The translations under genes were made by a program, and so were the position numbers. Source: Candidatus Poribacteria bacterium (GTDB lineage Bacteria > Poribacteria > WGA-4E > WGA-3G). From it: 59,618 nt of DNA. Below the pieces are notes generated by a model. The model ran no database searches. It was not told where the DNA came from and was given only the letters and a program-made list of their open reading frames with translations. The stretch is taken from contig JAPPFM010000034.1 in assembly GCA_028821605.1 (NCBI GenBank), forward strand, positions 1 through 59,618, given 5' to 3'. The number at the start of each line of letters is the position of its first letter. Within the stretch, counting starts at the first letter, position 1. This document shows positions 1-59,618 of this stretch, piece after piece.

Positions 1-172
1 CTTTGCTACGCTATGTCGGATTATTACCGAATTAAATTCTGAAACTTCATTTAGTTTGCGTCTTACAGAGAGACTATAATCCTGTAAATCCTTGAATCTT
101 GTAAATCCTGATTCAGACAATTGGCACATACACCCTGATAACTTTGAAGATTAACAACCTATCCTCTAACAA
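1..172. other. Left-edge intergenic stretch, no gene seen
   Basis: No coding signal is visible here. The stretch holds a short sequence, CCTGATTCAGACAATT (about 108-123), that recurs in near-identical form just upstream of asd near 47989 (CCTGAATCAGACAAT). It is therefore probably a small dispersed repeat. The 3' end of the C25 peptidase gene follows on the minus strand. Confidence 0.4.
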
Positions 173-1849
173 TTATTCCTCCTCAGGTGGTCCAATGGTC
201 TCCCATTCGGGCCAAATTTCGATTACAGACTCCGGTAAAACGCGCAATTCCATCTCTGGGTTCACCTGTCCATCTCGGACTTGGTTTTGACGTACCCGAA
301 TCAAGTTAGCCAGCGGACCAAGCGTAGTCGTGTCGCTCACTTGGATGCGCACTTGGTTTTGCCCCGCCTCTTTCTGCAGCGGTAATAACCAATAGGCGTG
401 ATACATATCTCCATTGACATAACCACCGACACAAATATCTTCAATGCGCTGATAGATAATGTGTTCGTCTCCTTTCAACTCATGAAGTATCTCCCCGTTT
501 TGATGGATCCGAAGCATAAGCGAAGATGAAATTGAATTCGGCCAATCTGCGCGGAGAAAGAGAATTGGCTGACCATCCCCATCGGCTAAATTGAAGGTTG
601 CTTCAACCGCGTTTCCCTCTTTTGCCTTCAGAGATATCGGGGTTTCAACCAAAGAATGCTTGGCAAAAATCGACTGAGCGTCCCCTTGATGTAGGCGAGC
701 AAAAGGTGTTCCATAGGCGTGCCATTCTAAGAAAGTCATCAGATGCGTCCCCATATCTCCATCGACGTTGATAGTTTCCCTGCGTTCGAGTTCTAATAAT
801 ATTTCGGGAAGACGCGCCACACTGGCATATCTGGCACGTGCTACGGTGAGTAGTTTCGCCAGAGTCCATTCCGGGTGTGCTTCATAAGCGTCCAGAAAGT
901 GCATCACTAACTGATTGGTGTAACGCGCCGGAATCATTCCCCAGACGGTCGCGGTACTGCCAAGATAAGTACGACCACCATTGTTCAAAAACGCACGTAA
1001 CAACGCTGAACCGGGTGGTGTGGTCGCGCAGCCGTCAACAATCGCAATCGGATGGAGCGGCAACATCGGCATGCTTTTCGCTGACACAAAAGATTCACCA
1101 AATCGATTGCTCAGCCGTTTAGGGCTTCCATGCCCGAAGTGAATGATTAGATCAGACTGCGATAGATGTTCCGCGCCACCTCTTCCGAGTACAGCGACCT
1201 CGTGTCCTTGTTGAGCAAGGACATCGAGAAACCGCTGGGTTTCCAGATGTATACGTGTATCCTCTGAACAGAGAATCGTCGCCTCCGGTCCGCCATTTTC
1301 GGCAGTTTCGCTGAGCTGTCGCTGCATCGCCTCAGGATTTCCAAGTATCCGTGTTGTGGCAACCTCTGGAAGACCGTCCCCGTCTAAATCCGCGTAGAAA
1401 GAATCAGTGTGCAGGGGTGTCCTATCTACACTGACTTCCCACATTGGAATAATGGATTCATCTCCTACCAATATGAGAAGGTCGAGATGTCCGCCGCTTC
1501 GTGAGGTGATTTCACTTTTGATTTCCTTTGCAATGGCTGTCAGTCTGGCGTTGGGATACGCTGGTACTGAAATGTGCTCTCCGGTCTTCATCAGATAAAC
1601 CTGATCGATGTCAATGACTCCAGCGTTATGTACACGGGCAAACGCTGCGATCGCCTGTTGAATACCCAACACTTCTTGAGGATAGGCTGCTGTAAGTGCT
1701 CTCATATTGGTTAGTAACAGCGTTTTCATTGGAATCTCCGTGTTTTCCTTTTCACTATTTGAAATAATTTGTGAGTAAAGAGAATTGTTGGCAACGACCA
1801 GCCCGGCTAACGCGGTACTGCTGCTAATTAAAAAATCTCTACGACACAT
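173..1849 (-). CDS. C25 (gingipain-like) cysteine peptidase with Tat-type signal
   Basis: This 558-aa protein resembles peptidase family C25 (clan CD, caspase-like fold). The signature elements are visible in order: a hydrophobic strand ending in LILVGD (about 125-130), the YADLDGDGLPEVATTRI segment (about 152-168), the HFGHGS motif carrying the probable catalytic His240, and VDGCATT carrying the probable nucleophile Cys274. The His-Cys spacing of 34 residues fits the family. The N-terminus MCRRDFLISSSTALAGLVV is a twin-arginine-type signal, so folded export is likely. The start is chosen because AAGGAGA precedes the ATG at good spacing. The region after about residue 400 is beta-rich and unassigned; no LPXTG or type IX sorting domain was recognised. 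The gene stands alone, with about 490 bp to the divergent oxidoreductase. Substrate unknown. Confidence 0.8.
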   Translation of the reverse strand: MCRRDFLISSSTALAGLVVANNSLYSQIISNSEKENTEIPMKTLLLTNMRALTAAYPQEVLGIQQAIAAFARVHNAGVIDIDQVYLMKTGEHISVPAYPNARLTAIAKEIKSEITSRSGGHLDLLILVGDESIIPMWEVSVDRTPLHTDSFYADLDGDGLPEVATTRILGNPEAMQRQLSETAENGGPEATILCSEDTRIHLETQRFLDVLAQQGHEVAVLGRGGAEHLSQSDLIIHFGHGSPKRLSNRFGESFVSAKSMPMLPLHPIAIVDGCATTPPGSALLRAFLNNGGRTYLGSTATVWGMIPARYTNQLVMHFLDAYEAHPEWTLAKLLTVARARYASVARLPEILLELERRETINVDGDMGTHLMTFLEWHAYGTPFARLHQGDAQSIFAKHSLVETPISLKAKEGNAVEATFNLADGDGQPILFLRADWPNSISSSLMLRIHQNGEILHELKGDEHIIYQRIEDICVGGYVNGDMYHAYWLLPLQKEAGQNQVRIQVSDTTTLGPLANLIRVRQNQVRDGQVNPEMELRVLPESVIEIWPEWETIGPPEEE

Positions 1850-2278
1850 GGAATCTCCTTGTCATAGTGTTATTCGCATTCCGTTGTGCTTCATTTGACT
1901 GGTGGACGAGTTTTGTGAGTTGTGGATTGAGAATCTATCACTGATTATGAACTTTACAATAAGTACCTACGATTAGAGTGATGTAGTCCCGTTAGTATAT
2001 CAGTTTAACGATGCTTATTCAAGTCTGGATTACCTCTCAACCAGGTTGTTTATATAGAGTTCTGTAAGATTAAAAGGGATAGCAAAATTTTCGCATGCGG
2101 TCCAAATAGGCTTTAGCGGCAAGGTTAGCGCGCCTGCAGGGTCATTCAATTGTAGGTTTTTGGAGTCATATTTATCACGGGTGTTAAGACTTCTGCTTTT
2201 CTGGAGATATTAACATCTGTGAAAAAATGAAACAAAAAAACTAAAACTGAATCGCTCTGCGGAGATCTGAAATTTCTC
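1850..2278. other. Divergent intergenic region, no gene seen
   Basis: This gap of about 430 bp lies between the minus-strand peptidase and the plus-strand oxidoreductase. No ORF with a ribosome site and no recognisable RNA was seen. It presumably carries the promoter of the peptidase, but no convincing sigma70 pair was found for that direction. Confidence 0.4.
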
Positions 2279-2308
2279 TTGACTTCTAAAGGAGAAATGC
2301 GTTAAAAT
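2279..2308 (+). promoter_or_regulatory. Sigma70-like promoter for the Gfo/Idh/MocA gene
   Basis: TTGACT (2279-2284) and TAAAAT (2303-2308) are 18 bp apart. The start codon follows about 34 bp downstream, preceded by the strong ribosome site GAGGAGA. Confidence 0.55.
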
Positions 2309-2341
2309 CAAAAAAATATAATACCTGATGAGGAGATAAAA

Positions 2342-3400
2342 ATGAGAACAGTTAAATTAGGCTTGATTGGGGCGGGTGGTATCTCCGGGGCACACTGTCG
2401 AACGCTTGCTGACATCGAAGGTGCCGAAATTATCGCTGCTGCCGACCTTGTCCCTGCAAACCTTGAACGTGCGAAAGAACAGTGGGACATCAAGCGGACG
2501 TTCACCGATTACAACGAAATGCTTAAAATGGACGAGATTGAGGCGGTGTACGTCTGTACCCCGACAGGTGTGCATGCAGCACCGACCGTCGCTGCACTGA
2601 ATGCTGGCAAACACGTTTTCTGCGAGAAACCGATGGAGGCGACGTTAGACGCTGCCGCCTCAATGTGGCGTGCCGCAAAAGAAAACGATAAGATCCTCAT
2701 GGTCGGTTTGAAACTCCGATATTCACCACAAGTTGTTAAAGCGAAAGAAATTGTTGACGCTGGTACACTCGGCGATATTTACTATGTCGAAACTGTTGCA
2801 GACAGGAGACGCGGGAATCCGGGTGGTAGTTTCATCCGAAAAGCGACAGCCGGTTTAGGGGCCTCTGCGGACATCGGCGTTTACGCCTTAGACACCGCCC
2901 TCTATTTGATGGGACATCCCAAGCCTGTTGCGGTCTCCGGCATCACCTCCAACTATCTGAGCCTCCATAACACATGGAATCCTGCACTCAAAGAAACCGA
3001 GGTTGAAGATTTCGGTGTCGGTTGGGTAGTCTTTGAGAACGGCGCACGCATGGTATTCAAGACCTGCTGGTGCATGAATATGGATTCACTCGGTGGGACG
3101 ATTTTCCTCGGTAAGAAAGCGGGGCTACGTCTCGGTATTGGCGAAGTCCGTGGACCCCAAGAAGGCGTACGCGTCTACGGCGATAAAGACGGTGAGATTT
3201 TTGACCAAGAGTTCACGGAGTTTGAATCGGTAAGTGTGTTCCATGAGGAAGATACAGCGTTTATTGACGCTGTCCGTGAAGGGAAACCCTCGCCGATCGA
3301 TCCGTACGGCGTGATGCTTACCAATGTTATCATTCAGGGAGTCATCGACTCTTCAAACGCAGGTGGACGCGAAGTTGCTGTGACGGTGCCGACCTTGTAA
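2342..3400 (+). CDS. Gfo/Idh/MocA family NAD(P)-dependent oxidoreductase
   Basis: A 352-aa oxidoreductase. The N-terminal Rossmann domain has the dinucleotide loop GLIGAGGISGAH (about 7-18), followed by the family's EKP motif at E95-K96-P97 (FCEKPMEA). The C-terminal alpha/beta domain follows from about residue 125. Members oxidise or reduce sugars, inositols or cyclic sugar acids with NAD(P); the exact substrate cannot be read from the sequence. No signal peptide is present, so it is cytoplasmic. The start is set by GAGGAGA 6 bp upstream of the ATG. It is a single-gene unit with its own promoter and a terminator-like hairpin downstream. It fits the carbohydrate-catabolic theme of the window. 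Confidence 0.9.
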   Translation: MRTVKLGLIGAGGISGAHCRTLADIEGAEIIAAADLVPANLERAKEQWDIKRTFTDYNEMLKMDEIEAVYVCTPTGVHAAPTVAALNAGKHVFCEKPMEATLDAAASMWRAAKENDKILMVGLKLRYSPQVVKAKEIVDAGTLGDIYYVETVADRRRGNPGGSFIRKATAGLGASADIGVYALDTALYLMGHPKPVAVSGITSNYLSLHNTWNPALKETEVEDFGVGWVVFENGARMVFKTCWCMNMDSLGGTIFLGKKAGLRLGIGEVRGPQEGVRVYGDKDGEIFDQEFTEFESVSVFHEEDTAFIDAVREGKPSPIDPYGVMLTNVIIQGVIDSSNAGGREVAVTVPTL

Positions 3401-3408
3401 TATTGTAA

Positions 3409-3439
3409 GGCGGGGTCTTCATGCCTCGCCCCTCGTTTT
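3409..3439 (+). terminator. Terminator-like hairpin after the oxidoreductase
   Basis: GGCGGGG (3409-3415) can pair with CCTCGCC (3424-3430), with one G-T pair, across an 8-nt loop. A short tract CCTCGTTTT follows. It lies directly after the stop codon of the oxidoreductase. The U-run is short, so termination may be weak. Confidence 0.4.
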
Positions 3440-3620
3440 CGGTATTTGTTTTACTATCTTTTCTCATTCTCATAGACTCTATTATTATAGTATGTACAGA
3501 ACGCGACGGGATTTGTAAGTTTAACTGCAACCTCCACTTTGGCGGGGAGTGCCGTGAGTTTGTTCCTGTCTAATGTAACACACGAGGTGTTTCCCGTAAG
3601 AAGCACAGAGGTTTTTTAGG

Positions 3621-4793
3621 ATGAAGTCCATTAAAATTGCGGGCAAAGAATTTACATTAGGATCCCGATTCGCGCGGTTGTTCGCGTTTTTCATAGACGG
3701 AGCATTCTTAGCGGGTATTCTATTGGTTTTGGCACTTCTTTTAGACACTGTGGGTTCTGGTCCTATTCGGATTGGGTTGTTCAGTGCATTACTATGGATA
3801 TTAGGTCCCAAAACTGAACTACCAAGAAGTGCATTGGTTGTCACCCAATTGCTTATCGTTTTTCTATTTGGACCGTGGGCGCATAACAATTTCCAGTCCT
3901 TAACTTGGAGTGGTATTGGCTTGTGGACAGCGGGTCTCTTTTTCATGGACGGTTTCAAAAATGGACAAGGGATTGGCAAAAAACTGCTGTCACTACAAGT
4001 ACTTCGATTGAAGGATGGCAAACCCTGCACGCTCAAGGACTCTTTCATTCGCCGACTCACAGCCGTCTTTCAACCACTGGATTCCTTCTGGACATTCGGA
4101 AAAAGACGGCAGCGGATGGGGGATAAGTTAGCAGAGACGGTTGTTGTGAAGTCTGAACCAGAATTGGAGCAAATTGAAGCTGAGCCCGAAGACCCCGAGA
4201 AGATTTTAGAAAATGCCATCGCTAAGATGACGAACAGGCTTTCAGAGGCGCGCGAGAAGGTTGATGCCTCTGTCGGCGTTGAAAAACATTTTCAAGACGC
4301 TTACGAAGGGGCTCTCGCTCAAGCAGAACGGTGGCAAGAACGCGCCATTATCTCTCTTAAAGCGGAACGCGAAGATTTGGCACGTGAAGACTTAGAGAAA
4401 CGAAACGAGTACCGACGGTTAGCAGAACAGTACAAAGCGCAGTGGGAAGAACAGAAACAGGTCGTTCAAGCACTCAGCAACCTTCTTGAACATCTTCAAC
4501 AGAAGATGATGGAAGCTGAAGGGAAAAAGGCAGTCGTCGTCGCACAACACAGAAACATTGATGCCGAAAGTCATCTTCGTGAGATGCTGAAAGAAATCCA
4601 AGACACTAAGGCGTTTGAAACGCTGACAAAAATGGAGCAGGACGCGACAGAGGCATCCACATTAGCGAAAGTCGCAGCTGAAGTAGATGTCGCATATCAG
4701 GATACCAAATTAGAGCGTGAGTTCGCGGGTTATGCTGAAGAAGCATCGCTTGACAAAGACCTCGCTGAATTGAAAACAAAACTACAGAAATGA
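3621..4793 (+). CDS. RDD membrane domain fused to PspA/IM30-like coiled coil, copy 1
   Basis: A 390-aa two-part protein. Residues about 10-178 form an RDD-type membrane domain: a conserved R-x5-D pair (RLFAFFID), hydrophobic spans about 23-41, 71-85 and 95-109, then MDGFKNGQGIGKKLLSLQ and the closing RQRMGDKLAETVVV. Residues about 190-390 align with PspA/Vipp1. EDPEKILENAIAKM corresponds to the first PspA helix (EDPQKLVRLMIQEM in E. coli), WQERAIISLKAEREDLA to the hallmark WQEKAELALLKEREDLA, and the last residues to the PspA C-terminus (DKDLAELKTKL). The PspA N-terminal amphipathic helix is absent and the RDD domain sits in its place. The start ATG follows GGTTTTTTAGG. It is the first of four head-to-tail paralogues, probably one operon. 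The role is inferred as membrane stress or remodelling. Confidence 0.85.
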   Translation: MKSIKIAGKEFTLGSRFARLFAFFIDGAFLAGILLVLALLLDTVGSGPIRIGLFSALLWILGPKTELPRSALVVTQLLIVFLFGPWAHNNFQSLTWSGIGLWTAGLFFMDGFKNGQGIGKKLLSLQVLRLKDGKPCTLKDSFIRRLTAVFQPLDSFWTFGKRRQRMGDKLAETVVVKSEPELEQIEAEPEDPEKILENAIAKMTNRLSEAREKVDASVGVEKHFQDAYEGALAQAERWQERAIISLKAEREDLAREDLEKRNEYRRLAEQYKAQWEEQKQVVQALSNLLEHLQQKMMEAEGKKAVVVAQHRNIDAESHLREMLKEIQDTKAFETLTKMEQDATEASTLAKVAAEVDVAYQDTKLEREFAGYAEEASLDKDLAELKTKLQK

Positions 4794-4847
4794 AAACTCA
4801 TCAAAATGTGTATCACACAAACACAAAAAGATTTATAGGATTTGAAA

Positions 4848-5936
4848 GTGAAGTCCATTAAAATTGCAGGTAAAAAATTCAAATTGGCATCCCGAATGGC
4901 GCGTTTGTATGCCCTCTTCATAGATTTCACTTGCTTATCTGTTGCCCAAATCATTTTGGTTTGCCTTATGCGCTTGATAGCAGAACTTATTTCCCCCACA
5001 ATGTGGAGTCAACCGCAAGGTCCTTTGCAGGGGTTCGTCGCTGGGACTTTTGTTTTCTTTAATATAGCTTTATGGACGTTTGGTCTACTTTTCATAGACG
5101 GGTTTAGAAAGGGACAAGGCATAGGCAAAAAACTGCTGTCACTACAAGTGCTCCGATTGAAAGACGGAAAACCGTGCTCTTTCAAGGATGCCTTTATTCG
5201 CCGACTTGCAGGTATCTTTCAACCATTGGATTTTTTCTGGACACTCGGAGAAAAACGGCAGCGAATGGGGGATAAGTTCGCGGAGACGGTTGTGGTAAGA
5301 TATGAGCCGGAACAGACTGAAGTCGAAACCGAAGATCCAGAAAAAGTCTTAGAAAGTGCTATCGTTGAAATGAAAGATCGGCTTTCAGAAGCGCGGGGGA
5401 AGGTTGATGCCTCTATTGGCATTGAAAAACAGTTTCAAGATGCTTATGAAGGTGCTATTGCTCAAGCAGAACGGTGGCAAGAGCGCGCACTCATTGCGCT
5501 TAAAGCAGAACGTGAGGATTTGGCACGCGAAGATTTGGAAAAACGAAACGAATACCGACGGTTAGCTGACAAACATAAAAAGCAGTGGGAAGAACAGAAA
5601 CAGATTGTCCGAGAACTTAGCAACCTTCTTGAGCATTTTCAGCAGAAAATGATGGAGGCAGAAGGTGAGAAAACCTCTGTCATAGCGAAACACAGGAACG
5701 TTAATGCCGAAGCACACCTACGCGAGATGCTCAAAGAGATACAGGACAGTAAAGCACTTGAAACACTCATAAAGATGAACCAGAATGCGACTGAGGCGGC
5801 CACTTTAGCAAAAGCCGCGGCTGAAGTGGATGCGGCATATCAGGATACGAAATTAGAACGTGAGTTCGCGGGTTACGCTGAAGAAGCATCGCTTGACAAA
5901 GACCTCGCCGAATTAAAAACAAAATTAGAGAAATAA
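4848..5936 (+). CDS. RDD-PspA fusion protein, copy 2
   Basis: A 362-aa paralogue of the gene before it. The GTG at 4848 is chosen over an in-frame TTG at 4842. It gives the N-terminus MKSIKIAGKKFKL shared by the array and places AGGA (4837-4840) at a usable distance, whereas the TTG sits almost on top of it. The membrane part has a different loop (ISPTMWSQPQGPLQG) from copy 1, but keeps IDGFRKGQGIGKKLLSLQVL and RQRMGDKFAETVVV. The PspA part starts at EDPEKVLESAIVEM, contains WQERALIALKAEREDLA and ends DKDLAELKTKLEK. The gap to copy 1 is 54 bp and to copy 3 is 52 bp, with no terminator, so co-transcription is likely. Confidence 0.85.
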   Translation: MKSIKIAGKKFKLASRMARLYALFIDFTCLSVAQIILVCLMRLIAELISPTMWSQPQGPLQGFVAGTFVFFNIALWTFGLLFIDGFRKGQGIGKKLLSLQVLRLKDGKPCSFKDAFIRRLAGIFQPLDFFWTLGEKRQRMGDKFAETVVVRYEPEQTEVETEDPEKVLESAIVEMKDRLSEARGKVDASIGIEKQFQDAYEGAIAQAERWQERALIALKAEREDLAREDLEKRNEYRRLADKHKKQWEEQKQIVRELSNLLEHFQQKMMEAEGEKTSVIAKHRNVNAEAHLREMLKEIQDSKALETLIKMNQNATEAATLAKAAAEVDAAYQDTKLEREFAGYAEEASLDKDLAELKTKLEK

Positions 5937-5988
5937 ATGTTCACCGAGTTTTGTAGTAAAAATATAAAATGATTTCAAAGGTTTCAAG

Positions 5989-7101
5989 ATGAAGTCTATT
6001 AAAATCGCAGGGAAAAAATTCAAATTAGCATCCCGAATGACACGGCTATACGCGCTTTTTATAGATATTGCGATCTTAGGTGCCGTGCAATCCGTTTTCG
6101 GTATTCTTTTATCGTTTGTAGTATTTCTATTTCTCCCTAAAGGTCCTTTCTTGCCAGGTCCTTTCGATGTATCCAGGGCATTGCTGGCTGGTCTTGGACT
6201 CAGCATCTTTGCCTCTCTGTTCAGTGCTGCCTTGTGGATATTTGGTTTGCTCTTTATGGATGGCTTCAGAAAGGGGCAGGGCATAGGGAAGAAGCTGTTG
6301 TCCTTACAGGTACTCCGTTTGAAAGATGGCAAACCGTGCACTTTCAAAGACGCTTTCATTCGCCGGTTCGCCGGTCTTTTACAACCCTTTGATTTACTCT
6401 GGTTCCTTGGAAAAAAACAGCAACGCCTCGGAGATAAGTTCGCGGAGACGGTTGTTGTGAAATATGAACCGGAACCAGAACAAACTGAGACTGAAACTGA
6501 AGACCCAGAGAGAGTTTTAGAGGGTATTATCGTTGAGATGAAAAACAGACTTGCAGAAGCGCGCCAGAAGGTTGATGCCTCTGTAGGCATTGAAAAACAG
6601 TTTCAGGACGCTTATGAAGGCGCAGTGGTCCAAGCGAAACAGTGGCAAGAACGCGCCCTTGTTTCGCTTAAAGCGGAACGTGAGGATTTAGCGCGTGAAG
6701 ACCTTGAAAAACGAAATGAATATAGACGGTTAGCAGATCAATACAAGAAACAGTGGGAAGAACAGAAACAGGTCGTCCGAGATCTCAAGAACCTTCTTGA
6801 GCATCTTCAGCAGAAAACCGTCGAAGCGGAAGGCCAAAAAACTATCGTTGTAGCGAAACACAGAAATGTTGATGCCCAAGGGCATCTGCAAGAGATGCTG
6901 AAAGAAATTCAGGACAGTAAAGCACTCGAAACGTTCGCGAAGATGGAGCAGGATGCGACTGAAGCAGCTACTTTGGCGAAAGCAGCGGCTGAAGTGGATG
7001 TGGCATATCAGGATACGAAATTAGAGCGTGAGTTCGCGGGTTATGCTGAAGATGCATCCGTTGACAAAGACCTTGCTGAATTAAAGGCGAAGTTGCAGTA
7101 G
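5989..7101 (+). CDS. RDD-PspA fusion protein, copy 3
   Basis: A 370-aa paralogue. The N-terminus MKSIKIAGKKFKLASRMTRLYALFID is nearly identical to copy 2, with the first membrane span following it. The loop between the first two spans is again different (FLPKGPFLPGPFDVSR). The RDD signature MDGFRKGQGIGKKLLSLQ and the closing GDKFAETVVV are retained. The coiled-coil half keeps EDPERVLEGIIVEM, WQERALVSLKAEREDLA and DKDLAELKAKLQ. Start ATG at 5989, with AAAGG upstream. The PspA-like half is far better conserved among the copies than the transmembrane loops, which suggests that the assembly surface is under selection while the membrane face has diverged. Confidence 0.85.
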   Translation: MKSIKIAGKKFKLASRMTRLYALFIDIAILGAVQSVFGILLSFVVFLFLPKGPFLPGPFDVSRALLAGLGLSIFASLFSAALWIFGLLFMDGFRKGQGIGKKLLSLQVLRLKDGKPCTFKDAFIRRFAGLLQPFDLLWFLGKKQQRLGDKFAETVVVKYEPEPEQTETETEDPERVLEGIIVEMKNRLAEARQKVDASVGIEKQFQDAYEGAVVQAKQWQERALVSLKAEREDLAREDLEKRNEYRRLADQYKKQWEEQKQVVRDLKNLLEHLQQKTVEAEGQKTIVVAKHRNVDAQGHLQEMLKEIQDSKALETFAKMEQDATEAATLAKAAAEVDVAYQDTKLEREFAGYAEDASVDKDLAELKAKLQ

Positions 7102-7148
7102 ACATGAACTCCGTCGTTACACTCACAGAAAAGTAGTGTGGCTGTCAC

Positions 7149-7182
7149 GGAGGAATCTTTTTAAGAAAAAAGATTCACGATG
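7149..7182 (+). promoter_or_regulatory. Hairpin upstream of the fourth RDD-PspA gene
   Basis: A perfect 10-bp inverted repeat, GAATCTTTTT (7153-7162) with AAAAAGATTC (7167-7176), has a 4-nt loop. It sits between GGAGG (7149-7153) and an ATG at 7180. If folded, it would bring that ribosome site next to the ATG. A better-supported start with its own AAGGAG lies at 7228, so the hairpin may instead tune expression of the last gene of the array or partly terminate readthrough. Confidence 0.4.
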
Positions 7183-7227
7183 TATATTAGGCGGATCCAT
7201 CCGGGCGAGAACAAGGAGTTTCTGACG

Positions 7228-8343
7228 ATGTCCATTATTAAGGTTGCGGGAAAACATTTCAAGTTGGCATCCCGATGGACTCGACTGGGTGCATTCTTAT
7301 TAGACATAGGACTCTTGGGTTTCTGTCAAGTCCTTTTACTTCTTAGCGGTCCCGTCCTATTTACAATTTTTGATGGCTTTAACTTTCGTAACGCATCGGA
7401 TACGACATCAATAAGTATAGCGATCCTAAGTGGTGTTTTGTGGTTATATGGTCTGTTTTTCATGGATGGGTTCAAGAAGGGAGGCGGGTTTGGAAAGGGA
7501 CTTTTATCGCTACAGACAATTCGTCTGGAGGATGGAGAACCCGCGAACTTCAAAGATGCCTTCGTTCGTCGTTTTGTGGGCATATTCCAACCTATTGACT
7601 GGTTATTCGCAGTGGGAAAAGAGAAGCAGCGGATGGGCGATAAACTTGCCAAGACAGTTGTGGTCAAGTTAGACACAAAACCTGTTGAATTTGTAACTGA
7701 GGGTGAAACCAAGTCTGAGGTTAAAACCAAAGCCGCGACAACGGATCTGGAAAAGGTATTAGGCGATGTTATTCATGAAATCACAAATCGGTTTTCGGAA
7801 GCAAAACAGAAGGTTGATGCCTCTATTGGCATTGAAAAACAGTTTCAGAACGCTCATGAGGGTGCCATTGTGCAAGCCGAACGGTGTGAGGAGCGGGCGA
7901 TCATCGCTATCCAAGCCGGACGCGAAGACCTTGCACGCGAAGATTTGGCGCAACGCAACGAGTACCGGCAACTCGCAAGCAGCTACAAAACCCAATGGGA
8001 AGAACAGAAACGAGTTGTTGGACATCTTACAACACTCTTTGAAACACTTCAGCAGAAAACTGAGGAAACAGAAAGAAAAAGGGATCAAGTCATCGCACAG
8101 CACGCAAATGTTGATGCCCACGAACATCTGCGCCAAGCATTAACTGAACTCCAAGATAGCAAGGCTTTCGAGATTCTCAGGAAAGTGGAGCAAAACGCAA
8201 CTGAAGCTGCCGCTTTAGCGAAAGCCGCTTCTGAAGTGGATGTTGAATTCAAGGATGTGAAACTGCATCGTGAATTTGCAAGCTACGCAGAAGACGCATC
8301 AATCGACAAAGACCTTGCTGAATTAAAGGCGAAATTACAATAG
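7228..8343 (+). CDS. RDD-PspA fusion protein, copy 4 (most diverged)
   Basis: A 371-aa paralogue. The ATG at 7228 is preferred because AAGGAG lies 9 bp upstream and the N-terminus MSIIKVAGKHFKLASRWTRLG matches the other copies; an in-frame ATG at 7180 would add 16 residues. The RDD part reads MDGFKKGGGFGKGLLSLQ, with GGGFGKG replacing the GQGIGKK of copies 1-3, and closes with RQRMGDKLAKTVVV (here KQRMGDKL). A longer linker (about 30 residues rich in E, K and T) leads to DLEKVLGDVIHEI and the PspA-like coiled coil, where CEERAIIAIQAGREDLA replaces the tryptophan form. The end is DKDLAELKAKLQ. It is the last gene of the array; the sulfatase follows after 39 bp. Confidence 0.85.
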   Translation: MSIIKVAGKHFKLASRWTRLGAFLLDIGLLGFCQVLLLLSGPVLFTIFDGFNFRNASDTTSISIAILSGVLWLYGLFFMDGFKKGGGFGKGLLSLQTIRLEDGEPANFKDAFVRRFVGIFQPIDWLFAVGKEKQRMGDKLAKTVVVKLDTKPVEFVTEGETKSEVKTKAATTDLEKVLGDVIHEITNRFSEAKQKVDASIGIEKQFQNAHEGAIVQAERCEERAIIAIQAGREDLAREDLAQRNEYRQLASSYKTQWEEQKRVVGHLTTLFETLQQKTEETERKRDQVIAQHANVDAHEHLRQALTELQDSKAFEILRKVEQNATEAAALAKAASEVDVEFKDVKLHREFASYAEDASIDKDLAELKAKLQ

Positions 8344-8382
8344 ACGCGATGTATCATCGCCACCTATTTCTCAGGAACCATA

Positions 8383-9855
8383 ATGGATACACATACCTCT
8401 CCAAACATTGTCTTTATCATGGCAGACGATATGGGATACGGCGATGTCGGCTGTTATAACCCCGATTCAAAGATTCCCACCCCGAATATGGATAAACTCG
8501 CAGAGGAAGGCATTCGCTTCACCGATGCACACTCCCCCTCCGCGGTCTGCACACCGACACGATACGGGGTCTTAACGGGACGCTACTGCTGGCGAAGTCG
8601 CCTCAAACACGGCGTGCTTTACGGATATGAGCCTCCCCTTATTGAACCTGAACGCTTGACAGTGCCCGGACTGCTGAAGGACGTGGGCTACAATACCGCA
8701 TGCGTCGGTAAATGGCATTTAGGTCTCGGATTTTCGACGGTACCGGGATACGATTTCGATTTCAATGCACCGCTGCCGTGGCAGAACGCAGGACGTGAGT
8801 TGGAGGAACATATTGATTTCACCGCACCATTGACCGGTGGTCCAGTAGATATTGGTTTCGACTATTTTTACGGAAATTCCGGTTGCCCAACCTGCCAACC
8901 GCCTTATGGCTTCATTGAGAACGATACGTTTGTCGAGGTCCCAAGCGTCTATCATGAGGTGCCGGAGTTCACGAGCCGTCCGGGAATGATGACCCCAGGG
9001 TGGGAGCACAAAGACGCAGATCCCCTCATCGCGCAGAAGGCGGTTGAATATATTGAAGGACAAGCCGATGCGGACGCGCCTTTCTTCCTCTACCTGACCC
9101 CCTCAGCACCGCATGAACCTTGCACAGAGGCAGTTGTGCCAGACTTCGCACGCGGCAAGAGCAGTGCCGGTCCTCGCGGGGATTTGGTGTGGCTTGTCGA
9201 TTGGATGGTAGGCGAAGTAATGGATGCTTTAGAACGCACCGGCAAAGCTGATGAGACACTCATCTTCGTCACGAGCGATAACGGCGCGCTGCCCGGCGAC
9301 CGAATCCAAGCAGACAATAGCCCGATGCCATACCATCTCTACGACCACAAGTCGTGTGGTGACTGGCGTGGCTACAAGGCACATATCTGGGAAGGTGGAC
9401 ACCGCGAACCATTAATTGTACGTTGGCCCGGCATCATCGCACCGAATACCGAAACCGACGCGCTAACCTGTCTCACGGATCTGATGGCGACGTGCGCCGC
9501 TATTGTCAGCACCGAAGTCCCTGACGATGCAGGACAGGACAGTTGTAATATCTTACCCGCGTTGTTAGGTCAAAAGACAAAGAATCCTTTGCGAGAGGCT
9601 ATCGTGCATCACTCCAGCACGGGCGTTTTTTCTATACGACACGGTGAATGGAAATTGATTTTGGGGACGCAAGGTTCAGGGGGCTGGCCCCCACCTCGTG
9701 ATGGGGGTCCCAAACCGGATGTTCCGGGACAACTGTATCAAATCTATGAGGATCCGGGCGAAACGAACAATGTATGGGAAACGCATCCAGAGATCGTGGG
9801 ATGCCTGACAACGTTGCTGGAAAGGTTTAAGCGGGAGGGACACAGCCAGATGTGA
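8383..9855 (+). CDS. Sulfatase, formylglycine (Cys) type
   Basis: A 490-aa sulfatase of the alkaline-phosphatase superfamily. It opens with NIVFIMADDMGYGD, whose paired aspartates bind the catalytic Ca2+. The activation motif is C56-T-P-T-R60, so a formylglycine-generating enzyme is required. Further family motifs are GKWHLG (about 111-116) and FVTSDNGA (about 290-297), with the second-metal Asp-Asn. No signal peptide is visible, which would place it in the cytoplasm unless a non-classical route is used. AGGA lies about 7 bp upstream of the ATG. It follows the RDD-PspA array on the same strand by 39 bp, which may be coincidental. Substrate unknown; sulfated polysaccharides or small sulfate esters are possible. 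Confidence 0.92.
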   Translation: MDTHTSPNIVFIMADDMGYGDVGCYNPDSKIPTPNMDKLAEEGIRFTDAHSPSAVCTPTRYGVLTGRYCWRSRLKHGVLYGYEPPLIEPERLTVPGLLKDVGYNTACVGKWHLGLGFSTVPGYDFDFNAPLPWQNAGRELEEHIDFTAPLTGGPVDIGFDYFYGNSGCPTCQPPYGFIENDTFVEVPSVYHEVPEFTSRPGMMTPGWEHKDADPLIAQKAVEYIEGQADADAPFFLYLTPSAPHEPCTEAVVPDFARGKSSAGPRGDLVWLVDWMVGEVMDALERTGKADETLIFVTSDNGALPGDRIQADNSPMPYHLYDHKSCGDWRGYKAHIWEGGHREPLIVRWPGIIAPNTETDALTCLTDLMATCAAIVSTEVPDDAGQDSCNILPALLGQKTKNPLREAIVHHSSTGVFSIRHGEWKLILGTQGSGGWPPPRDGGPKPDVPGQLYQIYEDPGETNNVWETHPEIVGCLTTLLERFKREGHSQM

Positions 9856-10099
9856 GAAAACTATACATCGTTGCCTTAAAGGGGAGAATACGTACACGTG
9901 TGCGGTCTTCAGTGATAGTAGGGAACGCCCCCTTTCTATTAGTCCTTCAAGTTTGACTTTAAGGGTAGATTCGTAGTCGTGCGATTTATCGCACGTCCGA
10001 AGGAAACCAGCAACGGACAATAAATAGTTTCCCTACTACAAACGGGACCCCTCATAAACTCAACCTTGAAGGGCTACTGGAGACTTCCGTTATGAATGT
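9856..10099. other. Intergenic region with a dispersed palindrome
   Basis: No gene is seen in this region of about 240 bp between the converging sulfatase and small-protein genes. It contains the palindrome CGTGCGAT-TT-ATCGCACG (9978-9995) within a longer string, GTAGTCGTGCGATT, that is repeated at 59103-59124. Confidence 0.5.
9973..9995. repeat. Dispersed palindromic repeat, GTAGTCGTGCGAT family, copy 1
   Basis: A perfect 8-bp stem, CGTGCGAT/ATCGCACG, with a 2-nt centre. The same string with one or two changes occurs at 59103-59124 in another intergenic region. It is probably a small REP-like or MITE-like element. Confidence 0.6.
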
Positions 10100-10330
10100 T
10101 TATGAAGGAGGGTTTCCGCCATACTTCTGGATTGCGTCCGTGTTATGGATCGTCTGAATGAATCCATTCGCATCCTGATCCCAGAACGCAGCCGCATTTG
10201 ACTTAATACCACAATGAACATCTAACACCTTCCCAGACACAAAAAAGACCTTGACGGTGTGCGGTGAGACCCGTTCGACAACCTCAATATAATCGGTCTC
10301 TATGAGTACATTGCCAAGACGTAATTTCAT
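10100..10330 (-). CDS. Small conserved-looking protein of unknown function
   Basis: A 76-aa protein beginning MKLRLGNVLIETDYIEVVE. The ATG at 10330 is chosen because GGAGA lies about 8 bp upstream; an in-frame ATG at 10372 has no ribosome site. The sequence alternates short beta-like stretches (VLIETDYIEVVE, TVKVFFVSGKVLDVHC) with a C-terminal helix (WDQDANGFIQTIHNTDAI). This looks like a small compact domain without membrane segment or signal. The family was not recognised and no functional assignment is made. The neighbours, a sulfatase and a decayed surface-protein gene, give no clue. Confidence 0.55.
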   Translation of the reverse strand: MKLRLGNVLIETDYIEVVERVSPHTVKVFFVSGKVLDVHCGIKSNAAAFWDQDANGFIQTIHNTDAIQKYGGNPPS

Positions 10331-10372
10331 AAATGTTCTCTCCGAATAAAGGGAACCCTTTTTATCGCACAC

Positions 10373-10580
10373 CTACGGGGTACAGGGAAATCTATGTTTA
10401 AACATCCGAAACTTATTAGGTGGCAACTTGGGTTATATTAAGCCAATTTTGATAATTATCAAGTTAAATAGTAGTAAAGTCTGTATCTGACTGTTAAATT
10501 ATACGATATTTTCAGGGAAAAAGCAATTATGTCCATAAAATTGCTAATTTTCTTTGGAAAATATATGATACTTCAGAATT
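10373..10580. other. AT-rich intergenic stretch
   Basis: About 200 bp of AT-rich sequence upstream of the small protein gene and downstream of the decayed LRR/Big1 gene. No ORF, RNA or repeat was recognised. Confidence 0.4.
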
Positions 10581-11675
10581 TTACCCAGACTTTAATCTGT
10601 GGTTTTCACATCTGCCCACTTCCAAAGCAACTTGCCAGTAGCAGACAGATGTCCCCGCAAAACTGATCTGACTACTCCCCGCTTCAGTAGTTACCATCGC
10701 CTCAGAATAGCCTGGCGTGCCGAGACTGGTTTCAGGTGAGGCATCTGGGTCATACCCCAACCCCGCTTGATAGGTGCTCCCTGTGGCGGGTTCAGAAAAT
10801 ATTATTGTGAGGTTAAAGTCACCGGTGGGTGGCGTTTCGGGGTAGTCTTCAAACGTTACATGCAGTCCAGCAGGGATCGGTGCCTCGCGGTCTGCTGTTG
10901 CCGTGAAACTTATCCGGAGTTCTGGATGCGTTGGTCCATTGGTGTGTTGTGGCTGGAACAACGGTTTCCGCTGTGTGCACATCCCCGTGACCGCCAAGTG
11001 TAATGCTGACCCGTGTCAATCCATCGTTCCTTGTAACAGTATTCCTCACAGTTTCGGTGCCATCGGGTGCTGTAATCCTCCATGTGACAGGCACCCCCTG
11101 AATTTCCTGTTCACCGCGTACCCGTTGAGGAAATTCGTAGATGCTCTCACCACAAATGTGTGTCTTGTCCCAGGTCTCCCTAAGTGATTTTCCGCAGATT
11201 CGCCCTCAAACCCAAACATGAAGGACGAATACCGGGTATCCGTAATACCAGCCGTTATGAGGGCTGGAATATCTGTGTAGAGAGAGGCGTAGTCGAGGTT
11301 ATAGTTCCACTTCAGATCAATTATCGTTGTGACTTTTCCTGCCTGCTGGAGCCCTATCAAAGGCGTAATATCCGTCAACAACCAGCCTCTCTGAGTGCCA
11401 GTTCTACCGGAGTGCGTCAGGAGACGCAGATCCAGATTCCGCAACGCAGCCCCTGCCGGTAAATCATCTAACACCGATAGATCTGAGATTGGAGTCCCTA
11501 AAAGACTTAGGTCGGTCAGCATTGATAAAGTGGGTAGAACCTCTGATAGCGTCTCGTGAGTGATGTCGGTAGCATTCAGTGCTAACGCTTTTGTTAGTTT
11601 CGCCAGGTCTGATATATCCGTCAATGGATGTGAAATATTTATTCGATAGGTCTTCCGAAAATAGGGGCGAATCAC
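10581..11675 (-). pseudogene. Decayed LRR plus Big1-type surface-protein gene
   Basis: Three minus-strand reading frames are pieces of one gene. The 5' piece (11675 down to about 11150) encodes leucine-rich-repeat-like units such as LSMLTDLSLLGTPISDLSVL and ends near GTRHTFVV. The frame then shifts to one reading EIQGVPVTWRITAPDGTET and VSITLGGHGDVHTAETVV, a bacterial Ig-like Big1 pattern. It shifts again near 10920 to PELRISFTATADREAP and a C-terminal beta-rich part ending at 10581. At least two frameshifts are therefore needed. The N-terminus is also missing: no signal peptide or ribosome site lies upstream of 11675. Intact members would be secreted adhesion-like proteins. Reading the pieces as separate genes would be wrong. 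Confidence 0.7.
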
Positions 11676-12002
11676 AAAAAGTTTTATTGGGATATTTGTA
11701 TGTTTTTATTTAGATTTTAAAAATATGTCTTCACATAACTTGTGCTTAAACCCTAATGGCTATTGACTTTATGTCAATTTAAAATTTGACTAAAAATGAG
11801 ATTTTTGATAATATACAACATTAATTTATGTGAAAATATGAAGTTTGTGAACACCTCATAACGGGTATTTTTCAGCGTGAGTTTTCTACAGAATTTTTTA
11901 GACCCTATCCGCATCTGGCATTTTATATTCAACTCACGGGATAAGAAAGTCATTCATTAAGGTCAGGGATTTCCATTACTGTGAAGTCGCGTCTTATACT
12001 GT
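11676..12002. other. AT-rich intergenic region with a promoter-like site
   Basis: No gene seen. It holds the small inverted repeat ATTGAC-TTTAT-GTCAAT (about 11762-11778) just upstream of a promoter-like pair. The promoter faces the repeats and the large primase-like gene. Confidence 0.4.
11786..11814 (+). promoter_or_regulatory. Sigma70-like promoter facing the primase-like gene
   Basis: TTGACT (11786-11791) and TAATAT (11809-11814) have 17-bp spacing. The inverted repeat ATTGAC/GTCAAT overlaps the upstream side and could be an operator. The next gene starts about 415 bp away, so the assignment is uncertain. Confidence 0.4.
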
Positions 12003-12099
12003 CACAGACTAACAGTCTATGCTACAAAGATGCCACAGACTAACAGCCTATGCTACAAAGAGCCACAGGAAACCAACGGTCTCCTATGCTACAAAGATG
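12003..12099. repeat. Three imperfect tandem repeats (about 31-36 bp)
   Basis: Units begin with CACAGACTAACAG (12003 and 12034) or the diverged CACAGGAAACCAACG (12064), and all contain CTATGCTACAAAGA. They abut directly, without spacers, so this is not a CRISPR array. Function unknown. Confidence 0.7.
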
Positions 12100-12114
12100 G
12101 CAATTTAGGTTACT

Positions 12115-12208
12115 TAGGACTTAGGCAATTTCTCTACGGAGTCTTACGTATCATATGCAGCTGGCGAGGTTTGAAACCTCGCCAGCGAGGGGGTTTGCGT
12201 AAGTCCTA
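12115..12208. mobile_element. 94-bp MITE-like element with terminal inverted repeats
   Basis: The left end TAGGACTTAGGCAA and the right end (read on the minus strand) TAGGACTTACGCAA form imperfect terminal inverted repeats with TA at both tips. This is the TA-target pattern of IS630/Tc1-mariner-related MITEs. Inside lies a perfect 12-bp palindrome, CTGGCGAGGTTT-G-AAACCTCGCCAG (12161-12185). A matching end, AATAGGACTTACGCAAA, occurs at 24474-24490. The element ends 22 bp before the start codon of the primase-like gene. Confidence 0.55.
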
Positions 12209-12229
12209 TTACTGTAAGGAAGTGTGTCG

Positions 12230-15200
12230 ATGACAACCAATATCTTGCAAGATATAATTGCACGCTGCCACCGCCGGCACGAGAAACCACTCAAGCAAAA
12301 GAAGACGACCTCAACACCTCGGCTTTACAAGGGGCTTCCATACCATTTCACAGCCTATTGTGCGCACAGATACCCTGTGCTGCTTCAAGACTTGGAGGCA
12401 GCAGACATTTCCTTTATGCCGATTGGGCAAGCCCCTGGAACCGACCGTCCGCCGCGTCATTTTGGAGGGGAACGGTTCTTGAAACGCCAACAAGCGACAA
12501 ACTGGGATGCCATCCGATGGCACAAGTCATGGGGGATTCAAGTGTATACGGGTATGCCCTCTGTGCGTGATGGCGCACCATGGCATGATATCGACTTTAA
12601 ATATGAAGCTATCTGTGCTGCACCTGATGTCATCCTTGCTTGTGTTCAAGCCCTGGTTGATGCCGTTGTGAATCCGTTATTGACGATGTCAAAGTCTGGT
12701 GGGCTCCGCTTTTCTTGCAGAATACCGGGGTACCTGCACCCGAACACCGAGCAGGCACGGTTGTATGTTTATAAACAGACCGCGACAGCAGAGAATCCAC
12801 ACCCCCACGACGCGTATCTTGAAATTTCCGGTGAGGAGGGATACAATTGCTGGGATGCGCGCTATGAAATTCTGCTTGGAAATCTGTTAGATCCGCCTGT
12901 AATTTCCAAAGAGATTTTCTTTGCCCCGATTGATGCACTTCGCGCTGCACTGCCCGAACCTGTTTTGCAAAACGTACAACACAAGGAGAATATTCCCGAC
13001 GCGCTATACTCTCTCGGATCGGGCAAACTTGACCTCGCTAAAGAGGCGTTTTTTAAGCGCGGGTTTTCTTATGTTAGACAAGAGGATGGATTTCACTATT
13101 GGAACCGGCGAGATAATGAGATTGACAACACAGAGATATCGTTATGGGAGAGTGAAGGTGGTGTGTGGGTTTGTGCATCTACGTCTGATACTGGGCTACC
13201 TACGGAGGCAACGCTCCTAACAGACGTTTGGAACGATACCGGCATTCTGCCGCCGATTCCTAAGACGGGGCTACCTATAGATACTAAGGTACTTGCCATT
13301 CGGGAAGGAGAATTTAGTCCATTGGCAATAAAACGTCCTTCTCCAGTGTTAGGGAAGTCGAGCACCATCGAAAAGATTGATGAACCACGAGAAGAAATTA
13401 GCGTTCAGGTGCAGCGTGCTTTTGATAGGAACGTGCGCGTTCTTGGATTTATGCCGCAGATAGCCTCAGAGAAAAACCGTGAAGTAGAATCCCTTCTGCG
13501 GAATCGTGAGGCAATCTGTTTAGGCGTGCTAAATGCTGCGCATGCTGCAGAAGCAGAACGGTTTTTTCAAAAGCGAGGTGTAGGATCGGTTGCCCGGTGG
13601 CGGGATCGGACGTATCTATGGGATCAGGTAAAAGATATTCCCATTGATGTACGCATGGCAACACCTTTTCACCGTGGAAATGTCTGCGAGGATGCTCAGC
13701 GGTGCGAAGCACTTGAGAAAAAGGGTGGGAATCCGAGTGAAATTATCTGTCCGCAGTGCCGCGTCTATACAGCGTGTAGGGAGCGCGGCTATCTATCGCA
13801 ATCCTCGGCATTACAAACGACCAAAGTACAAATAATAGAAGAGTTTCGGCTATTTTTAGACCCACACTATGAAAAAATAGTGGAACAGTTTCTTGAAGCG
13901 CGCGATGGAACACATCCACTTTGTATCGTTGATGTCACGAGAGAGAATCAACTGTTTCTTAAATGCAGACTGTCAAGAACCACATTGGAGGAGTGGGTTG
14001 TCAATTGGAAAGGCAGTGCCTTAGGAAACTTTGCGCTGGCCCTCCTGAATGCAGTGGAAATCAGAGACAAATACCATGCGAACTCCATCAAACGCCTTCG
14101 AACGGTCATACGGACGTTTGAATGGTTGGCAGAAGAAATTATCCAACAAATGTGCACCGTCAATATACAGGGCAGAGTGGTCGCACGAGGTGCTATTGAT
14201 CCAGAGACCGGACAAGAATTAGCACGTTTTACAATCGAGTTTGAGCGAGGGATTTTTGCTTATATTCCTTTGAACGCTGTGGCTGCGGACAGACTGGCGG
14301 CAGAAGGGTTGCCCTTCTTTCGACTCGACGCTTTTGTGCCTAACGAAGAGATGAGAATTTTGATGCCAATAGCGGACGCTGTCGAATTGGGTATCTTGGA
14401 TACGGCGACTGTTGAAAACATTCAGAAGTTTCCAACGGTTTGCGGGCATCCAAATTGGACGTTTTGGCATCAACTCAAGCGTTTCTTTGCACATTACACG
14501 CGGGACGCTGATGCCCCGATGCAATGGGAGGACGAAGTATTACAGTTCTGGGTGCCGCCGGTACTTCATCCGAGTGTCAGACACCTTTTGATCACCGCTC
14601 CAGCTCTCTACGGCGAGCATCTCCGTCGGACGTTTTTAGATGAAGAAACTGAGATCCTTCCTACCGAACCGATGGCATGGGTTCCTGGAAACCGAATTTT
14701 TCAGATTCGCACCGGTATCTATCCACGGAAAACAATTTTAGACATCAGTAACACTTGGGACAGTCTCGGGATGTCTGAAACGGGGCAGCACATTTTTTCA
14801 AGGATCCAATCTGAAATTGAAAGGGATCCAAATATTAAGCATGGGATTATAACCCATGTTCACGCAATTGAACAGTTGAAGGATATAGTGGAGAATGAGA
14901 ACGTCTGTTTCTTAACGAGTTTTCGAGTGGTGGACGGATTAGAAACTGCTTTTCAAGAGGCGCAGGTCATCTGGATAGTTGGCATGCCGGAAATGGGACC
15001 ACGTGCTGTTTTGGAGCGCACTCAGATCCTGTTTGGAAACGACGAGGAACCTCTTTCTTATGAAATGGAACCAGAACTCTACCGTTACAAAGACGAGCGC
15101 GTCCAGAGCGTTTATGAAAAAGAGGTCGTCCGTATATTCACAGAGATTATAGAACTGGCTCAGCTGAACCGTTTGGCAAACAAGAAAGTTATGTTGATTA

Positions 15201-15619
15201 CGGGGTTCCGAATTCCTGAGATCACCGATAGACCCGAAACGCTCCTTTTTGACTTGGAAGATTTGGATGTCGCCGATGGGTTAGACAAACTGGCGGAAGT
15301 GATAACGATACGTCAAGGATTTGAGGCGGAACGCGACAATCTGACGGTTGAATCCAGCAGAAAAGAGGTAGAACGGATTTTGGGATGTTCCCAAAGGCAG
15401 GCGAACCGAGTGTTGCAAAGGATGAGAGGTGGGAGGCCACGTGTCACTTTCCGCGAGCAAATTCTCGCACTTCTCGCCGATGGCGAGAAAAAAACGCCGG
15501 AATTCGCGGCAGCGATTCAAGGACACCCAAAAGCAGTAAATACAGAACTCACGCGCCTTGTGGGGCTCGGTGAAATTGTAAAGGTTCGACGAGGTGTATA
15601 TAGACTTCCAAAGCCTTAG
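12230..15619 (+). CDS. Large protein with primase-polymerase-like N-terminus, Cys cluster and C-terminal winged helix
   Basis: A 1129-aa protein. The ATG at 12230 is preferred over GTG 12224 because AAGGAAG lies 7 bp upstream. Residues about 60-215 resemble archaeo-eukaryotic primase/PrimPol domains: a D-x-D metal motif (WHDIDFK, D120/D122), SKSGGLR (154-160) at the position of the family's SGGxH, and LEISGEEGY with E198 as third acidic residue. The usual His is Arg160. A cluster of six cysteines (CEDAQRC ... CPQC ... AC, about 485-520) could bind zinc or Fe-S. The middle and C-terminal part (about 780-1000) looks like a degenerate helicase, with no Walker A GxxxxGK[ST] visible. The last 65 residues look like a winged helix (KTPEFAAAIQGHPKAVNTEL). 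It could be a replication protein of an integrated element. Function inferred; no partner gene is adjacent. Confidence 0.65.
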   Translation: MTTNILQDIIARCHRRHEKPLKQKKTTSTPRLYKGLPYHFTAYCAHRYPVLLQDLEAADISFMPIGQAPGTDRPPRHFGGERFLKRQQATNWDAIRWHKSWGIQVYTGMPSVRDGAPWHDIDFKYEAICAAPDVILACVQALVDAVVNPLLTMSKSGGLRFSCRIPGYLHPNTEQARLYVYKQTATAENPHPHDAYLEISGEEGYNCWDARYEILLGNLLDPPVISKEIFFAPIDALRAALPEPVLQNVQHKENIPDALYSLGSGKLDLAKEAFFKRGFSYVRQEDGFHYWNRRDNEIDNTEISLWESEGGVWVCASTSDTGLPTEATLLTDVWNDTGILPPIPKTGLPIDTKVLAIREGEFSPLAIKRPSPVLGKSSTIEKIDEPREEISVQVQRAFDRNVRVLGFMPQIASEKNREVESLLRNREAICLGVLNAAHAAEAERFFQKRGVGSVARWRDRTYLWDQVKDIPIDVRMATPFHRGNVCEDAQRCEALEKKGGNPSEIICPQCRVYTACRERGYLSQSSALQTTKVQIIEEFRLFLDPHYEKIVEQFLEARDGTHPLCIVDVTRENQLFLKCRLSRTTLEEWVVNWKGSALGNFALALLNAVEIRDKYHANSIKRLRTVIRTFEWLAEEIIQQMCTVNIQGRVVARGAIDPETGQELARFTIEFERGIFAYIPLNAVAADRLAAEGLPFFRLDAFVPNEEMRILMPIADAVELGILDTATVENIQKFPTVCGHPNWTFWHQLKRFFAHYTRDADAPMQWEDEVLQFWVPPVLHPSVRHLLITAPALYGEHLRRTFLDEETEILPTEPMAWVPGNRIFQIRTGIYPRKTILDISNTWDSLGMSETGQHIFSRIQSEIERDPNIKHGIITHVHAIEQLKDIVENENVCFLTSFRVVDGLETAFQEAQVIWIVGMPEMGPRAVLERTQILFGNDEEPLSYEMEPELYRYKDERVQSVYEKEVVRIFTEIIELAQLNRLANKKVMLITGFRIPEITDRPETLLFDLEDLDVADGLDKLAEVITIRQGFEAERDNLTVESSRKEVERILGCSQRQANRVLQRMRGGRPRVTFREQILALLADGEKKTPEFAAAIQGHPKAVNTELTRLVGLGEIVKVRRGVYRLPKP

Positions 15620-15694
15620 AAAGGAAGCGTTCAGCATTAGCATCCAATTCTCGTTTGCTGAGTCTACACTTCTTTTTATAGTAAGCCCACAATT

Positions 15695-15744
15695 ACCGAG
15701 AGTTCGGTGTGAAAGCTCCATCCTTTAGGTTGGGGATGAAACAC
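15695..15744 (+). mobile_element. Solo IS605-type right-end remnant
   Basis: The stretch GAAAGCTCCATCCTTTAGG followed by TTGGGGATGAAACAC closely parallels the right end of the TnpB element at 17140-17173 (GAAGCCCCTGCCTTTAGG then CAGTGGGTGGTATCAC). A small hairpin, ACCGA-GAGT-TCGGT (15695-15708), precedes it, as in omega-RNA 3' regions. No transposase gene belongs to it, so it is a remnant or decoy end. Confidence 0.5.
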
Positions 15745-15780
15745 CGCCTTTGTGAAAAGGGCCAAAACGCCATTTTTTAG

Positions 15781-15809
15781 TTAACATTCCGCCCGAAATG
15801 TGGTATAAT
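15781..15809 (+). promoter_or_regulatory. Strong sigma70-like promoter upstream of tnpB
   Basis: TTAACA (15781-15786) and a perfect TATAAT (15804-15809) are separated by 17 bp. Transcription would start near 15815, just before the structured leader. Confidence 0.6.
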
Positions 15810-15813
15810 TGAT

Positions 15814-15895
15814 ACTATCACACTGGCAGACAGTTTCAGCAGAATCGCAAGGTTCTGTGTCTGCCTACCCACTGAAACGGGGTTAAAGGTGTGAT
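15814..15895 (+). ncRNA. Structured left end / leader RNA of the TnpB element
   Basis: Nested and crossing complementary segments are visible. ATCACAC (15817-15823) pairs with GTGTGAT (15889-15895). Inside, GGCAGACA (15825-15832) pairs with TGTCTGCC (15858-15865), CAGAA (15840-15844) with TTCTG (15853-15857), and GTTTCAG (15833-15839) with CTGAAAC (15872-15878). The last pair crosses the second, so a pseudoknot or a two-state switch is possible. TTGAT, a known target motif for IS605-type elements, lies directly before (15809-15813). The segment may therefore be the element's left-end imperfect palindrome, the mRNA leader, or both. Confidence 0.45.
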
Positions 15896-15907
15896 GTGTG
15901 ATATACC

Positions 15908-17029
15908 ATGAAAACAGAAAAATATGAGTTCTATCATCAATCTAACTTGATACAGATTGGTAACCTGATTGACGATTTGCATAGTGTGCATGTTCACCTC
16001 TTGAAGTTGCAGAGACGCTATTATCGTATCTATGGTAAATATGCGTCTTTTGGTCGGATATGTAATCATATCACGAGTTTGAAACAGCGGACGAAACAGC
16101 ATTGGAATCACTTGCCGAGTCAGGTCATCCAGCAAGTCGCAAAGCGTATCCACTTAGGATACGAAACCTTTTTTGATAACATTAAGGACCGAAAAGCAGG
16201 TAAAACGAAACGCAAAGTCGGCAGACCAAAGATAAAACCACTCCACAAATACAACTCCTTAACGTTCACACAAGCGGGTTTTAAGATAGAAGGTAACCGC
16301 CTAACAATCAATTGTATCAAAAAGTCTTTCACCTTTTGGAAGCACCGAGACTGGACCGGGCGTATCAAAACAGTAACAATCAAACGTGATAATGTAGGCG
16401 ACTACTATCTATACCTGAGTTGTGAGGATTGCAAACCTTCCGAGAAATTCCCTTTGACCGGTAATGTGGCAGGGGCAGATTTCGGAATGAAAACATTTCT
16501 CACCCTTTCAGATGGCACTGCAATCGTATCTCCTGAATTCTATAAGCAAACTCTCAATGAAATTTGTTCTGCGAACAAGGCACTTTCACGCAAGCAATAT
16601 CTCTCTAATGGCTGGTATCGTGCCAAGCGTCACCTCTGTCGTGTTCATGAGAAGATTGCCAATCAGAGACGCGATTGGTTCTTCAAATTGGCACTTCGTC
16701 TTGTGCGAAAATACGATAGAATTTCCATTGAAACCCTGAACCTTGAGGGTATGAAACGCCTTTGGGGACGCAAAGTTTCTGACCTCGCTTTTGGTGAATT
16801 TGTCTTGATACTCCAGTGGACATGTGCCAAATATGGTAAAACATTGTTGAAAGCGGGACGTTGGACTGCCACAACAAAACCTTGTCATTGCTGTGGGCAT
16901 CACAACGAAAATCTAACGCTTTCTGATAGGCAGTGGACATGTCTCGAATGTGGATTTCCACACGATAGAGACGTAAACGCTGCGATAAACATTTTGCGGG
17001 TTGGGGTACCCTGGACCGAAACCAGATAA
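15908..17029 (+). CDS. tnpB: TnpB RNA-guided nuclease (IS605 accessory protein)
   Basis: A 373-aa TnpB, full length. The split RuvC nuclease is intact: D191 in GADFGMKTF, E275 in ISIETLNLEGM, and the third acidic residue in HDRDVNAAINI (D353/D355). A four-Cys zinc finger, C326-x2-C329 ... C345-x2-C348, lies between them. The basic N-terminal half (KTKRKVGRPKIK) would bind the guide RNA and target-adjacent motif. TnpB proteins cleave DNA guided by an omega RNA from the element's right end and so favour retention of the element. No TnpA is nearby. It is preceded by a strong promoter and a structured leader. Confidence 0.93.
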   Translation: MKTEKYEFYHQSNLIQIGNLIDDLHSVHVHLLKLQRRYYRIYGKYASFGRICNHITSLKQRTKQHWNHLPSQVIQQVAKRIHLGYETFFDNIKDRKAGKTKRKVGRPKIKPLHKYNSLTFTQAGFKIEGNRLTINCIKKSFTFWKHRDWTGRIKTVTIKRDNVGDYYLYLSCEDCKPSEKFPLTGNVAGADFGMKTFLTLSDGTAIVSPEFYKQTLNEICSANKALSRKQYLSNGWYRAKRHLCRVHEKIANQRRDWFFKLALRLVRKYDRISIETLNLEGMKRLWGRKVSDLAFGEFVLILQWTCAKYGKTLLKAGRWTATTKPCHCCGHHNENLTLSDRQWTCLECGFPHDRDVNAAINILRVGVPWTETR

Positions 17030-17173
17030 AACCGTTCGATCGCACTTTCAAAGTGCGGCGGAGACGGAATAAGAACCCGCGGGTGGAGACAACGTAAGAC
17101 GGTGGACTCTTTGAGAAAACCGCTATTGTCTACGAAGCCGAAGCCCCTGCCTTTAGGCAGTGGGTGGTATCAC
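17030..17173 (+). ncRNA. Probable omega RNA (reRNA) scaffold at the right end of the TnpB element
   Basis: The 144 bp after the tnpB stop codon are non-coding and structured: GCACTTT-C-AAAGTGC (about 17041-17055) and the terminal hairpin CCCCTGCC-TTTA-GGCAGTGGG (17145-17166), ending TATCAC. In this family the omega RNA overlaps the tnpB 3' end and runs through the right end into flanking DNA, which acts as guide. The guide here would begin at 17174 with GGCACTACTGTTCACT. Confidence 0.55.
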
Positions 17174-17207
17174 GGCACTACTGTTCACTATTATTAAAGA
17201 GTATTGT

Positions 17208-18104
17208 ATGAGACACAATGAGGTGCGATGGGAACGGATGTTTCCAGATGAATTAGAAGCGGCGTTTGAAGCGTGTCCGATGGTGTATCTACCTTATGGG
17301 TTGTGCGAACCACACGGTTGGCACAATGCAGTCGGGATGGATGCGATTCGGGCACACGAATGCTCGTGTCAGGCGGCGCAAGCACACGGTGGGATTGTCG
17401 CACCGCCGTTTTACTGGCACTGCCATGAGATCGGCGGCTATGGCGCATGGGGACACAACCAAGTGAATCAAGAGCGGCCGTGGCTGACAGCGATCCCGCC
17501 TTGGATGTTTTTGAAGAATGTGTGCTATCATATCCGAGCGGTGGATGCATTGGGTTTTCATGGCGCGATTCTGTTCTCAGGGCATTCGGGTCCGCATCGG
17601 TTAGACGTGCCGGTGGTGATCGAAATTATGCAGGCACATGTCGGTGTTCGGATGTATTCGACGATGAGCATCGGTGCGGATATTGAGCGTTTTGAGGACG
17701 GTAAAGGATTAGGTGGACACGCTGGACGCGGTGAAACGTCTGTGCTTTGGGCAGTCGCGCCAGACTGTGTGGATATGTCGCGGATGCCAACAGATGACGC
17801 ACGCGCACCTCATTTCGCAATGGGCGATTTCAACGAATCCTCCAGCCGTCAAGTCGGGGAACAGATGGTGGCAGATATTGTGGCGCATTTCGGTGAAAAG
17901 ACGAAGGAATTGCTGTCGGCATACAAAGCGGAAGTGTCGAATCACACGCCACTGACGTTTGATGATGTGGAAGGGATTTGGGAAGACGAGATCCGACCGA
18001 AGTTGGCTGAGTTTGCTTCCATACAGCCTCCCGAACCAGCACCGCCTTCCGATTCCCGATGGTATCCGAACTCACAGGTGCCCAAGAAAGAGCGGGTACT
18101 CTAA
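17208..18104 (+). CDS. Creatininase/creatinine amidohydrolase family protein
   Basis: A 298-aa protein of the creatininase superfamily of metal-dependent amidohydrolases. The motif LPYGLCEPHGWHNAVGMD corresponds to the family's LPxGSxEQHGxHLPxxTD, supplying Glu, His and Asp ligands. FSGHSGPH corresponds to the GGHGxN element, and HAGRGETS to HAGExETS with the further Glu ligand. The ATG at 17208 gives a normal-length protein; the upstream ATG at 17160 lies inside the transposon end. The ribosome site is weak (AAAGAG). The TnpB element ends 34 bp upstream and may have replaced the native promoter. The exact substrate (creatinine, formamide-type or other amide) cannot be told. Confidence 0.85.
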   Translation: MRHNEVRWERMFPDELEAAFEACPMVYLPYGLCEPHGWHNAVGMDAIRAHECSCQAAQAHGGIVAPPFYWHCHEIGGYGAWGHNQVNQERPWLTAIPPWMFLKNVCYHIRAVDALGFHGAILFSGHSGPHRLDVPVVIEIMQAHVGVRMYSTMSIGADIERFEDGKGLGGHAGRGETSVLWAVAPDCVDMSRMPTDDARAPHFAMGDFNESSSRQVGEQMVADIVAHFGEKTKELLSAYKAEVSNHTPLTFDDVEGIWEDEIRPKLAEFASIQPPEPAPPSDSRWYPNSQVPKKERVL

Positions 18105-18139
18105 CATATTCCGCTGCCAAAGCAGAGGTGTATGTCAAT

Positions 18140-19528
18140 ATGCGATTTAAACACCTCAGTCAATCAGAACTCGTAAAGAAGGTGGGAATTTGGGTAGTGT
18201 CAACCCTACTCCTATTTTTCGGGTTTTATACTAACTTATGGCATGTTGCTGAACAGCAATGGTTTGCCAATCATCAGAAAGACACCGAAGCGCATATCAT
18301 GGGAAGGATGGTCAAATCTCGACAAGATGGCATCTTCTCAGCGGGTGGTCTGAATGGTTGGGGAACAGCGAAAAGTACTGATGCGGAATGGATACCTTCA
18401 ACAGAGCTTGGACCCCAGTATACAGCTTATCTATACAAACTCTCCTTTGAAAAATTTTCAACCTACAACTCACAACCTGGCGGTCAAGGCATGATTTTTA
18501 GTCTACTTGATAGACGCATTCCATTTTCGCCTCAAACCAAATTAAAATTATTCTATGTTTTGACAGCTTTACTTTCCGCAATCGCATTGACCGCGATTAT
18601 AGGGTGGTTTTATGAGGCGTTTGGCTTGTTGACCGCTACATTCGTAATAGGTTCAGCTGTACTCTCTCAATGGTTGACAGTCTTTGGGAAAAATCTTTGG
18701 TGGAGCCTGTGGGCTTTTTATCTGCCGATGATTGTCGTCATGTACTTCCTCAAACACAACAGGGTTCCAGCGAACCGTCAGTATATCAAGTTTGGAATCC
18801 TGATCTTTATTGCGGTTTCCATTAAGTGTTTCATCAACGGCTATGAGTACATTACAACTACACTATTAATGATGATGGTGCCGTTCGTCTATTATGTCAT
18901 TCTTGACAAGTGGAGCCGTCGCCAATGTGTGAAATGGACACTTGCAGCTGGACTCGGATCAGGCGTAGCAATTTTTTTGAGTCTCATCATGTTATGTTTC
19001 CAGATCGGTGCTGCGAAGGACGGATTCATGGACGGTGTTGCACATGTAATCTGGTCTTTCGGTAAGCGTACATACGGCGATGCGGAAAACTTTCCGCCAG
19101 TGTATGCTGCCAGCCTTGAAGCCGGTACGATAGGTGTGGTCATTACCTACATGAACGGTATTTTCTTCGATCTCAACAACTATCTATCTAACACTAATTC
19201 CTTCGTCTCTAACTTCCTATTAAAAATCCGCTATTATTATCTAATAGTTCTTTTTATGGTGATGTCTGCGCTGCTGTTTTGGCGTAGCAAAAAAACGATG
19301 GCAGTGCGAAGACAGCACTATATTGCATTAATCTGGACGACGTGGTTTTCAATTCTTGCGCCTTTATCGTGGCATGTCATCTTCAAGGCACATTCATTTA
19401 TCCATACGCACATGAGTTTTCTTCTGTGGCAGATGCCCTTTACACTCTTTGGCTTTGCCGTGTTCGGCTCCGCTGTTATAGCATGGATGAAAGGAAACAA
19501 AGAAAAAAGTAGCACGGAGGGTGTATGA
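18140..19528 (+). CDS. Multi-pass membrane protein, GT-C-like
   Basis: A 462-aa integral membrane protein with about ten hydrophobic segments. The first is VGIWVVSTLLLFFGF, and others lie around residues 140-170, 180-200, 220-300, 390-410 and 430-460. A large extracytoplasmic loop after the first span (HQKDTEAHIMGRMV through LGPQYTAY) is the usual place of catalytic acids in GT-C glycosyltransferases, but no family was firmly recognised. The ATG at 18140 is chosen for AGAGGTG 9 bp upstream; longer in-frame starts overlap the creatininase gene. The stop codon overlaps the next gene's start (ATGA), so the two are translationally coupled and probably act together on a polysaccharide. Confidence 0.65.
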   Translation: MRFKHLSQSELVKKVGIWVVSTLLLFFGFYTNLWHVAEQQWFANHQKDTEAHIMGRMVKSRQDGIFSAGGLNGWGTAKSTDAEWIPSTELGPQYTAYLYKLSFEKFSTYNSQPGGQGMIFSLLDRRIPFSPQTKLKLFYVLTALLSAIALTAIIGWFYEAFGLLTATFVIGSAVLSQWLTVFGKNLWWSLWAFYLPMIVVMYFLKHNRVPANRQYIKFGILIFIAVSIKCFINGYEYITTTLLMMMVPFVYYVILDKWSRRQCVKWTLAAGLGSGVAIFLSLIMLCFQIGAAKDGFMDGVAHVIWSFGKRTYGDAENFPPVYAASLEAGTIGVVITYMNGIFFDLNNYLSNTNSFVSNFLLKIRYYYLIVLFMVMSALLFWRSKKTMAVRRQHYIALIWTTWFSILAPLSWHVIFKAHSFIHTHMSFLLWQMPFTLFGFAVFGSAVIAWMKGNKEKSSTEGV

Positions 19529-21342
19529 GTATTAATCGATTGGATCGGTGGGTTGGAAGAGACCGATTGAATCCCAACGAAATAGAGGGTAACCGCTTCT
19601 TAAAAGCTGCGAGTCTCTTTGCAGAGACAGCACTCCGATACGGGAGAGATAGATACAGCGGCAAAGATATACCGCTTTTTGCTGACTGCCTCCATACCGA
19701 CCATTTGAAGGCACCCAGATCGATGACTTCTCACCGCACAGGCACTGAGCCGAAACCAGCAGTCTGGAGTTTTTTTCAAAATCAACAGAACCTGATGCGG
19801 TTGCTCGCCTCTTTAAGCCAATTCACCGGGGATGGCAAATACGTCTATGCCGCGGGAGAAACCGCCGAATATATGTTCAACAACTACTGGTATCCAGAGA
19901 GTGGTGTTCTGCATTGGGGTGGGCACGGCTATGTGGATTTGGTAACCGGTAATAGATATGGCATGAAAGGCGTTGTCCACGAAATAGAGGACGTATACCC
20001 ATATTGGGAATTGCTGAGAGCCGTGAATCCGGACCGTGGCGAAATGTTGATGAAAGGGATTTGGGAGGCGAATATCAAGGATTGGGATGCCTTACACTAC
20101 AACCGACACGGTGATTTCAAAAAGCAGGTTGACCATGCCAATACCTGGAACAGACCTTGGAACGGATACAAAGCACCCGAAATCAGTGGAGATCTCTCGT
20201 TTATCAGTGTTGCACTAGATCTGGCTTACGCCGCTTACAGCTTGGGCTACCAAAAGCAGGAGGAGGCACCGCGGATGTGGGCGGAACGTCTCTTAAATCT
20301 GATTATAAAGCAGCGAGATCCAGAGACTGGCATCTGGCCCAATCTGGTGCATCCACAAAGTAGTAAACGCGGACTGAACGTATTCGGCAGAAAATATCCG
20401 CAGGCGACTGAACCGAGGGTTTATGTCGGCAACCAGTTGAACCACGCGATTACCCAGATGATGGGTATGCTGACAATCATAGAAAACGCCCAGAAGTACG
20501 GACGCATCGGTGAAATGGCGCACATCAAAGCGGCGGTTGAACAACATATCATCGGTTTCTTGGACGCTTCCTATAATCGAAAAAACAATACACTGAAAAG
20601 CATCGTTATTGACGGGACGGACCTCACAGATTTTCGGATACAGGGACCTTTCAGAGATGCGAAGTTGTACTTTGGTGCGAAAGAAGGCGGTGCGTTCCTG
20701 CCCCAAAACATTACGCCGCTCTTTACCTCCGTCTGTGCGCGTGGGTATCGGGTCTCTGGGGGGAAAAGTGCGTTTAGAGACTATCTACGTGCGATGTTTA
20801 AAGCCTTCGGGATCGGAGACATCGGTGCTGACAAAAACGCCCCACCATCGTTGAATTTTGACACAACTGCTTTGGAACCTGCTTATATCTTTGCATTAGT
20901 GGATCTGTACCGAGTAGAATCGAAGGCGGAATTTCTGGCGATGGCTGAGTGGATTGGGGATAATCTGCTTCACAGTAGACAACACGTCGGTAGTGGACTT
21001 TTTACGCTTGAAGATGGCTTTATCCTCCACAGCAAGGTCATGGATAAGCCGGAACTACAAGAGGGACATGAAGGGAAAAGTGTGGCTGAACTTCTGCAGG
21101 ACACGCATAGAACCGCAAACCTCGATGCGATGGAGCCGTTGGCACTGCTCAGTATCTATGCCGCGCAAACCAGACAGTACAACATTATGCCCGAATGGAC
21201 AGCGGGTGGGCTTTACCTCAAGGTGAGCAGTGTGGGACATATTGTTAGCAAAGAGATGCAGCTCTGGTTTGATAAGCCAGCACTCCAGCAATTTTACAAG
21301 GACAGTAATATTAACTGCACTTGGGAAATTGACGAAGGCTGA
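19525..21342 (+). CDS. Pectate-lyase-like / alpha-alpha toroid protein
   Basis: A 605-aa protein without signal peptide. The helical pattern with aromatic-rich turns (YWYPESGVLHWGGHGYVDL, about 116-134; HEIEDVYPYWELL; WDALHYNRHGDF; NTWNRPWNGY) resembles alpha/alpha-toroid polysaccharide lyases and hydrolases, especially pectic-acid-lyase-like proteins common in Planctomycetes. This is recognition by pattern, so the activity is uncertain. The start overlaps the stop of the membrane-protein gene by 4 bp (ATGA), indicating coupling. It could act on uronic-acid-containing glycans in the cytoplasm or be exported by an unrecognised route. Confidence 0.6.
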   Translation: MSINRLDRWVGRDRLNPNEIEGNRFLKAASLFAETALRYGRDRYSGKDIPLFADCLHTDHLKAPRSMTSHRTGTEPKPAVWSFFQNQQNLMRLLASLSQFTGDGKYVYAAGETAEYMFNNYWYPESGVLHWGGHGYVDLVTGNRYGMKGVVHEIEDVYPYWELLRAVNPDRGEMLMKGIWEANIKDWDALHYNRHGDFKKQVDHANTWNRPWNGYKAPEISGDLSFISVALDLAYAAYSLGYQKQEEAPRMWAERLLNLIIKQRDPETGIWPNLVHPQSSKRGLNVFGRKYPQATEPRVYVGNQLNHAITQMMGMLTIIENAQKYGRIGEMAHIKAAVEQHIIGFLDASYNRKNNTLKSIVIDGTDLTDFRIQGPFRDAKLYFGAKEGGAFLPQNITPLFTSVCARGYRVSGGKSAFRDYLRAMFKAFGIGDIGADKNAPPSLNFDTTALEPAYIFALVDLYRVESKAEFLAMAEWIGDNLLHSRQHVGSGLFTLEDGFILHSKVMDKPELQEGHEGKSVAELLQDTHRTANLDAMEPLALLSIYAAQTRQYNIMPEWTAGGLYLKVSSVGHIVSKEMQLWFDKPALQQFYKDSNINCTWEIDEG

Positions 21343-21408
21343 ACTAAACAGATCATGTCTGAATTTTGCCATTCCTGTCAAGTATTTCAAGGCTTTACAC
21401 AACAAAGT

Positions 21409-21437
21409 TTGACTTCTGCCACGAAATAGGGTACAAT
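21409..21437 (+). promoter_or_regulatory. Sigma70-like promoter for the lipoprotein-like gene
   Basis: TTGACT (21409-21414) and TACAAT (21432-21437) are separated by 17 bp, about 40 bp before the proposed TTG start. Confidence 0.6.
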
Positions 21438-21477
21438 GGGTTATGAATAATACGAAATCAGAAAGGAGTCTGACATA

Positions 21478-22323
21478 TTGCATCGGATGAGTGGTGTTAT
21501 CATCTTAACGTTGTTGGTTCATTTGTTCACAGGATGTGATTATCGTGATGGATGGGAAGATGTGGGCATGGAGATAGAAGCAGCGGGTGTAGTATCTGTT
21601 TCCGATGATAGGCCCGCCGAAGTGGTGATCGGCGCAGTAGGGGTTAATATGAACACCTGTGTAGACCCAAATGCGAAAGTATACGCTACTCGGGAGGGCA
21701 ATAACATCTATCTAACAGCAACGATGGAAAGACCTTCTGGCCCCGTTGGATGTTTTCAGGCAGAAACGGACGTGTATGGCGAGGTTACTATGAAGAATTT
21801 TAAAGTGGGTGAATATAAAATTCTGGCCGACATCAGCAGTGAACTGGGACGGTTTCGTATTGAAGAAAACGCGGCTTATGTAGATATTGAACCCATCATA
21901 AATGGATTTATTGTTTATCCAATGCGTCCTGATGAGGATACTTCCTACTATGTTGAAGCTAGTATTGGTATAGAAGAAGCCCATGAAATCGTTTGTGACC
22001 TTATCCCCAGGACAACCCTCTGGACAGTCCGATCGGGAGATCTAAACTTTGATATAAGGCGTATAGTGCCAAAAAATGCTGGCTCCTCTTGCGGTATTAT
22101 ATCTTTAGGTCAACCTAATGACATTGGTTATACGTCGTGGACACATAACACTGAGATATATCTTGGCGTATTCTCTGCGGGGTCGCATAGTGTGGTCATC
22201 GATGGTATGAACTATCTTTTCGATATACCGCTGCAGGTTGATTGGGGGAGTATCGAACGAATAATGATACCTCCAAAAACGGATGCAGCAACACCCAGGA
22301 CGGACGCGAGGTCCCTGCATTGA
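21478..22323 (+). CDS. Putative lipoprotein of unknown function
   Basis: A 281-aa protein. The start is taken as TTG at 21478, because AAAGGAG lies 9 bp upstream; the next in-frame ATG (21487) would be 18 bp from it. The N-terminus MSGVIILTLLVHLFTGC is a short hydrophobic stretch ending in a lipobox-like LFTGC, so a lipid-anchored envelope protein is likely. The mature part is acidic and beta-rich (VVIGAVGVNMNTCVDPNAKV, YLTATMERPSGPVGC), with four or five cysteines that could form disulfides. No known domain was recognised. It is transcribed from its own promoter and is followed by the PhyH-like gene. Confidence 0.6.
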   Translation: MHRMSGVIILTLLVHLFTGCDYRDGWEDVGMEIEAAGVVSVSDDRPAEVVIGAVGVNMNTCVDPNAKVYATREGNNIYLTATMERPSGPVGCFQAETDVYGEVTMKNFKVGEYKILADISSELGRFRIEENAAYVDIEPIINGFIVYPMRPDEDTSYYVEASIGIEEAHEIVCDLIPRTTLWTVRSGDLNFDIRRIVPKNAGSSCGIISLGQPNDIGYTSWTHNTEIYLGVFSAGSHSVVIDGMNYLFDIPLQVDWGSIERIMIPPKTDAATPRTDARSLH

Positions 22324-22474
22324 GAAATATGAGCCATCATTACCTAATCAACACGCTTCCAAAAACCCTCACGGAACATATGCTTTCTGTAGTAGCTGCC
22401 ACGGTCCTCATCATGGAAGATGCAAACAGTGAACTTATCAGTTTCGGCAGCGGCTTTGTTAGAGGAGCGATAGT

Positions 22475-23284
22475 ATGAAAATGTCAAAAGCCCTCTCACT
22501 CATTGCTTATGACGATTTAGAAAGCCAAGTTGAAGCACTGGAAAGGGATGGGTACGTCTATTTCCCCGGCGTGCTTGATGCCGATGAAATTGCTGAATTG
22601 CGTGCAACTATGGATCGGTTACCGGCAATTCCTGAGTCTCATGATCGGGACGAAACACTTGAAAATGGCGACGCATTCCTTCACAAACTCATCAGTAACT
22701 CGTTTAATCGAGATCCGTTGTATCTGCCATTCCTTGACAGATCACCAGTTTTTGAAGTCGCCGAGGCAGCGCACGGCGAGGATTTTCATTGCATAGGTAT
22801 GCATTCGTGGTTGACAGGACCCGGACGGCCGGATCAAGGATTACATACCGATTGGCTACCAATCAGTCTACCTGCGGAGATTCGTTCCGATCCACGCGTC
22901 AAAATCCCAATCTTTATCACCACCGCCCATTACTATCTCAATGATATGTATGAGGAGTTGGGACCGACGAAGTTTGTGCCGGGCAGCCACTTCTCAGGAT
23001 GCTCTCCAAACGGAGCAACAGAATGGAATAACCGCGGGGAAGAGAGTATCCTATGTAATGCAGGGGATGTCGTGCTTTTCCGCAGTGAAGTCTGGCATCG
23101 TGGTTCTGCCAATACGAGTGACGAAGTCCGTTATCTTTTGCAAGTCCACTATGCCCAACGGATGATTACACAGAAATATCCGCCTTATCTGAACAGATTT
23201 CAGTTTGATGCATCGATTCTCGCCCAAGCCAACCCTCGACAGAGACGGCTCCTTGGCGATCATCGACCGAGCAATTACGATTGA
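22475..23284 (+). CDS. Phytanoyl-CoA dioxygenase (PhyH) family protein, copy A
   Basis: A 269-aa Fe(II)/2-oxoglutarate dioxygenase-like protein. The metal triad is visible: H124-x-D126 in GLHTDWLP and the distal H208 in VWHRGSANTS, with R219 of the following strand as probable 2-oxoglutarate ligand. GGAG lies 7 bp before the ATG at 22475; a second ATG at 22481 gives the same N-terminus as copy B (MSKALSL). The protein is very similar to copy B at 24633, near-identical through the C-terminal half. The pair arose by duplication and flanks a superoxide dismutase gene and a decayed toxin-antitoxin locus. The substrate is not predictable from sequence; the family hydroxylates lipids, secondary metabolites and nucleosides. 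Confidence 0.88.
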   Translation: MKMSKALSLIAYDDLESQVEALERDGYVYFPGVLDADEIAELRATMDRLPAIPESHDRDETLENGDAFLHKLISNSFNRDPLYLPFLDRSPVFEVAEAAHGEDFHCIGMHSWLTGPGRPDQGLHTDWLPISLPAEIRSDPRVKIPIFITTAHYYLNDMYEELGPTKFVPGSHFSGCSPNGATEWNNRGEESILCNAGDVVLFRSEVWHRGSANTSDEVRYLLQVHYAQRMITQKYPPYLNRFQFDASILAQANPRQRRLLGDHRPSNYD

Positions 23285-23348
23285 AGGTAACGCATAATTT
23301 GAGGTGTGTCTTTGCTGGGTTTGTTTATAGCGATCCAGAAAAGCGATT

Positions 23349-23612
23349 TTATCCAACAGCAACAGCGTATTCAGTTAACACAGGACTCCGCTTCCTTGCA
23401 CGTTTAGCGGTATCAACAAGTTCTCTGACAGTGACCAGCAAGGCATCCATTGTCTCCGGCGTAAAAGAGGGCTCGCCATCCTCCGGACACACCCATGCCC
23501 AGACATTCTGGACTCGGACAGATATGCCATCCTCGTTGTATTCAAACACGGTCTGTTGCCATACTTTTTCTGTATTGTGTTGTGTGCAAACTGGGGATGG
23601 TTTAGGTGTCAT
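23349..23612 (-). CDS. YgiT/MqsA-type zinc-finger antitoxin-like protein
   Basis: An 87-aa protein with a pattern like the N-terminal zinc domain of MqsA/YgiT antitoxins: CTQHNTEKVWQQTVF, then NVWAWVCPEDGE and the helix FTPETMDALLVTVREL. The usual C-x2-C pairs are reduced to Cys-x2-His and a lone CPED, so metal binding may be lost. Upstream on the same strand is only the last part of a toxin-like gene, so the module is broken. No strong ribosome site is visible apart from translational coupling with that fragment. Confidence 0.5.
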   Translation of the reverse strand: MTPKPSPVCTQHNTEKVWQQTVFEYNEDGISVRVQNVWAWVCPEDGEPSFTPETMDALLVTVRELVDTAKRARKRSPVLTEYAVAVG

Positions 23613-23620
23613 AAGTCATC

Positions 23621-23697
23621 TCTTTTTACGTCTCCGACGCTTAAAGGCTGGCGGTTCCCATTGCACCTCATCGGGAATATAAGCGGTCACAAATTCA
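23621..23697 (-). pseudogene. Truncated toxin-like (DUF4258-type) gene remnant
   Basis: On the minus strand an open frame just upstream of the antitoxin-like gene encodes IYIEFVTAYIPDEVQW then EPPAFKRRRRKKR and a stop. That resembles the C-terminal tail of DUF4258-type toxins, which normally precede YgiT-type antitoxins. An in-frame stop occurs just before this tail and no start codon is present, so the toxin is almost entirely lost. Assignment rests on a short tail plus gene order. Confidence 0.4.
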
Positions 23698-23768
23698 ATA
23701 TAGATTTAAGTTTAACACATCTTTCACATTTTGACAAATTAATATCTGTAGCACCCTCCAGCGAAGTT

Positions 23769-23798
23769 TTGACAGGACTTATGATGTTGTGGTATAAT
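23769..23798 (+). promoter_or_regulatory. Consensus sigma70 promoter for superoxide dismutase
   Basis: Perfect TTGACA (23769-23774) and perfect TATAAT (23793-23798) are separated by 18 bp, about 100 bp before the sod start codon. It is among the best promoters in the window. Confidence 0.7.
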
Positions 23799-23901
23799 TC
23801 TTATAGCTCGTTGCCGATGGTGACTCACGGCGGGGCATCTTTCTATCATATTTTTTCTCAAACTCACATTAGATTAACAAACTTTAACAAAGGAGCTGGC
23901 A

Positions 23902-24477
23902 ATGAAACAGCGTTTAATTTTCATCGGCGTAATGCCCACATTTTTCCTATTGATTGGTATCTCTATCCTATTGGTAGGGTGCGAGCGAGCGCACCAACAG
24001 GTAAGCGTTCTTCCAACTGTGCCTGCAAAACAAGCAAACGCTATGATTAGCGCATCGAACGACAGTGGCTTAACTGGAATGGCAGTCTTCACACAAAATG
24101 GCGACCAAATCACACTCACGGCTGAAATCCAGGGCGCGTCCCCCGGTCTGCACGCCATTCATATCCACGCATACGGTGATTGCAGTGCACCCGATGGCAC
24201 ATCCGCTGGCGGTCACTGGAATCCTACCGATGTTGCGCACGGAAAATGGGGAGAAGGTGAGTTTCATCTTGGAGATATCGGTAATATCACCGTCGGAGAA
24301 GATGGGACGGGTCGTATTACGTTGACGACAGATCTCTGGGAAATCGGTACCGGCTCCGACATAGATGTTGTCGGCAGAAGTATCATTGTCCATGCTGATG
24401 CGGACGATTTCGTCTCGCAACCGTCAGGTGCTGCAGGCGCGCGTATCGGATGTGGTGTCATCGTATTAGCAGAATAG
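23902..24477 (+). CDS. sodC: Cu/Zn superoxide dismutase, lipoprotein
   Basis: A 191-aa Cu/Zn superoxide dismutase. Copper ligands lie in HAIHIHAYGDC and in GGHWNP, with the last one in IIVHADADDF. The bridging and zinc ligands lie in GGHWNPTDVAHG ... FHLGDIGNI. The disulfide cysteines (GDC and IGCGVI) and the active-site arginine of GARIGCG are present. The N-terminus has a long hydrophobic stretch ending in ILLVGC, a lipobox, so the enzyme is anchored on the periplasmic side. AAAGGAG lies 7 bp before the ATG. It converts superoxide to hydrogen peroxide. The consensus promoter upstream suggests steady strong expression. Confidence 0.93.
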   Translation: MKQRLIFIGVMPTFFLLIGISILLVGCERAHQQVSVLPTVPAKQANAMISASNDSGLTGMAVFTQNGDQITLTAEIQGASPGLHAIHIHAYGDCSAPDGTSAGGHWNPTDVAHGKWGEGEFHLGDIGNITVGEDGTGRITLTTDLWEIGTGSDIDVVGRSIIVHADADDFVSQPSGAAGARIGCGVIVLAE

Positions 24478-24620
24478 GACTTACGCAAAATTCCTTCCTT
24501 TCCTCATAGAATCGGAAGTGTTTTTGCTTGGGTGTTTCCCCTAGGAAGGATGGAAGACCTGGGTTGGAAGATTGGAAGGCTCCCATCCTTCCATCCTTTC
24601 ATCCCAATATTTGCTTTGAA
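24474..24620. repeat. MITE-end-like sequence and purine-rich inverted repeat
   Basis: The stretch begins with AATAGGACTTACGCAAA, overlapping the sod stop codon; this matches the right end of the MITE at 12115-12208. A 10-bp inverted repeat, GGAAGGATGG (24544-24553) with CCATCCTTCC (24583-24592), lies within a run of GGAAG-like motifs. It may be a solo or decayed MITE that also serves as a sod terminator. Confidence 0.45.
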
Positions 24621-24632
24621 GGAGTACTGAAA

Positions 24633-25436
24633 ATGTCGAAAGCCCTCTCACTTGTTGCTTATAACGATTTAGAAAGTCAAGTTGAAGCATTGGAAAGGGA
24701 TGGTTATGTCTATTTCCCTAACGTGCTTAACGCTGAGGAAGTTGGGGAATTGCGAGCCACTATGGATCGGTTAGAGACGATTCCTGAGTGTTTGGATACA
24801 CACCAAACGCCTGAAAATGGCGGCGGATTCCTCAACAAAATCATCAATAACTCCTTTAATCGAGATTCCCTGTATCTCCAATTCCTTGACAAATCACCTA
24901 TTATTGAGGTTGCCGAGGCGACGCACGGTGAGGATTGTCATTGCATCGGTATGCAATCGTGGATAACAGGCCCGGGACGTCCAGATCAAGGGTTACATAC
25001 CGATTGGCTGCCGATCAGTCTACCGGCAGAAGTGCGTTCCGACCCGAGAGTCAAGGTTCCCATCTTCATCACCACCGCTCATTATTATCTCAATGATATG
25101 TACGAGGAATTGGGACCGACGAAGTTTGTGCCGGGTAGTCATTTCTCTGGGTGTTCCCCAAACGGAGCAACTGAATGGAACAATCGGAGTGAAGAGAGTA
25201 TTCTATGCAATGCGGGGGACGTGGTGCTTTTCCGCAGTGAAGTTTGGCACCGTGGTTCTGCCAATACGAGTGACGAGACCCGTTACCTCTTGCAGGTACA
25301 CTATGCCATGCGTATGATTACACAGAAATATCCACCCTATTTGAACAAATTTCAGTTTGACGAATCTATCCTCGCGCAAGCGAATCCTCAGCAGAGACGG
25401 CTTCTCGGCGATCATCGACCGAGTAATTATGATTGA
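24633..25436 (+). CDS. Phytanoyl-CoA dioxygenase (PhyH) family protein, copy B
   Basis: A 267-aa paralogue of copy A. The start at 24633 is supported by AAGGAG 8 bp upstream. The same GLHTDWLP (HxD) and VWHRGSANTS (distal His) motifs are present, and the C-terminal 140 residues differ from copy A at only a handful of positions. The first third is more diverged (DTHQTPENGGGFLNK against DRDETLENGDAFLHK). The next gene, a different PhyH-type protein, starts 18 bp downstream, so the two are probably co-transcribed. Confidence 0.88.
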   Translation: MSKALSLVAYNDLESQVEALERDGYVYFPNVLNAEEVGELRATMDRLETIPECLDTHQTPENGGGFLNKIINNSFNRDSLYLQFLDKSPIIEVAEATHGEDCHCIGMQSWITGPGRPDQGLHTDWLPISLPAEVRSDPRVKVPIFITTAHYYLNDMYEELGPTKFVPGSHFSGCSPNGATEWNNRSEESILCNAGDVVLFRSEVWHRGSANTSDETRYLLQVHYAMRMITQKYPPYLNKFQFDESILAQANPQQRRLLGDHRPSNYD

Positions 25437-25454
25437 AGTTGCATGTAAAACGCC

Positions 25455-26282
25455 ATGAACACACAAGTTACGAACGATCAGGTTGAATTTTATCGTGAAA
25501 ACGGATTTCTGATTATTGACGACTTCCTAAAAGGTGCCGAATTGTCATCGTGGCAGGATGATGTTGAGGAGGCTGTTGCGCAGCATGTGAGCCGTGATGA
25601 TGCTTTTCACAACCAAAAAGGAGAAGACGGTTACTACAAGAACGTTTTCGTTCAATGCGTCAATTTGTGGAAGGCGAGCGAGAAGATTAAACAATTGATT
25701 CTTAACCCTGAATTGGGGAAGTTGGCGGCGGACCTCGCTGGCACTTCGGGCGTGCGATTGTATCACGACCACGCCATGGTTAAGCAACCCTGGGCAAATC
25801 CAACGAACTTCCATGTGGATAATCCCTACGATCCATTTTATTCACATCAGGCAATCATGTTCTGGATAGCACTTGACGATACAACGGTTCAGAACGGCTG
25901 TCTGTATTTTCTGCCCGGCACACACAAAACGAGCGGCTTTGAGGTCGGTGGAAGTCTCGGACAGGCGGGTGTCGGCGAACTGTTCCGCGAATATCCAGAG
26001 TGGGCGGAGATTGAACCTTACGCCGCTGAGATGAAAGCGGGATCTGGTGTGTTTATCAGTGGGATGGTCGCGCATGCGGCGGGGCCGAATATGACGACGC
26101 ACCCGCGCCGTGCGTTTGCAATGCTTTTTATGCCGGAGGATGCCACATTCAATGGGAAAAAAAGTGCGCTGCCAGATGAAGTATTTGAGAAGTTGAAGGC
26201 TGGTGATGTATTGGCGGACGACGAACATTTGCCAGTGGTTTTCTCATATCGAAACGGTGGTACACTGGCAAATCAATCTTAA
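25455..26282 (+). CDS. Phytanoyl-CoA dioxygenase (PhyH) family protein, second subtype
   Basis: A 275-aa Fe(II)/2-oxoglutarate dioxygenase-like protein distinct from the A/B pair. The N-terminus VEFYRENGFLIIDDFL is the classical PhyH opening. H120-x-D122 in FHVDNPYDP and H207 in GMVAHAAGPN form the metal triad, with R218/R219 (HPRRAFAM) as probable 2-oxoglutarate anchor. GDATTVQNGCLYFLPGTHK-type sequence (LDDTTVQNGCLYFLPGTH, about 140-157) is typical of the family. It follows copy B by 18 bp. The ribosome site is weak, which is consistent with coupling. Confidence 0.88.
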   Translation: MNTQVTNDQVEFYRENGFLIIDDFLKGAELSSWQDDVEEAVAQHVSRDDAFHNQKGEDGYYKNVFVQCVNLWKASEKIKQLILNPELGKLAADLAGTSGVRLYHDHAMVKQPWANPTNFHVDNPYDPFYSHQAIMFWIALDDTTVQNGCLYFLPGTHKTSGFEVGGSLGQAGVGELFREYPEWAEIEPYAAEMKAGSGVFISGMVAHAAGPNMTTHPRRAFAMLFMPEDATFNGKKSALPDEVFEKLKAGDVLADDEHLPVVFSYRNGGTLANQS

Positions 26283-26311
26283 ATCGAAAACCAAATATCA
26301 GGAGTTTTCTC

Positions 26312-26718
26312 ATGTTGAGCGTAAACGTGAATGGAAAATCATCGTGTTGATTCTATCGATGATATTATTTGTTTCCGCTTGTGGTGGTGATGAGGTCGAT
26401 GTTGATTATCTTGGGGACTCCTATCCGCCTACTTCCGATGTGGATGTTTACTTTTCAGAGGATGACATAACCGAAGACTATCTGGTGATAGGACGTGCTA
26501 CTGTAGACGGAGGTGACGCAGAGGCGTTAGAAGAAAAGTTAATAGAGAAGGCACGCGAGAGTGGGGCTGATGGAATCATATTTGAAGAATTCGATCGGGT
26601 AAAGACCGGAGAACAAACCATAGTCAATGACATAGGGGACGTAGAAATCGTCAACACGGACACCAAAAGCACATTACAGGTTAAAGCGATTTTTATCAAG
26701 TATAACAGAAATCTATAA
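26312..26718 (+). pseudogene. Small lipoprotein gene with start-proximal one-base frameshift (or unusual start)
   Basis: The reading frame ending at 26718 encodes a clear lipoprotein: ERKREWKIIVLILSMILFVSAC, then an acidic mature part with a C-terminal domain (DAEALEEKLIEKARESGADG, then IIFEEFDRVKTG and TLQVKAIFIKY) that recalls small YbjQ/RcsF-like envelope domains. It has no proper start in frame: the nearest in-frame ATG (26203) lies deep in the previous gene. CAGGAG followed 7 bp later by ATG (26312) is an ideal start, but it is out of frame by one base. Restoring one T after the ATG would give MFERKREWK. It is therefore either a frameshifted gene or a sequencing error. Confidence 0.55.
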
Positions 26719-26771
26719 GGAGTTATAATTTTTTCTAACTTGTAGGTCAGGATTTTCAAAATAGATCCGAA

Positions 26772-28712
26772 ATGCCACACACAAAACCGACCCTATACCC
26801 ACCAAAACCGTCCTCATCCGTCGGCTGGCGGTCTATAGCAATTGGGCTTATTCTCATCCCCATCAATTGTTATTGGATCACCTATATTGAACTTGTACAA
26901 TATTCCGCGCAGCCCACCATTGTCTCGCTTATTTTCACGGTTGTTTTCAACGTCCTGGTGTTGATGGGACTCAACGGAATATTCAAACGATTCCTGCCTC
27001 AGACGGCACTATCCCAAGGTGAACTCCTTGTCATCTATGTTATGTTATCCGTTGCATCAGCGACAGCGGGACACAGCATGATGGAGATTTTGGTTCCCAC
27101 ATTGGGGCACGCGTTCTGGTTCGCAACACCAGAAAACGATTGGAAAGACCTGTTTTGGCGGTATATTCCGAGATGGCTTGCTGTCGCGGACAAAGACGTT
27201 CTTTCGGGCTACTATGAGGGGGATTCTACACTACATACAAAGCAGCATCTGTTGGGTTGGCTAACGCCTGTGATCAATTGGTTTGCCTTCCTCTTTGCGC
27301 TGCTTTTTGTTATGCTTTGCATCAACCTTATCGTGCGGAAACCGTGGACGGAAGATGAGAAACTGGCGTATCCGATTATCCAACTTCCGATGCGAATGAC
27401 AAGTGAGGGTTTTTTCACGAACCGGCTGATGTGGATCGCTTTCGGGCTTGTGGCGATTTTCGACATTATTAACGGTCTCCACCACATTTTTCCCGCAATC
27501 CCGTCCGTATACGAAAAAGCGTACCGTTTCAGATTCACAGAGAAACCCTTCTCCGCAATGGGGTGGCTGAGATTGGGGATTTACCCTTTTGTTGTAGGCA
27601 TCGGATTTCTGATTCCGTTGGATCTGCTGTTTTCGAGTTGGTTTTTCTTTTGGGTGTGGAAGGGGCAACAACTCATCGGAAGCGTCGCGGGTTTAGAAGG
27701 AACGGGCTATCCTTATATCAACTATCAGGGATTTGGTGCGTATATGGGCATCTTTCTGATTGCTGTTTGGAGGGGCAGAAAATACCTTCAATACGGGCGG
27801 GGTAACCCCGCCCCTACGAGCCTAAAGGTCCATTCCACGTCTACGCGGGATGAACCGATGTCGCCTCGAATTCTTGTTCTCGCGCTTATTGCCGGTGTTG
27901 CATTTCTGACCCTTTTTTGTTTGAAAGCGGGGATGTCTCTTTGGGCGATTCTCGTTTTCTTTGGACTTTACTTTGGTTTTTCAACGGCAATTTCCCGCAT
28001 GCGAGCGGAACTCGGGTCACCGATGCACGACTTGCACTATACGGGCCCCGAACGGGTTATGGTCGCCGCTGTAGGCACCCGTCGGTTGGGACCGAATAAT
28101 CTTGCAATGTTCTCTTTCTTCTGGTTTTTTACGCGTACCTTCGATTCTCATCCGATGCCCCACCAACTTGAAGGCTTCAAACTTGCCTCAACGTCAGGCA
28201 TCCGGAGCCGTTTTATGCTGTTTGCGATCCTGATTGCGCTGGTCGTGGGTATCCTTTCGCAATTTTGGGCACTTATATCCATCCCTTACCGACTCGGTGC
28301 TTTGCACGAGATGTCTCGCGTGCCAATCGTATACGGGTCTGAACCGTGGCGGAATTTGCAGAATTGGTTAACACATCCACTTTCCCCGGACTATTGGGCG
28401 TTAGGATTCACCGGAATTGGCTTACTGTTCTCGCTTTTCCTCATGCTGATGCGAATGAAGTTTTTCTGGTTCCCTTTTCATCCCGCAGCGTATGCCACCG
28501 TGTGCGGAAGTTGGGCAGTCAATTACATCTGGTTTAGTCTGGGGATCGTATGGGTGCTAAAATTGGTGCTGCTAAAATACGGCGGGAGAAATGCGCATCG
28601 AAAGGCGATGCCATTTTTTCTGGGATTGATACTCGGACAATTTACCGTCGGGAGTCTGTGGACAATTTTGGGCATGGTGTTTAATATACCGACTTATGGC
28701 ATTTGGCCGTAG
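26772..28712 (+). CDS. DUF6785/DUF6784-like multi-pass membrane protein
   Basis: A 646-aa membrane protein with about 13-14 hydrophobic segments, starting with SIAIGLILIPINCYWITYIE. The pattern (QTALSQGELLVIYVMLSVAS; PWTEDEKLAYPIIQLP; LEGTGYPYINYQGFGAY; SRMRAELGSPMHDLHY) matches the large integral membrane family annotated DUF6785/DUF6784 in Planctomycetes- and Poribacteria-like genomes. Its EDEKLAYPI element recalls oligopeptide (OPT) transporters. Transport of a peptide or small solute is therefore plausible but unproven. The hydrophilic loop at about residues 340-360 is encoded by an inserted palindromic repeat (27795-27813). The start is the ATG at 26772; no strong ribosome site is visible. 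Confidence 0.65.
   Translation: MPHTKPTLYPPKPSSSVGWRSIAIGLILIPINCYWITYIELVQYSAQPTIVSLIFTVVFNVLVLMGLNGIFKRFLPQTALSQGELLVIYVMLSVASATAGHSMMEILVPTLGHAFWFATPENDWKDLFWRYIPRWLAVADKDVLSGYYEGDSTLHTKQHLLGWLTPVINWFAFLFALLFVMLCINLIVRKPWTEDEKLAYPIIQLPMRMTSEGFFTNRLMWIAFGLVAIFDIINGLHHIFPAIPSVYEKAYRFRFTEKPFSAMGWLRLGIYPFVVGIGFLIPLDLLFSSWFFFWVWKGQQLIGSVAGLEGTGYPYINYQGFGAYMGIFLIAVWRGRKYLQYGRGNPAPTSLKVHSTSTRDEPMSPRILVLALIAGVAFLTLFCLKAGMSLWAILVFFGLYFGFSTAISRMRAELGSPMHDLHYTGPERVMVAAVGTRRLGPNNLAMFSFFWFFTRTFDSHPMPHQLEGFKLASTSGIRSRFMLFAILIALVVGILSQFWALISIPYRLGALHEMSRVPIVYGSEPWRNLQNWLTHPLSPDYWALGFTGIGLLFSLFLMLMRMKFFWFPFHPAAYATVCGSWAVNYIWFSLGIVWVLKLVLLKYGGRNAHRKAMPFFLGLILGQFTVGSLWTILGMVFNIPTYGIWP
27795..27813. repeat. 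GC-rich palindromic repeat inside the membrane-protein gene
   Basis: GGGCGGGG-TAA-CCCCGCCC is a perfect 8-bp stem followed by CTACGAG. It belongs to the palindrome family also found at 12161, 35404 and 59146, but here it is within coding sequence, read in frame as GRGNPAPT. Confidence 0.7.
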
Positions 28713-28894
28713 TACAACGTAATTGTATTATCTTACAAAACCGATCAATCTTGCTGTGGCAGTGAACTGTGCATGCAATATTGTTAACTTCGTAACATCA
28801 AAAGCGTTAGCACGTAACGTAGTGGAGTGCGGATTTAAGGAACGCACTTGATAGTTTAGACGCGCTTAACTTCTCCGCAAGGAACATTAAAAAC
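28713..28894. other. Intergenic region upstream of an enolase-superfamily gene
   Basis: About 180 bp without a gene. No convincing promoter pair or RNA structure was identified. Confidence 0.3.
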
Positions 28895-30022
28895 ATGAAA
28901 ATTCAAAAAATTCAGGCGTTTCCACTTGCCTACCAAGAGCCACACTACAAAGGTATCGAACGCTACATCACGCTTGCCCGCGTGGAAAGCGACGACGGTC
29001 TTGTGGGTTGGGGGGAATGTATCTCACAATTTCGAGAAGCGACACTCGCAACAAAGATAATCATTGAGCAGGGATTTGCACCGATGCTTACCGGTGAAGA
29101 TGCTTTAGATGTGGAACGGCACTGGCAGAAGATGCTTGACCACATCTGGTGGTATGGACCCGAAGGCATCGCTGCATTTGCCGTTAGTGCTGTGGATATG
29201 GCGTTGTGGGACTTAAAAGGCAAGGCACTCGGTTTACCCGTTTGCCAACTCCTTGGGGGTCAACTCCACGACAAAATCGTCGCAATGGCATCGTTCATCT
29301 TCGATATGGAGGACTTGGACTGGACACTCAACGAATTTCGGTGGTTGCGTGAGCAGAACTACCGCGTTGTCAAAGGCGGTTGGGGAATGCGCCCAGAGGC
29401 GGTATTCGGTCTCGACCGCCAGTGTGACATTGAGATGGTGCATCGCGTGCGTGAGGTCATCGGAGACGAACTTGAATTGGTCGTTGATACCCCCGGACAC
29501 CGTCGCGTTTGGGATGTCCCGACAGCTATTCAACGCTTTCGAGACCTCGAACCTTATCGGCTCAAATGGATTGAGCAACCGCTACCGCCCGATAACTTTG
29601 AAGCATACTCCCAGCTGCGGGCATCGGTTATGACACCCATCGGTACAGGTGAGGATGAGTGGGATGTCGAAAGTTACAAACGGCTTATTCAGTCCGGTGG
29701 GGTCGATATCGTACAAATTGATCCGGGACGTTGCCATGGGCTCACCGGCTGCCGACATGTCATCAAATTGATTGAGGCAGAGAGTCTACAGTTCAGTGCG
29801 CATACATGGAGCAGTGCCCTAAACACCGCTGCGAGTTTGCACATGTTAGCGATTTCGGCACATGCCGATTGTGCGGATTTCAAGCCCCACGAATCCCCAA
29901 TGCAGCATGAATTGGTCAGTGATCCGTGGGTACAAAAGGACGGCTATATCGCTATCCGTGACACGCCGGGATTGGGGGTCACGGTGCAAGAAGATGTTGT
30001 GCAAAAATATCTGTTCGGATAG
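28895..30022 (+). CDS. Mandelate racemase/muconate lactonizing enzyme-like (enolase superfamily)
   Basis: A 375-aa enolase-superfamily protein with the N-terminal capping domain (GLVGWGECI, AVDMALWDLKGKALGLPVCQLLGG) and a (beta/alpha)7 barrel. Metal ligands are D198 (VVDTPGH), E227 (WIEQPLPP) and E253 (GTGEDEWD). A mandelate-racemase-type Asp-His dyad is suggested by D276 (IDPGRCHG) and H303 (SAHTWSS). On the opposite face the KxK motif is reduced to a single K160 (VVKGG). It probably dehydrates or epimerises a sugar acid. AAGGAAC lies about 10 bp before the ATG. It is the first of three enolase-superfamily proteins in the window. Confidence 0.88.
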   Translation: MKIQKIQAFPLAYQEPHYKGIERYITLARVESDDGLVGWGECISQFREATLATKIIIEQGFAPMLTGEDALDVERHWQKMLDHIWWYGPEGIAAFAVSAVDMALWDLKGKALGLPVCQLLGGQLHDKIVAMASFIFDMEDLDWTLNEFRWLREQNYRVVKGGWGMRPEAVFGLDRQCDIEMVHRVREVIGDELELVVDTPGHRRVWDVPTAIQRFRDLEPYRLKWIEQPLPPDNFEAYSQLRASVMTPIGTGEDEWDVESYKRLIQSGGVDIVQIDPGRCHGLTGCRHVIKLIEAESLQFSAHTWSSALNTAASLHMLAISAHADCADFKPHESPMQHELVSDPWVQKDGYIAIRDTPGLGVTVQEDVVQKYLFG

Positions 30023-30135
30023 CAAGTCCGCCGGTTTCGAGCAGCTATCGTAGAAGCACGGATGTCGACGGGTCGCTTTGGGTGTCAATTTAGCGCGTAG
30101 GTTGGGTTGAAACGAAGTTGAAATCCAACCTCATA
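30023..30135. repeat. GGTTGGGTT-type dispersed hairpin
   Basis: The sequence GTAGGTTGGGTTGAAAC (from about 30099) pairs with AAATCCAACCT shortly after. The string GTAGGTTGGGTTGAA recurs at 59180-59194. It is located between the converging ends of the enolase-superfamily gene and the next minus-strand gene. Confidence 0.5.
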
Positions 30136-30605
30136 CTAAGGTTTCAATACACGCGCATCATTAAATCTATCCATTAAGTAAGCAACACCGTCACCTTCAG
30201 ATATACCTAAGACAATCCGTGCTTTTCCATCAGGCGCGAAAAGCGAGAGGACCCCGCCGCCCTCATTAACCATGAGAGTAGCACCCGTTTTCTCCTTTGA
30301 CCCCTGCGTTGTCACAGTCCCATTCCCTTCCGCAACCAAAAGAGAAGCGGCACCCATCCCTTTTGGACCATAAGTTACCACACGTCCGCCATCTCTATTC
30401 CAAGAGATATGAACCCGAGGATCCATACCATCACTCATTACCGTTATATCCTTACGCACGATTAGTTCTCGGACAGTCAGTTTATCAAACGTTTCAGACC
30501 CAAATTGTGCTTCAGTATTGCTGTTCATGTTTCCGATCATAAAGCCAGCAAGGGTCAGCAATCCCCTAAAAACATATATTTCAATTTTTCACGCAATCTA
30601 AACAT
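30136..30605 (-). pseudogene. Membrane-anchored repeat-rich protein gene with one-base frameshift near the start
   Basis: The downstream frame encodes an N-terminal hydrophobic stretch, LTLAGFMIGN, and then a glycine-rich beta-repeat region (VVTYGPKGMGAASLLVAEG, GTVTTQGSKEKTGATLMVNE, GGVLSLFAPDGKARIVLG). That looks like a small beta-helix or beta-solenoid domain; no family was recognised. The real start is ATG 30605 behind GAAGGAGAA, reading MFRLREKLKYMFLGDC and then a stop. The frame is broken at a run of four G (30563-30566, plus-strand C). A fifth G would give MFLGGLLTLAGFMIGN without interruption, for a 156-aa product. It is therefore an early pseudogene or a homopolymer sequencing error. 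Confidence 0.6.
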
Positions 30606-30645
30606 TATAGATTCTCCTTCTATTGTCGAAGCCAATTGTGGTTCG

Positions 30646-31578
30646 TTACGTTGCTTTCACGACACCTTTGATGTAACTTCTATCACCACTCGTCGCTTCC
30701 TTGAGAAGTGCTGGATAATCTTCAAGCGACACGATGTGCGTTATGAGGGGCTTTAAGTCAATGATACCCCGTTCGAGGAACCGGATCGCTGGCGGGAACG
30801 GGTCCCGAATCTTTGCACCGGGCGATGAACTCACCAAATTAAACGCGCCGCCGTGCCACGCGGCACCGTTGAATGTTACTTCCTCGCGAATACAACCGAA
30901 AAGATTGATATGTCCACCTTGGCGAACAATCTTCGTGGCGAGATTTAACCCTGCAGCCTTACCGGAACAGTCGAATACCACGTCAATCGGGCGTGCTCTT
31001 AGCTCTGATATTAACTCGGAGGCATCAATTTCCTTGGGATTATACGTAGATTCAGCACCGAGCGATTCTGCCAGTTCCAGACGTTTCCCAACGAGATCAA
31101 TGGCGATAAGATCGGACGTGTAGAATCGGCTCAATGCCTGAACGAACATAAGCCCCATAAAACCGCATCCAATAACTGCAACGTTGTCGGCAGGTCGCAA
31201 CGGGGCAGTGTCGAGACCTGTTACAACGCATGAAACCGGTTCAACAAGCCAGTATTCGTCCGCAATATCCGATTCTGGAAGGATATATAGGTCTTCAGTT
31301 GAACAGTTCTTGATACCATCGAACCCCAACGCTACACTCGCAACACGCATCCCTTCCTCAATATCCGGGACACCGCTTCCAACTTTTGTGACATAGCCAA
31401 CGCCTTCATGACCCGGCGGCGCGTAACCACCGTCACGAAAGGTCGCTAAGTCCCATGCGCAGACACCACATGCGGCATGCTGAACCTGCACTTCACCCGC
31501 CTGTGGATCAGCGACATCAATATCAATAATTTCGATGCCACCGTTTTCTCCATACCTGACCGTTTGCGTTTTCATCAT
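30646..31578 (-). CDS. Zinc-type medium-chain alcohol dehydrogenase/threonine dehydrogenase-like
   Basis: A 310-aa medium-chain dehydrogenase. The GroES-like N-terminal domain has CGVCAWDL and GHEGVGYV, the usual catalytic zinc Cys and His-Glu elements. The Rossmann domain follows with VAVIGCGFMGLMFVQ (about 134-148) and the NAD-type acidic residue in IAIDLVGKR. The structural-zinc lobe with four cysteines is missing or shortened (FDGIKNCSTEDL), giving a protein shorter than the usual 340-350 aa. The ATG at 31578 is preferred over 31587, because AAGGG lies 8 bp upstream of it and would touch the earlier one. It is likely a polyol or sugar dehydrogenase. Confidence 0.85.
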   Translation of the reverse strand: MMKTQTVRYGENGGIEIIDIDVADPQAGEVQVQHAACGVCAWDLATFRDGGYAPPGHEGVGYVTKVGSGVPDIEEGMRVASVALGFDGIKNCSTEDLYILPESDIADEYWLVEPVSCVVTGLDTAPLRPADNVAVIGCGFMGLMFVQALSRFYTSDLIAIDLVGKRLELAESLGAESTYNPKEIDASELISELRARPIDVVFDCSGKAAGLNLATKIVRQGGHINLFGCIREEVTFNGAAWHGGAFNLVSSSPGAKIRDPFPPAIRFLERGIIDLKPLITHIVSLEDYPALLKEATSGDRSYIKGVVKAT

Positions 31579-31675
31579 TTGGCACATCCCTTCTTACATT
31601 GCTCCAATAGCGAACGATAACACGATTTCTTCAGATTATAGCATACATCAGATGAGATATGGACGATTTTTTGGG

Positions 31676-32593
31676 TTACTCGATGGTGTCGTTTTCACAG
31701 CCATCAGATTCTATGAGGTACGGAACCCGCCAGTCAGTATTCTGAATATAGTGTCTCCAGAAGTAGATGACACAAGGTATGAGAATTACAAACCCTACAA
31801 GTCCTATCCACCACAATTCTTGAAATTCTTCAAGTGTTCCCGGTTGTGAAGATGAATCTTCAAATAATATCTCAAACCAACCGATAATTGATGGGATACT
31901 GTTATTTGCTATGTGGATACTCATAGGAATAAAGAGCGACTTCGTTCGAATGTAGAAGACAGCCATCACGCAACCGAAACAGAATGCACCAATAGGATCA
32001 AGGTGCAGGAGAGCAAAAATAAACGATGACGCAAAAATGCTCCGTGCCACACCCCACTTGACAGTCCATCGTGTCAACAGAATGCCGCGAAAAAAGAATT
32101 CTTCAATCACAGGGCCAAGGAAAACACTCATTAAGAAATTCAACAGGTTCGTGAGAATATGTCTATCACTACTCAACAAAACCATGGATGTGTCTTCAAT
32201 AAACCGTTCCTTGAAGAATTCGGGCATGAAGAACGATATGGGAAAGTAAAGTAGAAAGAAGGCTGAGACGGTGAAAATGACCTGAGGGACCGCCCATAAA
32301 CTATACAACCCAAACGTACGCCATGGTGGAAACTTTCCAAGCAATCGATTGTAAGATAAACCCGCACGAGCCAACATGCTACAGGTAAACAGAGAGAAAA
32401 AGACATACGGCAGTAGTAGTATTAGAGGCTCTCGAAGTGGGGATGATTTACCTTTGAACCACGCAGGCAAGAATGTCCCGAGGATAATGAGACTAAGGAT
32501 AGTCGCGATAAACGCAAGGATGACGTATCCCACTAATGCTCTGAACCGAATTCTCTCAAAAGTAGTTAGATTAATCTGCATATTGGGACTCAA
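31676..32593 (-). CDS. CPBP family intramembrane glutamic protease
   Basis: A 305-aa multi-pass protein of the CPBP (CAAX protease/bacteriocin-processing, Abi) family. The signature EEFFFRGILL carries the EExxxR motif, and later HLDPIGAFCFG and SIHIANNSIPS give the two conserved histidine-containing motifs. About seven or eight membrane segments are visible. Start choice is uncertain: TTG 32593 lies only 3 bp after GGAG, while ATG 32581 is 15 bp from it. Family members act in protein maturation, bacteriocin immunity or prenyl-protein processing; no target gene is adjacent. Confidence 0.85.
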   Translation of the reverse strand: MSPNMQINLTTFERIRFRALVGYVILAFIATILSLIILGTFLPAWFKGKSSPLREPLILLLPYVFFSLFTCSMLARAGLSYNRLLGKFPPWRTFGLYSLWAVPQVIFTVSAFFLLYFPISFFMPEFFKERFIEDTSMVLLSSDRHILTNLLNFLMSVFLGPVIEEFFFRGILLTRWTVKWGVARSIFASSFIFALLHLDPIGAFCFGCVMAVFYIRTKSLFIPMSIHIANNSIPSIIGWFEILFEDSSSQPGTLEEFQELWWIGLVGFVILIPCVIYFWRHYIQNTDWRVPYLIESDGCENDTIE

Positions 32594-32666
32594 CTACTCC
32601 GAAATAGATGTCTATACTTGGGATAAGCGAATGGCTTCTCAAAATTGCATGCGTTAGTATAGGGCA

Positions 32667-33827
32667 CTACCAGTTCGTATGTGAGCCATCCCGTCGGCGT
32701 AGGTGTGGCGGTTCCGCAAATTTGAATGTCTGTGCTGTTACCAATTCTTCGTTAACTTCGACTCCCAAACCGGGACCGTCCGGTACCGGTATAGACGCGC
32801 CTTCGAGTTTGAGTTGCACAGGAAATAGATCCTCATCATAGTGTCCAGAACTTTCTGTTGGTGAGGTGCGGATTTCCAACCAAGCGAAGTTAGTTACAGC
32901 AGCCGCCAGATGAACCGTCGCAGCCGTGCAGATGGGACCTAACGGGTTGTGCGGCATCAGGTCAATATAGTGCGCTTCTGCCAAGCCAGCAACTTTCATC
33001 GACTCCATCAAACCGCCGACATTGCACACGTCAAGACGGGCGAAGTTGGTGATGCCGCGCTCCAGATAGGGAAGAAACTGCCACTTGCTGGAAAATTCCT
33101 CACCAATTGCAAACGGGACATCCACCATCGTTCTTAGGGATTCATAAGCCTCTGGGGTCTCATCTCGGATGGGCTCCTCCAAAAAATCAAGCGTGCCAGA
33201 GGGCATACGTTGACAGAAGGACGCAGCTTCCGCAACACTGAGTCGGTGATGATAATCGATGCCGAGAACAGGTTCGGAACCGATGGCTTCCCGGAGTGCT
33301 GTCAACCACTCCGCCGCAAGACTGATGGATTCGCGCGGTTCAAAGATATTCTCTTCACCCGGCTTCGCGCGATGCAACACGTTTGTTCGGATGACGTTCC
33401 AACCCTTCTCAAGCAATAAATTCGCGTTCGCAATTAATTCTTCGAGCGTTGCAGCACCCGTCGTTGCAAAGCACGGGACCGCATCCCGTAGTTTGCCACC
33501 GAGCAATTGGTAGACCGGCACGTTCAACGCCTTCCCCACGATATCGTGGAGTGCAATGTCGATTGCCGAGATTGCCCCTGTCAAGGCACGACCGCCTTCA
33601 AAATATTGGCTCCGATACATCTCCTGCGACAACCCGCCGATCTGCATCGGGTCGCGCCCAATCAAAAATTCTCGGTAGTGCTTAACCGCGCCAACTACGG
33701 CTAATTCTCGACTTGAGAGTCCGGATTCACCCCACCCATAAATACCTTCGTCGGTCTCCACTTTAACGATGTGTTGATTTCTGTGCCCTACCCAAACAGG
33801 ATAAGGTTTGATGTCGGTAATTTTCAT
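32667..33827 (-). CDS. Galactonate dehydratase-like enolase-superfamily enzyme
   Basis: A 386-aa enolase-superfamily protein. The capping domain has IYGWGESGL and AISAIDIALHDIVGKALNVP. Metal ligands are D191 followed by HH (GIDYHHRLS), E217 or E218 (FLEEPI) and E243 or E244 (IGEEFSS). A probable general acid/base is H293 (LMPHNPLGP), with D266 in LDVCNVGG. DYHHR plus PHNPLGP is the pattern of galactonate- and gluconate-dehydratase-like members. It catalyses, in all likelihood, dehydration of a sugar acid to a 2-keto-3-deoxy acid. The ATG starts MKITDIKPYPVWVG behind GGGAGAAACC. It is independent of the neighbouring protease gene (73 bp gap). Confidence 0.88.
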   Translation of the reverse strand: MKITDIKPYPVWVGHRNQHIVKVETDEGIYGWGESGLSSRELAVVGAVKHYREFLIGRDPMQIGGLSQEMYRSQYFEGGRALTGAISAIDIALHDIVGKALNVPVYQLLGGKLRDAVPCFATTGAATLEELIANANLLLEKGWNVIRTNVLHRAKPGEENIFEPRESISLAAEWLTALREAIGSEPVLGIDYHHRLSVAEAASFCQRMPSGTLDFLEEPIRDETPEAYESLRTMVDVPFAIGEEFSSKWQFLPYLERGITNFARLDVCNVGGLMESMKVAGLAEAHYIDLMPHNPLGPICTAATVHLAAAVTNFAWLEIRTSPTESSGHYDEDLFPVQLKLEGASIPVPDGPGLGVEVNEELVTAQTFKFAEPPHLRRRDGSHTNW

Positions 33828-33961
33828 AATCGGTTTCTCCCGTAAGTCTTGATTTTATTCAGGAAGTGCTCAATCTCCTGTAGGGCGATGAATGGTAGAT
33901 TGAGGAAGAATAGTGATATTAGCGACGACAGGATCGTTTGCGTTGCGGGGCTGCGGACGAT
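33828..33961. other. Short intergenic stretch
   Basis: About 130 bp between two minus-strand genes. No distinct feature is seen. Confidence 0.3.
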
Positions 33962-34369
33962 TTAATCCGTAAAGATGTGCCAGAGCCAGAGCGTTGCCAC
34001 CATTGATACGACCCAACCTACTGCTGATATCTCTATCCGTCGGTCCTTGATGAAACTTTTGTATGCCTCGGTATAGGTGCTAACGTATTTAGGGGACTTG
34101 CCTAACAGCCGATCACTCGGGACTGTCGGGTTACTTACGCCTGCATGGACAACGGCGAACACCCAGCATCCCGCGCCGTAAGTGAACCAACGCAAGGCTG
34201 CGTTGATTCCCGTGTCGTTTCTGGCGTTTTCTTGCGCGAGTTTGATGATTGGATCAACACGTGGTCCTTCCATTTGTGGTCATGTCATTGCTTCTGCTGA
34301 AGGTATCAGCACATAGATACTGATCAGCATGAGGATTATTATCGTCGCGGTGTATCTGGTGGGGTTCAT
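33962..34369 (-). pseudogene. Small exported membrane protein gene with an in-frame TGA
   Basis: An ideal start, AAGGAGAACCT-ATG (34369), opens a signal peptide: MNPTRYTATIIILMLISIYV then LIPSAEAMT. The frame then hits TGA (34282-34280). After it the same frame continues PQMEGPRVDPIIKLAQENAR and stays open to 33962, with two hydrophobic segments (FTYGAGCWVFAVVHAGV; IEISAVGWVVSMVATLWLW) and ending HIFTD. The complete product would be 135 residues including the TGA position. A CGA or TGG to TGA nonsense change is the simplest explanation. Readthrough or a sequencing error are alternatives. An internal ATG (34273) could start a 103-aa version without signal, but it lacks a ribosome site. Confidence 0.6.
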
Positions 34370-34554
34370 AGGTTCTCCTTCACACCTAAGAAATTTGAAT
34401 GCCTTATCTACAACCGATTTACGTTAATATAATGGGTCTATTACGGAAATTATATCGGATTCTGATGTGTATGTCTATTCAAATTTGTAATACCACATCT
34501 TGAATCAAATAGGCGGATATGCTACAATGCCGAAAACGCAAAGGAGATATTCAG

Positions 34555-35397
34555 ATGGCTGATAACCAGATTAAAGTGGCGGCATGTCAATTGCTTACAA
34601 GTGAAGACGTTTCCGCCAGTACCGCAAAAGTGCTTCAACAGATCGAAACATGTGCGGAGATGGACATCCAGATTGCAGTATTTCCTGAAGGATGTCTATT
34701 CGGCTACTGCTGTCGGACAGATTATTGGGAACGGACCTCTCCACAGGTTTTCAAAGAAGCTGAGGCGAAAATTGCCGAAGCTGCGCGTCGGCACGGGATG
34801 GCGGTTGTCGTCGGCTCCGCGCATCACGATGGCGAGAATTGGCACAATGACTTAGCGATTTTCGATCAACAAGGAAGCCTCAAATACCGCTACGGCAAAA
34901 CCTTCCTCGCTGGGGAGCAATGGTGCACCAACAACCGCGGGAAACTACCGATTGTGCAGTTGGCAGGCGTTGACTGTTGCTTCATCATCTGTCACGACGT
35001 GCGCTATCCTGAGTTAGTCAAACTTCCAGCGGCGATGGGGGCGCAACTCTGTATTTTCTGTTCGTGTGAGGCGGGGTTGTTGTCGGAGTATAAACTCTCC
35101 GCGTATCGTGCGATGCCGATCTCGCGTGCGACGGAAAACGGTATCTATCTCGTGATGGCGAATACACCCGCGAACCCTGATGATATTCGCTCGCCGGGAT
35201 CATCACACGGAAACTCGAAAATTGTCCATCCGGATGGCAATGTCATCACAGAGGCAGGATTTTTCGGTGATGACATCGTCTCGACAACAATAGACCTCTC
35301 AAAGGCGACAGGTTCTCAGGCAAAACGGACTTGCAACGAAGATACAATCCTTCGAGAGTGGTTCCAACAGGGTTGTGAGTTTGTTGTGAAAGTCTGA
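34555..35397 (+). CDS. Carbon-nitrogen hydrolase (nitrilase superfamily amidase)
   Basis: A 280-aa nitrilase-superfamily protein. The catalytic triad is visible: E45 in FPEGCLFGY, K115 in YRYGKTFL, and the nucleophile C146 in IICHDVRYPE. The start at 34555 is set by AAAGGAG 8 bp upstream; the longer in-frame start at 34519 lacks one. Members hydrolyse the amide bond of aliphatic amides, N-carbamoyl compounds or omega-amides. A Glu or Gln is often found after the Cys; here it is His-Asp, so the substrate is unclear. The amidohydrolase gene follows after 48 bp on the same strand, suggesting a joint pathway. Confidence 0.88.
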   Translation: MADNQIKVAACQLLTSEDVSASTAKVLQQIETCAEMDIQIAVFPEGCLFGYCCRTDYWERTSPQVFKEAEAKIAEAARRHGMAVVVGSAHHDGENWHNDLAIFDQQGSLKYRYGKTFLAGEQWCTNNRGKLPIVQLAGVDCCFIICHDVRYPELVKLPAAMGAQLCIFCSCEAGLLSEYKLSAYRAMPISRATENGIYLVMANTPANPDDIRSPGSSHGNSKIVHPDGNVITEAGFFGDDIVSTTIDLSKATGSQAKRTCNEDTILREWFQQGCEFVVKV

Positions 35398-35403
35398 AAT
35401 TCT

Positions 35404-35430
35404 GTAGGGGCGAGGTCACGTCGCCCCTAC
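35404..35430. repeat. GC-rich palindromic repeat
   Basis: A perfect 10-bp stem, GTAGGGGCGA/TCGCCCCTAC, with a 7-nt loop, between the nitrilase-family and amidohydrolase genes. It is of the same family as the palindromes at 27795 and 59146. It could act as a weak terminator or mRNA stabiliser. Confidence 0.65.
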
Positions 35431-35445
35431 TAAGGAGTTGGATTT

Positions 35446-36699
35446 ATGCCAAATCAAACCGTTCAAATCCGTGCCGCTCGGCTCGTAGACGGGATAAGCA
35501 CGTATGCCAAAACGGATCAGGCAATTCTTGTGACCGATGGACGGATTGATGCTGTTGGACATCAAGAGGAAATTGAGAAACGAACACCGCCTGATGCGCA
35601 GCTTATTGACCTCGGTGACGCGTATCTTGCGCCGGGTCTCATTGATGGGCATACGCATCTGAGCCTCGCAGGCGATGGACGGAACTACGTTCAGATGTTC
35701 TCTGAAACCGATGAGATGATGGTGTTGACGGGTGCGATGAATCTGCAACGCCACCTCGCCGCAGGAATTACGACGATCTGTGAGCATGGCGCAAGGAATA
35801 AAGTAGGTTTCACACTCAAGGAAGGACTTGAACGCGGTTACATTCCCGGTCCTCGCACTTTAGTAAGTGGACGACCGATCACTTGCACAGGTGGGCACTT
35901 CCACATGTGTAACGAGACAGCGGATGGCGAAGCTGAGATGCGCCGCTCAGTCCGTCGGTTAGTTCACGAAGGGGCAGATTATATCAAGATCATGGCATCA
36001 GGTGGAGGCACTGCCGGGACGATTCCGGGACGTGCCAGTTATTCCGTTGCCGAGTTGCACGCTGCTGTTCATGAGGCGCATCACTTTCATCGACTCACGG
36101 TGGCACATTGTCGCGCGAAGGAATCGATGGTACGAGCAGTTGAAGCAGGCATCGATTTGATGGAGCATGCCGAGTTTCTTGATCCAGATGGCGAACTCCG
36201 TTTTGACCCCAAAATTGCAGAGATGATGGCGGAATCCGGTATCTGGATTAGTCCAACCCTCCAGGCATGGACAGGCTATCCACGCATCGTTGAACTCCGT
36301 GCGAAACGCGATAGCGACACGATTTCTGATGATGAAGCAACTGAATTGCAACGACTTGAGTCAAGGGCAAAAGTGCGCTTAGATGTGATGCGCCGCATGC
36401 TTGACTACGGACTCCACGATCGGATTGTTCCCGGCACCGATTCAGGGGTCGGCAATCTTGCATTCGGTCATCTTGATTATGATTTGCAATTGCTCGTCCA
36501 AGTCGGGTTTACGCCTGCAGAGGCACTTATCTCAGCGACCCGCATTTCTGCTGAAGCTATTGGAATGGAGGACGAGATTGGGACCATCGCACCGGGGAAA
36601 ATCGCCGATCTCGTTGCTTTTGAGAGCGACCCAACGAGCGATGTAGATGCGTTTAGCCGAGTGATCGCAGTATTTCAAGCGGGACAACGCGTGAAATGA
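35446..36699 (+). CDS. Metal-dependent amidohydrolase (imidazolonepropionase/prolidase-like)
   Basis: A 417-aa amidohydrolase-superfamily protein. The first metal motif is GHTH (H69, H71). Further motifs are YIKIMASGGGT (metal-bridging Lys region), VAHCRAKESM and IDLMEHAEFL (metal His residues) and VPGTDSGVG (catalytic Asp). It ends with the typical IGTIAPGKIADLVAF segment. The closest general group is the Xaa-Pro dipeptidase/imidazolonepropionase-like amidohydrolases. AAGGAG lies 8 bp before the ATG at 35446. The preceding nitrilase-family gene and the overlapping NUDIX gene form a probable operon. Confidence 0.88.
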   Translation: MPNQTVQIRAARLVDGISTYAKTDQAILVTDGRIDAVGHQEEIEKRTPPDAQLIDLGDAYLAPGLIDGHTHLSLAGDGRNYVQMFSETDEMMVLTGAMNLQRHLAAGITTICEHGARNKVGFTLKEGLERGYIPGPRTLVSGRPITCTGGHFHMCNETADGEAEMRRSVRRLVHEGADYIKIMASGGGTAGTIPGRASYSVAELHAAVHEAHHFHRLTVAHCRAKESMVRAVEAGIDLMEHAEFLDPDGELRFDPKIAEMMAESGIWISPTLQAWTGYPRIVELRAKRDSDTISDDEATELQRLESRAKVRLDVMRRMLDYGLHDRIVPGTDSGVGNLAFGHLDYDLQLLVQVGFTPAEALISATRISAEAIGMEDEIGTIAPGKIADLVAFESDPTSDVDAFSRVIAVFQAGQRVK

Positions 36700-37172
36700 A
36701 CCACAATATGCGGTCAAACATTGACCACACTATTATTCAGCAGTTGTTGACTGACGCTGAAAAAGACGGCGTGCAAAAATTAGTTGTGGGCGCAGTTATC
36801 TGTAAAAACAACAAATTCTTGCTCCTGGAGCGAGTGCCATCTGACTCTATGGGTGGATTTGTTGGAATTCCAAGTGGTACCGTGGAGGCGGGGGAAGACC
36901 TACTCACAGCACTCGCCCGGGAAGTACAGGAAGAGACAGGACTTCTCGTAACATCAGTCCTTGAATATCTCGGATCCTTTGATTGGACATCCAGTTCTGG
37001 CAAGAAAACGAGACATTTCAACTTTTTTGTTGAGGTTGAGGATGGTGAAATCAAACTCAGTCTTACTGAACATCAAGCATACTATTTTGTCGAGTTTTCT
37101 GGTGAAAATTTCACAACGCTTAACATCTCAGACGAGACCAAAGAGGTTCTCAGGGCTGCAGCGCAACAATAA
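36696..37172 (+). CDS. NUDIX hydrolase
   Basis: A 158-aa protein with a full Nudix box, GTVEAGEDLLTALAREVQEE followed by TGL, matching Gx5Ex7REUxEExGU. It hydrolyses a nucleoside diphosphate linked to another moiety. The start overlaps the amidohydrolase stop by 4 bp (ATGA), so it is translationally coupled. The first about 20 residues (MNHNMRSNIDHTIIQQL) precede the domain proper. It converges with the PhyH-type gene downstream, 18 bp apart. Confidence 0.88.
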   Translation: MNHNMRSNIDHTIIQQLLTDAEKDGVQKLVVGAVICKNNKFLLLERVPSDSMGGFVGIPSGTVEAGEDLLTALAREVQEETGLLVTSVLEYLGSFDWTSSSGKKTRHFNFFVEVEDGEIKLSLTEHQAYYFVEFSGENFTTLNISDETKEVLRAAAQQ

Positions 37173-37190
37173 CGTAAGCACTTTGTCAGA

Positions 37191-37943
37191 TCAAAACTCA
37201 TAGATATCTGCCCGCCGTTTCGCCACCTTATGCCGCACAAGTGTTTGTAGGTCTTCTGGCATTCGCGCAAAGGTCTCTGGAAAAACGGGTTGGTGTCCGC
37301 CCTCACGCATTAGATTCCACCAAGCGGGGTAGTAAGCAATATTCAACGCCATACGATGCTGGTCGTCGGTTGTGTTCGCACCCTGTCCGTGCCATGTCCC
37401 ACCGTGCCACAATAGTACAGAACCCCGCCGTCCGCAGACAGACACCGGATGACTTTCAGCAATATCGGATTGTGTCGGTCTACGCCGTGCGCGATGGCTA
37501 AACGGTACGACGAGCGTCGCGCCGTTCTCAACGGTAAAATCCGTTATCATCCAGATTGAATTAATCATCCACGGCGTTTCGGGAAGGCGAGCTGGCAGAT
37601 CATGCGTTGAATCGGAATGAATACCACCTTGTGGCGCACGCGGTTTGACCCATTTTGTGCAAGCCTCACCCAACCGGACACTGTCGCCGAGAAAATGACG
37701 GACGACTTGTAGCACCTGTGGGTGCGCGATGCACTCCCAACACATCTCATCAAGATTGACCACACCGAAAAGGGTTTGATACAGTTCATCATTCGGATCC
37801 TGAAAAGTCTGTCGATTCGCTGGGTCTTGATGAAGTTGGAAGTATTTCTCCGCCATTACATCCGCCTGTGCTGCGGGTATCGCGTCCTCAATCAGGCAAT
37901 AACCGAATGTTTCGAGATGCTCTGTTGCGTCTTGTTGTGCCAT
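37191..37943 (-). CDS. Phytanoyl-CoA dioxygenase (PhyH) family protein, third subtype
   Basis: A 250-aa dioxygenase-like protein. The ATG at 37943 is chosen for GGAGC about 8 bp upstream; the frame extends further without a ribosome site. H109-x-D111 (GGIHSDSTHDLP) and H185 (GTWHGQGANTT), with R197 (DQHRMALN), form the Fe(II)/2-oxoglutarate site. FTVENGATLVVPFSHR (about 136-151) is typical for the family. It is unlike the A/B pair or the 25.5-kb protein in the region around the HxD motif, so it probably acts on a different substrate. It is convergent with the NUDIX gene. Confidence 0.87.
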   Translation of the reverse strand: MAQQDATEHLETFGYCLIEDAIPAAQADVMAEKYFQLHQDPANRQTFQDPNDELYQTLFGVVNLDEMCWECIAHPQVLQVVRHFLGDSVRLGEACTKWVKPRAPQGGIHSDSTHDLPARLPETPWMINSIWMITDFTVENGATLVVPFSHRARRRPTQSDIAESHPVSVCGRRGSVLLWHGGTWHGQGANTTDDQHRMALNIAYYPAWWNLMREGGHQPVFPETFARMPEDLQTLVRHKVAKRRADIYEF

Positions 37944-38186
37944 TTGTGATGCTCCTATGATTTTTGAGGGGTCCTTCGGTATGAGTGGTCGATTGGAGTA
38001 ACCAATCAATACGAAGGTGGTTCTGAAAAGCGTATCGGCTATTTTAGCACGGTTTATCATGTGACAACAAGTGGAAAAATTACGAATTTTCAAGACCGGA
38101 TAAGGTTTAAGGTGTTGAATAGGTTTTTGAGGATCCTTGCCTTAACTGAAATTAGCCACTGGACCCTGACAGCGGAGATAAAACTC

Positions 38187-38990
38187 ATGAAGAAAGAAGA
38201 TGAAGTCGAAATTGGTGAATGGAATCGACTTGTGAAGAATGCCTATAACTCACTGGAGTTTCTGGTCACGATGCATTACCTTTGGAAACACCTGCCTAAG
38301 ACAGGTAAGATTTTGGATGCAGGTGGCGGACCGGGGCGTTACACGCTCGAACTTTGTCGAGCAGGATATGATGTCGTCCTCTTGGATATCGACGCAACGT
38401 ACACGACTTTTGCTGAAGAAAAAATCAAGTTAGAACCGAAATACGTTTCAGATCGATTGATTGCGTCAATTGTTGGAGATATCCGAGACCTTTCACGTTT
38501 TAACACGAATGACTTTGACACTGTGTTATGTCTTGGTGGTCCGTTAACACATATCAGTGATGAAACCGAGCGAATCCAAGCAACCTCTGAATTAGTTCGG
38601 ATTGCTAAACCTGGAGCGATTGTCTGTATTAGTGTTATGGGATACTTGGCGATGCTGCGGACCGTTCTCAGTCGTGTGAGTCAGGAATTGATAATGCCTC
38701 AGTACTGGGAGTTAATAAAGGAAGGAAAAGGGAACAATCTCGTTCAAGACAGCTTATGGCATTTTTTTCGGGGTTCTGAACTTCAGCAACTCGCCGAATC
38801 GTGTGGATTGACGACACTGGAAATGATAGGCTGTGAGGGACTTTCAACGGGATTGTTTGAAGCCACCAACACGGTGGCGGAAAATCCAACAAAGTGGGAA
38901 CGTTGGGTGGAATTAGTCTTGGAAACAGCGACAGAACCCGCCATAGTGGACATGGCTGCACACATCTTATACATTGGTCGGGTTGGCTAA
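38187..38990 (+). CDS. Class I SAM-dependent methyltransferase
   Basis: A 267-aa methyltransferase. Motif I is ILDAGGGPGRYTLEL, followed by the acidic residue of VVLLDIDATY and a motif resembling post-I/II in FDTVLCLGGPLTHI. The start at 38187 is preferred because GGAGATAAAACTC precedes it and it gives a normal family N-terminus; a GTG at 38061 would add 42 residues. The C-terminal third contains the segments (DSLWHFFRGSELQQLAESCG) usual for UbiE/small-molecule methyltransferases. Substrate unknown. It lies back to back with a second methyltransferase on the other strand. Confidence 0.85.
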   Translation: MKKEDEVEIGEWNRLVKNAYNSLEFLVTMHYLWKHLPKTGKILDAGGGPGRYTLELCRAGYDVVLLDIDATYTTFAEEKIKLEPKYVSDRLIASIVGDIRDLSRFNTNDFDTVLCLGGPLTHISDETERIQATSELVRIAKPGAIVCISVMGYLAMLRTVLSRVSQELIMPQYWELIKEGKGNNLVQDSLWHFFRGSELQQLAESCGLTTLEMIGCEGLSTGLFEATNTVAENPTKWERWVELVLETATEPAIVDMAAHILYIGRVG

Positions 38991-39004
38991 AATTTATCCA
39001 ACCC

Positions 39005-39685
39005 TCATCTGTTTTTATTGCAGAACACCAACATAAATCTGTTTTCTTCTATTTGTACTACTTCTTCTAAAGGGAGATGTTTCTCAACAATGTACTTAGC
39101 AAAGGCAACTGTCCAGAAGTACCATGGCGACGCGTACGTGCCTTTGTCTGGAATTGTACGACTTCCTCCTATCAAACCGGTCTGGACATCATATCGCTCT
39201 GGAAGAGTTTCCTCCCCTGCACTTTTGATTAATTGATCTTGCATAGTTAAAACGAAAATACCGTTATCCGATAGTATCCGTTTGAGCTGGACTGATAGGC
39301 TCTCCAGCGTCTGGTAAGGTAAGTACCCAATATTGTGCGGGAGCAACGCAAGATCGAAAGAATTCTCTTTGTAAGGTAGTACAGCCATATCCCCGATATT
39401 AAACTGGCAGCGACTCTTTCTTTTGTCGGCAACCTTTTTTGCATGGCGGATCGGAATCTCTGCGAAGTCAATACCTGTTGCTATTGCTCCCATATCTTCC
39501 ATGGCAAAGGTAAACCGTCCTGCATTGCAGCCTAAATCTAATGCACGCATGCCGGGCTTTATCAGTTTAGATAGGTGGTCTTCGTATCTGTCAACAGCAA
39601 ATTTCGATTTCGGATCATCAGGATCGGTTGTCGGATGAACACCCGCAGCGTTGTAATGTTTCCGAGTCGCATCAAATGTGTTCAT
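39005..39685 (-). CDS. Class I SAM-dependent methyltransferase
   Basis: A 226-aa methyltransferase. Motif I is ALDLGCNAGRFTFAM, then GIDFAEIPI and FDLALLPHNIGYLP. The start at 39685 is chosen for GAAGGAAAG about 9 bp upstream; the frame is open for 30 more codons without a ribosome site. It converges with the methyltransferase on the plus strand, 14 bp between stops. Short C-terminal elements (YASPWYFWTVAFAKYIVEKH) suggest a small-molecule substrate. No further assignment. Confidence 0.84.
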   Translation of the reverse strand: MNTFDATRKHYNAAGVHPTTDPDDPKSKFAVDRYEDHLSKLIKPGMRALDLGCNAGRFTFAMEDMGAIATGIDFAEIPIRHAKKVADKRKSRCQFNIGDMAVLPYKENSFDLALLPHNIGYLPYQTLESLSVQLKRILSDNGIFVLTMQDQLIKSAGEETLPERYDVQTGLIGGSRTIPDKGTYASPWYFWTVAFAKYIVEKHLPLEEVVQIEENRFMLVFCNKNR

Positions 39686-39814
39686 ACATTTCTTTCCTTC
39701 AAATATGGCTTCAGTGCTATAATGTAGACGAGTTGATATGTCAAACATTTTGCCATAATTTACCATGTTGGACAAGAGAAATTTACTTTATTAACGTGAC
39801 TTCGACCCTGTCAC

Positions 39815-39840
39815 GGCACACGGAGTGTGCCTACTACTTT
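39815..39840 (+). repeat. Hairpin GGCACAC/GTGTGCC in front of the sialidase-like gene
   Basis: A perfect 7-bp stem, GGCACAC-GGA-GTGTGCC (39815-39831), followed by TACTACTTTT. It could be a terminator or a copy of a dispersed hairpin; the next gene starts 36 bp further on. Confidence 0.45.
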
Positions 39841-39875
39841 TAATCGAATCCACTTTATAATAAGGAGTTCCGCGG

Positions 39876-40940
39876 ATGCTATCAACCGAAAATATGGGGG
39901 GCGTTGTCGTCACGCCAAGCCAATTGAGCGATATGCAGGCGGGTGATTATATCTTACATGCTCGTGATGGCGTGCTGAACAAGGTTCCAGTGGAGAAAAT
40001 CCGCCTGCCTTTAGACCCACAGGCGCATTATCAAGGGTTGAACCTTGTTTTAACTCTCGGTGGGGTTATCTATGCAGTGCAGCAGACTATCATCTCCAAG
40101 TCCACGGATGGTGGTCAGACTTGGGAACACCTCAGTAGGGATCCTTCAGCGTTCGGATTTAGTGGGTGGCTGCTGCAAGCCAATCGTCACCGGCAGCTTA
40201 TTAACGTGAGTCAATCCGGTGAAGAACAACCAACCACTGTCTGGGTGTCTGACGATGAGGGTGAAACGTGGGAGCAGACGAGCGAAATAGATGTTACTCC
40301 GTTTCAGAAGACCGTCGCTGGTGCAAGTCTGACGCGCCTCGGTGATGGCACACTTCTCCTTCCAATCAAGAGACGTGATGATCCGTTTGAGGAAGGCACG
40401 AATCCAACTTACGTTTTCGTTTCCGATGATGACGGATACACCTTCTCAAATCGCTTCTTCTTGTCAGATTACGGCAATGAGGTCAACATTGCAGAACTTT
40501 TCCCCGGGCAGCTGCTTGGTGTCATCCGCTACCAACCGGGACCACCGGATCAGCCCCACACGAACAAAACAGTTTTCCTCGCTGACTCAGTAGACAATGG
40601 TGAAACATGGACGGATCTACGTCAATTGACGAGTGTACATGGACAATGCCACGGTGCTGGCGTTGGTCTTTCTGACAACCGCGCTGTTGTAGCGTATGAC
40701 CACCGTTATCCAAGAGAACTCGGCAGTGGTCGCGCGATGGTAAGCGATGACAACGGCAAAAATTGGCATGATGAAGTCTACTATCTCTGTCATGGACACG
40801 TCGCTGGTTTCCCCCGACACATCAGTTTAGATGGCGAAGAGATATTGACCTTCATCGGCTCCTGCTATGGCGATGTAAGTAGATGGGAAAACGCCACAGG
40901 AAACTCGCACTTCTGCATCATTCGGTGGCAACCGGTTTAG
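39876..40940 (+). CDS. Sialidase/BNR-repeat (Asp-box) protein
   Basis: A 354-aa six-bladed-propeller type protein with at least five Asp-box (BNR) repeats: STDGGQTWEHL (about 72-82), SDDEGETWEQT (about 128-138), SDDDGYTFSN (about 187-196), SVDNGETWTDL (about 242-252) and SDDNGKNWHDE (about 289-299). Sialidases and other exo-acting glycosidases share this fold. The sialidase catalytic Tyr/Glu pair could not be assigned with certainty, so 'sialidase' is a family label. No signal peptide, so it is probably cytoplasmic. AAGGAG lies about 10 bp upstream of the ATG. It is followed within 10 bp by an enolase-superfamily gene, suggesting a shared sugar-acid pathway. Confidence 0.78.
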   Translation: MLSTENMGGVVVTPSQLSDMQAGDYILHARDGVLNKVPVEKIRLPLDPQAHYQGLNLVLTLGGVIYAVQQTIISKSTDGGQTWEHLSRDPSAFGFSGWLLQANRHRQLINVSQSGEEQPTTVWVSDDEGETWEQTSEIDVTPFQKTVAGASLTRLGDGTLLLPIKRRDDPFEEGTNPTYVFVSDDDGYTFSNRFFLSDYGNEVNIAELFPGQLLGVIRYQPGPPDQPHTNKTVFLADSVDNGETWTDLRQLTSVHGQCHGAGVGLSDNRAVVAYDHRYPRELGSGRAMVSDDNGKNWHDEVYYLCHGHVAGFPRHISLDGEEILTFIGSCYGDVSRWENATGNSHFCIIRWQPV

Positions 40941-40950
40941 GACAGCAACT

Positions 40951-42075
40951 ATGAAGATTACCGGATTTGAGACAATACCGATTCAAGGTCGCGCAATGGT
41001 CCTGAAAATGTTTACTGACGAAGGGATTATCGGCTACGGCGAACCGATGAACTATGAACATTGGCGCGTCGTTGCGCAAGCCGTGGATGACATGGCGGCA
41101 TACCTTGTCGGTAAAGATCCACTACAGATAGAAGACCACTGGCAGGCGATGTATCGGTCAAGTTATAGTCGGAGCATGCCGGTATTGGTTGGTGCGCTGA
41201 GTGGTATTGAGATGGCGATGTGGGATGTCTTCGGCAAAGTCGTCCGGATGCCAGTATGGAAGCTCTTAGGCGGTTCGGTACGAAAGCGGATCCGTGTCTA
41301 TACCGGTATCGGCGGCACGACACCTGAGGCGTGTACAGAGAGTGCCAGACAAGCAGTTGCAGCCGGATTCCGTGCTGTGAAGATGGGTGCTTCGTCACAG
41401 CCTGTACGATTTATGGAGACGCCGAAGGCAATTGATGTAATGGTGGCGAGAGTCGCGGCAGTGCGCGAAGCAGTGGGTGACGAGGTAGACATTGCTGTTG
41501 ATCTGCATCGACGGTTAAGCCCAACAATGGCAATAATTCTCGTGAAGGAATTAGAACCCTTTCGACTCCTGTTCGCTGAGGAACCGTGCCATCCAGAAAA
41601 CAATGAACCGCTATTGGCACTGTCTCAGTCCACAACAGTCCCGATCGCGACGGGCGAACGGCATTTAACACGATGGGGTTTCAGAGAGGTAATCGAACGT
41701 GAGATGTGCGCGATTTTACAACCGGACATTCGGCACTGCGGTGGAATACTAGAACTGAAAAAGATTTCAGCGATGGCGGAAATTCACAATATGGCAGTCG
41801 CTCCGCATAACGCCGCCGGTCCCATCGGAGTCGCAGCATCGGTCCACGTGATGGCAACGGTGCCGAATTTGCTGATATGCGAGGGTGGCCACCGGCGTGG
41901 AGAAGGGCTATTTTCGACCCCTTTGGTATTCAAAGATGGGTTTATCGAATTACCAACAGCTCCCGGACTCGGTGTAGATATGGAGGATACCGCTATCGAA
42001 GCGGTTCGAGATGAGACGTTTCGGTTGCGTGGGATGTTCTGGCATTCAGACGATGGGGCTTTTGCTGATTTCTAA
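40951..42075 (+). CDS. Galactonate dehydratase-type enolase-superfamily enzyme
   Basis: A 374-aa enolase-superfamily member. Metal ligands are D184 (VDLHRR), E210 (FAEEPCHPE) and E236 (TGERHLT). The general acid/base candidates are H186 in DLHRR and H286 in VAPHNAAGP, with D259 in LQPDIRHCGG. This His pair plus the DLHRR motif is the D-galactonate dehydratase (DgoD) pattern. It starts 10 bp after the sialidase-like gene, so they are one transcription unit. The two could act in sequence on a glycan-derived sugar acid. Confidence 0.88.
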   Translation: MKITGFETIPIQGRAMVLKMFTDEGIIGYGEPMNYEHWRVVAQAVDDMAAYLVGKDPLQIEDHWQAMYRSSYSRSMPVLVGALSGIEMAMWDVFGKVVRMPVWKLLGGSVRKRIRVYTGIGGTTPEACTESARQAVAAGFRAVKMGASSQPVRFMETPKAIDVMVARVAAVREAVGDEVDIAVDLHRRLSPTMAIILVKELEPFRLLFAEEPCHPENNEPLLALSQSTTVPIATGERHLTRWGFREVIEREMCAILQPDIRHCGGILELKKISAMAEIHNMAVAPHNAAGPIGVAASVHVMATVPNLLICEGGHRRGEGLFSTPLVFKDGFIELPTAPGLGVDMEDTAIEAVRDETFRLRGMFWHSDDGAFADF

Positions 42076-42085
42076 CAGCGATTCC

Positions 42086-42364
42086 TCACATCATGTTGTC
42101 TCGATCGGTCGGACGTGTGGAAAGATTTGTTTTCGGTGGAATATCCCATGAGATGTAGCCACAGCGCGGGCAACGCAATTCAAGTTCAACGAGATTTCTG
42201 ATTGTGCCTGTTTTTTCGGGTTTCCGTCGGGTTTGACATTGTGGACACCGAACAGCGCGGAATTCATCGGCATCGCTTCTACCAAAGTATGCGCCTATCT
42301 TAAACAAAACAAGCAGTAACACGACGATAAAAACACATACAAAACTAAAAATGAGAAAAGGCAT
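42086..42364 (-). CDS. Small membrane protein with a zinc ribbon
   Basis: A 92-aa protein. One N-terminal transmembrane helix (PFLIFSFVCVFIVVLLLVLF) is followed by a cytoplasmic zinc ribbon with two CxxC pairs (RCPQCQTRR, then RCPRCGYISW). The length and pattern resemble the small zinc-ribbon proteins often seen in environmental genomes; the function is not known. Ribosome site GCGAGAG is weak. It is convergent with the enolase-superfamily gene upstream (11 bp apart). Confidence 0.7.
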   Translation of the reverse strand: MPFLIFSFVCVFIVVLLLVLFKIGAYFGRSDADEFRAVRCPQCQTRRKPEKTGTIRNLVELELRCPRCGYISWDIPPKTNLSTRPTDRDNMM

Positions 42365-42509
42365 TTTTAAGCTCTCGCCAAGCGTAAAACAGCGTTATCA
42401 TTCTAACTATCAGTTGGTATAAGCTCCGCATTGCGCCGTTGTTGCAATGCTGCTTGCATTCTGCGAAAATTGAACTCGCGCCAAGTGTGAAAATAAACCG
42501 TACAACTCA

Positions 42510-43073
42510 TCAATCCATCAATAGTATGAGCGGTTTCACCGAGGGCTTACGATAGGTAATTTCTGAAATGGTATCGGTAAAAAAAGGAGCGAAAAACGCA
42601 TCAGCGGTGTCCAAAAACGTTGGTAGGTTGAGTCCCATATAGTTTCCCGATGTATCGGCACATTCGGCAACGACTTGTCGTAATTTATCGCGTCCAGCGG
42701 TAGAAAGTGTGCGTAGTGGACGTAGCATCCGCATGTGGTACTTAATCAAAGATGCTGACACCTGAATTAACCCTTGAAGAAAGAGACGGTACGTATCTTC
42801 TGCTTGGTGCCACAACCCTTCCCACGCCTCATGTGCCTCCCACCAATAGGCAAAGTTGTATAAATCTACACCGTAGAGGTAATCCTCATTCTGTTGCCAG
42901 AATTCTGGTGGCAGGGGTTCAGCATCGTGTACTTCCTCTATTCCATAACTGTGTCCGCTTGGATCGCGAATCGGATGTGGTGTGACACCGGGTATATGGC
43001 GATACGGTGGAAAAGGTTTTTGTGGGCAGTATCGCTGCCAATTTGGATCAAAAGGTTCGGGTTGTTTTTTAAT
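42510..43073 (-). CDS. DUF309 family protein with no conventional start codon
   Basis: The frame ending at 42510 contains the DUF309 core YNFAYWWEAHEAWEGLW and FLQGLIQVSASLIKYH. The core begins upstream of the only in-frame ATG/GTG/TTG candidate (TTG 42815, which lies inside the conserved HEAWEGLW). The open frame runs back to a stop near 43091. The most plausible start is an ATT at 43073, just after AAGGAAC, giving KKQPEPFDPNW and a 187-aa protein. Start lost, ATT initiation, or an ATG mutated to ATT are the alternatives. Function of DUF309 is unknown. Confidence 0.6.
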   Translation of the reverse strand: MKKQPEPFDPNWQRYCPQKPFPPYRHIPGVTPHPIRDPSGHSYGIEEVHDAEPLPPEFWQQNEDYLYGVDLYNFAYWWEAHEAWEGLWHQAEDTYRLFLQGLIQVSASLIKYHMRMLRPLRTLSTAGRDKLRQVVAECADTSGNYMGLNLPTFLDTADAFFAPFFTDTISEITYRKPSVKPLILLMD

Positions 43074-43141
43074 TGTTCCTTGCGGTTAAACGATGGGATT
43101 TGTGCTTTGACGGTTTTCGCTTAAGTCCGCCCTCCACTATG

Positions 43142-44512
43142 TTACGCTCTGCCAATCCCGATGTAATGAAAACCTGCGGTTCTCGCTTCCTCTGGTGAGT
43201 AAACGTTGCGTCCATCAATAAGAATTGGTGTTTTCATCTGTTTAGCGAGTCTACGGAGTTCCAACTTGTGATAGAAGTCCCATTCGGTAACGAGTACCAG
43301 CGCGTCCGCATCGTAGGAAAGTTCGTATACATCTTCTTGCAATTCAGGAATAGTGGTGTTTTCTCTGTGCAAAGCAGCCTGTGCATTCGGAATAGCGATC
43401 GGATCGTGTGCTCGAACAGTTGCTCCTGCTGCAATTAATTCTCGAATAATGTCCAGTGCGGGTGCTTCGCGAACGTCATCCGTGTTTGGCTTGAAGGCGA
43501 GTCCCAAAACACCGATGATTTTACCTTTGAGCGTGCCTAATGTGCTATGTAACTTTTCAACGATGCGCTCACGTTGACGAAAGTTAACAGTTCGCGCTGC
43601 CTCGGTAATCGGCATTTCATATCCAGATTGCGCTGCGACCCCTAACAGTGCTGCTGTATCCTTGGGATAACAACTCCCACCCCATCCGAGACCCGCTCGT
43701 AGAAACTGACTTCCGATACGCGCGTCAAGTCCGATCCCGCGTGCGACCTCTGTTACGTCTGCATCAACTTCTTCACAGAGTCCAGCGATTTCATTGATAA
43801 AACTAATTTTAAGGGCGAGAAATGTGTTCGCTGCATATTTAATCATCTCGGCACTGCTTGGATCCGTTGTCATCATCGGTGGGAGGTGGTAAGCGGATGG
43901 ACGTGGAAATTCACTCGGTGGATCAAACGTTTGTTCAAGGATGGGTTGATAAAGATGTCGTAAGGTATCAATCGCCTCATCACTGTTCGCACCGACGACA
44001 ATCCGATCTGGATAGAACGCGCCTTGCAACGCCAATCCCTCCTGCAAAAACTCAGGGTTTGAAGCGACAGAGATGTTCCCGTAAATTCCGCGTGCCGAAA
44101 AAACATCCTCCACAACTTCCACAACACGTCGATTTGTGCCTATCGGAACTGTAGATTTGACAACAAGCGTATAATGTCTGTCAGGCAAGCAGACCTGTGC
44201 GACTTCTTTAGCGGCTTGTTCCACATGTCGTGTATCTGCCTCACCGTTCTTCTTGGGCGGTGTACCGACAGCAATCAGGATCAATTCCGCTTCCGGGACA
44301 ACTTCCACTACACTCGGTGTGAAACGGATAGTGGGCTGCACCTCATCAAGCAGACTTTGGATGCCCGGTTCATGGATCGGGCTTTTTCCTTCCTGCAAAA
44401 GGCTTAGTTTGCTTTCATCTTTGTCCACTGCGGCGACATCATGATTGAGATAGGCGAGTACCACAGCCGTGGTCAAGCCGACGTATCCTGTTCCTATAAT
44501 TGCGACTTTCAT
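43142..44512 (-). CDS. ugd: UDP-glucose/GDP-mannose dehydrogenase family protein
   Basis: A 456-aa protein with the NAD-binding N-terminus MKVAIIGTGYVGLTTAVVLA, which places the start at 44512 (an upstream GTG at 44536 would add 8 residues). The catalytic Cys is C281 in GLGWGGSCYPKDT, with the Lys/Asp residues around KYAANTFLALKISF. The C-terminal UDP-binding domain (GVLGLAFKPNTDDVREAPA, about 330-348) is intact. An insertion of about 25 residues (QTFDPPSEFPRPSAYHLPP) occurs just before the SAEMIKYAANT helix. It oxidises UDP-glucose to UDP-glucuronate or a comparable sugar, providing precursors for envelope or capsule polysaccharide. Confidence 0.9.
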   Translation of the reverse strand: MKVAIIGTGYVGLTTAVVLAYLNHDVAAVDKDESKLSLLQEGKSPIHEPGIQSLLDEVQPTIRFTPSVVEVVPEAELILIAVGTPPKKNGEADTRHVEQAAKEVAQVCLPDRHYTLVVKSTVPIGTNRRVVEVVEDVFSARGIYGNISVASNPEFLQEGLALQGAFYPDRIVVGANSDEAIDTLRHLYQPILEQTFDPPSEFPRPSAYHLPPMMTTDPSSAEMIKYAANTFLALKISFINEIAGLCEEVDADVTEVARGIGLDARIGSQFLRAGLGWGGSCYPKDTAALLGVAAQSGYEMPITEAARTVNFRQRERIVEKLHSTLGTLKGKIIGVLGLAFKPNTDDVREAPALDIIRELIAAGATVRAHDPIAIPNAQAALHRENTTIPELQEDVYELSYDADALVLVTEWDFYHKLELRRLAKQMKTPILIDGRNVYSPEEARTAGFHYIGIGRA

Positions 44513-44623
44513 TTTATGATATTCTGGTCTCCTCACCGATCAAGCGTCTGAGATTCGGATAGTTATAAATACGCAGTAGAGTTGAAAAGTATCAGCAGCA
44601 CGGGTGTTCTAATGAAAAGATAT

Positions 44624-44842
44624 TCAACTTGGTGTGAATTCAACAACTTCAAGAACTCTTTGAAGTCGTTCGGTAGTTGGATCGTAGCCATAGTTAATCT
44701 GCCGCATCAATTCGAGGGCTGCCATACGTTCTTGTGGCGTTTTAGAATGCCAATATACTTTGTCAGCTTCATCCGCTTCTTCAAAAGAAGATAGCACAGA
44801 GAACTCTTCCTTATCCATCCTAAAGGTGTCAATTGTACGCAT
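44624..44842 (-). CDS. Small antitoxin-like protein
   Basis: A 72-aa acidic protein (MRTIDTFRMDKEEFSVLSSF start; KTPQERMAALELMRQINYGY in the middle). Similar small proteins are frequently seen next to nucleotidyltransferase-like toxin genes, but no such partner is adjacent here (the downstream gene is ugd). GGAGC lies about 10 bp before the ATG. It is therefore either an orphan antitoxin or an unrelated small regulator. The assignment is by pattern only. Confidence 0.5.
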   Translation of the reverse strand: MRTIDTFRMDKEEFSVLSSFEEADEADKVYWHSKTPQERMAALELMRQINYGYDPTTERLQRVLEVVEFTPS

Positions 44843-44865
44843 TGTTCTTACGCTCCATCTACTTA

Positions 44866-45894
44866 TTACACCACTGGCGGTTCAACCTTTTCTAACAGTC
44901 CATTGATAATATCCAAGCTTGTGATACCGTCCGCTTCCGCGTTGAAATTGGTTAAAATTCGGTGGCGCAGGACAGGTACAGCGACTGCCTTGATATCTTC
45001 GTATGAGACATGATAGCGTCCTTGAAGAATAGCGCGTGCCTTCGCACCCAATACGAGGTACTGTGATGCCCGCGGTCCCGCTCCCCATTGCACCCAATCC
45101 TGAACAAACTCAGGAACATCTGAAGCAGGACGCGTCTGCCGGCTCAATTCCACTGCATAGTCCACAATCGCCTCGGCGATAGGTACCTTCCGCACGACCT
45201 GCTGTATTTGCAGTACCTCTTCTCCGGTGATAACGGGGTTTATTTCCGGTTCGTAAGCTGCCGTGGTCGTCATCACAATGTCTTTTTCGGCAGCTTTATC
45301 GGGATAGTCAATTGTGATATGGAACATAAACCGGTCGAGTTGTGCTTCCGGTAAAGGGTAAGTACCTTCCTGTTCAATCGGGTTCTGAGTTGCTAAAACG
45401 AAAAACGGACGTTCCAATGGATATGTTCTGCCACCTGCGGTGACTTGGTATTCCTGCATTGCTTGTAGAAGCGCGGCTTGTGTTTTAGGCGGTGTTCGGT
45501 TAATTTCATCAGCAAGGACAACGTTAGCAAAGACAGGTCCTTTGATAAAACGGAAGGCGCGTTTTCCTGCTTCACCTTCCTCAATAATATCGGTACCGAT
45601 AATGTCCGACGGCATCAAGTCTGGTGTAAATTGGATTCGGTTGAAAGGGAGTTTGAGAATCTGCGCGAACGTACTGATTAACAGAGTTTTTGCTAACCCC
45701 GGTACCCCTACAAGTAGGCAGTGCCCCTGTGAGAAGAGTGCGATAAGAAGTTGCTCGATGACTTCGTTTTGCCCGATGATTCGTTTTCTCAGTTCGTTTA
45801 GAATATTTTCTTTTGCCGTTTTCAAAGATTCGGCGGCTTCCATATCCGTTGTGGCTTGTGTGGTTGAGATGTCATTTTTCATGAAAATAGCCAT
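44866..45894 (-). CDS. MoxR-type AAA+ ATPase
   Basis: A 342-aa MoxR-family ATPase. Walker A is GVPGLAKT (63-70), Walker B VVLADEINR (125-133), and the sensor segment is FFVLATQNPIEQEGTYPLPE. Members of this family are chaperone-like ATPases that usually act with VWA-domain proteins to activate or assemble enzymes and envelope complexes. No VWA partner is next to it: the neighbours are ugd and a GHMP kinase. The start ATG at 45894 has no clear ribosome site; ATG 45882 is an alternative. Confidence 0.9.
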   Translation of the reverse strand: MAIFMKNDISTTQATTDMEAAESLKTAKENILNELRKRIIGQNEVIEQLLIALFSQGHCLLVGVPGLAKTLLISTFAQILKLPFNRIQFTPDLMPSDIIGTDIIEEGEAGKRAFRFIKGPVFANVVLADEINRTPPKTQAALLQAMQEYQVTAGGRTYPLERPFFVLATQNPIEQEGTYPLPEAQLDRFMFHITIDYPDKAAEKDIVMTTTAAYEPEINPVITGEEVLQIQQVVRKVPIAEAIVDYAVELSRQTRPASDVPEFVQDWVQWGAGPRASQYLVLGAKARAILQGRYHVSYEDIKAVAVPVLRHRILTNFNAEADGITSLDIINGLLEKVEPPVV

Positions 45895-45979
45895 CAGCGG
45901 TCAGCGGTCAGCAAGAGGTTGCCTTGCAGCGAAGAGTTCGCCAGAAAATCTCTTTGCTGATAGCCGAAAGCTGTTCCTT
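45895..45979. repeat. Intergenic CGGTCAGC-type repeat
   Basis: CAGCGGTCAGCGGTCAGC (from about 45896) and, further on, GATAGCCGAAAGC resemble the GCTGA-rich tandem motifs dispersed in genomes of this type. It sits between the GHMP kinase and MoxR genes on the minus strand, where it may also affect coupling. Confidence 0.45.
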
Positions 45980-47038
45980 TCAATCGTTTGAGACCTTCCA
46001 TACTTGAAGCCCGTCAAAATCGAAGTTAACATCAATAACTTGCGCACCGGCTTCTTCAAGTTTCTGACGGACACGATGTTCCCGCGTCGGTTCGCAGTAA
46101 AAAAGTAGACACCCACCGCCACCAGCCCCACAGGCTTTCCCGCCGATAGCACCGTGCGCCATCCCAATTTTAAAGAGGGATTCGATTTGTTCATTTGTGA
46201 CAGAGGGGTGTAACTTTTTTTGATTGTACCAATTTTGGGTGAGGAGTTCGCCGAATTCAGTTAAGCGACCACGCATAAGTGCTATTTTCGTCGCTTCGGC
46301 GGTGGTTTTAAGAGTGTTCAATGCCTCTCGGACACTGGGTTGCCCGCTCTTATAAGCATCGGTCACATTCTGATGTATATTACCAGAGAGGCGGGACTTT
46401 CCGGTATAACAGAGGACAAGATTCTTTTCGAGTTCGCAACGGATGTGCGGTGGAAAGCGTAAAGGCGAGGTTTTCACCTCTTCTCCCTGAAATTCCATGA
46501 AGTGAACTCCACCGATCGCGCTTGCGTAATGATCCTGTTTTCCACCTAAGATACCGAGTTCATGACGTTCAATATTGCTCGCTATATCCGCATATTCATA
46601 AGGGAGGTAGGTAGCATCCTTAAGTGCGCCGAGTACACCGACGAGTGCCACACCCATTGCGGCGGAAGTGCCTAAGCCGCTTCCCGGCGGCGCAGTAGAT
46701 TGTGTAATCAGGTCGAAACCGCCAATCTGTATGGACATCTGCCGCACAGCCGCCTTGACTAAATCAATGTTCCCGTCATATTCGAGTTGGCGTATATCAT
46801 CGGCTTCAACGAATGTATCAAAATCCGCAGAATAGATACGAATGCTTTTATCTAAAACGCGTTGCAGTTCAACGGAATCATCGTGTGCCACCTGGCGTTC
46901 ACAGCGCAGGGTCGCATAAGCGTATCGATTAATTGCTCCGTTGACGACAAGCCCCTTTGAATCCTCGGTAAAGAGAGCTACATCGCTCCATCCACCAGCA
47001 AAGTCAATTCGGACAGGGGCTCTCGTTCGGATTAACAT
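45980..47038 (-). CDS. GHMP kinase (heptose-phosphate kinase-like)
   Basis: A 352-aa GHMP-family kinase. It begins RTRAPVRIDFAGGWSDV, the typical sugar-kinase N-terminus with the DFAGG/TD element. The phosphate-binding loop is PPGSGLGTSAAMGVALVG (about 117-134), and the C-terminal glycine-rich motif is KACGAGGGGCLLFY. The closest group is the D-glycero-D-manno-heptose 7-phosphate/L-fucose kinase-like proteins. It would phosphorylate a sugar or sugar phosphate for nucleotide-sugar synthesis. Start at 47038, with GGAGACTCGCC upstream. Next on this strand is the MoxR ATPase (85 bp away). Confidence 0.88.
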   Translation of the reverse strand: MLIRTRAPVRIDFAGGWSDVALFTEDSKGLVVNGAINRYAYATLRCERQVAHDDSVELQRVLDKSIRIYSADFDTFVEADDIRQLEYDGNIDLVKAAVRQMSIQIGGFDLITQSTAPPGSGLGTSAAMGVALVGVLGALKDATYLPYEYADIASNIERHELGILGGKQDHYASAIGGVHFMEFQGEEVKTSPLRFPPHIRCELEKNLVLCYTGKSRLSGNIHQNVTDAYKSGQPSVREALNTLKTTAEATKIALMRGRLTEFGELLTQNWYNQKKLHPSVTNEQIESLFKIGMAHGAIGGKACGAGGGGCLLFYCEPTREHRVRQKLEEAGAQVIDVNFDFDGLQVWKVSND

Positions 47039-47111
47039 GGCGAGTCTCCTGACATCAGCTTTTAACGAGCGCGCCTATAAGTGTGCGTAGGAATGTGTGG
47101 ATAAATGATCG

Positions 47112-47189
47112 AAAAGGCTCTACGAATAATTAGATAGAGAGATAATAATATTGAAATATATTGCTAAGGCATTTTCTGTAGAGCCTTTT
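47112..47189. repeat. Long-loop inverted repeat, perfect 12 bp
   Basis: AAAAGGCTCTAC and GTAGAGCCTTTT are perfect complements over 12 bp and are separated by 54 bp of AT-rich sequence. It may be a small MITE or the terminator of a short transcript. Confidence 0.55.
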
Positions 47190-47208
47190 ATAAATAGGCG
47201 TAACAATG

Positions 47209-47263
47209 GAAAAGCCGCAGCCATCCCTCTCTTAAGAAACGAGGCACAGCCCAGCGGCTTTTC
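47209..47263 (-). terminator. hup: Candidate HU terminator
   Basis: A perfect 10-bp complement, GAAAAGCCGC/GCGGCTTTTC, lies 29-83 bp beyond the HU stop codon. The loop is 35 nt, and T-rich sequence (CTTTTCC) follows on the minus strand. Confidence 0.5.
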
Positions 47264-47291
47264 GAGAAACTGAGCGAAAGAACCGCTAATT

Positions 47292-47573
47292 TTACGCGGC
47301 AGCGTCGCGAAGTTTCTTGCCAGCTTTGAAGACAGGGACTGTCTTTGCCGGGATTTCAAGCGGATCACCAGTCTGCGGATTGCGACCTGTGCGGGCTGGT
47401 CGTTCTTTGGCTTCAAACGTTCCAAAACCGATTAACCCAACAGAATCACCGTTACTCAAAGCTTCGCAAATAGTCGCACCCATAGCCTCAAGAGCGGCGC
47501 TCGCATCTTTCTTGCTAAGACCTGTTTTTTCAACGATACTGTTGACCACATCGCTCTTCATTAATTTTGCCAT
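47292..47573 (-). CDS. hup: HU family DNA-binding protein
   Basis: A 93-aa HU/IHF-type protein. MAKLMKSDVVNSIVEKTGLS opens the family; the DNA-binding arm is FGTFEAKERPARTGRNPQTG, and the C-terminal helix is PAKTVPVFKAGKKLRDAAA. The start at 47573 is preferred because AGAGGAAC lies 8 bp upstream; the longer frame to 47627 has no ribosome site. It bends and packages DNA. It has a strong promoter directly upstream and a terminator-like inverted repeat downstream. Confidence 0.95.
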   Translation of the reverse strand: MAKLMKSDVVNSIVEKTGLSKKDASAALEAMGATICEALSNGDSVGLIGFGTFEAKERPARTGRNPQTGDPLEIPAKTVPVFKAGKKLRDAAA

Positions 47574-47695
47574 GTCAAATGTTCCTCTAATTTTTAGTCC
47601 GAATAAGAAAATGCTGCTATTTCCCAAGAATTCGGAAGTAGCGGTTCTTACGCCTCGGACCTAAATTGGATTTAACAAAAACTAATAGTAATTAT

Positions 47696-47724
47696 ATTAT
47701 ACTATACAGATATAGATATGTCAA
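47696..47724 (-). promoter_or_regulatory. hup: Consensus promoter of the HU gene
   Basis: On the minus strand, TTGACA (47724-47719) and TATAAT (47701-47696) are exact consensus matches with 17-bp spacing. Confidence 0.75.
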
Positions 47725-47857
47725 GATAAAATTTCGGTTAGTGTCAAAATTAACCGGAATTACAGGGTAAAAGTTTGGGATTAACCCCGGGTCTCTCTAT
47801 TAGAGAAAGAAAAAATCTAATAAAGGCGACTTGACATAATACATAGTTCTCTTAAAA

Positions 47858-47886
47858 TTAATACCATAGATTGCGCTATTTGTCAA
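47858..47886 (-). promoter_or_regulatory. Second minus-strand promoter-like pair
   Basis: TTGACA (47886-47881) and TATTAA (47863-47858) with 17-bp spacing, upstream of the HU promoter. It overlaps the plus-strand pair at 47831-47858. Confidence 0.4.
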
Positions 47887-47943
47887 GTTTTTTTCCTGAA
47901 AGCGACGAAGTTCCTGACGAATACGCAATTTATACCGAAATAT

Positions 47944-47972
47944 TTGCTTAAAGTGCCTGTTTGTGGTAAAAT
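47944..47972 (+). promoter_or_regulatory. asd: Promoter of asd
   Basis: TTGCTT (47944-47949) and TAAAAT (47967-47972) have 17-bp spacing, about 47 bp before the asd start codon. Confidence 0.5.
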
Positions 47973-48018
47973 TATATTACAAAAAGCCTGAATCAGACAA
48001 TAGAGGAAAATATCAGAA

Positions 48019-49023
48019 ATGCGTGAGAGTTATCGTGTCGCGGTTGTAGGTGCAACGGGGGCTGTCGGCAATACCATGCTCCAGCTTCTCGAAGAGCGAT
48101 CGTTCCCTATCGCTTCCCTCAAACTTCTGGCATCGCACCGCTCTGCTGGCGAAATCCTATCCTTTAAAGATACCCCTATTATTATTGAAGAATTGACGCA
48201 CGATTCGTTTGAAGACGTGGATGTAGTGTTCTCATCAGCGGGCGCGTCTGTCAGTCGCGAGTTCATTCCGACCGCTGTAGAAAAAGGCGCGCTTGTTATT
48301 GACAATACCAGTGCATTCCGCATGGACGCAGCCACACCGCTCGTTGTTCCAGAAGTCAACATGGATGCTGCTTTTGCCCACAATGGACTCATTGCCAATC
48401 CAAACTGCTCCACTATTCAAATGATGGTGGCACTTAAACCGATTTACGATATTGCTGGTATCAAACGGATCGTTGTTTCCACCTATCAGAGCGTCTCTGG
48501 TAAAAGCGGACGTGCTGTCATGGAACTCGTCCAACAAACGACTGAAGCACTCGAAGGTAAACCGATTACTTTAGATAAATTTCCCCACCAGATGGCATTC
48601 AACGTCTCATTTGATTGGCCCTTCTTAGACAGCGGCGACAACGAGGAAGAGGTCAAAATGATCAACGAGACCCGGAAGATACTTGAAGATGACACGATTG
48701 GGGTCTCTGCCACAACCGTCCGAGTTCCAGTTTTCTTTGCACATTCCGAATCGATAAACATTGAGACACACGAAAAACTCACGGCAGCCCAAGCGAGGGA
48801 GTGCCTCGCCGCTGCTCCCGGTGTGAAACTTGTGGATGATCCGAACAACCAGCAATATCCGCTCGCCGTAGATGTCGCAGGTGAAGATGAGGTCTATGTA
48901 GGTAGGATCCGTGATGATGCCTCCATAGACAACGGCTTGAATCTTTGGGTCGTTGCGGACAACCTCCGCAAAGGTGCCGCCTTAAATGCTATTCAGATAG
49001 CTGAGAACCTGCTGTCCGTTTAA
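48019..49023 (+). CDS. asd: Aspartate-semialdehyde dehydrogenase
   Basis: A 334-aa enzyme converting L-aspartyl-4-phosphate to aspartate semialdehyde (lysine, threonine, methionine and cell-wall precursor pathways). The NADP-binding N-terminus is VAVVGATGAVGNTM (8-20). The active-site Cys is C130 in NPNCSTIQM. GKSGRAVMELVQQ and FFAHSESINIETH (with catalytic His) complete the picture. AGAGGAAA precedes the ATG. The mtnK-like gene starts 9 bp after the stop, and the DnaJ-like gene follows that, so this is a compact operon. Confidence 0.94.
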   Translation: MRESYRVAVVGATGAVGNTMLQLLEERSFPIASLKLLASHRSAGEILSFKDTPIIIEELTHDSFEDVDVVFSSAGASVSREFIPTAVEKGALVIDNTSAFRMDAATPLVVPEVNMDAAFAHNGLIANPNCSTIQMMVALKPIYDIAGIKRIVVSTYQSVSGKSGRAVMELVQQTTEALEGKPITLDKFPHQMAFNVSFDWPFLDSGDNEEEVKMINETRKILEDDTIGVSATTVRVPVFFAHSESINIETHEKLTAAQARECLAAAPGVKLVDDPNNQQYPLAVDVAGEDEVYVGRIRDDASIDNGLNLWVVADNLRKGAALNAIQIAENLLSV

Positions 49024-49032
49024 TAGAAAAAC

Positions 49033-50169
49033 ATGGAACTCAACCTTGCCACGCTACCGGACTACCTGCGTCAACGACATGCTGAAATTCGTATATTTGA
49101 ATCGGAGACGGAACTCCATATAGAAGAGATTGGCGATGGAAACCTTAATACAGTTTATCGTGTCTCGGATGCAGAGCGTCCAGAGCATTCGCTTGTCTTA
49201 AAACACGCGCCGCCCTACATCAAGATATTGGGTCCCGACTATCCGCTGTCCACGGAACGCTTGACGTATGAATCCCGCGCCCTTGATGTTTACAATCAGT
49301 TAGCGAGTGGTAGTGTCCCCGCACAATACAATTTTGATGCGGAAATGGCAGTCATAGCCATGGAGGACCTTCGAGATGCCCGCGTGCTACGTGATGACCT
49401 AATCGCAGGTCGCGTAGATGTCGCTATCGCTGAACAAATTGGGCAATTCATGGGCAGCGTCCATAGCCATACATACATTGAGAATCTTGACAGCGGAGCC
49501 GTTCAGCAGTATAAGCAGCAATTTGCGAACACGACTATGCAAGCGATAACTGCTGATTACGTGTTCACCTTCCCGTACACCGAACATGAAACGAATTTCT
49601 GGACACCCGGATTAGAGCCTGATGTCCAGCGACTGAAAGCAGATACGGACTTTTTGGCGCGAGCGGCGCACCTCAAACAGATTTTCCTGACACTGCAGCA
49701 AGCCGTAACCCACGGCGATCTGCACACAGGGAGCGTTCTCGTCCAAAACGATACAGCGAAAGTTATCGACGCTGAATTTGCCTTTTACGGTCCCCCCGGA
49801 TTCGATCTCGGATTATATTGGGCAAATTACTTCTTATCCTATTTTTCGCACCAAGACACTTTAGGCGTGCAGTCAGCACTTAAAACAGCGGTTGTGCAAA
49901 CTTGGCACACCTACACGACTGAATTCGGAATGGTTGATGCTACCCTGAAAGCACAGACATTACAAAACATCTTCCATAACGCAGTAGGATTTACTGGACT
50001 GGAGATACTGCGCCGTCTTATCGGTGCAGCGCATGTTAAAGATATAGAAGGTATTACTGATATACCACGAAAACTAAGCGTGGAAAGGGCAGCACTTCAA
50101 TTCGGATTAACACTCGTTAAACAGCACCAATCCTTACGAGATGTCACAGCGGTTCTGGCGATGCTTTAA
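49033..50169 (+). CDS. mtnK: S-methyl-5-thioribose kinase (MtnK-like)
   Basis: A 378-aa kinase of the aminoglycoside-phosphotransferase-like fold. The characteristic MtnK elements are [16 protein letters not shown] (nucleotide loop), [46 protein letters not shown] (catalytic loop) and [17 protein letters not shown] (metal-binding Asp). It phosphorylates methylthioribose in the methionine salvage pathway. It follows asd by 9 bp. The next start (a DnaJ-like gene) overlaps its stop in a TAATG arrangement or follows 32 bp later. Confidence 0.88.
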
Positions 50170-50201
50170 TGCGCAGCTGCAGTATTACTTTAGAGAATAT
50201 T

Positions 50202-51071
50202 ATGAGAGACTATTATGAAATCCTCGGTGTGAATCGAGGTGCCACCGCAGAAGAAATCAAAAAAGCCTATCGTAAACTCGCTGTTCAGTATCATCCGGAT
50301 AAGAATCCCGGTGACAAAACGGCGGAGGAGAAGTTCAAGGAAGCATCAAACGCGTATTCCGTACTCTCCGATCCCGAAAAGCGACGCATGTATGATATCC
50401 GCGGGCACGCGGGTGTTGAGGGTATGGGGTTTGAGGGGTATCGGACGATGGACGATATTTTCAGTAACCTGAACCTCGACGATATTTTTGGACGCGGCGG
50501 TTTCGGTGGTTTCGGTGGATTTGGTGATGCGTTCGGCGATGCGTTCGGACAACGGCGCACGGCTGCGCCGCCTCGCGGACGTGATATCCGTATGAACGTC
50601 AGTATCCCTTTCGAGGACGCGGTGTTAGGCAGCAAGAAAGAGATGAATGTCCAAGGGAAACGTCTCACACTTACAATTCCACCCGGTATTCAGGACGGAA
50701 ATACCTTACGTATTCGGGGTCATGGGGAATCCTTCGGTAATGGCATGTCGGGTGATCTGTTGGTAACGGTCTCTGTACAATCGCATCCGACACTGACGCG
50801 TGAAGGGACTGATCTGCTGACAGACGTAAAAGTCTCCATGACAACCGCAGCGTTAGGCGGTTCCGTTCGGGTACAAACGCTGACTGGAGATGTGGACCTG
50901 AAAATCCCGTCGGGTGCTCAACCCGGACAGCAGTTCCGCTTGCGTGGGCGCGGTGGCGTAGATGCCTCCGGCAGAAAAGGTGATTTGCGCGTCCAGTTGG
51001 TTGTAGAAATCCCGAAGTCCTTGTCCCGAAAGCAGCGGAATCTCCTGAAAGAACTTGATAAGACGCTGTGA
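50202..51071 (+). CDS. DnaJ/CbpA-type co-chaperone
   Basis: A 289-aa J-domain protein. [19 protein letters not shown] opens the J domain, and H31-P-D33 is the DnaK-activating motif. A Gly/Phe-rich linker follows ([16 protein letters not shown], about 105-120), then two beta-sandwich substrate-binding domains ([34 protein letters not shown]). The cysteine-rich zinc domain of classical DnaJ is absent, as in CbpA-like proteins. ATG at 50202 is chosen because it gives the canonical N-terminus; ATG at 50169 overlaps the mtnK stop and would add 11 residues. It works with DnaK; no dnaK is in the window. Confidence 0.92.
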
Positions 51072-51193
51072 CAAGTACAAACAAACCAGGACCATGGTAG
51101 TATTGGCTTTCTTTTGGTGCAACTCCGCGTAATTCGTAATTCAGACACTAAAAAACGTTGATATTCATCAACAAATCGGTGTATGATCTTTGT

Positions 51194-52129
51194 ATGCAAA
51201 ATATCTTACACGAACACGAATTCTTTGAAAACTTACCGCACAACCGATTCGATATTGTGAGTAAGGACATATTTGGGCCGTTCACTGAAGATTTATTGAG
51301 GAAACTGACCAATATCCCCGGCCTGAAGTTCATAGAACAACTTGAGACAGAACTGCCGACCGTTGAGATACGGCGTATGGATACTTTGTCAAAGGCAGAG
51401 GTAAGCGGTAAAGAAGTTTTGGTGCATATTGAGTTCCAAGTGAGTCGTGAGAGTGCCCCAGAAATACTAAAGCGTAAGGTTGGCTATTTCGGAAGGTGCT
51501 TTGAAAGATATGGCTTGCCGATTTTATCTTTTACTATCTATCTCCGTTCAGATGCCGGTGGAAATGACCCGGGCGAGTATAGCCAAGATTTTCCCGGACA
51601 CAATGTGCTAATAGAGTATCAAGTGGTCCGGTTGAGCGAGTTCGATGGACAATCCATTTTTGACACGGATCAGACCAGTCTGGTGGCGTTTACGCCGTTG
51701 ATGCAACCCCCGGAGGGCGTATCCGAGGTTGGATGGATTGAGCAGTGTCATAAAATGACACTTGCCCTCCCACTTGCTCCGGATCTACAGAATAATTTAT
51801 TGATATGGCAATGGATTTTGAGCGGTTTGATCGTCAATCCTGCCGAAATTCGTCATCTGTTGGAGGGACCTATGTTAGAATCATCAACTTACCGATACAT
51901 CCTACAGCAAGGTATCGAGCAAGGTATCGAGCAAGGCGCACGAGAAAGCACTATTGAAGGCATTCTTGAAGCCTTGGAGATTCAATTCCGCGGGAGCGGT
52001 GCGCAAACATTAAAGCCGATGCTTGAATCCATTGAAGAGTTACAGCGTCTCAAAGATTTGCGACGCGCAGTGTTGCAGGTAAATAGCCTTGATGAATTCA
52101 AAACCCTTTTGGCATCAAATGGGAGTTGA
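51194..52129 (+). CDS. Rpn family recombination-promoting nuclease/putative transposase
   Basis: A 311-aa protein of the Rpn/PD-(D/E)XK group. The N-terminus MQNILHEHEFFENLPHNRFD (start 51194) is followed by the nuclease core with D63 (RRMDTLSK) and E80-F-Q82 (VLVHIEFQVSRE). The C-terminal part contains the typical repeat GIEQGIEQGARE and a helical tail. Rpn proteins are DNA endonucleases that promote recombination and are abundant in such genomes. No target-site duplication or terminal repeat is visible, so this is a gene rather than a complete IS. Confidence 0.85.
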   Translation: MQNILHEHEFFENLPHNRFDIVSKDIFGPFTEDLLRKLTNIPGLKFIEQLETELPTVEIRRMDTLSKAEVSGKEVLVHIEFQVSRESAPEILKRKVGYFGRCFERYGLPILSFTIYLRSDAGGNDPGEYSQDFPGHNVLIEYQVVRLSEFDGQSIFDTDQTSLVAFTPLMQPPEGVSEVGWIEQCHKMTLALPLAPDLQNNLLIWQWILSGLIVNPAEIRHLLEGPMLESSTYRYILQQGIEQGIEQGARESTIEGILEALEIQFRGSGAQTLKPMLESIEELQRLKDLRRAVLQVNSLDEFKTLLASNGS

Positions 52130-52165
52130 ACCTGCGTAGGAGAAATATGTATTCCTGTTTGTAGG

Positions 52166-52376
52166 GAACCCTCTCTTATCCTCTATTATTTAACAAAAAC
52201 AGAGGATGTGGAGGTCTATCTTGAACGCGTGAGACAACTTGACGAGGCAGCAGAGCGGAAACAACTGCGGAATCCGCCACCTTTCGTCGTTGAATTGCGG
52301 GAACGTTTCGCGAAGGTTTCCCAAGAATTGCTTGAAGCGAAAAGAAAACCTACCAAATCGGCAGATGTTCTATGAG
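52166..52376 (+). pseudogene. DUF433-like antitoxin fragment
   Basis: An open frame reads LILYYLTKTEDVEVYLERVR then QLDEAAERKQLRNPPPFVVE and ends ADVL at 52376. The YYLTKTEDVEVYLERV pattern recalls the C-terminal helix of DUF433-type antitoxins (YYL-x4-E-V-x2-YL). No start codon with a ribosome site was found (the first GTG is at 52208), so the 5' part is missing. It lies between the Rpn gene and the zinc-ribbon nuclease. Confidence 0.35.
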
Positions 52377-52413
52377 GCCTCGGTTTCTCCTCTAAAGGAA
52401 TTGTGCAAATGTT

Positions 52414-52980
52414 ATGAGAAACTTAGAAACAGTATGGTGCTGCCAGCACTCGCGTTCTCAACCTCGTTATCCGCGCTTCACATTGTGTCCTGAATGTCGT
52501 CCGGAAGCACCACATGAAGCCATAGTCGTAGAAGCAGTTGTCAACTATTTCTCCAAACCTGAGTTTCGGGAATTTTTTATTGAAACAGAACGTGAAATTC
52601 AGATAGGTTCTGACACTCGCCGACCAGATGTCGTACTTATGGACAGCAAAGGAAGTTTCACTGCGATTGTAGAGTGCAAGAAGAGCGGAATTGTATCTTA
52701 TGGTCGTGGGCAGTTGAAGTCCTATCTCTGTGCAACGGATACACAATTTGGTGTTTTTGCTAATAGTATATATCCCTACGATTGGGAATTTTGTGAGAAT
52801 TTGAGGGGGAACCGGTTCAGAGACATTAAGCGAGAGCAATTTGAGACAGAGGTTGGTGTAGAACGGTCAATAGAACAGATAACCCCAGAAGAAAACAAAT
52901 TCAAAAGTGACTGGCCAACTCGAGCTGGATTTGCAAGGAGGCGAGAGAAGGCTAAACGCGCAAATCGGCAAGATGTATAA
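52414..52980 (+). CDS. Zinc-ribbon plus PD-(D/E)XK (HSDR_N-like) nuclease-type protein
   Basis: A 188-aa protein. A short N-terminal Cys cluster (C9, C10, then LCPEC at C25/C28) precedes a PD-(D/E)XK-like domain: D72 in RRPDVVLMD, E87-x-K89 in IVECKKSG, and Q100 in RGQLKSYL, matching the type I restriction HsdR N-terminal pattern. The C-terminal tail is basic. It closely parallels the second half of the protein starting at 53066 and may be a single-domain offshoot. No methylase or helicase partner is present. AAAGGAA precedes the ATG at 52414. Confidence 0.7.
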   Translation: MRNLETVWCCQHSRSQPRYPRFTLCPECRPEAPHEAIVVEAVVNYFSKPEFREFFIETEREIQIGSDTRRPDVVLMDSKGSFTAIVECKKSGIVSYGRGQLKSYLCATDTQFGVFANSIYPYDWEFCENLRGNRFRDIKREQFETEVGVERSIEQITPEENKFKSDWPTRAGFARRREKAKRANRQDV

Positions 52981-53065
52981 ACAAGTTGGAGAACAGGACA
53001 AGAGATAAAACTTATGCAAACCCAGCTTAAACGCATCCATTGACACAACATAAGAGAGGTTATAT

Positions 53066-54670
53066 GTGCCAACTGTTCATAGTGTTAGTGACATAACAAG
53101 TATATTATCAGACATCATACAGAGTGAATCTATACTTCAAGATATCAGGGTACAGGGTGAAGTGTTAGTAGATGGTCCACCGAATGTCTTTTGGCTTAGG
53201 CATGGAGAAAACAAGATTAGGTGTTTTATACCTGGTAACAACACGGTTCAATTTGAATTTTTGTTGAGAGCAGGAAACACAGTGGTTGTGAACGGGAAAA
53301 TTGCGCTTTTTTCCTCATTTAGTCAATATCAGATTCTCGTTAACACCGTAGCAGAGTTTGAATCCATCAGTAGGCAAGGAATCCAACCGATTAGCGTAAG
53401 TAAAATAACGACAAACCTACAAAGTATAATTGAAACTGCTGATTCACTTAGAAACATGCATGTACAAGGTGAAATCTCTGATACACATTCGCAAGATGGA
53501 ATCCCTGATATACATTTGGAACTTTGCGACGATGCAGGTAAAGCGACAGCTGGTCTGCCAACAATTAAATGTGTTTCCACAGATGTCGAATTGCCACAAG
53601 TGAATTTAGGAAACGAAGTATGCTTACGAGGAAAAGTTAGCATTTATCCTCAAAAGAGCCTGTATCAGGTTGATATTGGCTCAATGGAGTTAGTCCCTTC
53701 TAGAGATAGAAAAGCACGGTGCCAGTGCTCCGGTTGTGAGCAATGTTTACCCTTATTGGGAAATAACCATCGGTGTAATCGCTCTCCCAATCCGCTCCTG
53801 TGTCCCAAGTGTTATGCAGTCAACCCAAATTCCGAAAATGAAGTGGTAGAGGCCGTTGACCTTTATTTTTCTTCAAAAAAGTTCCAAGGATTTTCTACAA
53901 AGAAAGAATGTGAGATTCAGTTTGGTTCTCGCGAAGGTAAAGCCGACGTTGTGCTGGTTGATAGGAACGAAAGTTTCGCAGCGATTGTGGAGTGCAAGGG
54001 TACTGGATTTGTAGGTCGCGGAATTGAACAGTTGAAGTCTTACCTCTGTGCAACCGATACACGCTTTGGAATTTTTGCAAATATGACAGATCCCAAACAG
54101 TGGAAATTTTATGAGAATCGGCAACGAAACCGATTTGATCCCATTACGCGCGATCAATTTGAGGATGGGGTTGTCAAAAGCGTAATCTTTCGTAAACGAT
54201 TTAAGGATGAAATCAAATCCTTAGAATCCAGTCGTAACCAGTTGAAAAGCGAAATTGGCGATTTGAAAACTAAAAAAACTGAGGTCACGACAGACGTTAG
54301 GCAGGAAAGTCTAAAACTAGATGCCCTGAAACAGGCGATAGAATCCGATAGAGCGCACAACCAAGACTTGAAATCTATTCAGAAACATCTGAGCGACGAA
54401 ATTGGTCAGTTAAGAGCAGATAAAGCCGGATTGGAAACTGAAATTGGTGAACTTGAGGAAAAAGAGCGCGGACTGCATGCTTCGCGCAAACAGTGGAAGG
54501 AGAAAATTCAGCAGTTTGAAATATTCCTCTTGGACATGAAAGGCGATCTATTAGACTCGGAACCGTCCCCACAGTCTGAAGACAACGTTGATCCACAGAA
54601 AACTCGTGGAGAAAAAAAACAGAGCTTCATGAGAAGACTCAAAAACCTACTTTCAAAGGAGAACGAATGA
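53066..54670 (+). CDS. Exo-VII-like OB-fold, zinc-ribbon, PD-(D/E)XK and coiled-coil protein
   Basis: A 534-aa mosaic. Residues about 5-97 (SVSDITSILSDIIQSESILQ; LRAGNTVVVNGKIALFSSF) and about 109-209 (PISVSKITTNLQSIIET; LGNEVCLRGKVSIYPQKSLY) each resemble the N-terminal OB fold of the exonuclease VII large subunit (SVSELNRYI ... LKDGMKVLVRGRVSLYEP). Next is a seven-Cys cluster (C219, C221, C224, C227, C237, C246, C249). A PD-(D/E)XK-type domain follows, with D294 (KADVVLVD), E309-x-K311 (IVECKGTG) and Q322 (IEQLKSYL). A long coiled coil (about 375-490) ends the protein. The start is GTG 53066, with GAGAGG 6 bp upstream. The XseA catalytic domain is absent. It could be an oligomeric DNA-binding nuclease. 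Confidence 0.72.
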   Translation: MPTVHSVSDITSILSDIIQSESILQDIRVQGEVLVDGPPNVFWLRHGENKIRCFIPGNNTVQFEFLLRAGNTVVVNGKIALFSSFSQYQILVNTVAEFESISRQGIQPISVSKITTNLQSIIETADSLRNMHVQGEISDTHSQDGIPDIHLELCDDAGKATAGLPTIKCVSTDVELPQVNLGNEVCLRGKVSIYPQKSLYQVDIGSMELVPSRDRKARCQCSGCEQCLPLLGNNHRCNRSPNPLLCPKCYAVNPNSENEVVEAVDLYFSSKKFQGFSTKKECEIQFGSREGKADVVLVDRNESFAAIVECKGTGFVGRGIEQLKSYLCATDTRFGIFANMTDPKQWKFYENRQRNRFDPITRDQFEDGVVKSVIFRKRFKDEIKSLESSRNQLKSEIGDLKTKKTEVTTDVRQESLKLDALKQAIESDRAHNQDLKSIQKHLSDEIGQLRADKAGLETEIGELEEKERGLHASRKQWKEKIQQFEIFLLDMKGDLLDSEPSPQSEDNVDPQKTRGEKKQSFMRRLKNLLSKENE

Positions 54671-55854
54671 TTTCATTATCGCAACGGAGTCAAAACGTAA
54701 CGCCATCGTCCACTTTGGCGATCACCGCGAAAATCAACGCGTTGATCGCTGATGGCGTAGATGTCGTCAAATTCGGTGCAGGCGAACCCGATTTTGACAC
54801 ACCCGATTATATCAAAGACGCTGCAATCGCTGCACTCAACGACGGGTTTACAAAATATACCCCTGTCCCCGGCACACCGGAACTTCGAGAGGCAATCACC
54901 GAGAAGTTCAAACGCGACAATGGGTTAAGTTACAGCCCATCCGAGGTCATCGTCTCCTGCGGTGCTAAGCATACCATCTATAACATCTTTCAAGCGATCT
55001 GTGATCCGGGCGATGAAGTCATTTTCGCCGCACCGTATTGGGTAAGTTATCCAGAACAGATTAAACTTGCAGGGGCAGTGCCGCGCGTCATTGAGACAAC
55101 GCCAGCGCAAAACTTCTGCATGGCACCCGATCAAGTCGAAGCAGCGATAACCTCAAAGGCAAAGGCAATCCTCGTTAACAGTCCGAGCAACCCGACTGGC
55201 ACAACCTACGATCTGGAAACACTCAAGGCAATCGCCGATCTTGCTGTCAAACACCAAATCTACCTCATCTCCGATGAAATTTATGAGGCACTCCTCTACG
55301 ACGGTGCGACGCATCAGAGTCCGGCCTCCTTTAACGAGGAGACGAAAGCGATTACCTTTGTTGTCAACGGTGTTTCTAAAGCCTACTCGATGACAGGATG
55401 GCGGATTGGGTATACCGCCGGTCCCGAGGATGCGATCTCAGCAATGTCGCGTATCCAATCGCACAGCACCTCAAACCCGACATCCATTGCCCAGAAAGCC
55501 GCCGTTGTCGCATTGAACGAACGGCAGGATGCCGTTGAAGAGATGCGAAAAGCGTTTGAGGAACGCCGAGATGTGATCTGTCAACGTTTTGACGATATTG
55601 ATGGGATTAGTTATGCCAGACCGCAGGGCGCGTTCTACATCTTCCCCGATTTTTCTGAACACTACGGTAGGACAATCGATGGGCAAAAGATCGAGAGTTC
55701 AATGGATATAACCGACTATCTGCTCAATTCAGCAGGTGTTGGTGTTGTACCGGGCGATGGTTTCGGTGCCGACAATCATTTGCGTCTCTCCTTCGCCACA
55801 TCGTTGACGGAGATTAATCGCGGTTTAGATCGGATTAAAGAAGCGTTGAAATAA
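54667..55854 (+). CDS. Aspartate aminotransferase-type PLP enzyme
   Basis: A 395-aa class I/II aminotransferase. The substrate and PLP motifs are VVKFGAGEPDFDTP (near 33-46), NSPSNPTGTTYD, ISDEIYEALLYDG and the PLP lysine in NGVSKAYSMTGWRIGY. This is the bacterial AspB/AspC subgroup-type pattern. It transfers the amino group between aspartate (or a related amino acid) and 2-oxoglutarate. The ATG overlaps the stop of the OB-nuclease gene by 4 bp (ATGA), so it is translated from a shared message even if the functions are unrelated. Confidence 0.93.
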   Translation: MISLSQRSQNVTPSSTLAITAKINALIADGVDVVKFGAGEPDFDTPDYIKDAAIAALNDGFTKYTPVPGTPELREAITEKFKRDNGLSYSPSEVIVSCGAKHTIYNIFQAICDPGDEVIFAAPYWVSYPEQIKLAGAVPRVIETTPAQNFCMAPDQVEAAITSKAKAILVNSPSNPTGTTYDLETLKAIADLAVKHQIYLISDEIYEALLYDGATHQSPASFNEETKAITFVVNGVSKAYSMTGWRIGYTAGPEDAISAMSRIQSHSTSNPTSIAQKAAVVALNERQDAVEEMRKAFEERRDVICQRFDDIDGISYARPQGAFYIFPDFSEHYGRTIDGQKIESSMDITDYLLNSAGVGVVPGDGFGADNHLRLSFATSLTEINRGLDRIKEALK

Positions 55855-55936
55855 AGTTAACGCCTTGAGGAACGGATGGGCACAGCGGAAACTCTATTCC
55901 TGCAAGTAATAGCCCCAATAGACAGGAGATATTATC

Positions 55937-57667
55937 GTGGCAGAACAGACGACCCCAAACCTCGTCTTCGTTATCACGGACGACCAAGGATACGGCGATT
56001 TAGGATGTACCGGAAACCCCGTTATTAATACACCGAATCTGGACGCGTTAGCAGCAGAAAGCGTGCAACTGCAGAATCTACACGTCGGTCCGACCTGTTC
56101 ACCAACACGAGCAGGGATTATGACGGGGCATTATTGCAACTCTACAGGTGTCTGGCATACCATCGGCGGACGCTCACTCCTTCGCAGCGACGAAGTCACG
56201 ATGGCGGATATCTTCCGACGCAACGGCTATAAGACGGGTATGTTCGGGAAATGGCATCTCGGTGACAACTATCCCTTCCGTCCACACGACAGAGGCTTCG
56301 ACGAAGCACTCTACCACGGCGGCGGCGGTATTAGTCAAACACCGGACTATTGGGGCAACGACTATTTCGACGACACCTATTTCCGCAACGGTTCGGAACA
56401 ACCTTTTGATGGCTACTGCACCGATGTCTGGTTCCAAGAAGCGATGGCGTTTATTGAGAGGCAGGCTGAAGGTGGTGAGAACCGTCCGTTTTTCTGTTAT
56501 CTCTCCACCAACGCGCCGCACGGTCCGTTCCGTGTTCCCGATGCTTACGGTGAGGTTTACAGACGGAAGGGTGTAGAAGGCGACCGTGCGAATTTCTGGG
56601 GTATGATCACCAATATCGACGACAATATGGCACGGATGCGTCATCATCTCCGAGTTTTGGGGCTTGAGGAAAACACTATCCTCATCTTTATGACCGACAA
56701 CGGTTCAGCGGCTGGGTGCGACTTGGACGCGCAGCAGTTTGTCAGGGCAGGTTACAATGCGGGGATGCGCGGTAAAAAAGGGTCGCCGTATGAAGGCGGG
56801 CATCGCGTGCCGTTGTTCCTGCATTGGCCCGGCGGTGGCTTCACTGAAAAACACGAAGTGCATGAACTCACCGCGAACATTGACCTGCTCCCGACGCTGA
56901 TAGACCTCTGCGATCTTGAAGTCTCCTCAAATGCGCACTTCCACGGCACCAGCATCGCACCCTTGCTGAGAAACGAAACGGAAGCGTGGGAAGAACGGGT
57001 TATCGTCACCGATTCGCAGCGCGTTGAAAATCCGATTAAGTGGAAAGACAGCGCGACGATGTCCCAGCAGTGGCGGCTCATCAACGGCACTGAACTCTAC
57101 GATATACAGGCGGATCCCGGGCAACAGCACGATGTCGCCGATGAACACCCAGAAGTAGTTGTGGAACTCCGTGAGCATTATGAAGCGTGGTGGAAACTGG
57201 TTTCGGAGCGGTTTGATGAGGACTGTCCAATCGTCATCGGGACACAAAACGAACCCGTTACGTGCATCACAACACATGATTGGCACGGTGAAGCACACGC
57301 ATGGAATCAGGGGATGATTCGCCGAGGCATGGAATGTAACGGCTATTGGGCGATTGAGGTGCCTGAAGATGGGGAATATAGTTTTGAATTGCGTCGGTGG
57401 CCCCTCGCTGAAGATAGGGCGATAACGGATGGCATCCCCGGTGAACACATCGATCTCTACAACGGTGGTAAGGCTCTTGCATTAACAGCAGCGAAGATCC
57501 GTATCGGGGATCAGATTGCGACAATAACGATTCCACCAGATGCGAAGGGTGTGACGTTTAGGCTCCATCTCACCGCGGGTCAGACACGCATGCACACCGA
57601 GTTCTCCGACGAAACCGGTGAGTTGGTAATTGGGGCGTATTACGTGTATGCGAAACGGGTGATTTGA
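55937..57667 (+). CDS. Sulfatase, formylglycine (Cys) type, with C-terminal extension
   Basis: A 576-aa sulfatase. NLVFVITDDQGYGDLG opens it; the activation motif is C54-S-P-T-R58; GKWHLGDNYPFRPHDRGFDE and FMTDNGSAAG supply further metal ligands. After about residue 430 there is a beta-rich extension (WAIEVPEDGEYSFELRRWPL). It would hydrolyse an alkyl or aryl sulfate after formylglycine conversion. Start is GTG 55937, with AGGAGA 7 bp upstream; no signal peptide is seen. It differs strongly from the sulfatase at 8.4 kb. Location and substrate are undefined. Confidence 0.92.
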   Translation: MAEQTTPNLVFVITDDQGYGDLGCTGNPVINTPNLDALAAESVQLQNLHVGPTCSPTRAGIMTGHYCNSTGVWHTIGGRSLLRSDEVTMADIFRRNGYKTGMFGKWHLGDNYPFRPHDRGFDEALYHGGGGISQTPDYWGNDYFDDTYFRNGSEQPFDGYCTDVWFQEAMAFIERQAEGGENRPFFCYLSTNAPHGPFRVPDAYGEVYRRKGVEGDRANFWGMITNIDDNMARMRHHLRVLGLEENTILIFMTDNGSAAGCDLDAQQFVRAGYNAGMRGKKGSPYEGGHRVPLFLHWPGGGFTEKHEVHELTANIDLLPTLIDLCDLEVSSNAHFHGTSIAPLLRNETEAWEERVIVTDSQRVENPIKWKDSATMSQQWRLINGTELYDIQADPGQQHDVADEHPEVVVELREHYEAWWKLVSERFDEDCPIVIGTQNEPVTCITTHDWHGEAHAWNQGMIRRGMECNGYWAIEVPEDGEYSFELRRWPLAEDRAITDGIPGEHIDLYNGGKALALTAAKIRIGDQIATITIPPDAKGVTFRLHLTAGQTRMHTEFSDETGELVIGAYYVYAKRVI

Positions 57668-57677
57668 AGGATAGGGT

Positions 57678-58169
57678 TCACTCGTAGACAGGAGAGGTTG
57701 CGACGCGGGAAAATAAGCGGGCGAGTTCATCTGTTGACACGCCGAGGTGTTCTTCAAGGTCTTTTTGGGTTAGTCCAAATTGGTGGACACCGAGGCTCTC
57801 TTCAAAGTTTTCCTGCGTCAACCTAAAATCGCGGTATCCCTGAATGATGGTTTTCAGATACCACTTTGAAGGTGCCTCAAAATCCTTCACATACTCCTCT
57901 CTCATTCTGTAAAACATGACATCGTCTTGGTAATACTTGCCGTAGTAGTCGGGGTAGCCTTCGTAGGTATCAAGTGCCTCTTCGTGGTCCTCTGTAATTC
58001 TCCAAAGCCCACCGTGGACTGTACACCCTTCCGCACGGATAATATCGGCGTGGTATTTAAAAACAAGGCGGAAACCCTCAAGCCGAAACTTCCCTATATC
58101 GGCGACACCCGGACATCTTTGCTGCATCTGAGAGAGGTTCATGTTGGAGCCGTAAGCAAAGTATCTCAT
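57678..58169 (-). CDS. Gamma-glutamylcyclotransferase-like (AIG2/GGCT) protein
   Basis: A 163-aa protein starting MRYFAYGSNMNLSQM, where YGSN is the GGCT/AIG2 phosphate-binding loop. The catalytic glutamate is probably the E in DTYEGYPDYY. The C-terminal part ends with a helical tail (QKDLEEHLGVSTDELARLFS). The ATG at 58169 is chosen because it gives the canonical start; the frame extends to 58205 without a ribosome site. Such enzymes cyclise gamma-glutamyl peptides. It is convergent with the sulfatase gene (10 bp apart). Confidence 0.82.
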   Translation of the reverse strand: MRYFAYGSNMNLSQMQQRCPGVADIGKFRLEGFRLVFKYHADIIRAEGCTVHGGLWRITEDHEEALDTYEGYPDYYGKYYQDDVMFYRMREEYVKDFEAPSKWYLKTIIQGYRDFRLTQENFEESLGVHQFGLTQKDLEEHLGVSTDELARLFSRVATSPVYE

Positions 58170-58228
58170 AGGCTTGTTTTCTTGCGAGGTGAGGTCCCCC
58201 TGCAAAACAGAGGGACCTTAAAAAATTG

Positions 58229-58975
58229 CTACTGCGACTTCAGCCTTCCCCAAAGGATAGGGAGTTTATCCGACGGCTCCACAGCGAAAGCGGTGAATTC
58301 GATGCCGTTGTTCATAATATCCTGAACTTCATCTTCGGTGAGTCCATCGTTGAAGAGACCGACCTCGTCCATAATAGTGGCAGAGAGGAAACCTACGCCT
58401 TTATCCGTAGCGAGCCATGCCGTCTGATCCTGATCTTGGAGTTGGAACTTCGGTACCTTTTGTGAGACTTTCTCTTCGCCGTCGATGTAGATTTTACAGG
58501 TTTCTCCGTCGTAGACATTGGCGACATGATACCATGTCCCTGCCTTAACCGTCACACCACTGGCGACATCCCAAGTGTTTGTCCAACTACGCATGAGATT
58601 CCCACCATTTTTGTAAGGCACGTAGCGGTTGTTGCTCTGATCCCATATTGAGAAATAGTTCTGCTGACCGCCAATATCGGTAAAATTTATCCACAGGGTG
58701 AAGGTCACTTTATCCTCGATAATGCCTTTACCGAGTGGAATGGTGACTGTCCCGCCCTTTTTAATTTCAAGGGCACCATCTACCTTCCCTTCCTCCCATT
58801 TCGCGTTCGTAATCGTGCCTTTACGTCCATTTTCGGAAGCATCTTCAGCGACATCGCCTTTCCCTTCGTCCAATAACCAGATACCGACAATCCTATCGGG
58901 ATCAATCTCGGCTTGGCTGTAACCGACGACGAGACTTAGCGCGAGCATCGCGCAAACAAATATCTTTATTTTCAT
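58229..58975 (-). CDS. Secreted LamG/concanavalin-like domain protein
   Basis: A 248-aa protein with a signal peptide (MKIKIFVCAMLALSLVVGYS then QA-E). It begins VGIWLLDEGKGDVAEDASEN, the usual opening of LamG-like sandwich domains, and continues VTFTLWINF, then TWYHVANVYDGETCKIYIDG (about 153-172) and IMDEVGLFNDGLTEDEVQDI. The C-terminus reads AVEPSDKLPILWGRLKSQ, a tail that may be a sorting signal. It probably binds carbohydrate or protein at the cell surface. GGAGCG lies upstream of the start. Confidence 0.82.
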   Translation of the reverse strand: MKIKIFVCAMLALSLVVGYSQAEIDPDRIVGIWLLDEGKGDVAEDASENGRKGTITNAKWEEGKVDGALEIKKGGTVTIPLGKGIIEDKVTFTLWINFTDIGGQQNYFSIWDQSNNRYVPYKNGGNLMRSWTNTWDVASGVTVKAGTWYHVANVYDGETCKIYIDGEEKVSQKVPKFQLQDQDQTAWLATDKGVGFLSATIMDEVGLFNDGLTEDEVQDIMNNGIEFTAFAVEPSDKLPILWGRLKSQ

Positions 58976-59102
58976 AAGGTTTACGCTCCTTTTTCGCTAT
59001 ACGGAGTGTTATGACCACAGAAATGTGATCGGTATGTTAGTTACATTAGACTTATCAAGCGCATTACAAGTTTAATCCGATTTTCAAACTGCGAGTTCGT
59101 TT

Positions 59103-59124
59103 GTAGTCGTGCGATTCATCGCAC
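59103..59124. repeat. Dispersed palindromic repeat, GTAGTCGTGCGAT family, copy 2
   Basis: GTGCGAT-TC-ATCGCAC, with the same 5' flank GTAGTC as the copy at 9973-9995. Confidence 0.6.
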
Positions 59125-59144
59125 ACAGGTATCCTCACCTTGGT

Positions 59145-59168
59145 AGGCGAGGTTTCCTAACCTCGCCC
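59145..59168. repeat. GC-rich palindrome (GGCGAGGTT family)
   Basis: GGCGAGGTT (59146-59154) pairs with AACCTCGCC (59159-59167) over 9 bp, with a 4-nt loop. It resembles the palindromes at 12161 and 35404. Confidence 0.6.
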
Positions 59169-59492
59169 CTTTCCAGCGTGTAGGTTGGGTTGAACGTGAA
59201 CATACTAAAAATCTCCCATAGAAATGATTTTCAAACTTCATCAAGAAACCTAAAACTGCTGAAAGGCAAGTGAAACCCAACGCATTCTCACACCTACGGC
59301 ACTTAGATTGTTGGGTTTCGCTGGGTCTATACCAACAAGGTATTGGAAAATGGAATCCTACGTGTAGACGAAAAGGATTTTGCCTCTTACCGCTCAACCC
59401 AACCGACATTTGTTACCTTGGATTGGAAAAATTACCGAGCTATCGCGACGAGGAAGTCGCTTCTACAGAGGAACCAAACCCCCCAATTTAAT

Positions 59493-59521
59493 TTGACAAA
59501 GAATCAAGATTAGGATATACT
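59493..59521 (+). promoter_or_regulatory. Promoter of tRNA-Leu
   Basis: TTGACA (59493-59498) and TATACT (59516-59521) have 17-bp spacing, and the tRNA starts 10 bp further on. Confidence 0.7.
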
Positions 59522-59531
59522 ATAATTGCTT

Positions 59532-59616
59532 GCCGGGATGCTGAAATTGGTAGACAGGCTAGGTTCAGGGTCTAGTGTGCATTATGCGCGTAAGGGTTCG
59601 AGTCCCTTTCCCGGCA
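59532..59616 (+). tRNA. tRNA-Leu (anticodon CAG)
   Basis: A class II tRNA of 85 nt. The acceptor stem is GCCGGGA/TCCCGGC, with discriminator A at 59616. The anticodon stem-loop is CTAGG-TTCAGGG-TCTAG, so the anticodon is CAG. A long variable arm (TGTGCA-TTA-TGCGCG) and the T arm AAGGG-TTCGAGT-CCCTT follow. CCA is not encoded. It lies at the window edge but appears complete. Confidence 0.93.
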
Positions 59617-59618
59617 TC

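Follow-up and report, generated by a model that had tools for sequence, protein, structure and literature searches.

A primase fused to an XPD/DinG-type helicase fold without ATP-binding motifs in an amplified gene family of Poribacteria

Bacterial primases of the archaeo-eukaryotic primase (AEP) superfamily are reported to be nearly exclusively the products of mobile-element genes and to replicate the element that carries them (PMC5862659). The pRN1 ORF904 and phage NrS-1 PrimPols, which belong to "PrimPol proper" in the Prim-Pol clade (PMC5862659), have helicase and DNA-binding domains fused to the AEP domain and are of mobile-element ancestry. Replacement of the motif II His is known to be specific to certain AEP families, and Arg or Lys at this position has been reported only in the DR0530-like AEPs (Kazlauskas et al., PMC5862659), a family that includes phage primases such as Burkholderia phage AH2 gp78. 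Thermus Ppol, a PrimPol borne on a mobile genetic element, restricts incoming DNA and is dispensable for the replication of its ICE (PMC7693054). The inactivated helicase domain of AddB is reported to work in Chi recognition (PMC4824097).

Here we describe a protein encoded in a 59,618-nt stretch of DNA from a Candidatus Poribacteria bacterium (GenBank assembly GCA_028821605.1, contig JAPPFM010000034.1), referred to below as the window. The window protein shares helicase and DNA-binding fusions and, probably, a mobile-element ancestry with the pRN1 and NrS-1 PrimPols. Proteins that combine an AEP of mobile elements with a helicase are, as a kind, already known. In the literature searched, which covered few subscription journals, we found no report of an XPD/DinG-type partner, of motor loss under purifying selection, or of chromosomal amplification in Poribacteria.

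Domain architecture of the window protein

The window protein consists of an AEP primase domain, an XPD/DinG-type Fe-S helicase fold in which both ATP-binding motifs are destroyed, and C-terminal HTH and winged-helix domains (Table 1). We hold this identity, and the decay of the motor, with high confidence. The 1129-aa open frame of the initial annotation is real, with a GTG at 12224 as an alternative start that would add two residues. The predicted structure of the whole protein has a mean pLDDT of 78.8 and a pTM of 0.73. Comparison with Pfam, NCBIfam, PHROGs, and PDB sequences returned only a weak C-terminal match to an AbiEi-type winged helix or chance matches, and no Rfam family was found in positions 9900-17300.

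Table 1. Features of the window gene and its upstream region
Feature	Position	Strand	Basis
CDS, 1129 aa: AEP primase, inactivated XPD/DinG-type Fe-S helicase, C-terminal HTH/winged helix	12230..15619	+	ORF; dN/dS 0.22-0.30 vs nearest copies
AEP (PrimPol-type) domain, residues 27-246	12308..12967	+	model, pRN1 PrimPol Z 11.5, conservation
AEP motif I, D120/D122 (WHDIDFK)	12587-12595	+	conservation
AEP motif II, SGGLRFSCR (R160)	12695-12721	+	conservation
AEP motif III, E198 (LEISGEEGY)	12821-12823	+	conservation
XPD/DinG-like helicase region, residues 387-1023	13388..15298	+	model; XPD chains Z 12-14.8, DinG Z 11.1; Foldseek E 9.7e-11
Walker A remains, residues 403-420, RVLGFMPQIASEKNREVE	13436..13489	+	alignment; intact relatives IAETGAGKS or PAQTGKTT
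Cys cluster C486-x5-C492-x14-C507-x2-C510-x5-C516, candidate Fe-S (or Zn) site	13685..13777	+	near-invariant in full-length members
Walker B remains, CIVDVTREN	13916..13951	+	alignment; motif-intact members CIIDE
C-terminal HTH and winged helix, residues 1030-1129	15317..15616	+	model secondary structure; PF13338 AbiEi_4
Conserved 5' leader common to dispersed copies	11627..11893	+	many copies have a 75-86% identical upstream region
Promoter-like TTGACT ... GATAAT	11786-11791 ... 11807-11812	+	predicted, sequence motif
Second conserved leader block; decayed LRR fragment between both blocks	10423..10593		upstream comparison of copies
Small divergent ORF, ~76 aa	10103..10330	-	recurs divergently upstream of several other copies

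The N-terminal domain is an AEP as judged by the Z scores of its predicted structure and by motif conservation. For residues 1-385, a model derived from 106 relatives has a core pLDDT above 90. The pRN1 PrimPol (PDB 1rni) matches residues 27-246 of this model with a Z-score of 11.5 over 174 residues (rmsd 3.4), followed by the NrS-1 PrimPol (PDB 6a9w) with a Z-score of 8.1 and, more weakly, by the LigD and PriS AEPs (Z 4-5). Foldseek alone gave no significant match for the N-terminal model (E 0.009), so the conserved order of the motifs is needed as a second line of support. The segments WHDIDFK, SKSGGLR, and LEISGEEGY, which the initial annotation had recognized in AEP order, are all present and are conserved beyond chance. 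The structural check that it proposed for the N terminus recovered both the AEP core and the acidic triad (D120, D122, and E198). A first alignment of 74 sequences shows no variation at D120 and R160 and has E198 in 72 of them, and in a larger alignment D120 is found in 110/111 sequences, an acid (Asp or Glu) at position 122 in 81/111, and E198 in 106/115. About a quarter of the copies have H, N, T, Y, V, A, or Q at position 122, with loss of the second metal ligand.

The AEP fold and motifs I and III are common to the window protein and the pRN1 and NrS-1 PrimPols. Unlike those enzymes, the window protein carries Arg where they have His in motif II, has lost its ATPase motifs, has an XPD/DinG-like helicase partner with Fe-S-type cysteines, and does not match the Pfam Prim-Pol model (PF09250, no match at E up to 10). 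The BT4734-like AEP model (PF08800) also gave no match. The s-x-H signature of the AEP superfamily is thus replaced by one containing Arg160. This residue had been singled out as unusual; it is indeed present, but it is no oddity of the window copy, being found clade-wide, including in relatives with intact Walker motifs such as L156 (see below). The invariance of R160 is a likeness to the DR0530-like family, which has Arg or Lys in motif II. An hhalign comparison with AH2 gp78, the one DR0530-like member compared, gave a probability of 0.3% and no detectable profile similarity; gp78 carries PriCT-2 and DUF5906 domains and not, as the window protein does, an XPD-like domain. Membership of the DR0530-like family was not supported by this single-member profile test.

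Structural matches to residues 387-1023 include PDB entries 2vl7 (Z 14.8), 4a15 (Z 14.2), and 6fws (DinG, Z 11.1). The region initially called degenerate and helicase-like is therefore an XPD/DinG-type Fe-S superfamily-2 fold that has lost both Walker motifs, and the absence of Walker A was borne out, only the remnant IASEKNRE being left. In its two lobes, and in a Cys cluster placed between the positions of Walker A and Walker B, the window protein resembles the XPD/DinG helicases. Unlike them, it has lost Walker A and Walker B (now IVDVTREN) and has an AEP fused to it. The four Cys between motifs I and II that are typical of XPD/DinG enzymes are present in the sequence as a candidate metal site. 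Specifically, full-length members show near-invariance of C486, C507, C510, and C516 (C-x20-C-x2-C-x5-C) but not of C492. The cluster had been counted as six Cys; it exists, with five (486, 492, 507, 510, and 516). Full-length copies keep it with or without Walker motifs, and most members of the ~990-aa class and all members of the ~790-aa class lack the region. Because the cluster is retained in a dead helicase, it offers a way to test whether Fe-S has a part in DNA binding rather than in unwinding.

A dead helicase lobe retained for DNA recognition is also found in RecC and AddB. The analogy is functional only, these being superfamily 1 proteins of a nuclease complex with no AEP. AddB contains an Fe-S site.

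The C-terminal winged helix proposed earlier is present in the model secondary structure and gives a weak AbiEi_4-type match (PF13338), which is below the cut-off in the window protein (E 6.8e-4) and above it in two relatives (L089 and L066). PADLOC defence models gave no match across the window protein other than to this AbiEi winged helix (E 0.003).

Family distribution and Walker-intact relatives

The window protein belongs to a large, repeatedly amplified Poribacteria family that is related to primase-helicases with intact Walker motifs. The family has no name in Pfam, NCBIfam, or PHROG. Of the 85 genomes searched from the phylum, 50 contain it; apart from one weak distant match these belong to two genera (g1 and g3) within a single taxonomic family. 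Some complete genomes hold at least nine loci (copy counts from our six-frame searches are lower bounds). Tandem arrays contain up to four copies (L054/L083 and L055/L084). The window genome has three copies, at the window locus (contig C34), at C56:112868-116248, and at C59:32703-35546, the last shortened to 960 aa; the gene described in the initial annotation as standing alone does so locally but not within its genome. No relatives were found in the IMG/VR viral contigs, the phage collection, or the plasmid collection searched.

Family members fall into three length classes, of ~1130, ~950-1050, and ~790 aa. The majority are full-length, with an open frame of ~1130 aa. The ~950-1050-aa class is mostly without the Cys region, and the ~790-aa class lacks most of the first helicase lobe. 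In-frame stops occur in eleven listed copies; the other listed copies are open.

Walker A is present in a minority of the family (IAETGAGKS), most of which also has Walker B (CIIDE). A pattern-based assignment for 109 tree rows gave 14 with both motifs, 2 with Walker A only, 15 with Walker B only, and 78 with neither. The most parsimonious count of changes in Walker A state is six, on a quick tree without inferred direction, and an independent-pairs test gave no significant sign that Walker A and B are lost jointly. The clade of the window protein (starred in the tree), comprising ~40 sequences, is without Walker A and B in every row, so that a motif-dead clade has itself multiplied.

Both Walker motifs are also present in the homologues L156, L142, and L157. 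L156 (genome G054) is a protein of 1047 aa with the AEP segments TDLDF, SGGLRYSCR, and LYLEIFGDKG and the same Cys spacing as the window protein. Its homology is supported by an hhalign E of 1.8e-45 over 886 columns, and its AEP domain is 38% identical to that of the window protein (BLAST E 1.7e-39). The AEP-XPD and BT4734-XPD primase-helicases of Poribacteria (L156, L142, and L118) share the architecture, Cys spacing, and GYLSQ motif of the window protein but differ from it in that their Walker A (PAQTGKTT) and their Walker B (AIDEPNPAD) are intact. L118 differs further in its N terminus: L118/L115 (genome G018) have a BT4734-like domain (PF08800, E 3e-12) and are homologous to the window protein in the helicase part only (profile comparison, E 2e-12).

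Rep_3 plasmid initiators adjoin two of the intact relatives, L157 and L118. Together with the features of L156, L118, and L157, these neighbours give the Walker-intact relatives the appearance of replication primase-helicases of integrated plasmid-like elements. We infer from the two Rep_3 loci that the ancestor was a protein of this type. A Dam-type methylase lies near L156, and tyrosine recombinases are encoded at two further loci retrieved as partial matches (L165 and L169).

Selection and genomic setting of the motor-dead copies

Ratios of dN/dS were calculated by the Nei-Gojobori method between the window gene and its nearest copies. Values were 0.22-0.30 for the whole ORF, 0.17-0.31 for the AEP domain, 0.12-0.23 for the Cys region (residues 451-560), and 0.21-0.38 for the winged helix. 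Constraint was relaxed mainly at the former P-loop, where residues 385-450 gave 0.45-0.82. For the clade of the window protein the ratio lies near 0.25. Nearly all pairs tested fell at 0.15-0.30; one other pair, L074/L068, reached 0.53 overall. In five genomes a second lineage (L158, L160, L161, L163, and L164) adjoins genes of argG type and MoxR type. These argG-linked orthologues have R or K at position 198 and neither Walker motif; their dN/dS is 0.15-0.21 (near 0.18) for the ORF and 0.07-0.16 for the winged helix. Such low ratios despite the lost motifs indicate that the genes are maintained for a task that is not ATP-driven unwinding, and the argG-linked lineage is probably not maintained for nucleotide addition either. 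Drift of the P-loop contrasts with conservation of the ORF, Cys cluster, AEP, and C-terminal DNA-binding domains, from which we infer, strongly, that selection maintains a non-motor protein in this family.

The leader and ORF recur at non-orthologous places, and downstream homology usually stops near the stop codon. A promoter-like TTGAC...GATAAT was found within 500 nt upstream of 21/71 copies against 0.35 expected from mononucleotide shuffles, the only null model used. The ~76-aa divergent ORF had no match in Pfam. Genes downstream of the window site are conserved in many genomes, and at the orthologous site the family gene is present in 3 of the 16 regions read (G005, G006, and G013) in addition to the window genome. 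The site is empty in G020 and G017, where ~20 nt separate the flanking genes. A repeat search found no terminal inverted repeats around the window copy, and the one orthologous empty site read showed no target duplication; for these reasons a transposon reading was not adopted. The first neighbours examined are ordinary-looking chromosomal genes. A few neighbours match defence-library models, and among the matches listed these are mostly generic (SNF2/TnpB-type or methyltransferase); such generic matches, from the top families only, do not show a defence island.

Possible roles of the family

It seems that one AEP has departed from its element, has shed the ATPase that replication would require, and now forms one of the larger conserved gene families in its lineage. 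The amplification of conserved motor-dead copies suggests a new, non-motor job. The best explanation as a whole, to which we give a probability of roughly 0.45, is a selected, motor-dead relic of a primase-helicase that acts as a replication decoy. The ancestral protein would have replicated a plasmid-like element as its primase-helicase, and the present proteins would bind DNA without unwinding it. Through the winged helices, the helicase channel, and the primase face they could bind related elements that invade the cell, at the origin or on single-stranded DNA, and there occupy or mis-prime the replication start. Such a dominant-negative decoy would limit related mobile elements.

Taken by itself, the decoy role of the window family is tentative. 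Thermus Ppol (PMC7693054) is a precedent for interference, and AddB (PMC4824097) is one for an inactivated helicase domain that is retained for DNA recognition. Against a decoy stand the ordinary first neighbours and the coexistence of intact-type elements with inactive copies: the genomes that contain such elements (G054, G057, and G026) also hold inactive copies, so mutual exclusion, which would have favoured immunity, is not seen. The AEP acids are mostly kept (positions 122 and 198), and the primase half may therefore be active. The multi-copy leader would suit a regulator just as well. Were the decoy idea true, the family would represent a distinct form of anti-element immunity. That the motor-dead copies, at least nine of them divergent and promoter-equipped in some genomes, form a chromosomal repertoire of decoys against related plasmid-like elements or phages seems doubtful.

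Alternatively, the AEP half could be an active primase-polymerase for host DNA repair or damage tolerance, with the dead helicase as a DNA-binding scaffold and unwinding supplied by other host helicases. The near-invariance of D120, the frequent acid at 122, the retention of E198, and the strong purifying selection on the AEP of the window pairs are consistent with this. However, the second metal ligand is missing in about a quarter of copies, the argG-linked orthologues are conserved despite R or K at 198, and a single-copy repair gene needs no nine or more dispersed copies. We consider this role rather unlikely.

A protein that has dropped all catalysis to become a transcriptional or chromosomal DNA-binding regulator would account for the HTH/winged-helix end with its AbiEi_4-type match, the promoter common to copies, and the small divergent ORF upstream of several of them. 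It would also fit the argG-linked orthologues, in which the winged helix is constrained (dN/dS 0.07-0.16) and both active sites are lost. Conservation of the whole scaffold of ~1000 residues nevertheless exceeds what a regulator needs, and no conserved target gene adjoins the copies; we consider this role unlikely. If it were true, a dead helicase-primase would have come to read DNA, much as in RecC/AddB.

The selected relic is also preferred to functionless, decaying debris of integrated mobile elements. The in-frame stops in eleven listed copies, the common fragments and shortened classes, and the variable presence of the gene at one site would be expected of debris. Most copies are full-length open frames, however, the argG-side orthologue is kept at one chromosomal place in five genomes, and the motif-dead clade has multiplied. 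The dN/dS values of the window clade and the argG-linked orthologue, like those of nearly all pairs tested, indicate a selected pseudo-enzyme and make debris very unlikely. Equally improbable is a mobile unit of gene and leader that spreads via its primase by an unspecified route: recurrence at non-orthologous places, tandem arrays, and occupied versus empty orthologous sites agree with it, but terminal repeats and a target duplication are lacking at the sites described above, transposases or recombinases are not among the recurrent neighbours, and ordinary duplication and recombination suffice. The TnpB gene downstream of the window gene is a later local insertion, missing at the orthologous loci in G013 and G006.

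A second lineage and proteins with a similar helicase part

A second lineage of the primase-helicase family lies beside argG-type genes. The protein is ~1008 aa long with both active sites mutated, and its gene is syntenic in five genomes (loci L158, L160, L161, L163, and L164). The same gene may also account for matches of about this length in additional genomes of the genus. Proteins with weak similarity to the family in their helicase part were found in another family of the order. One of these, L166, has a DUF3854/Toprim-type N terminus besides its helicase part, which suggests that unrelated primases can be partners of this helicase type.

Sequences surrounding the family gene

Features at and near family loci are listed in the table. 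At other loci, secreted leucine-rich-repeat (LRR)/cadherin/dockerin proteins near family copies were most commonly upstream and divergent (22 upstream/opposite strand, 8 upstream/same strand, 9 downstream/same strand, and 5 downstream/opposite strand, counted within 6 kb at loci that are not independent).

The TnpB-like element of the window was not found at the orthologous loci in two other genomes of the phylum, G013 and G006. Related TnpB-like ORFs lie within or adjoining the family arrays at a few other loci (L054, L089, and L090; cluster c10). The palindromic repeat occurs both in genomes with an occupied insertion site and in those with an empty one, and resembles a terminator or REP-like element of the dispersed kind. 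A sequence resembling the ~31-nt direct repeat was seen upstream of the family copy L031.

Features at family loci and proteins with a similar helicase part
Feature	Location	Strand	Context
Decayed LRR-like fragment	window 10581-11675	-	flanked by the two conserved leader blocks of the family gene
Short direct repeats, ~31 nt (CACAGACTAACAGTCTATGCTACAAAGA)	window 12000-12120		directly 5' of family gene
TnpB-like element	window 15908-17029	+	inserted just 3' of family gene
Palindromic repeat (CTTACCGTT...AACGGTAAG)	L216:4520-4580, L215:4280-4350, L204:5550-5610		3' of gene preceding the insertion site
Proteins with helicase part weakly similar to family	L166:1-3114, L117:264-2690		genome G071
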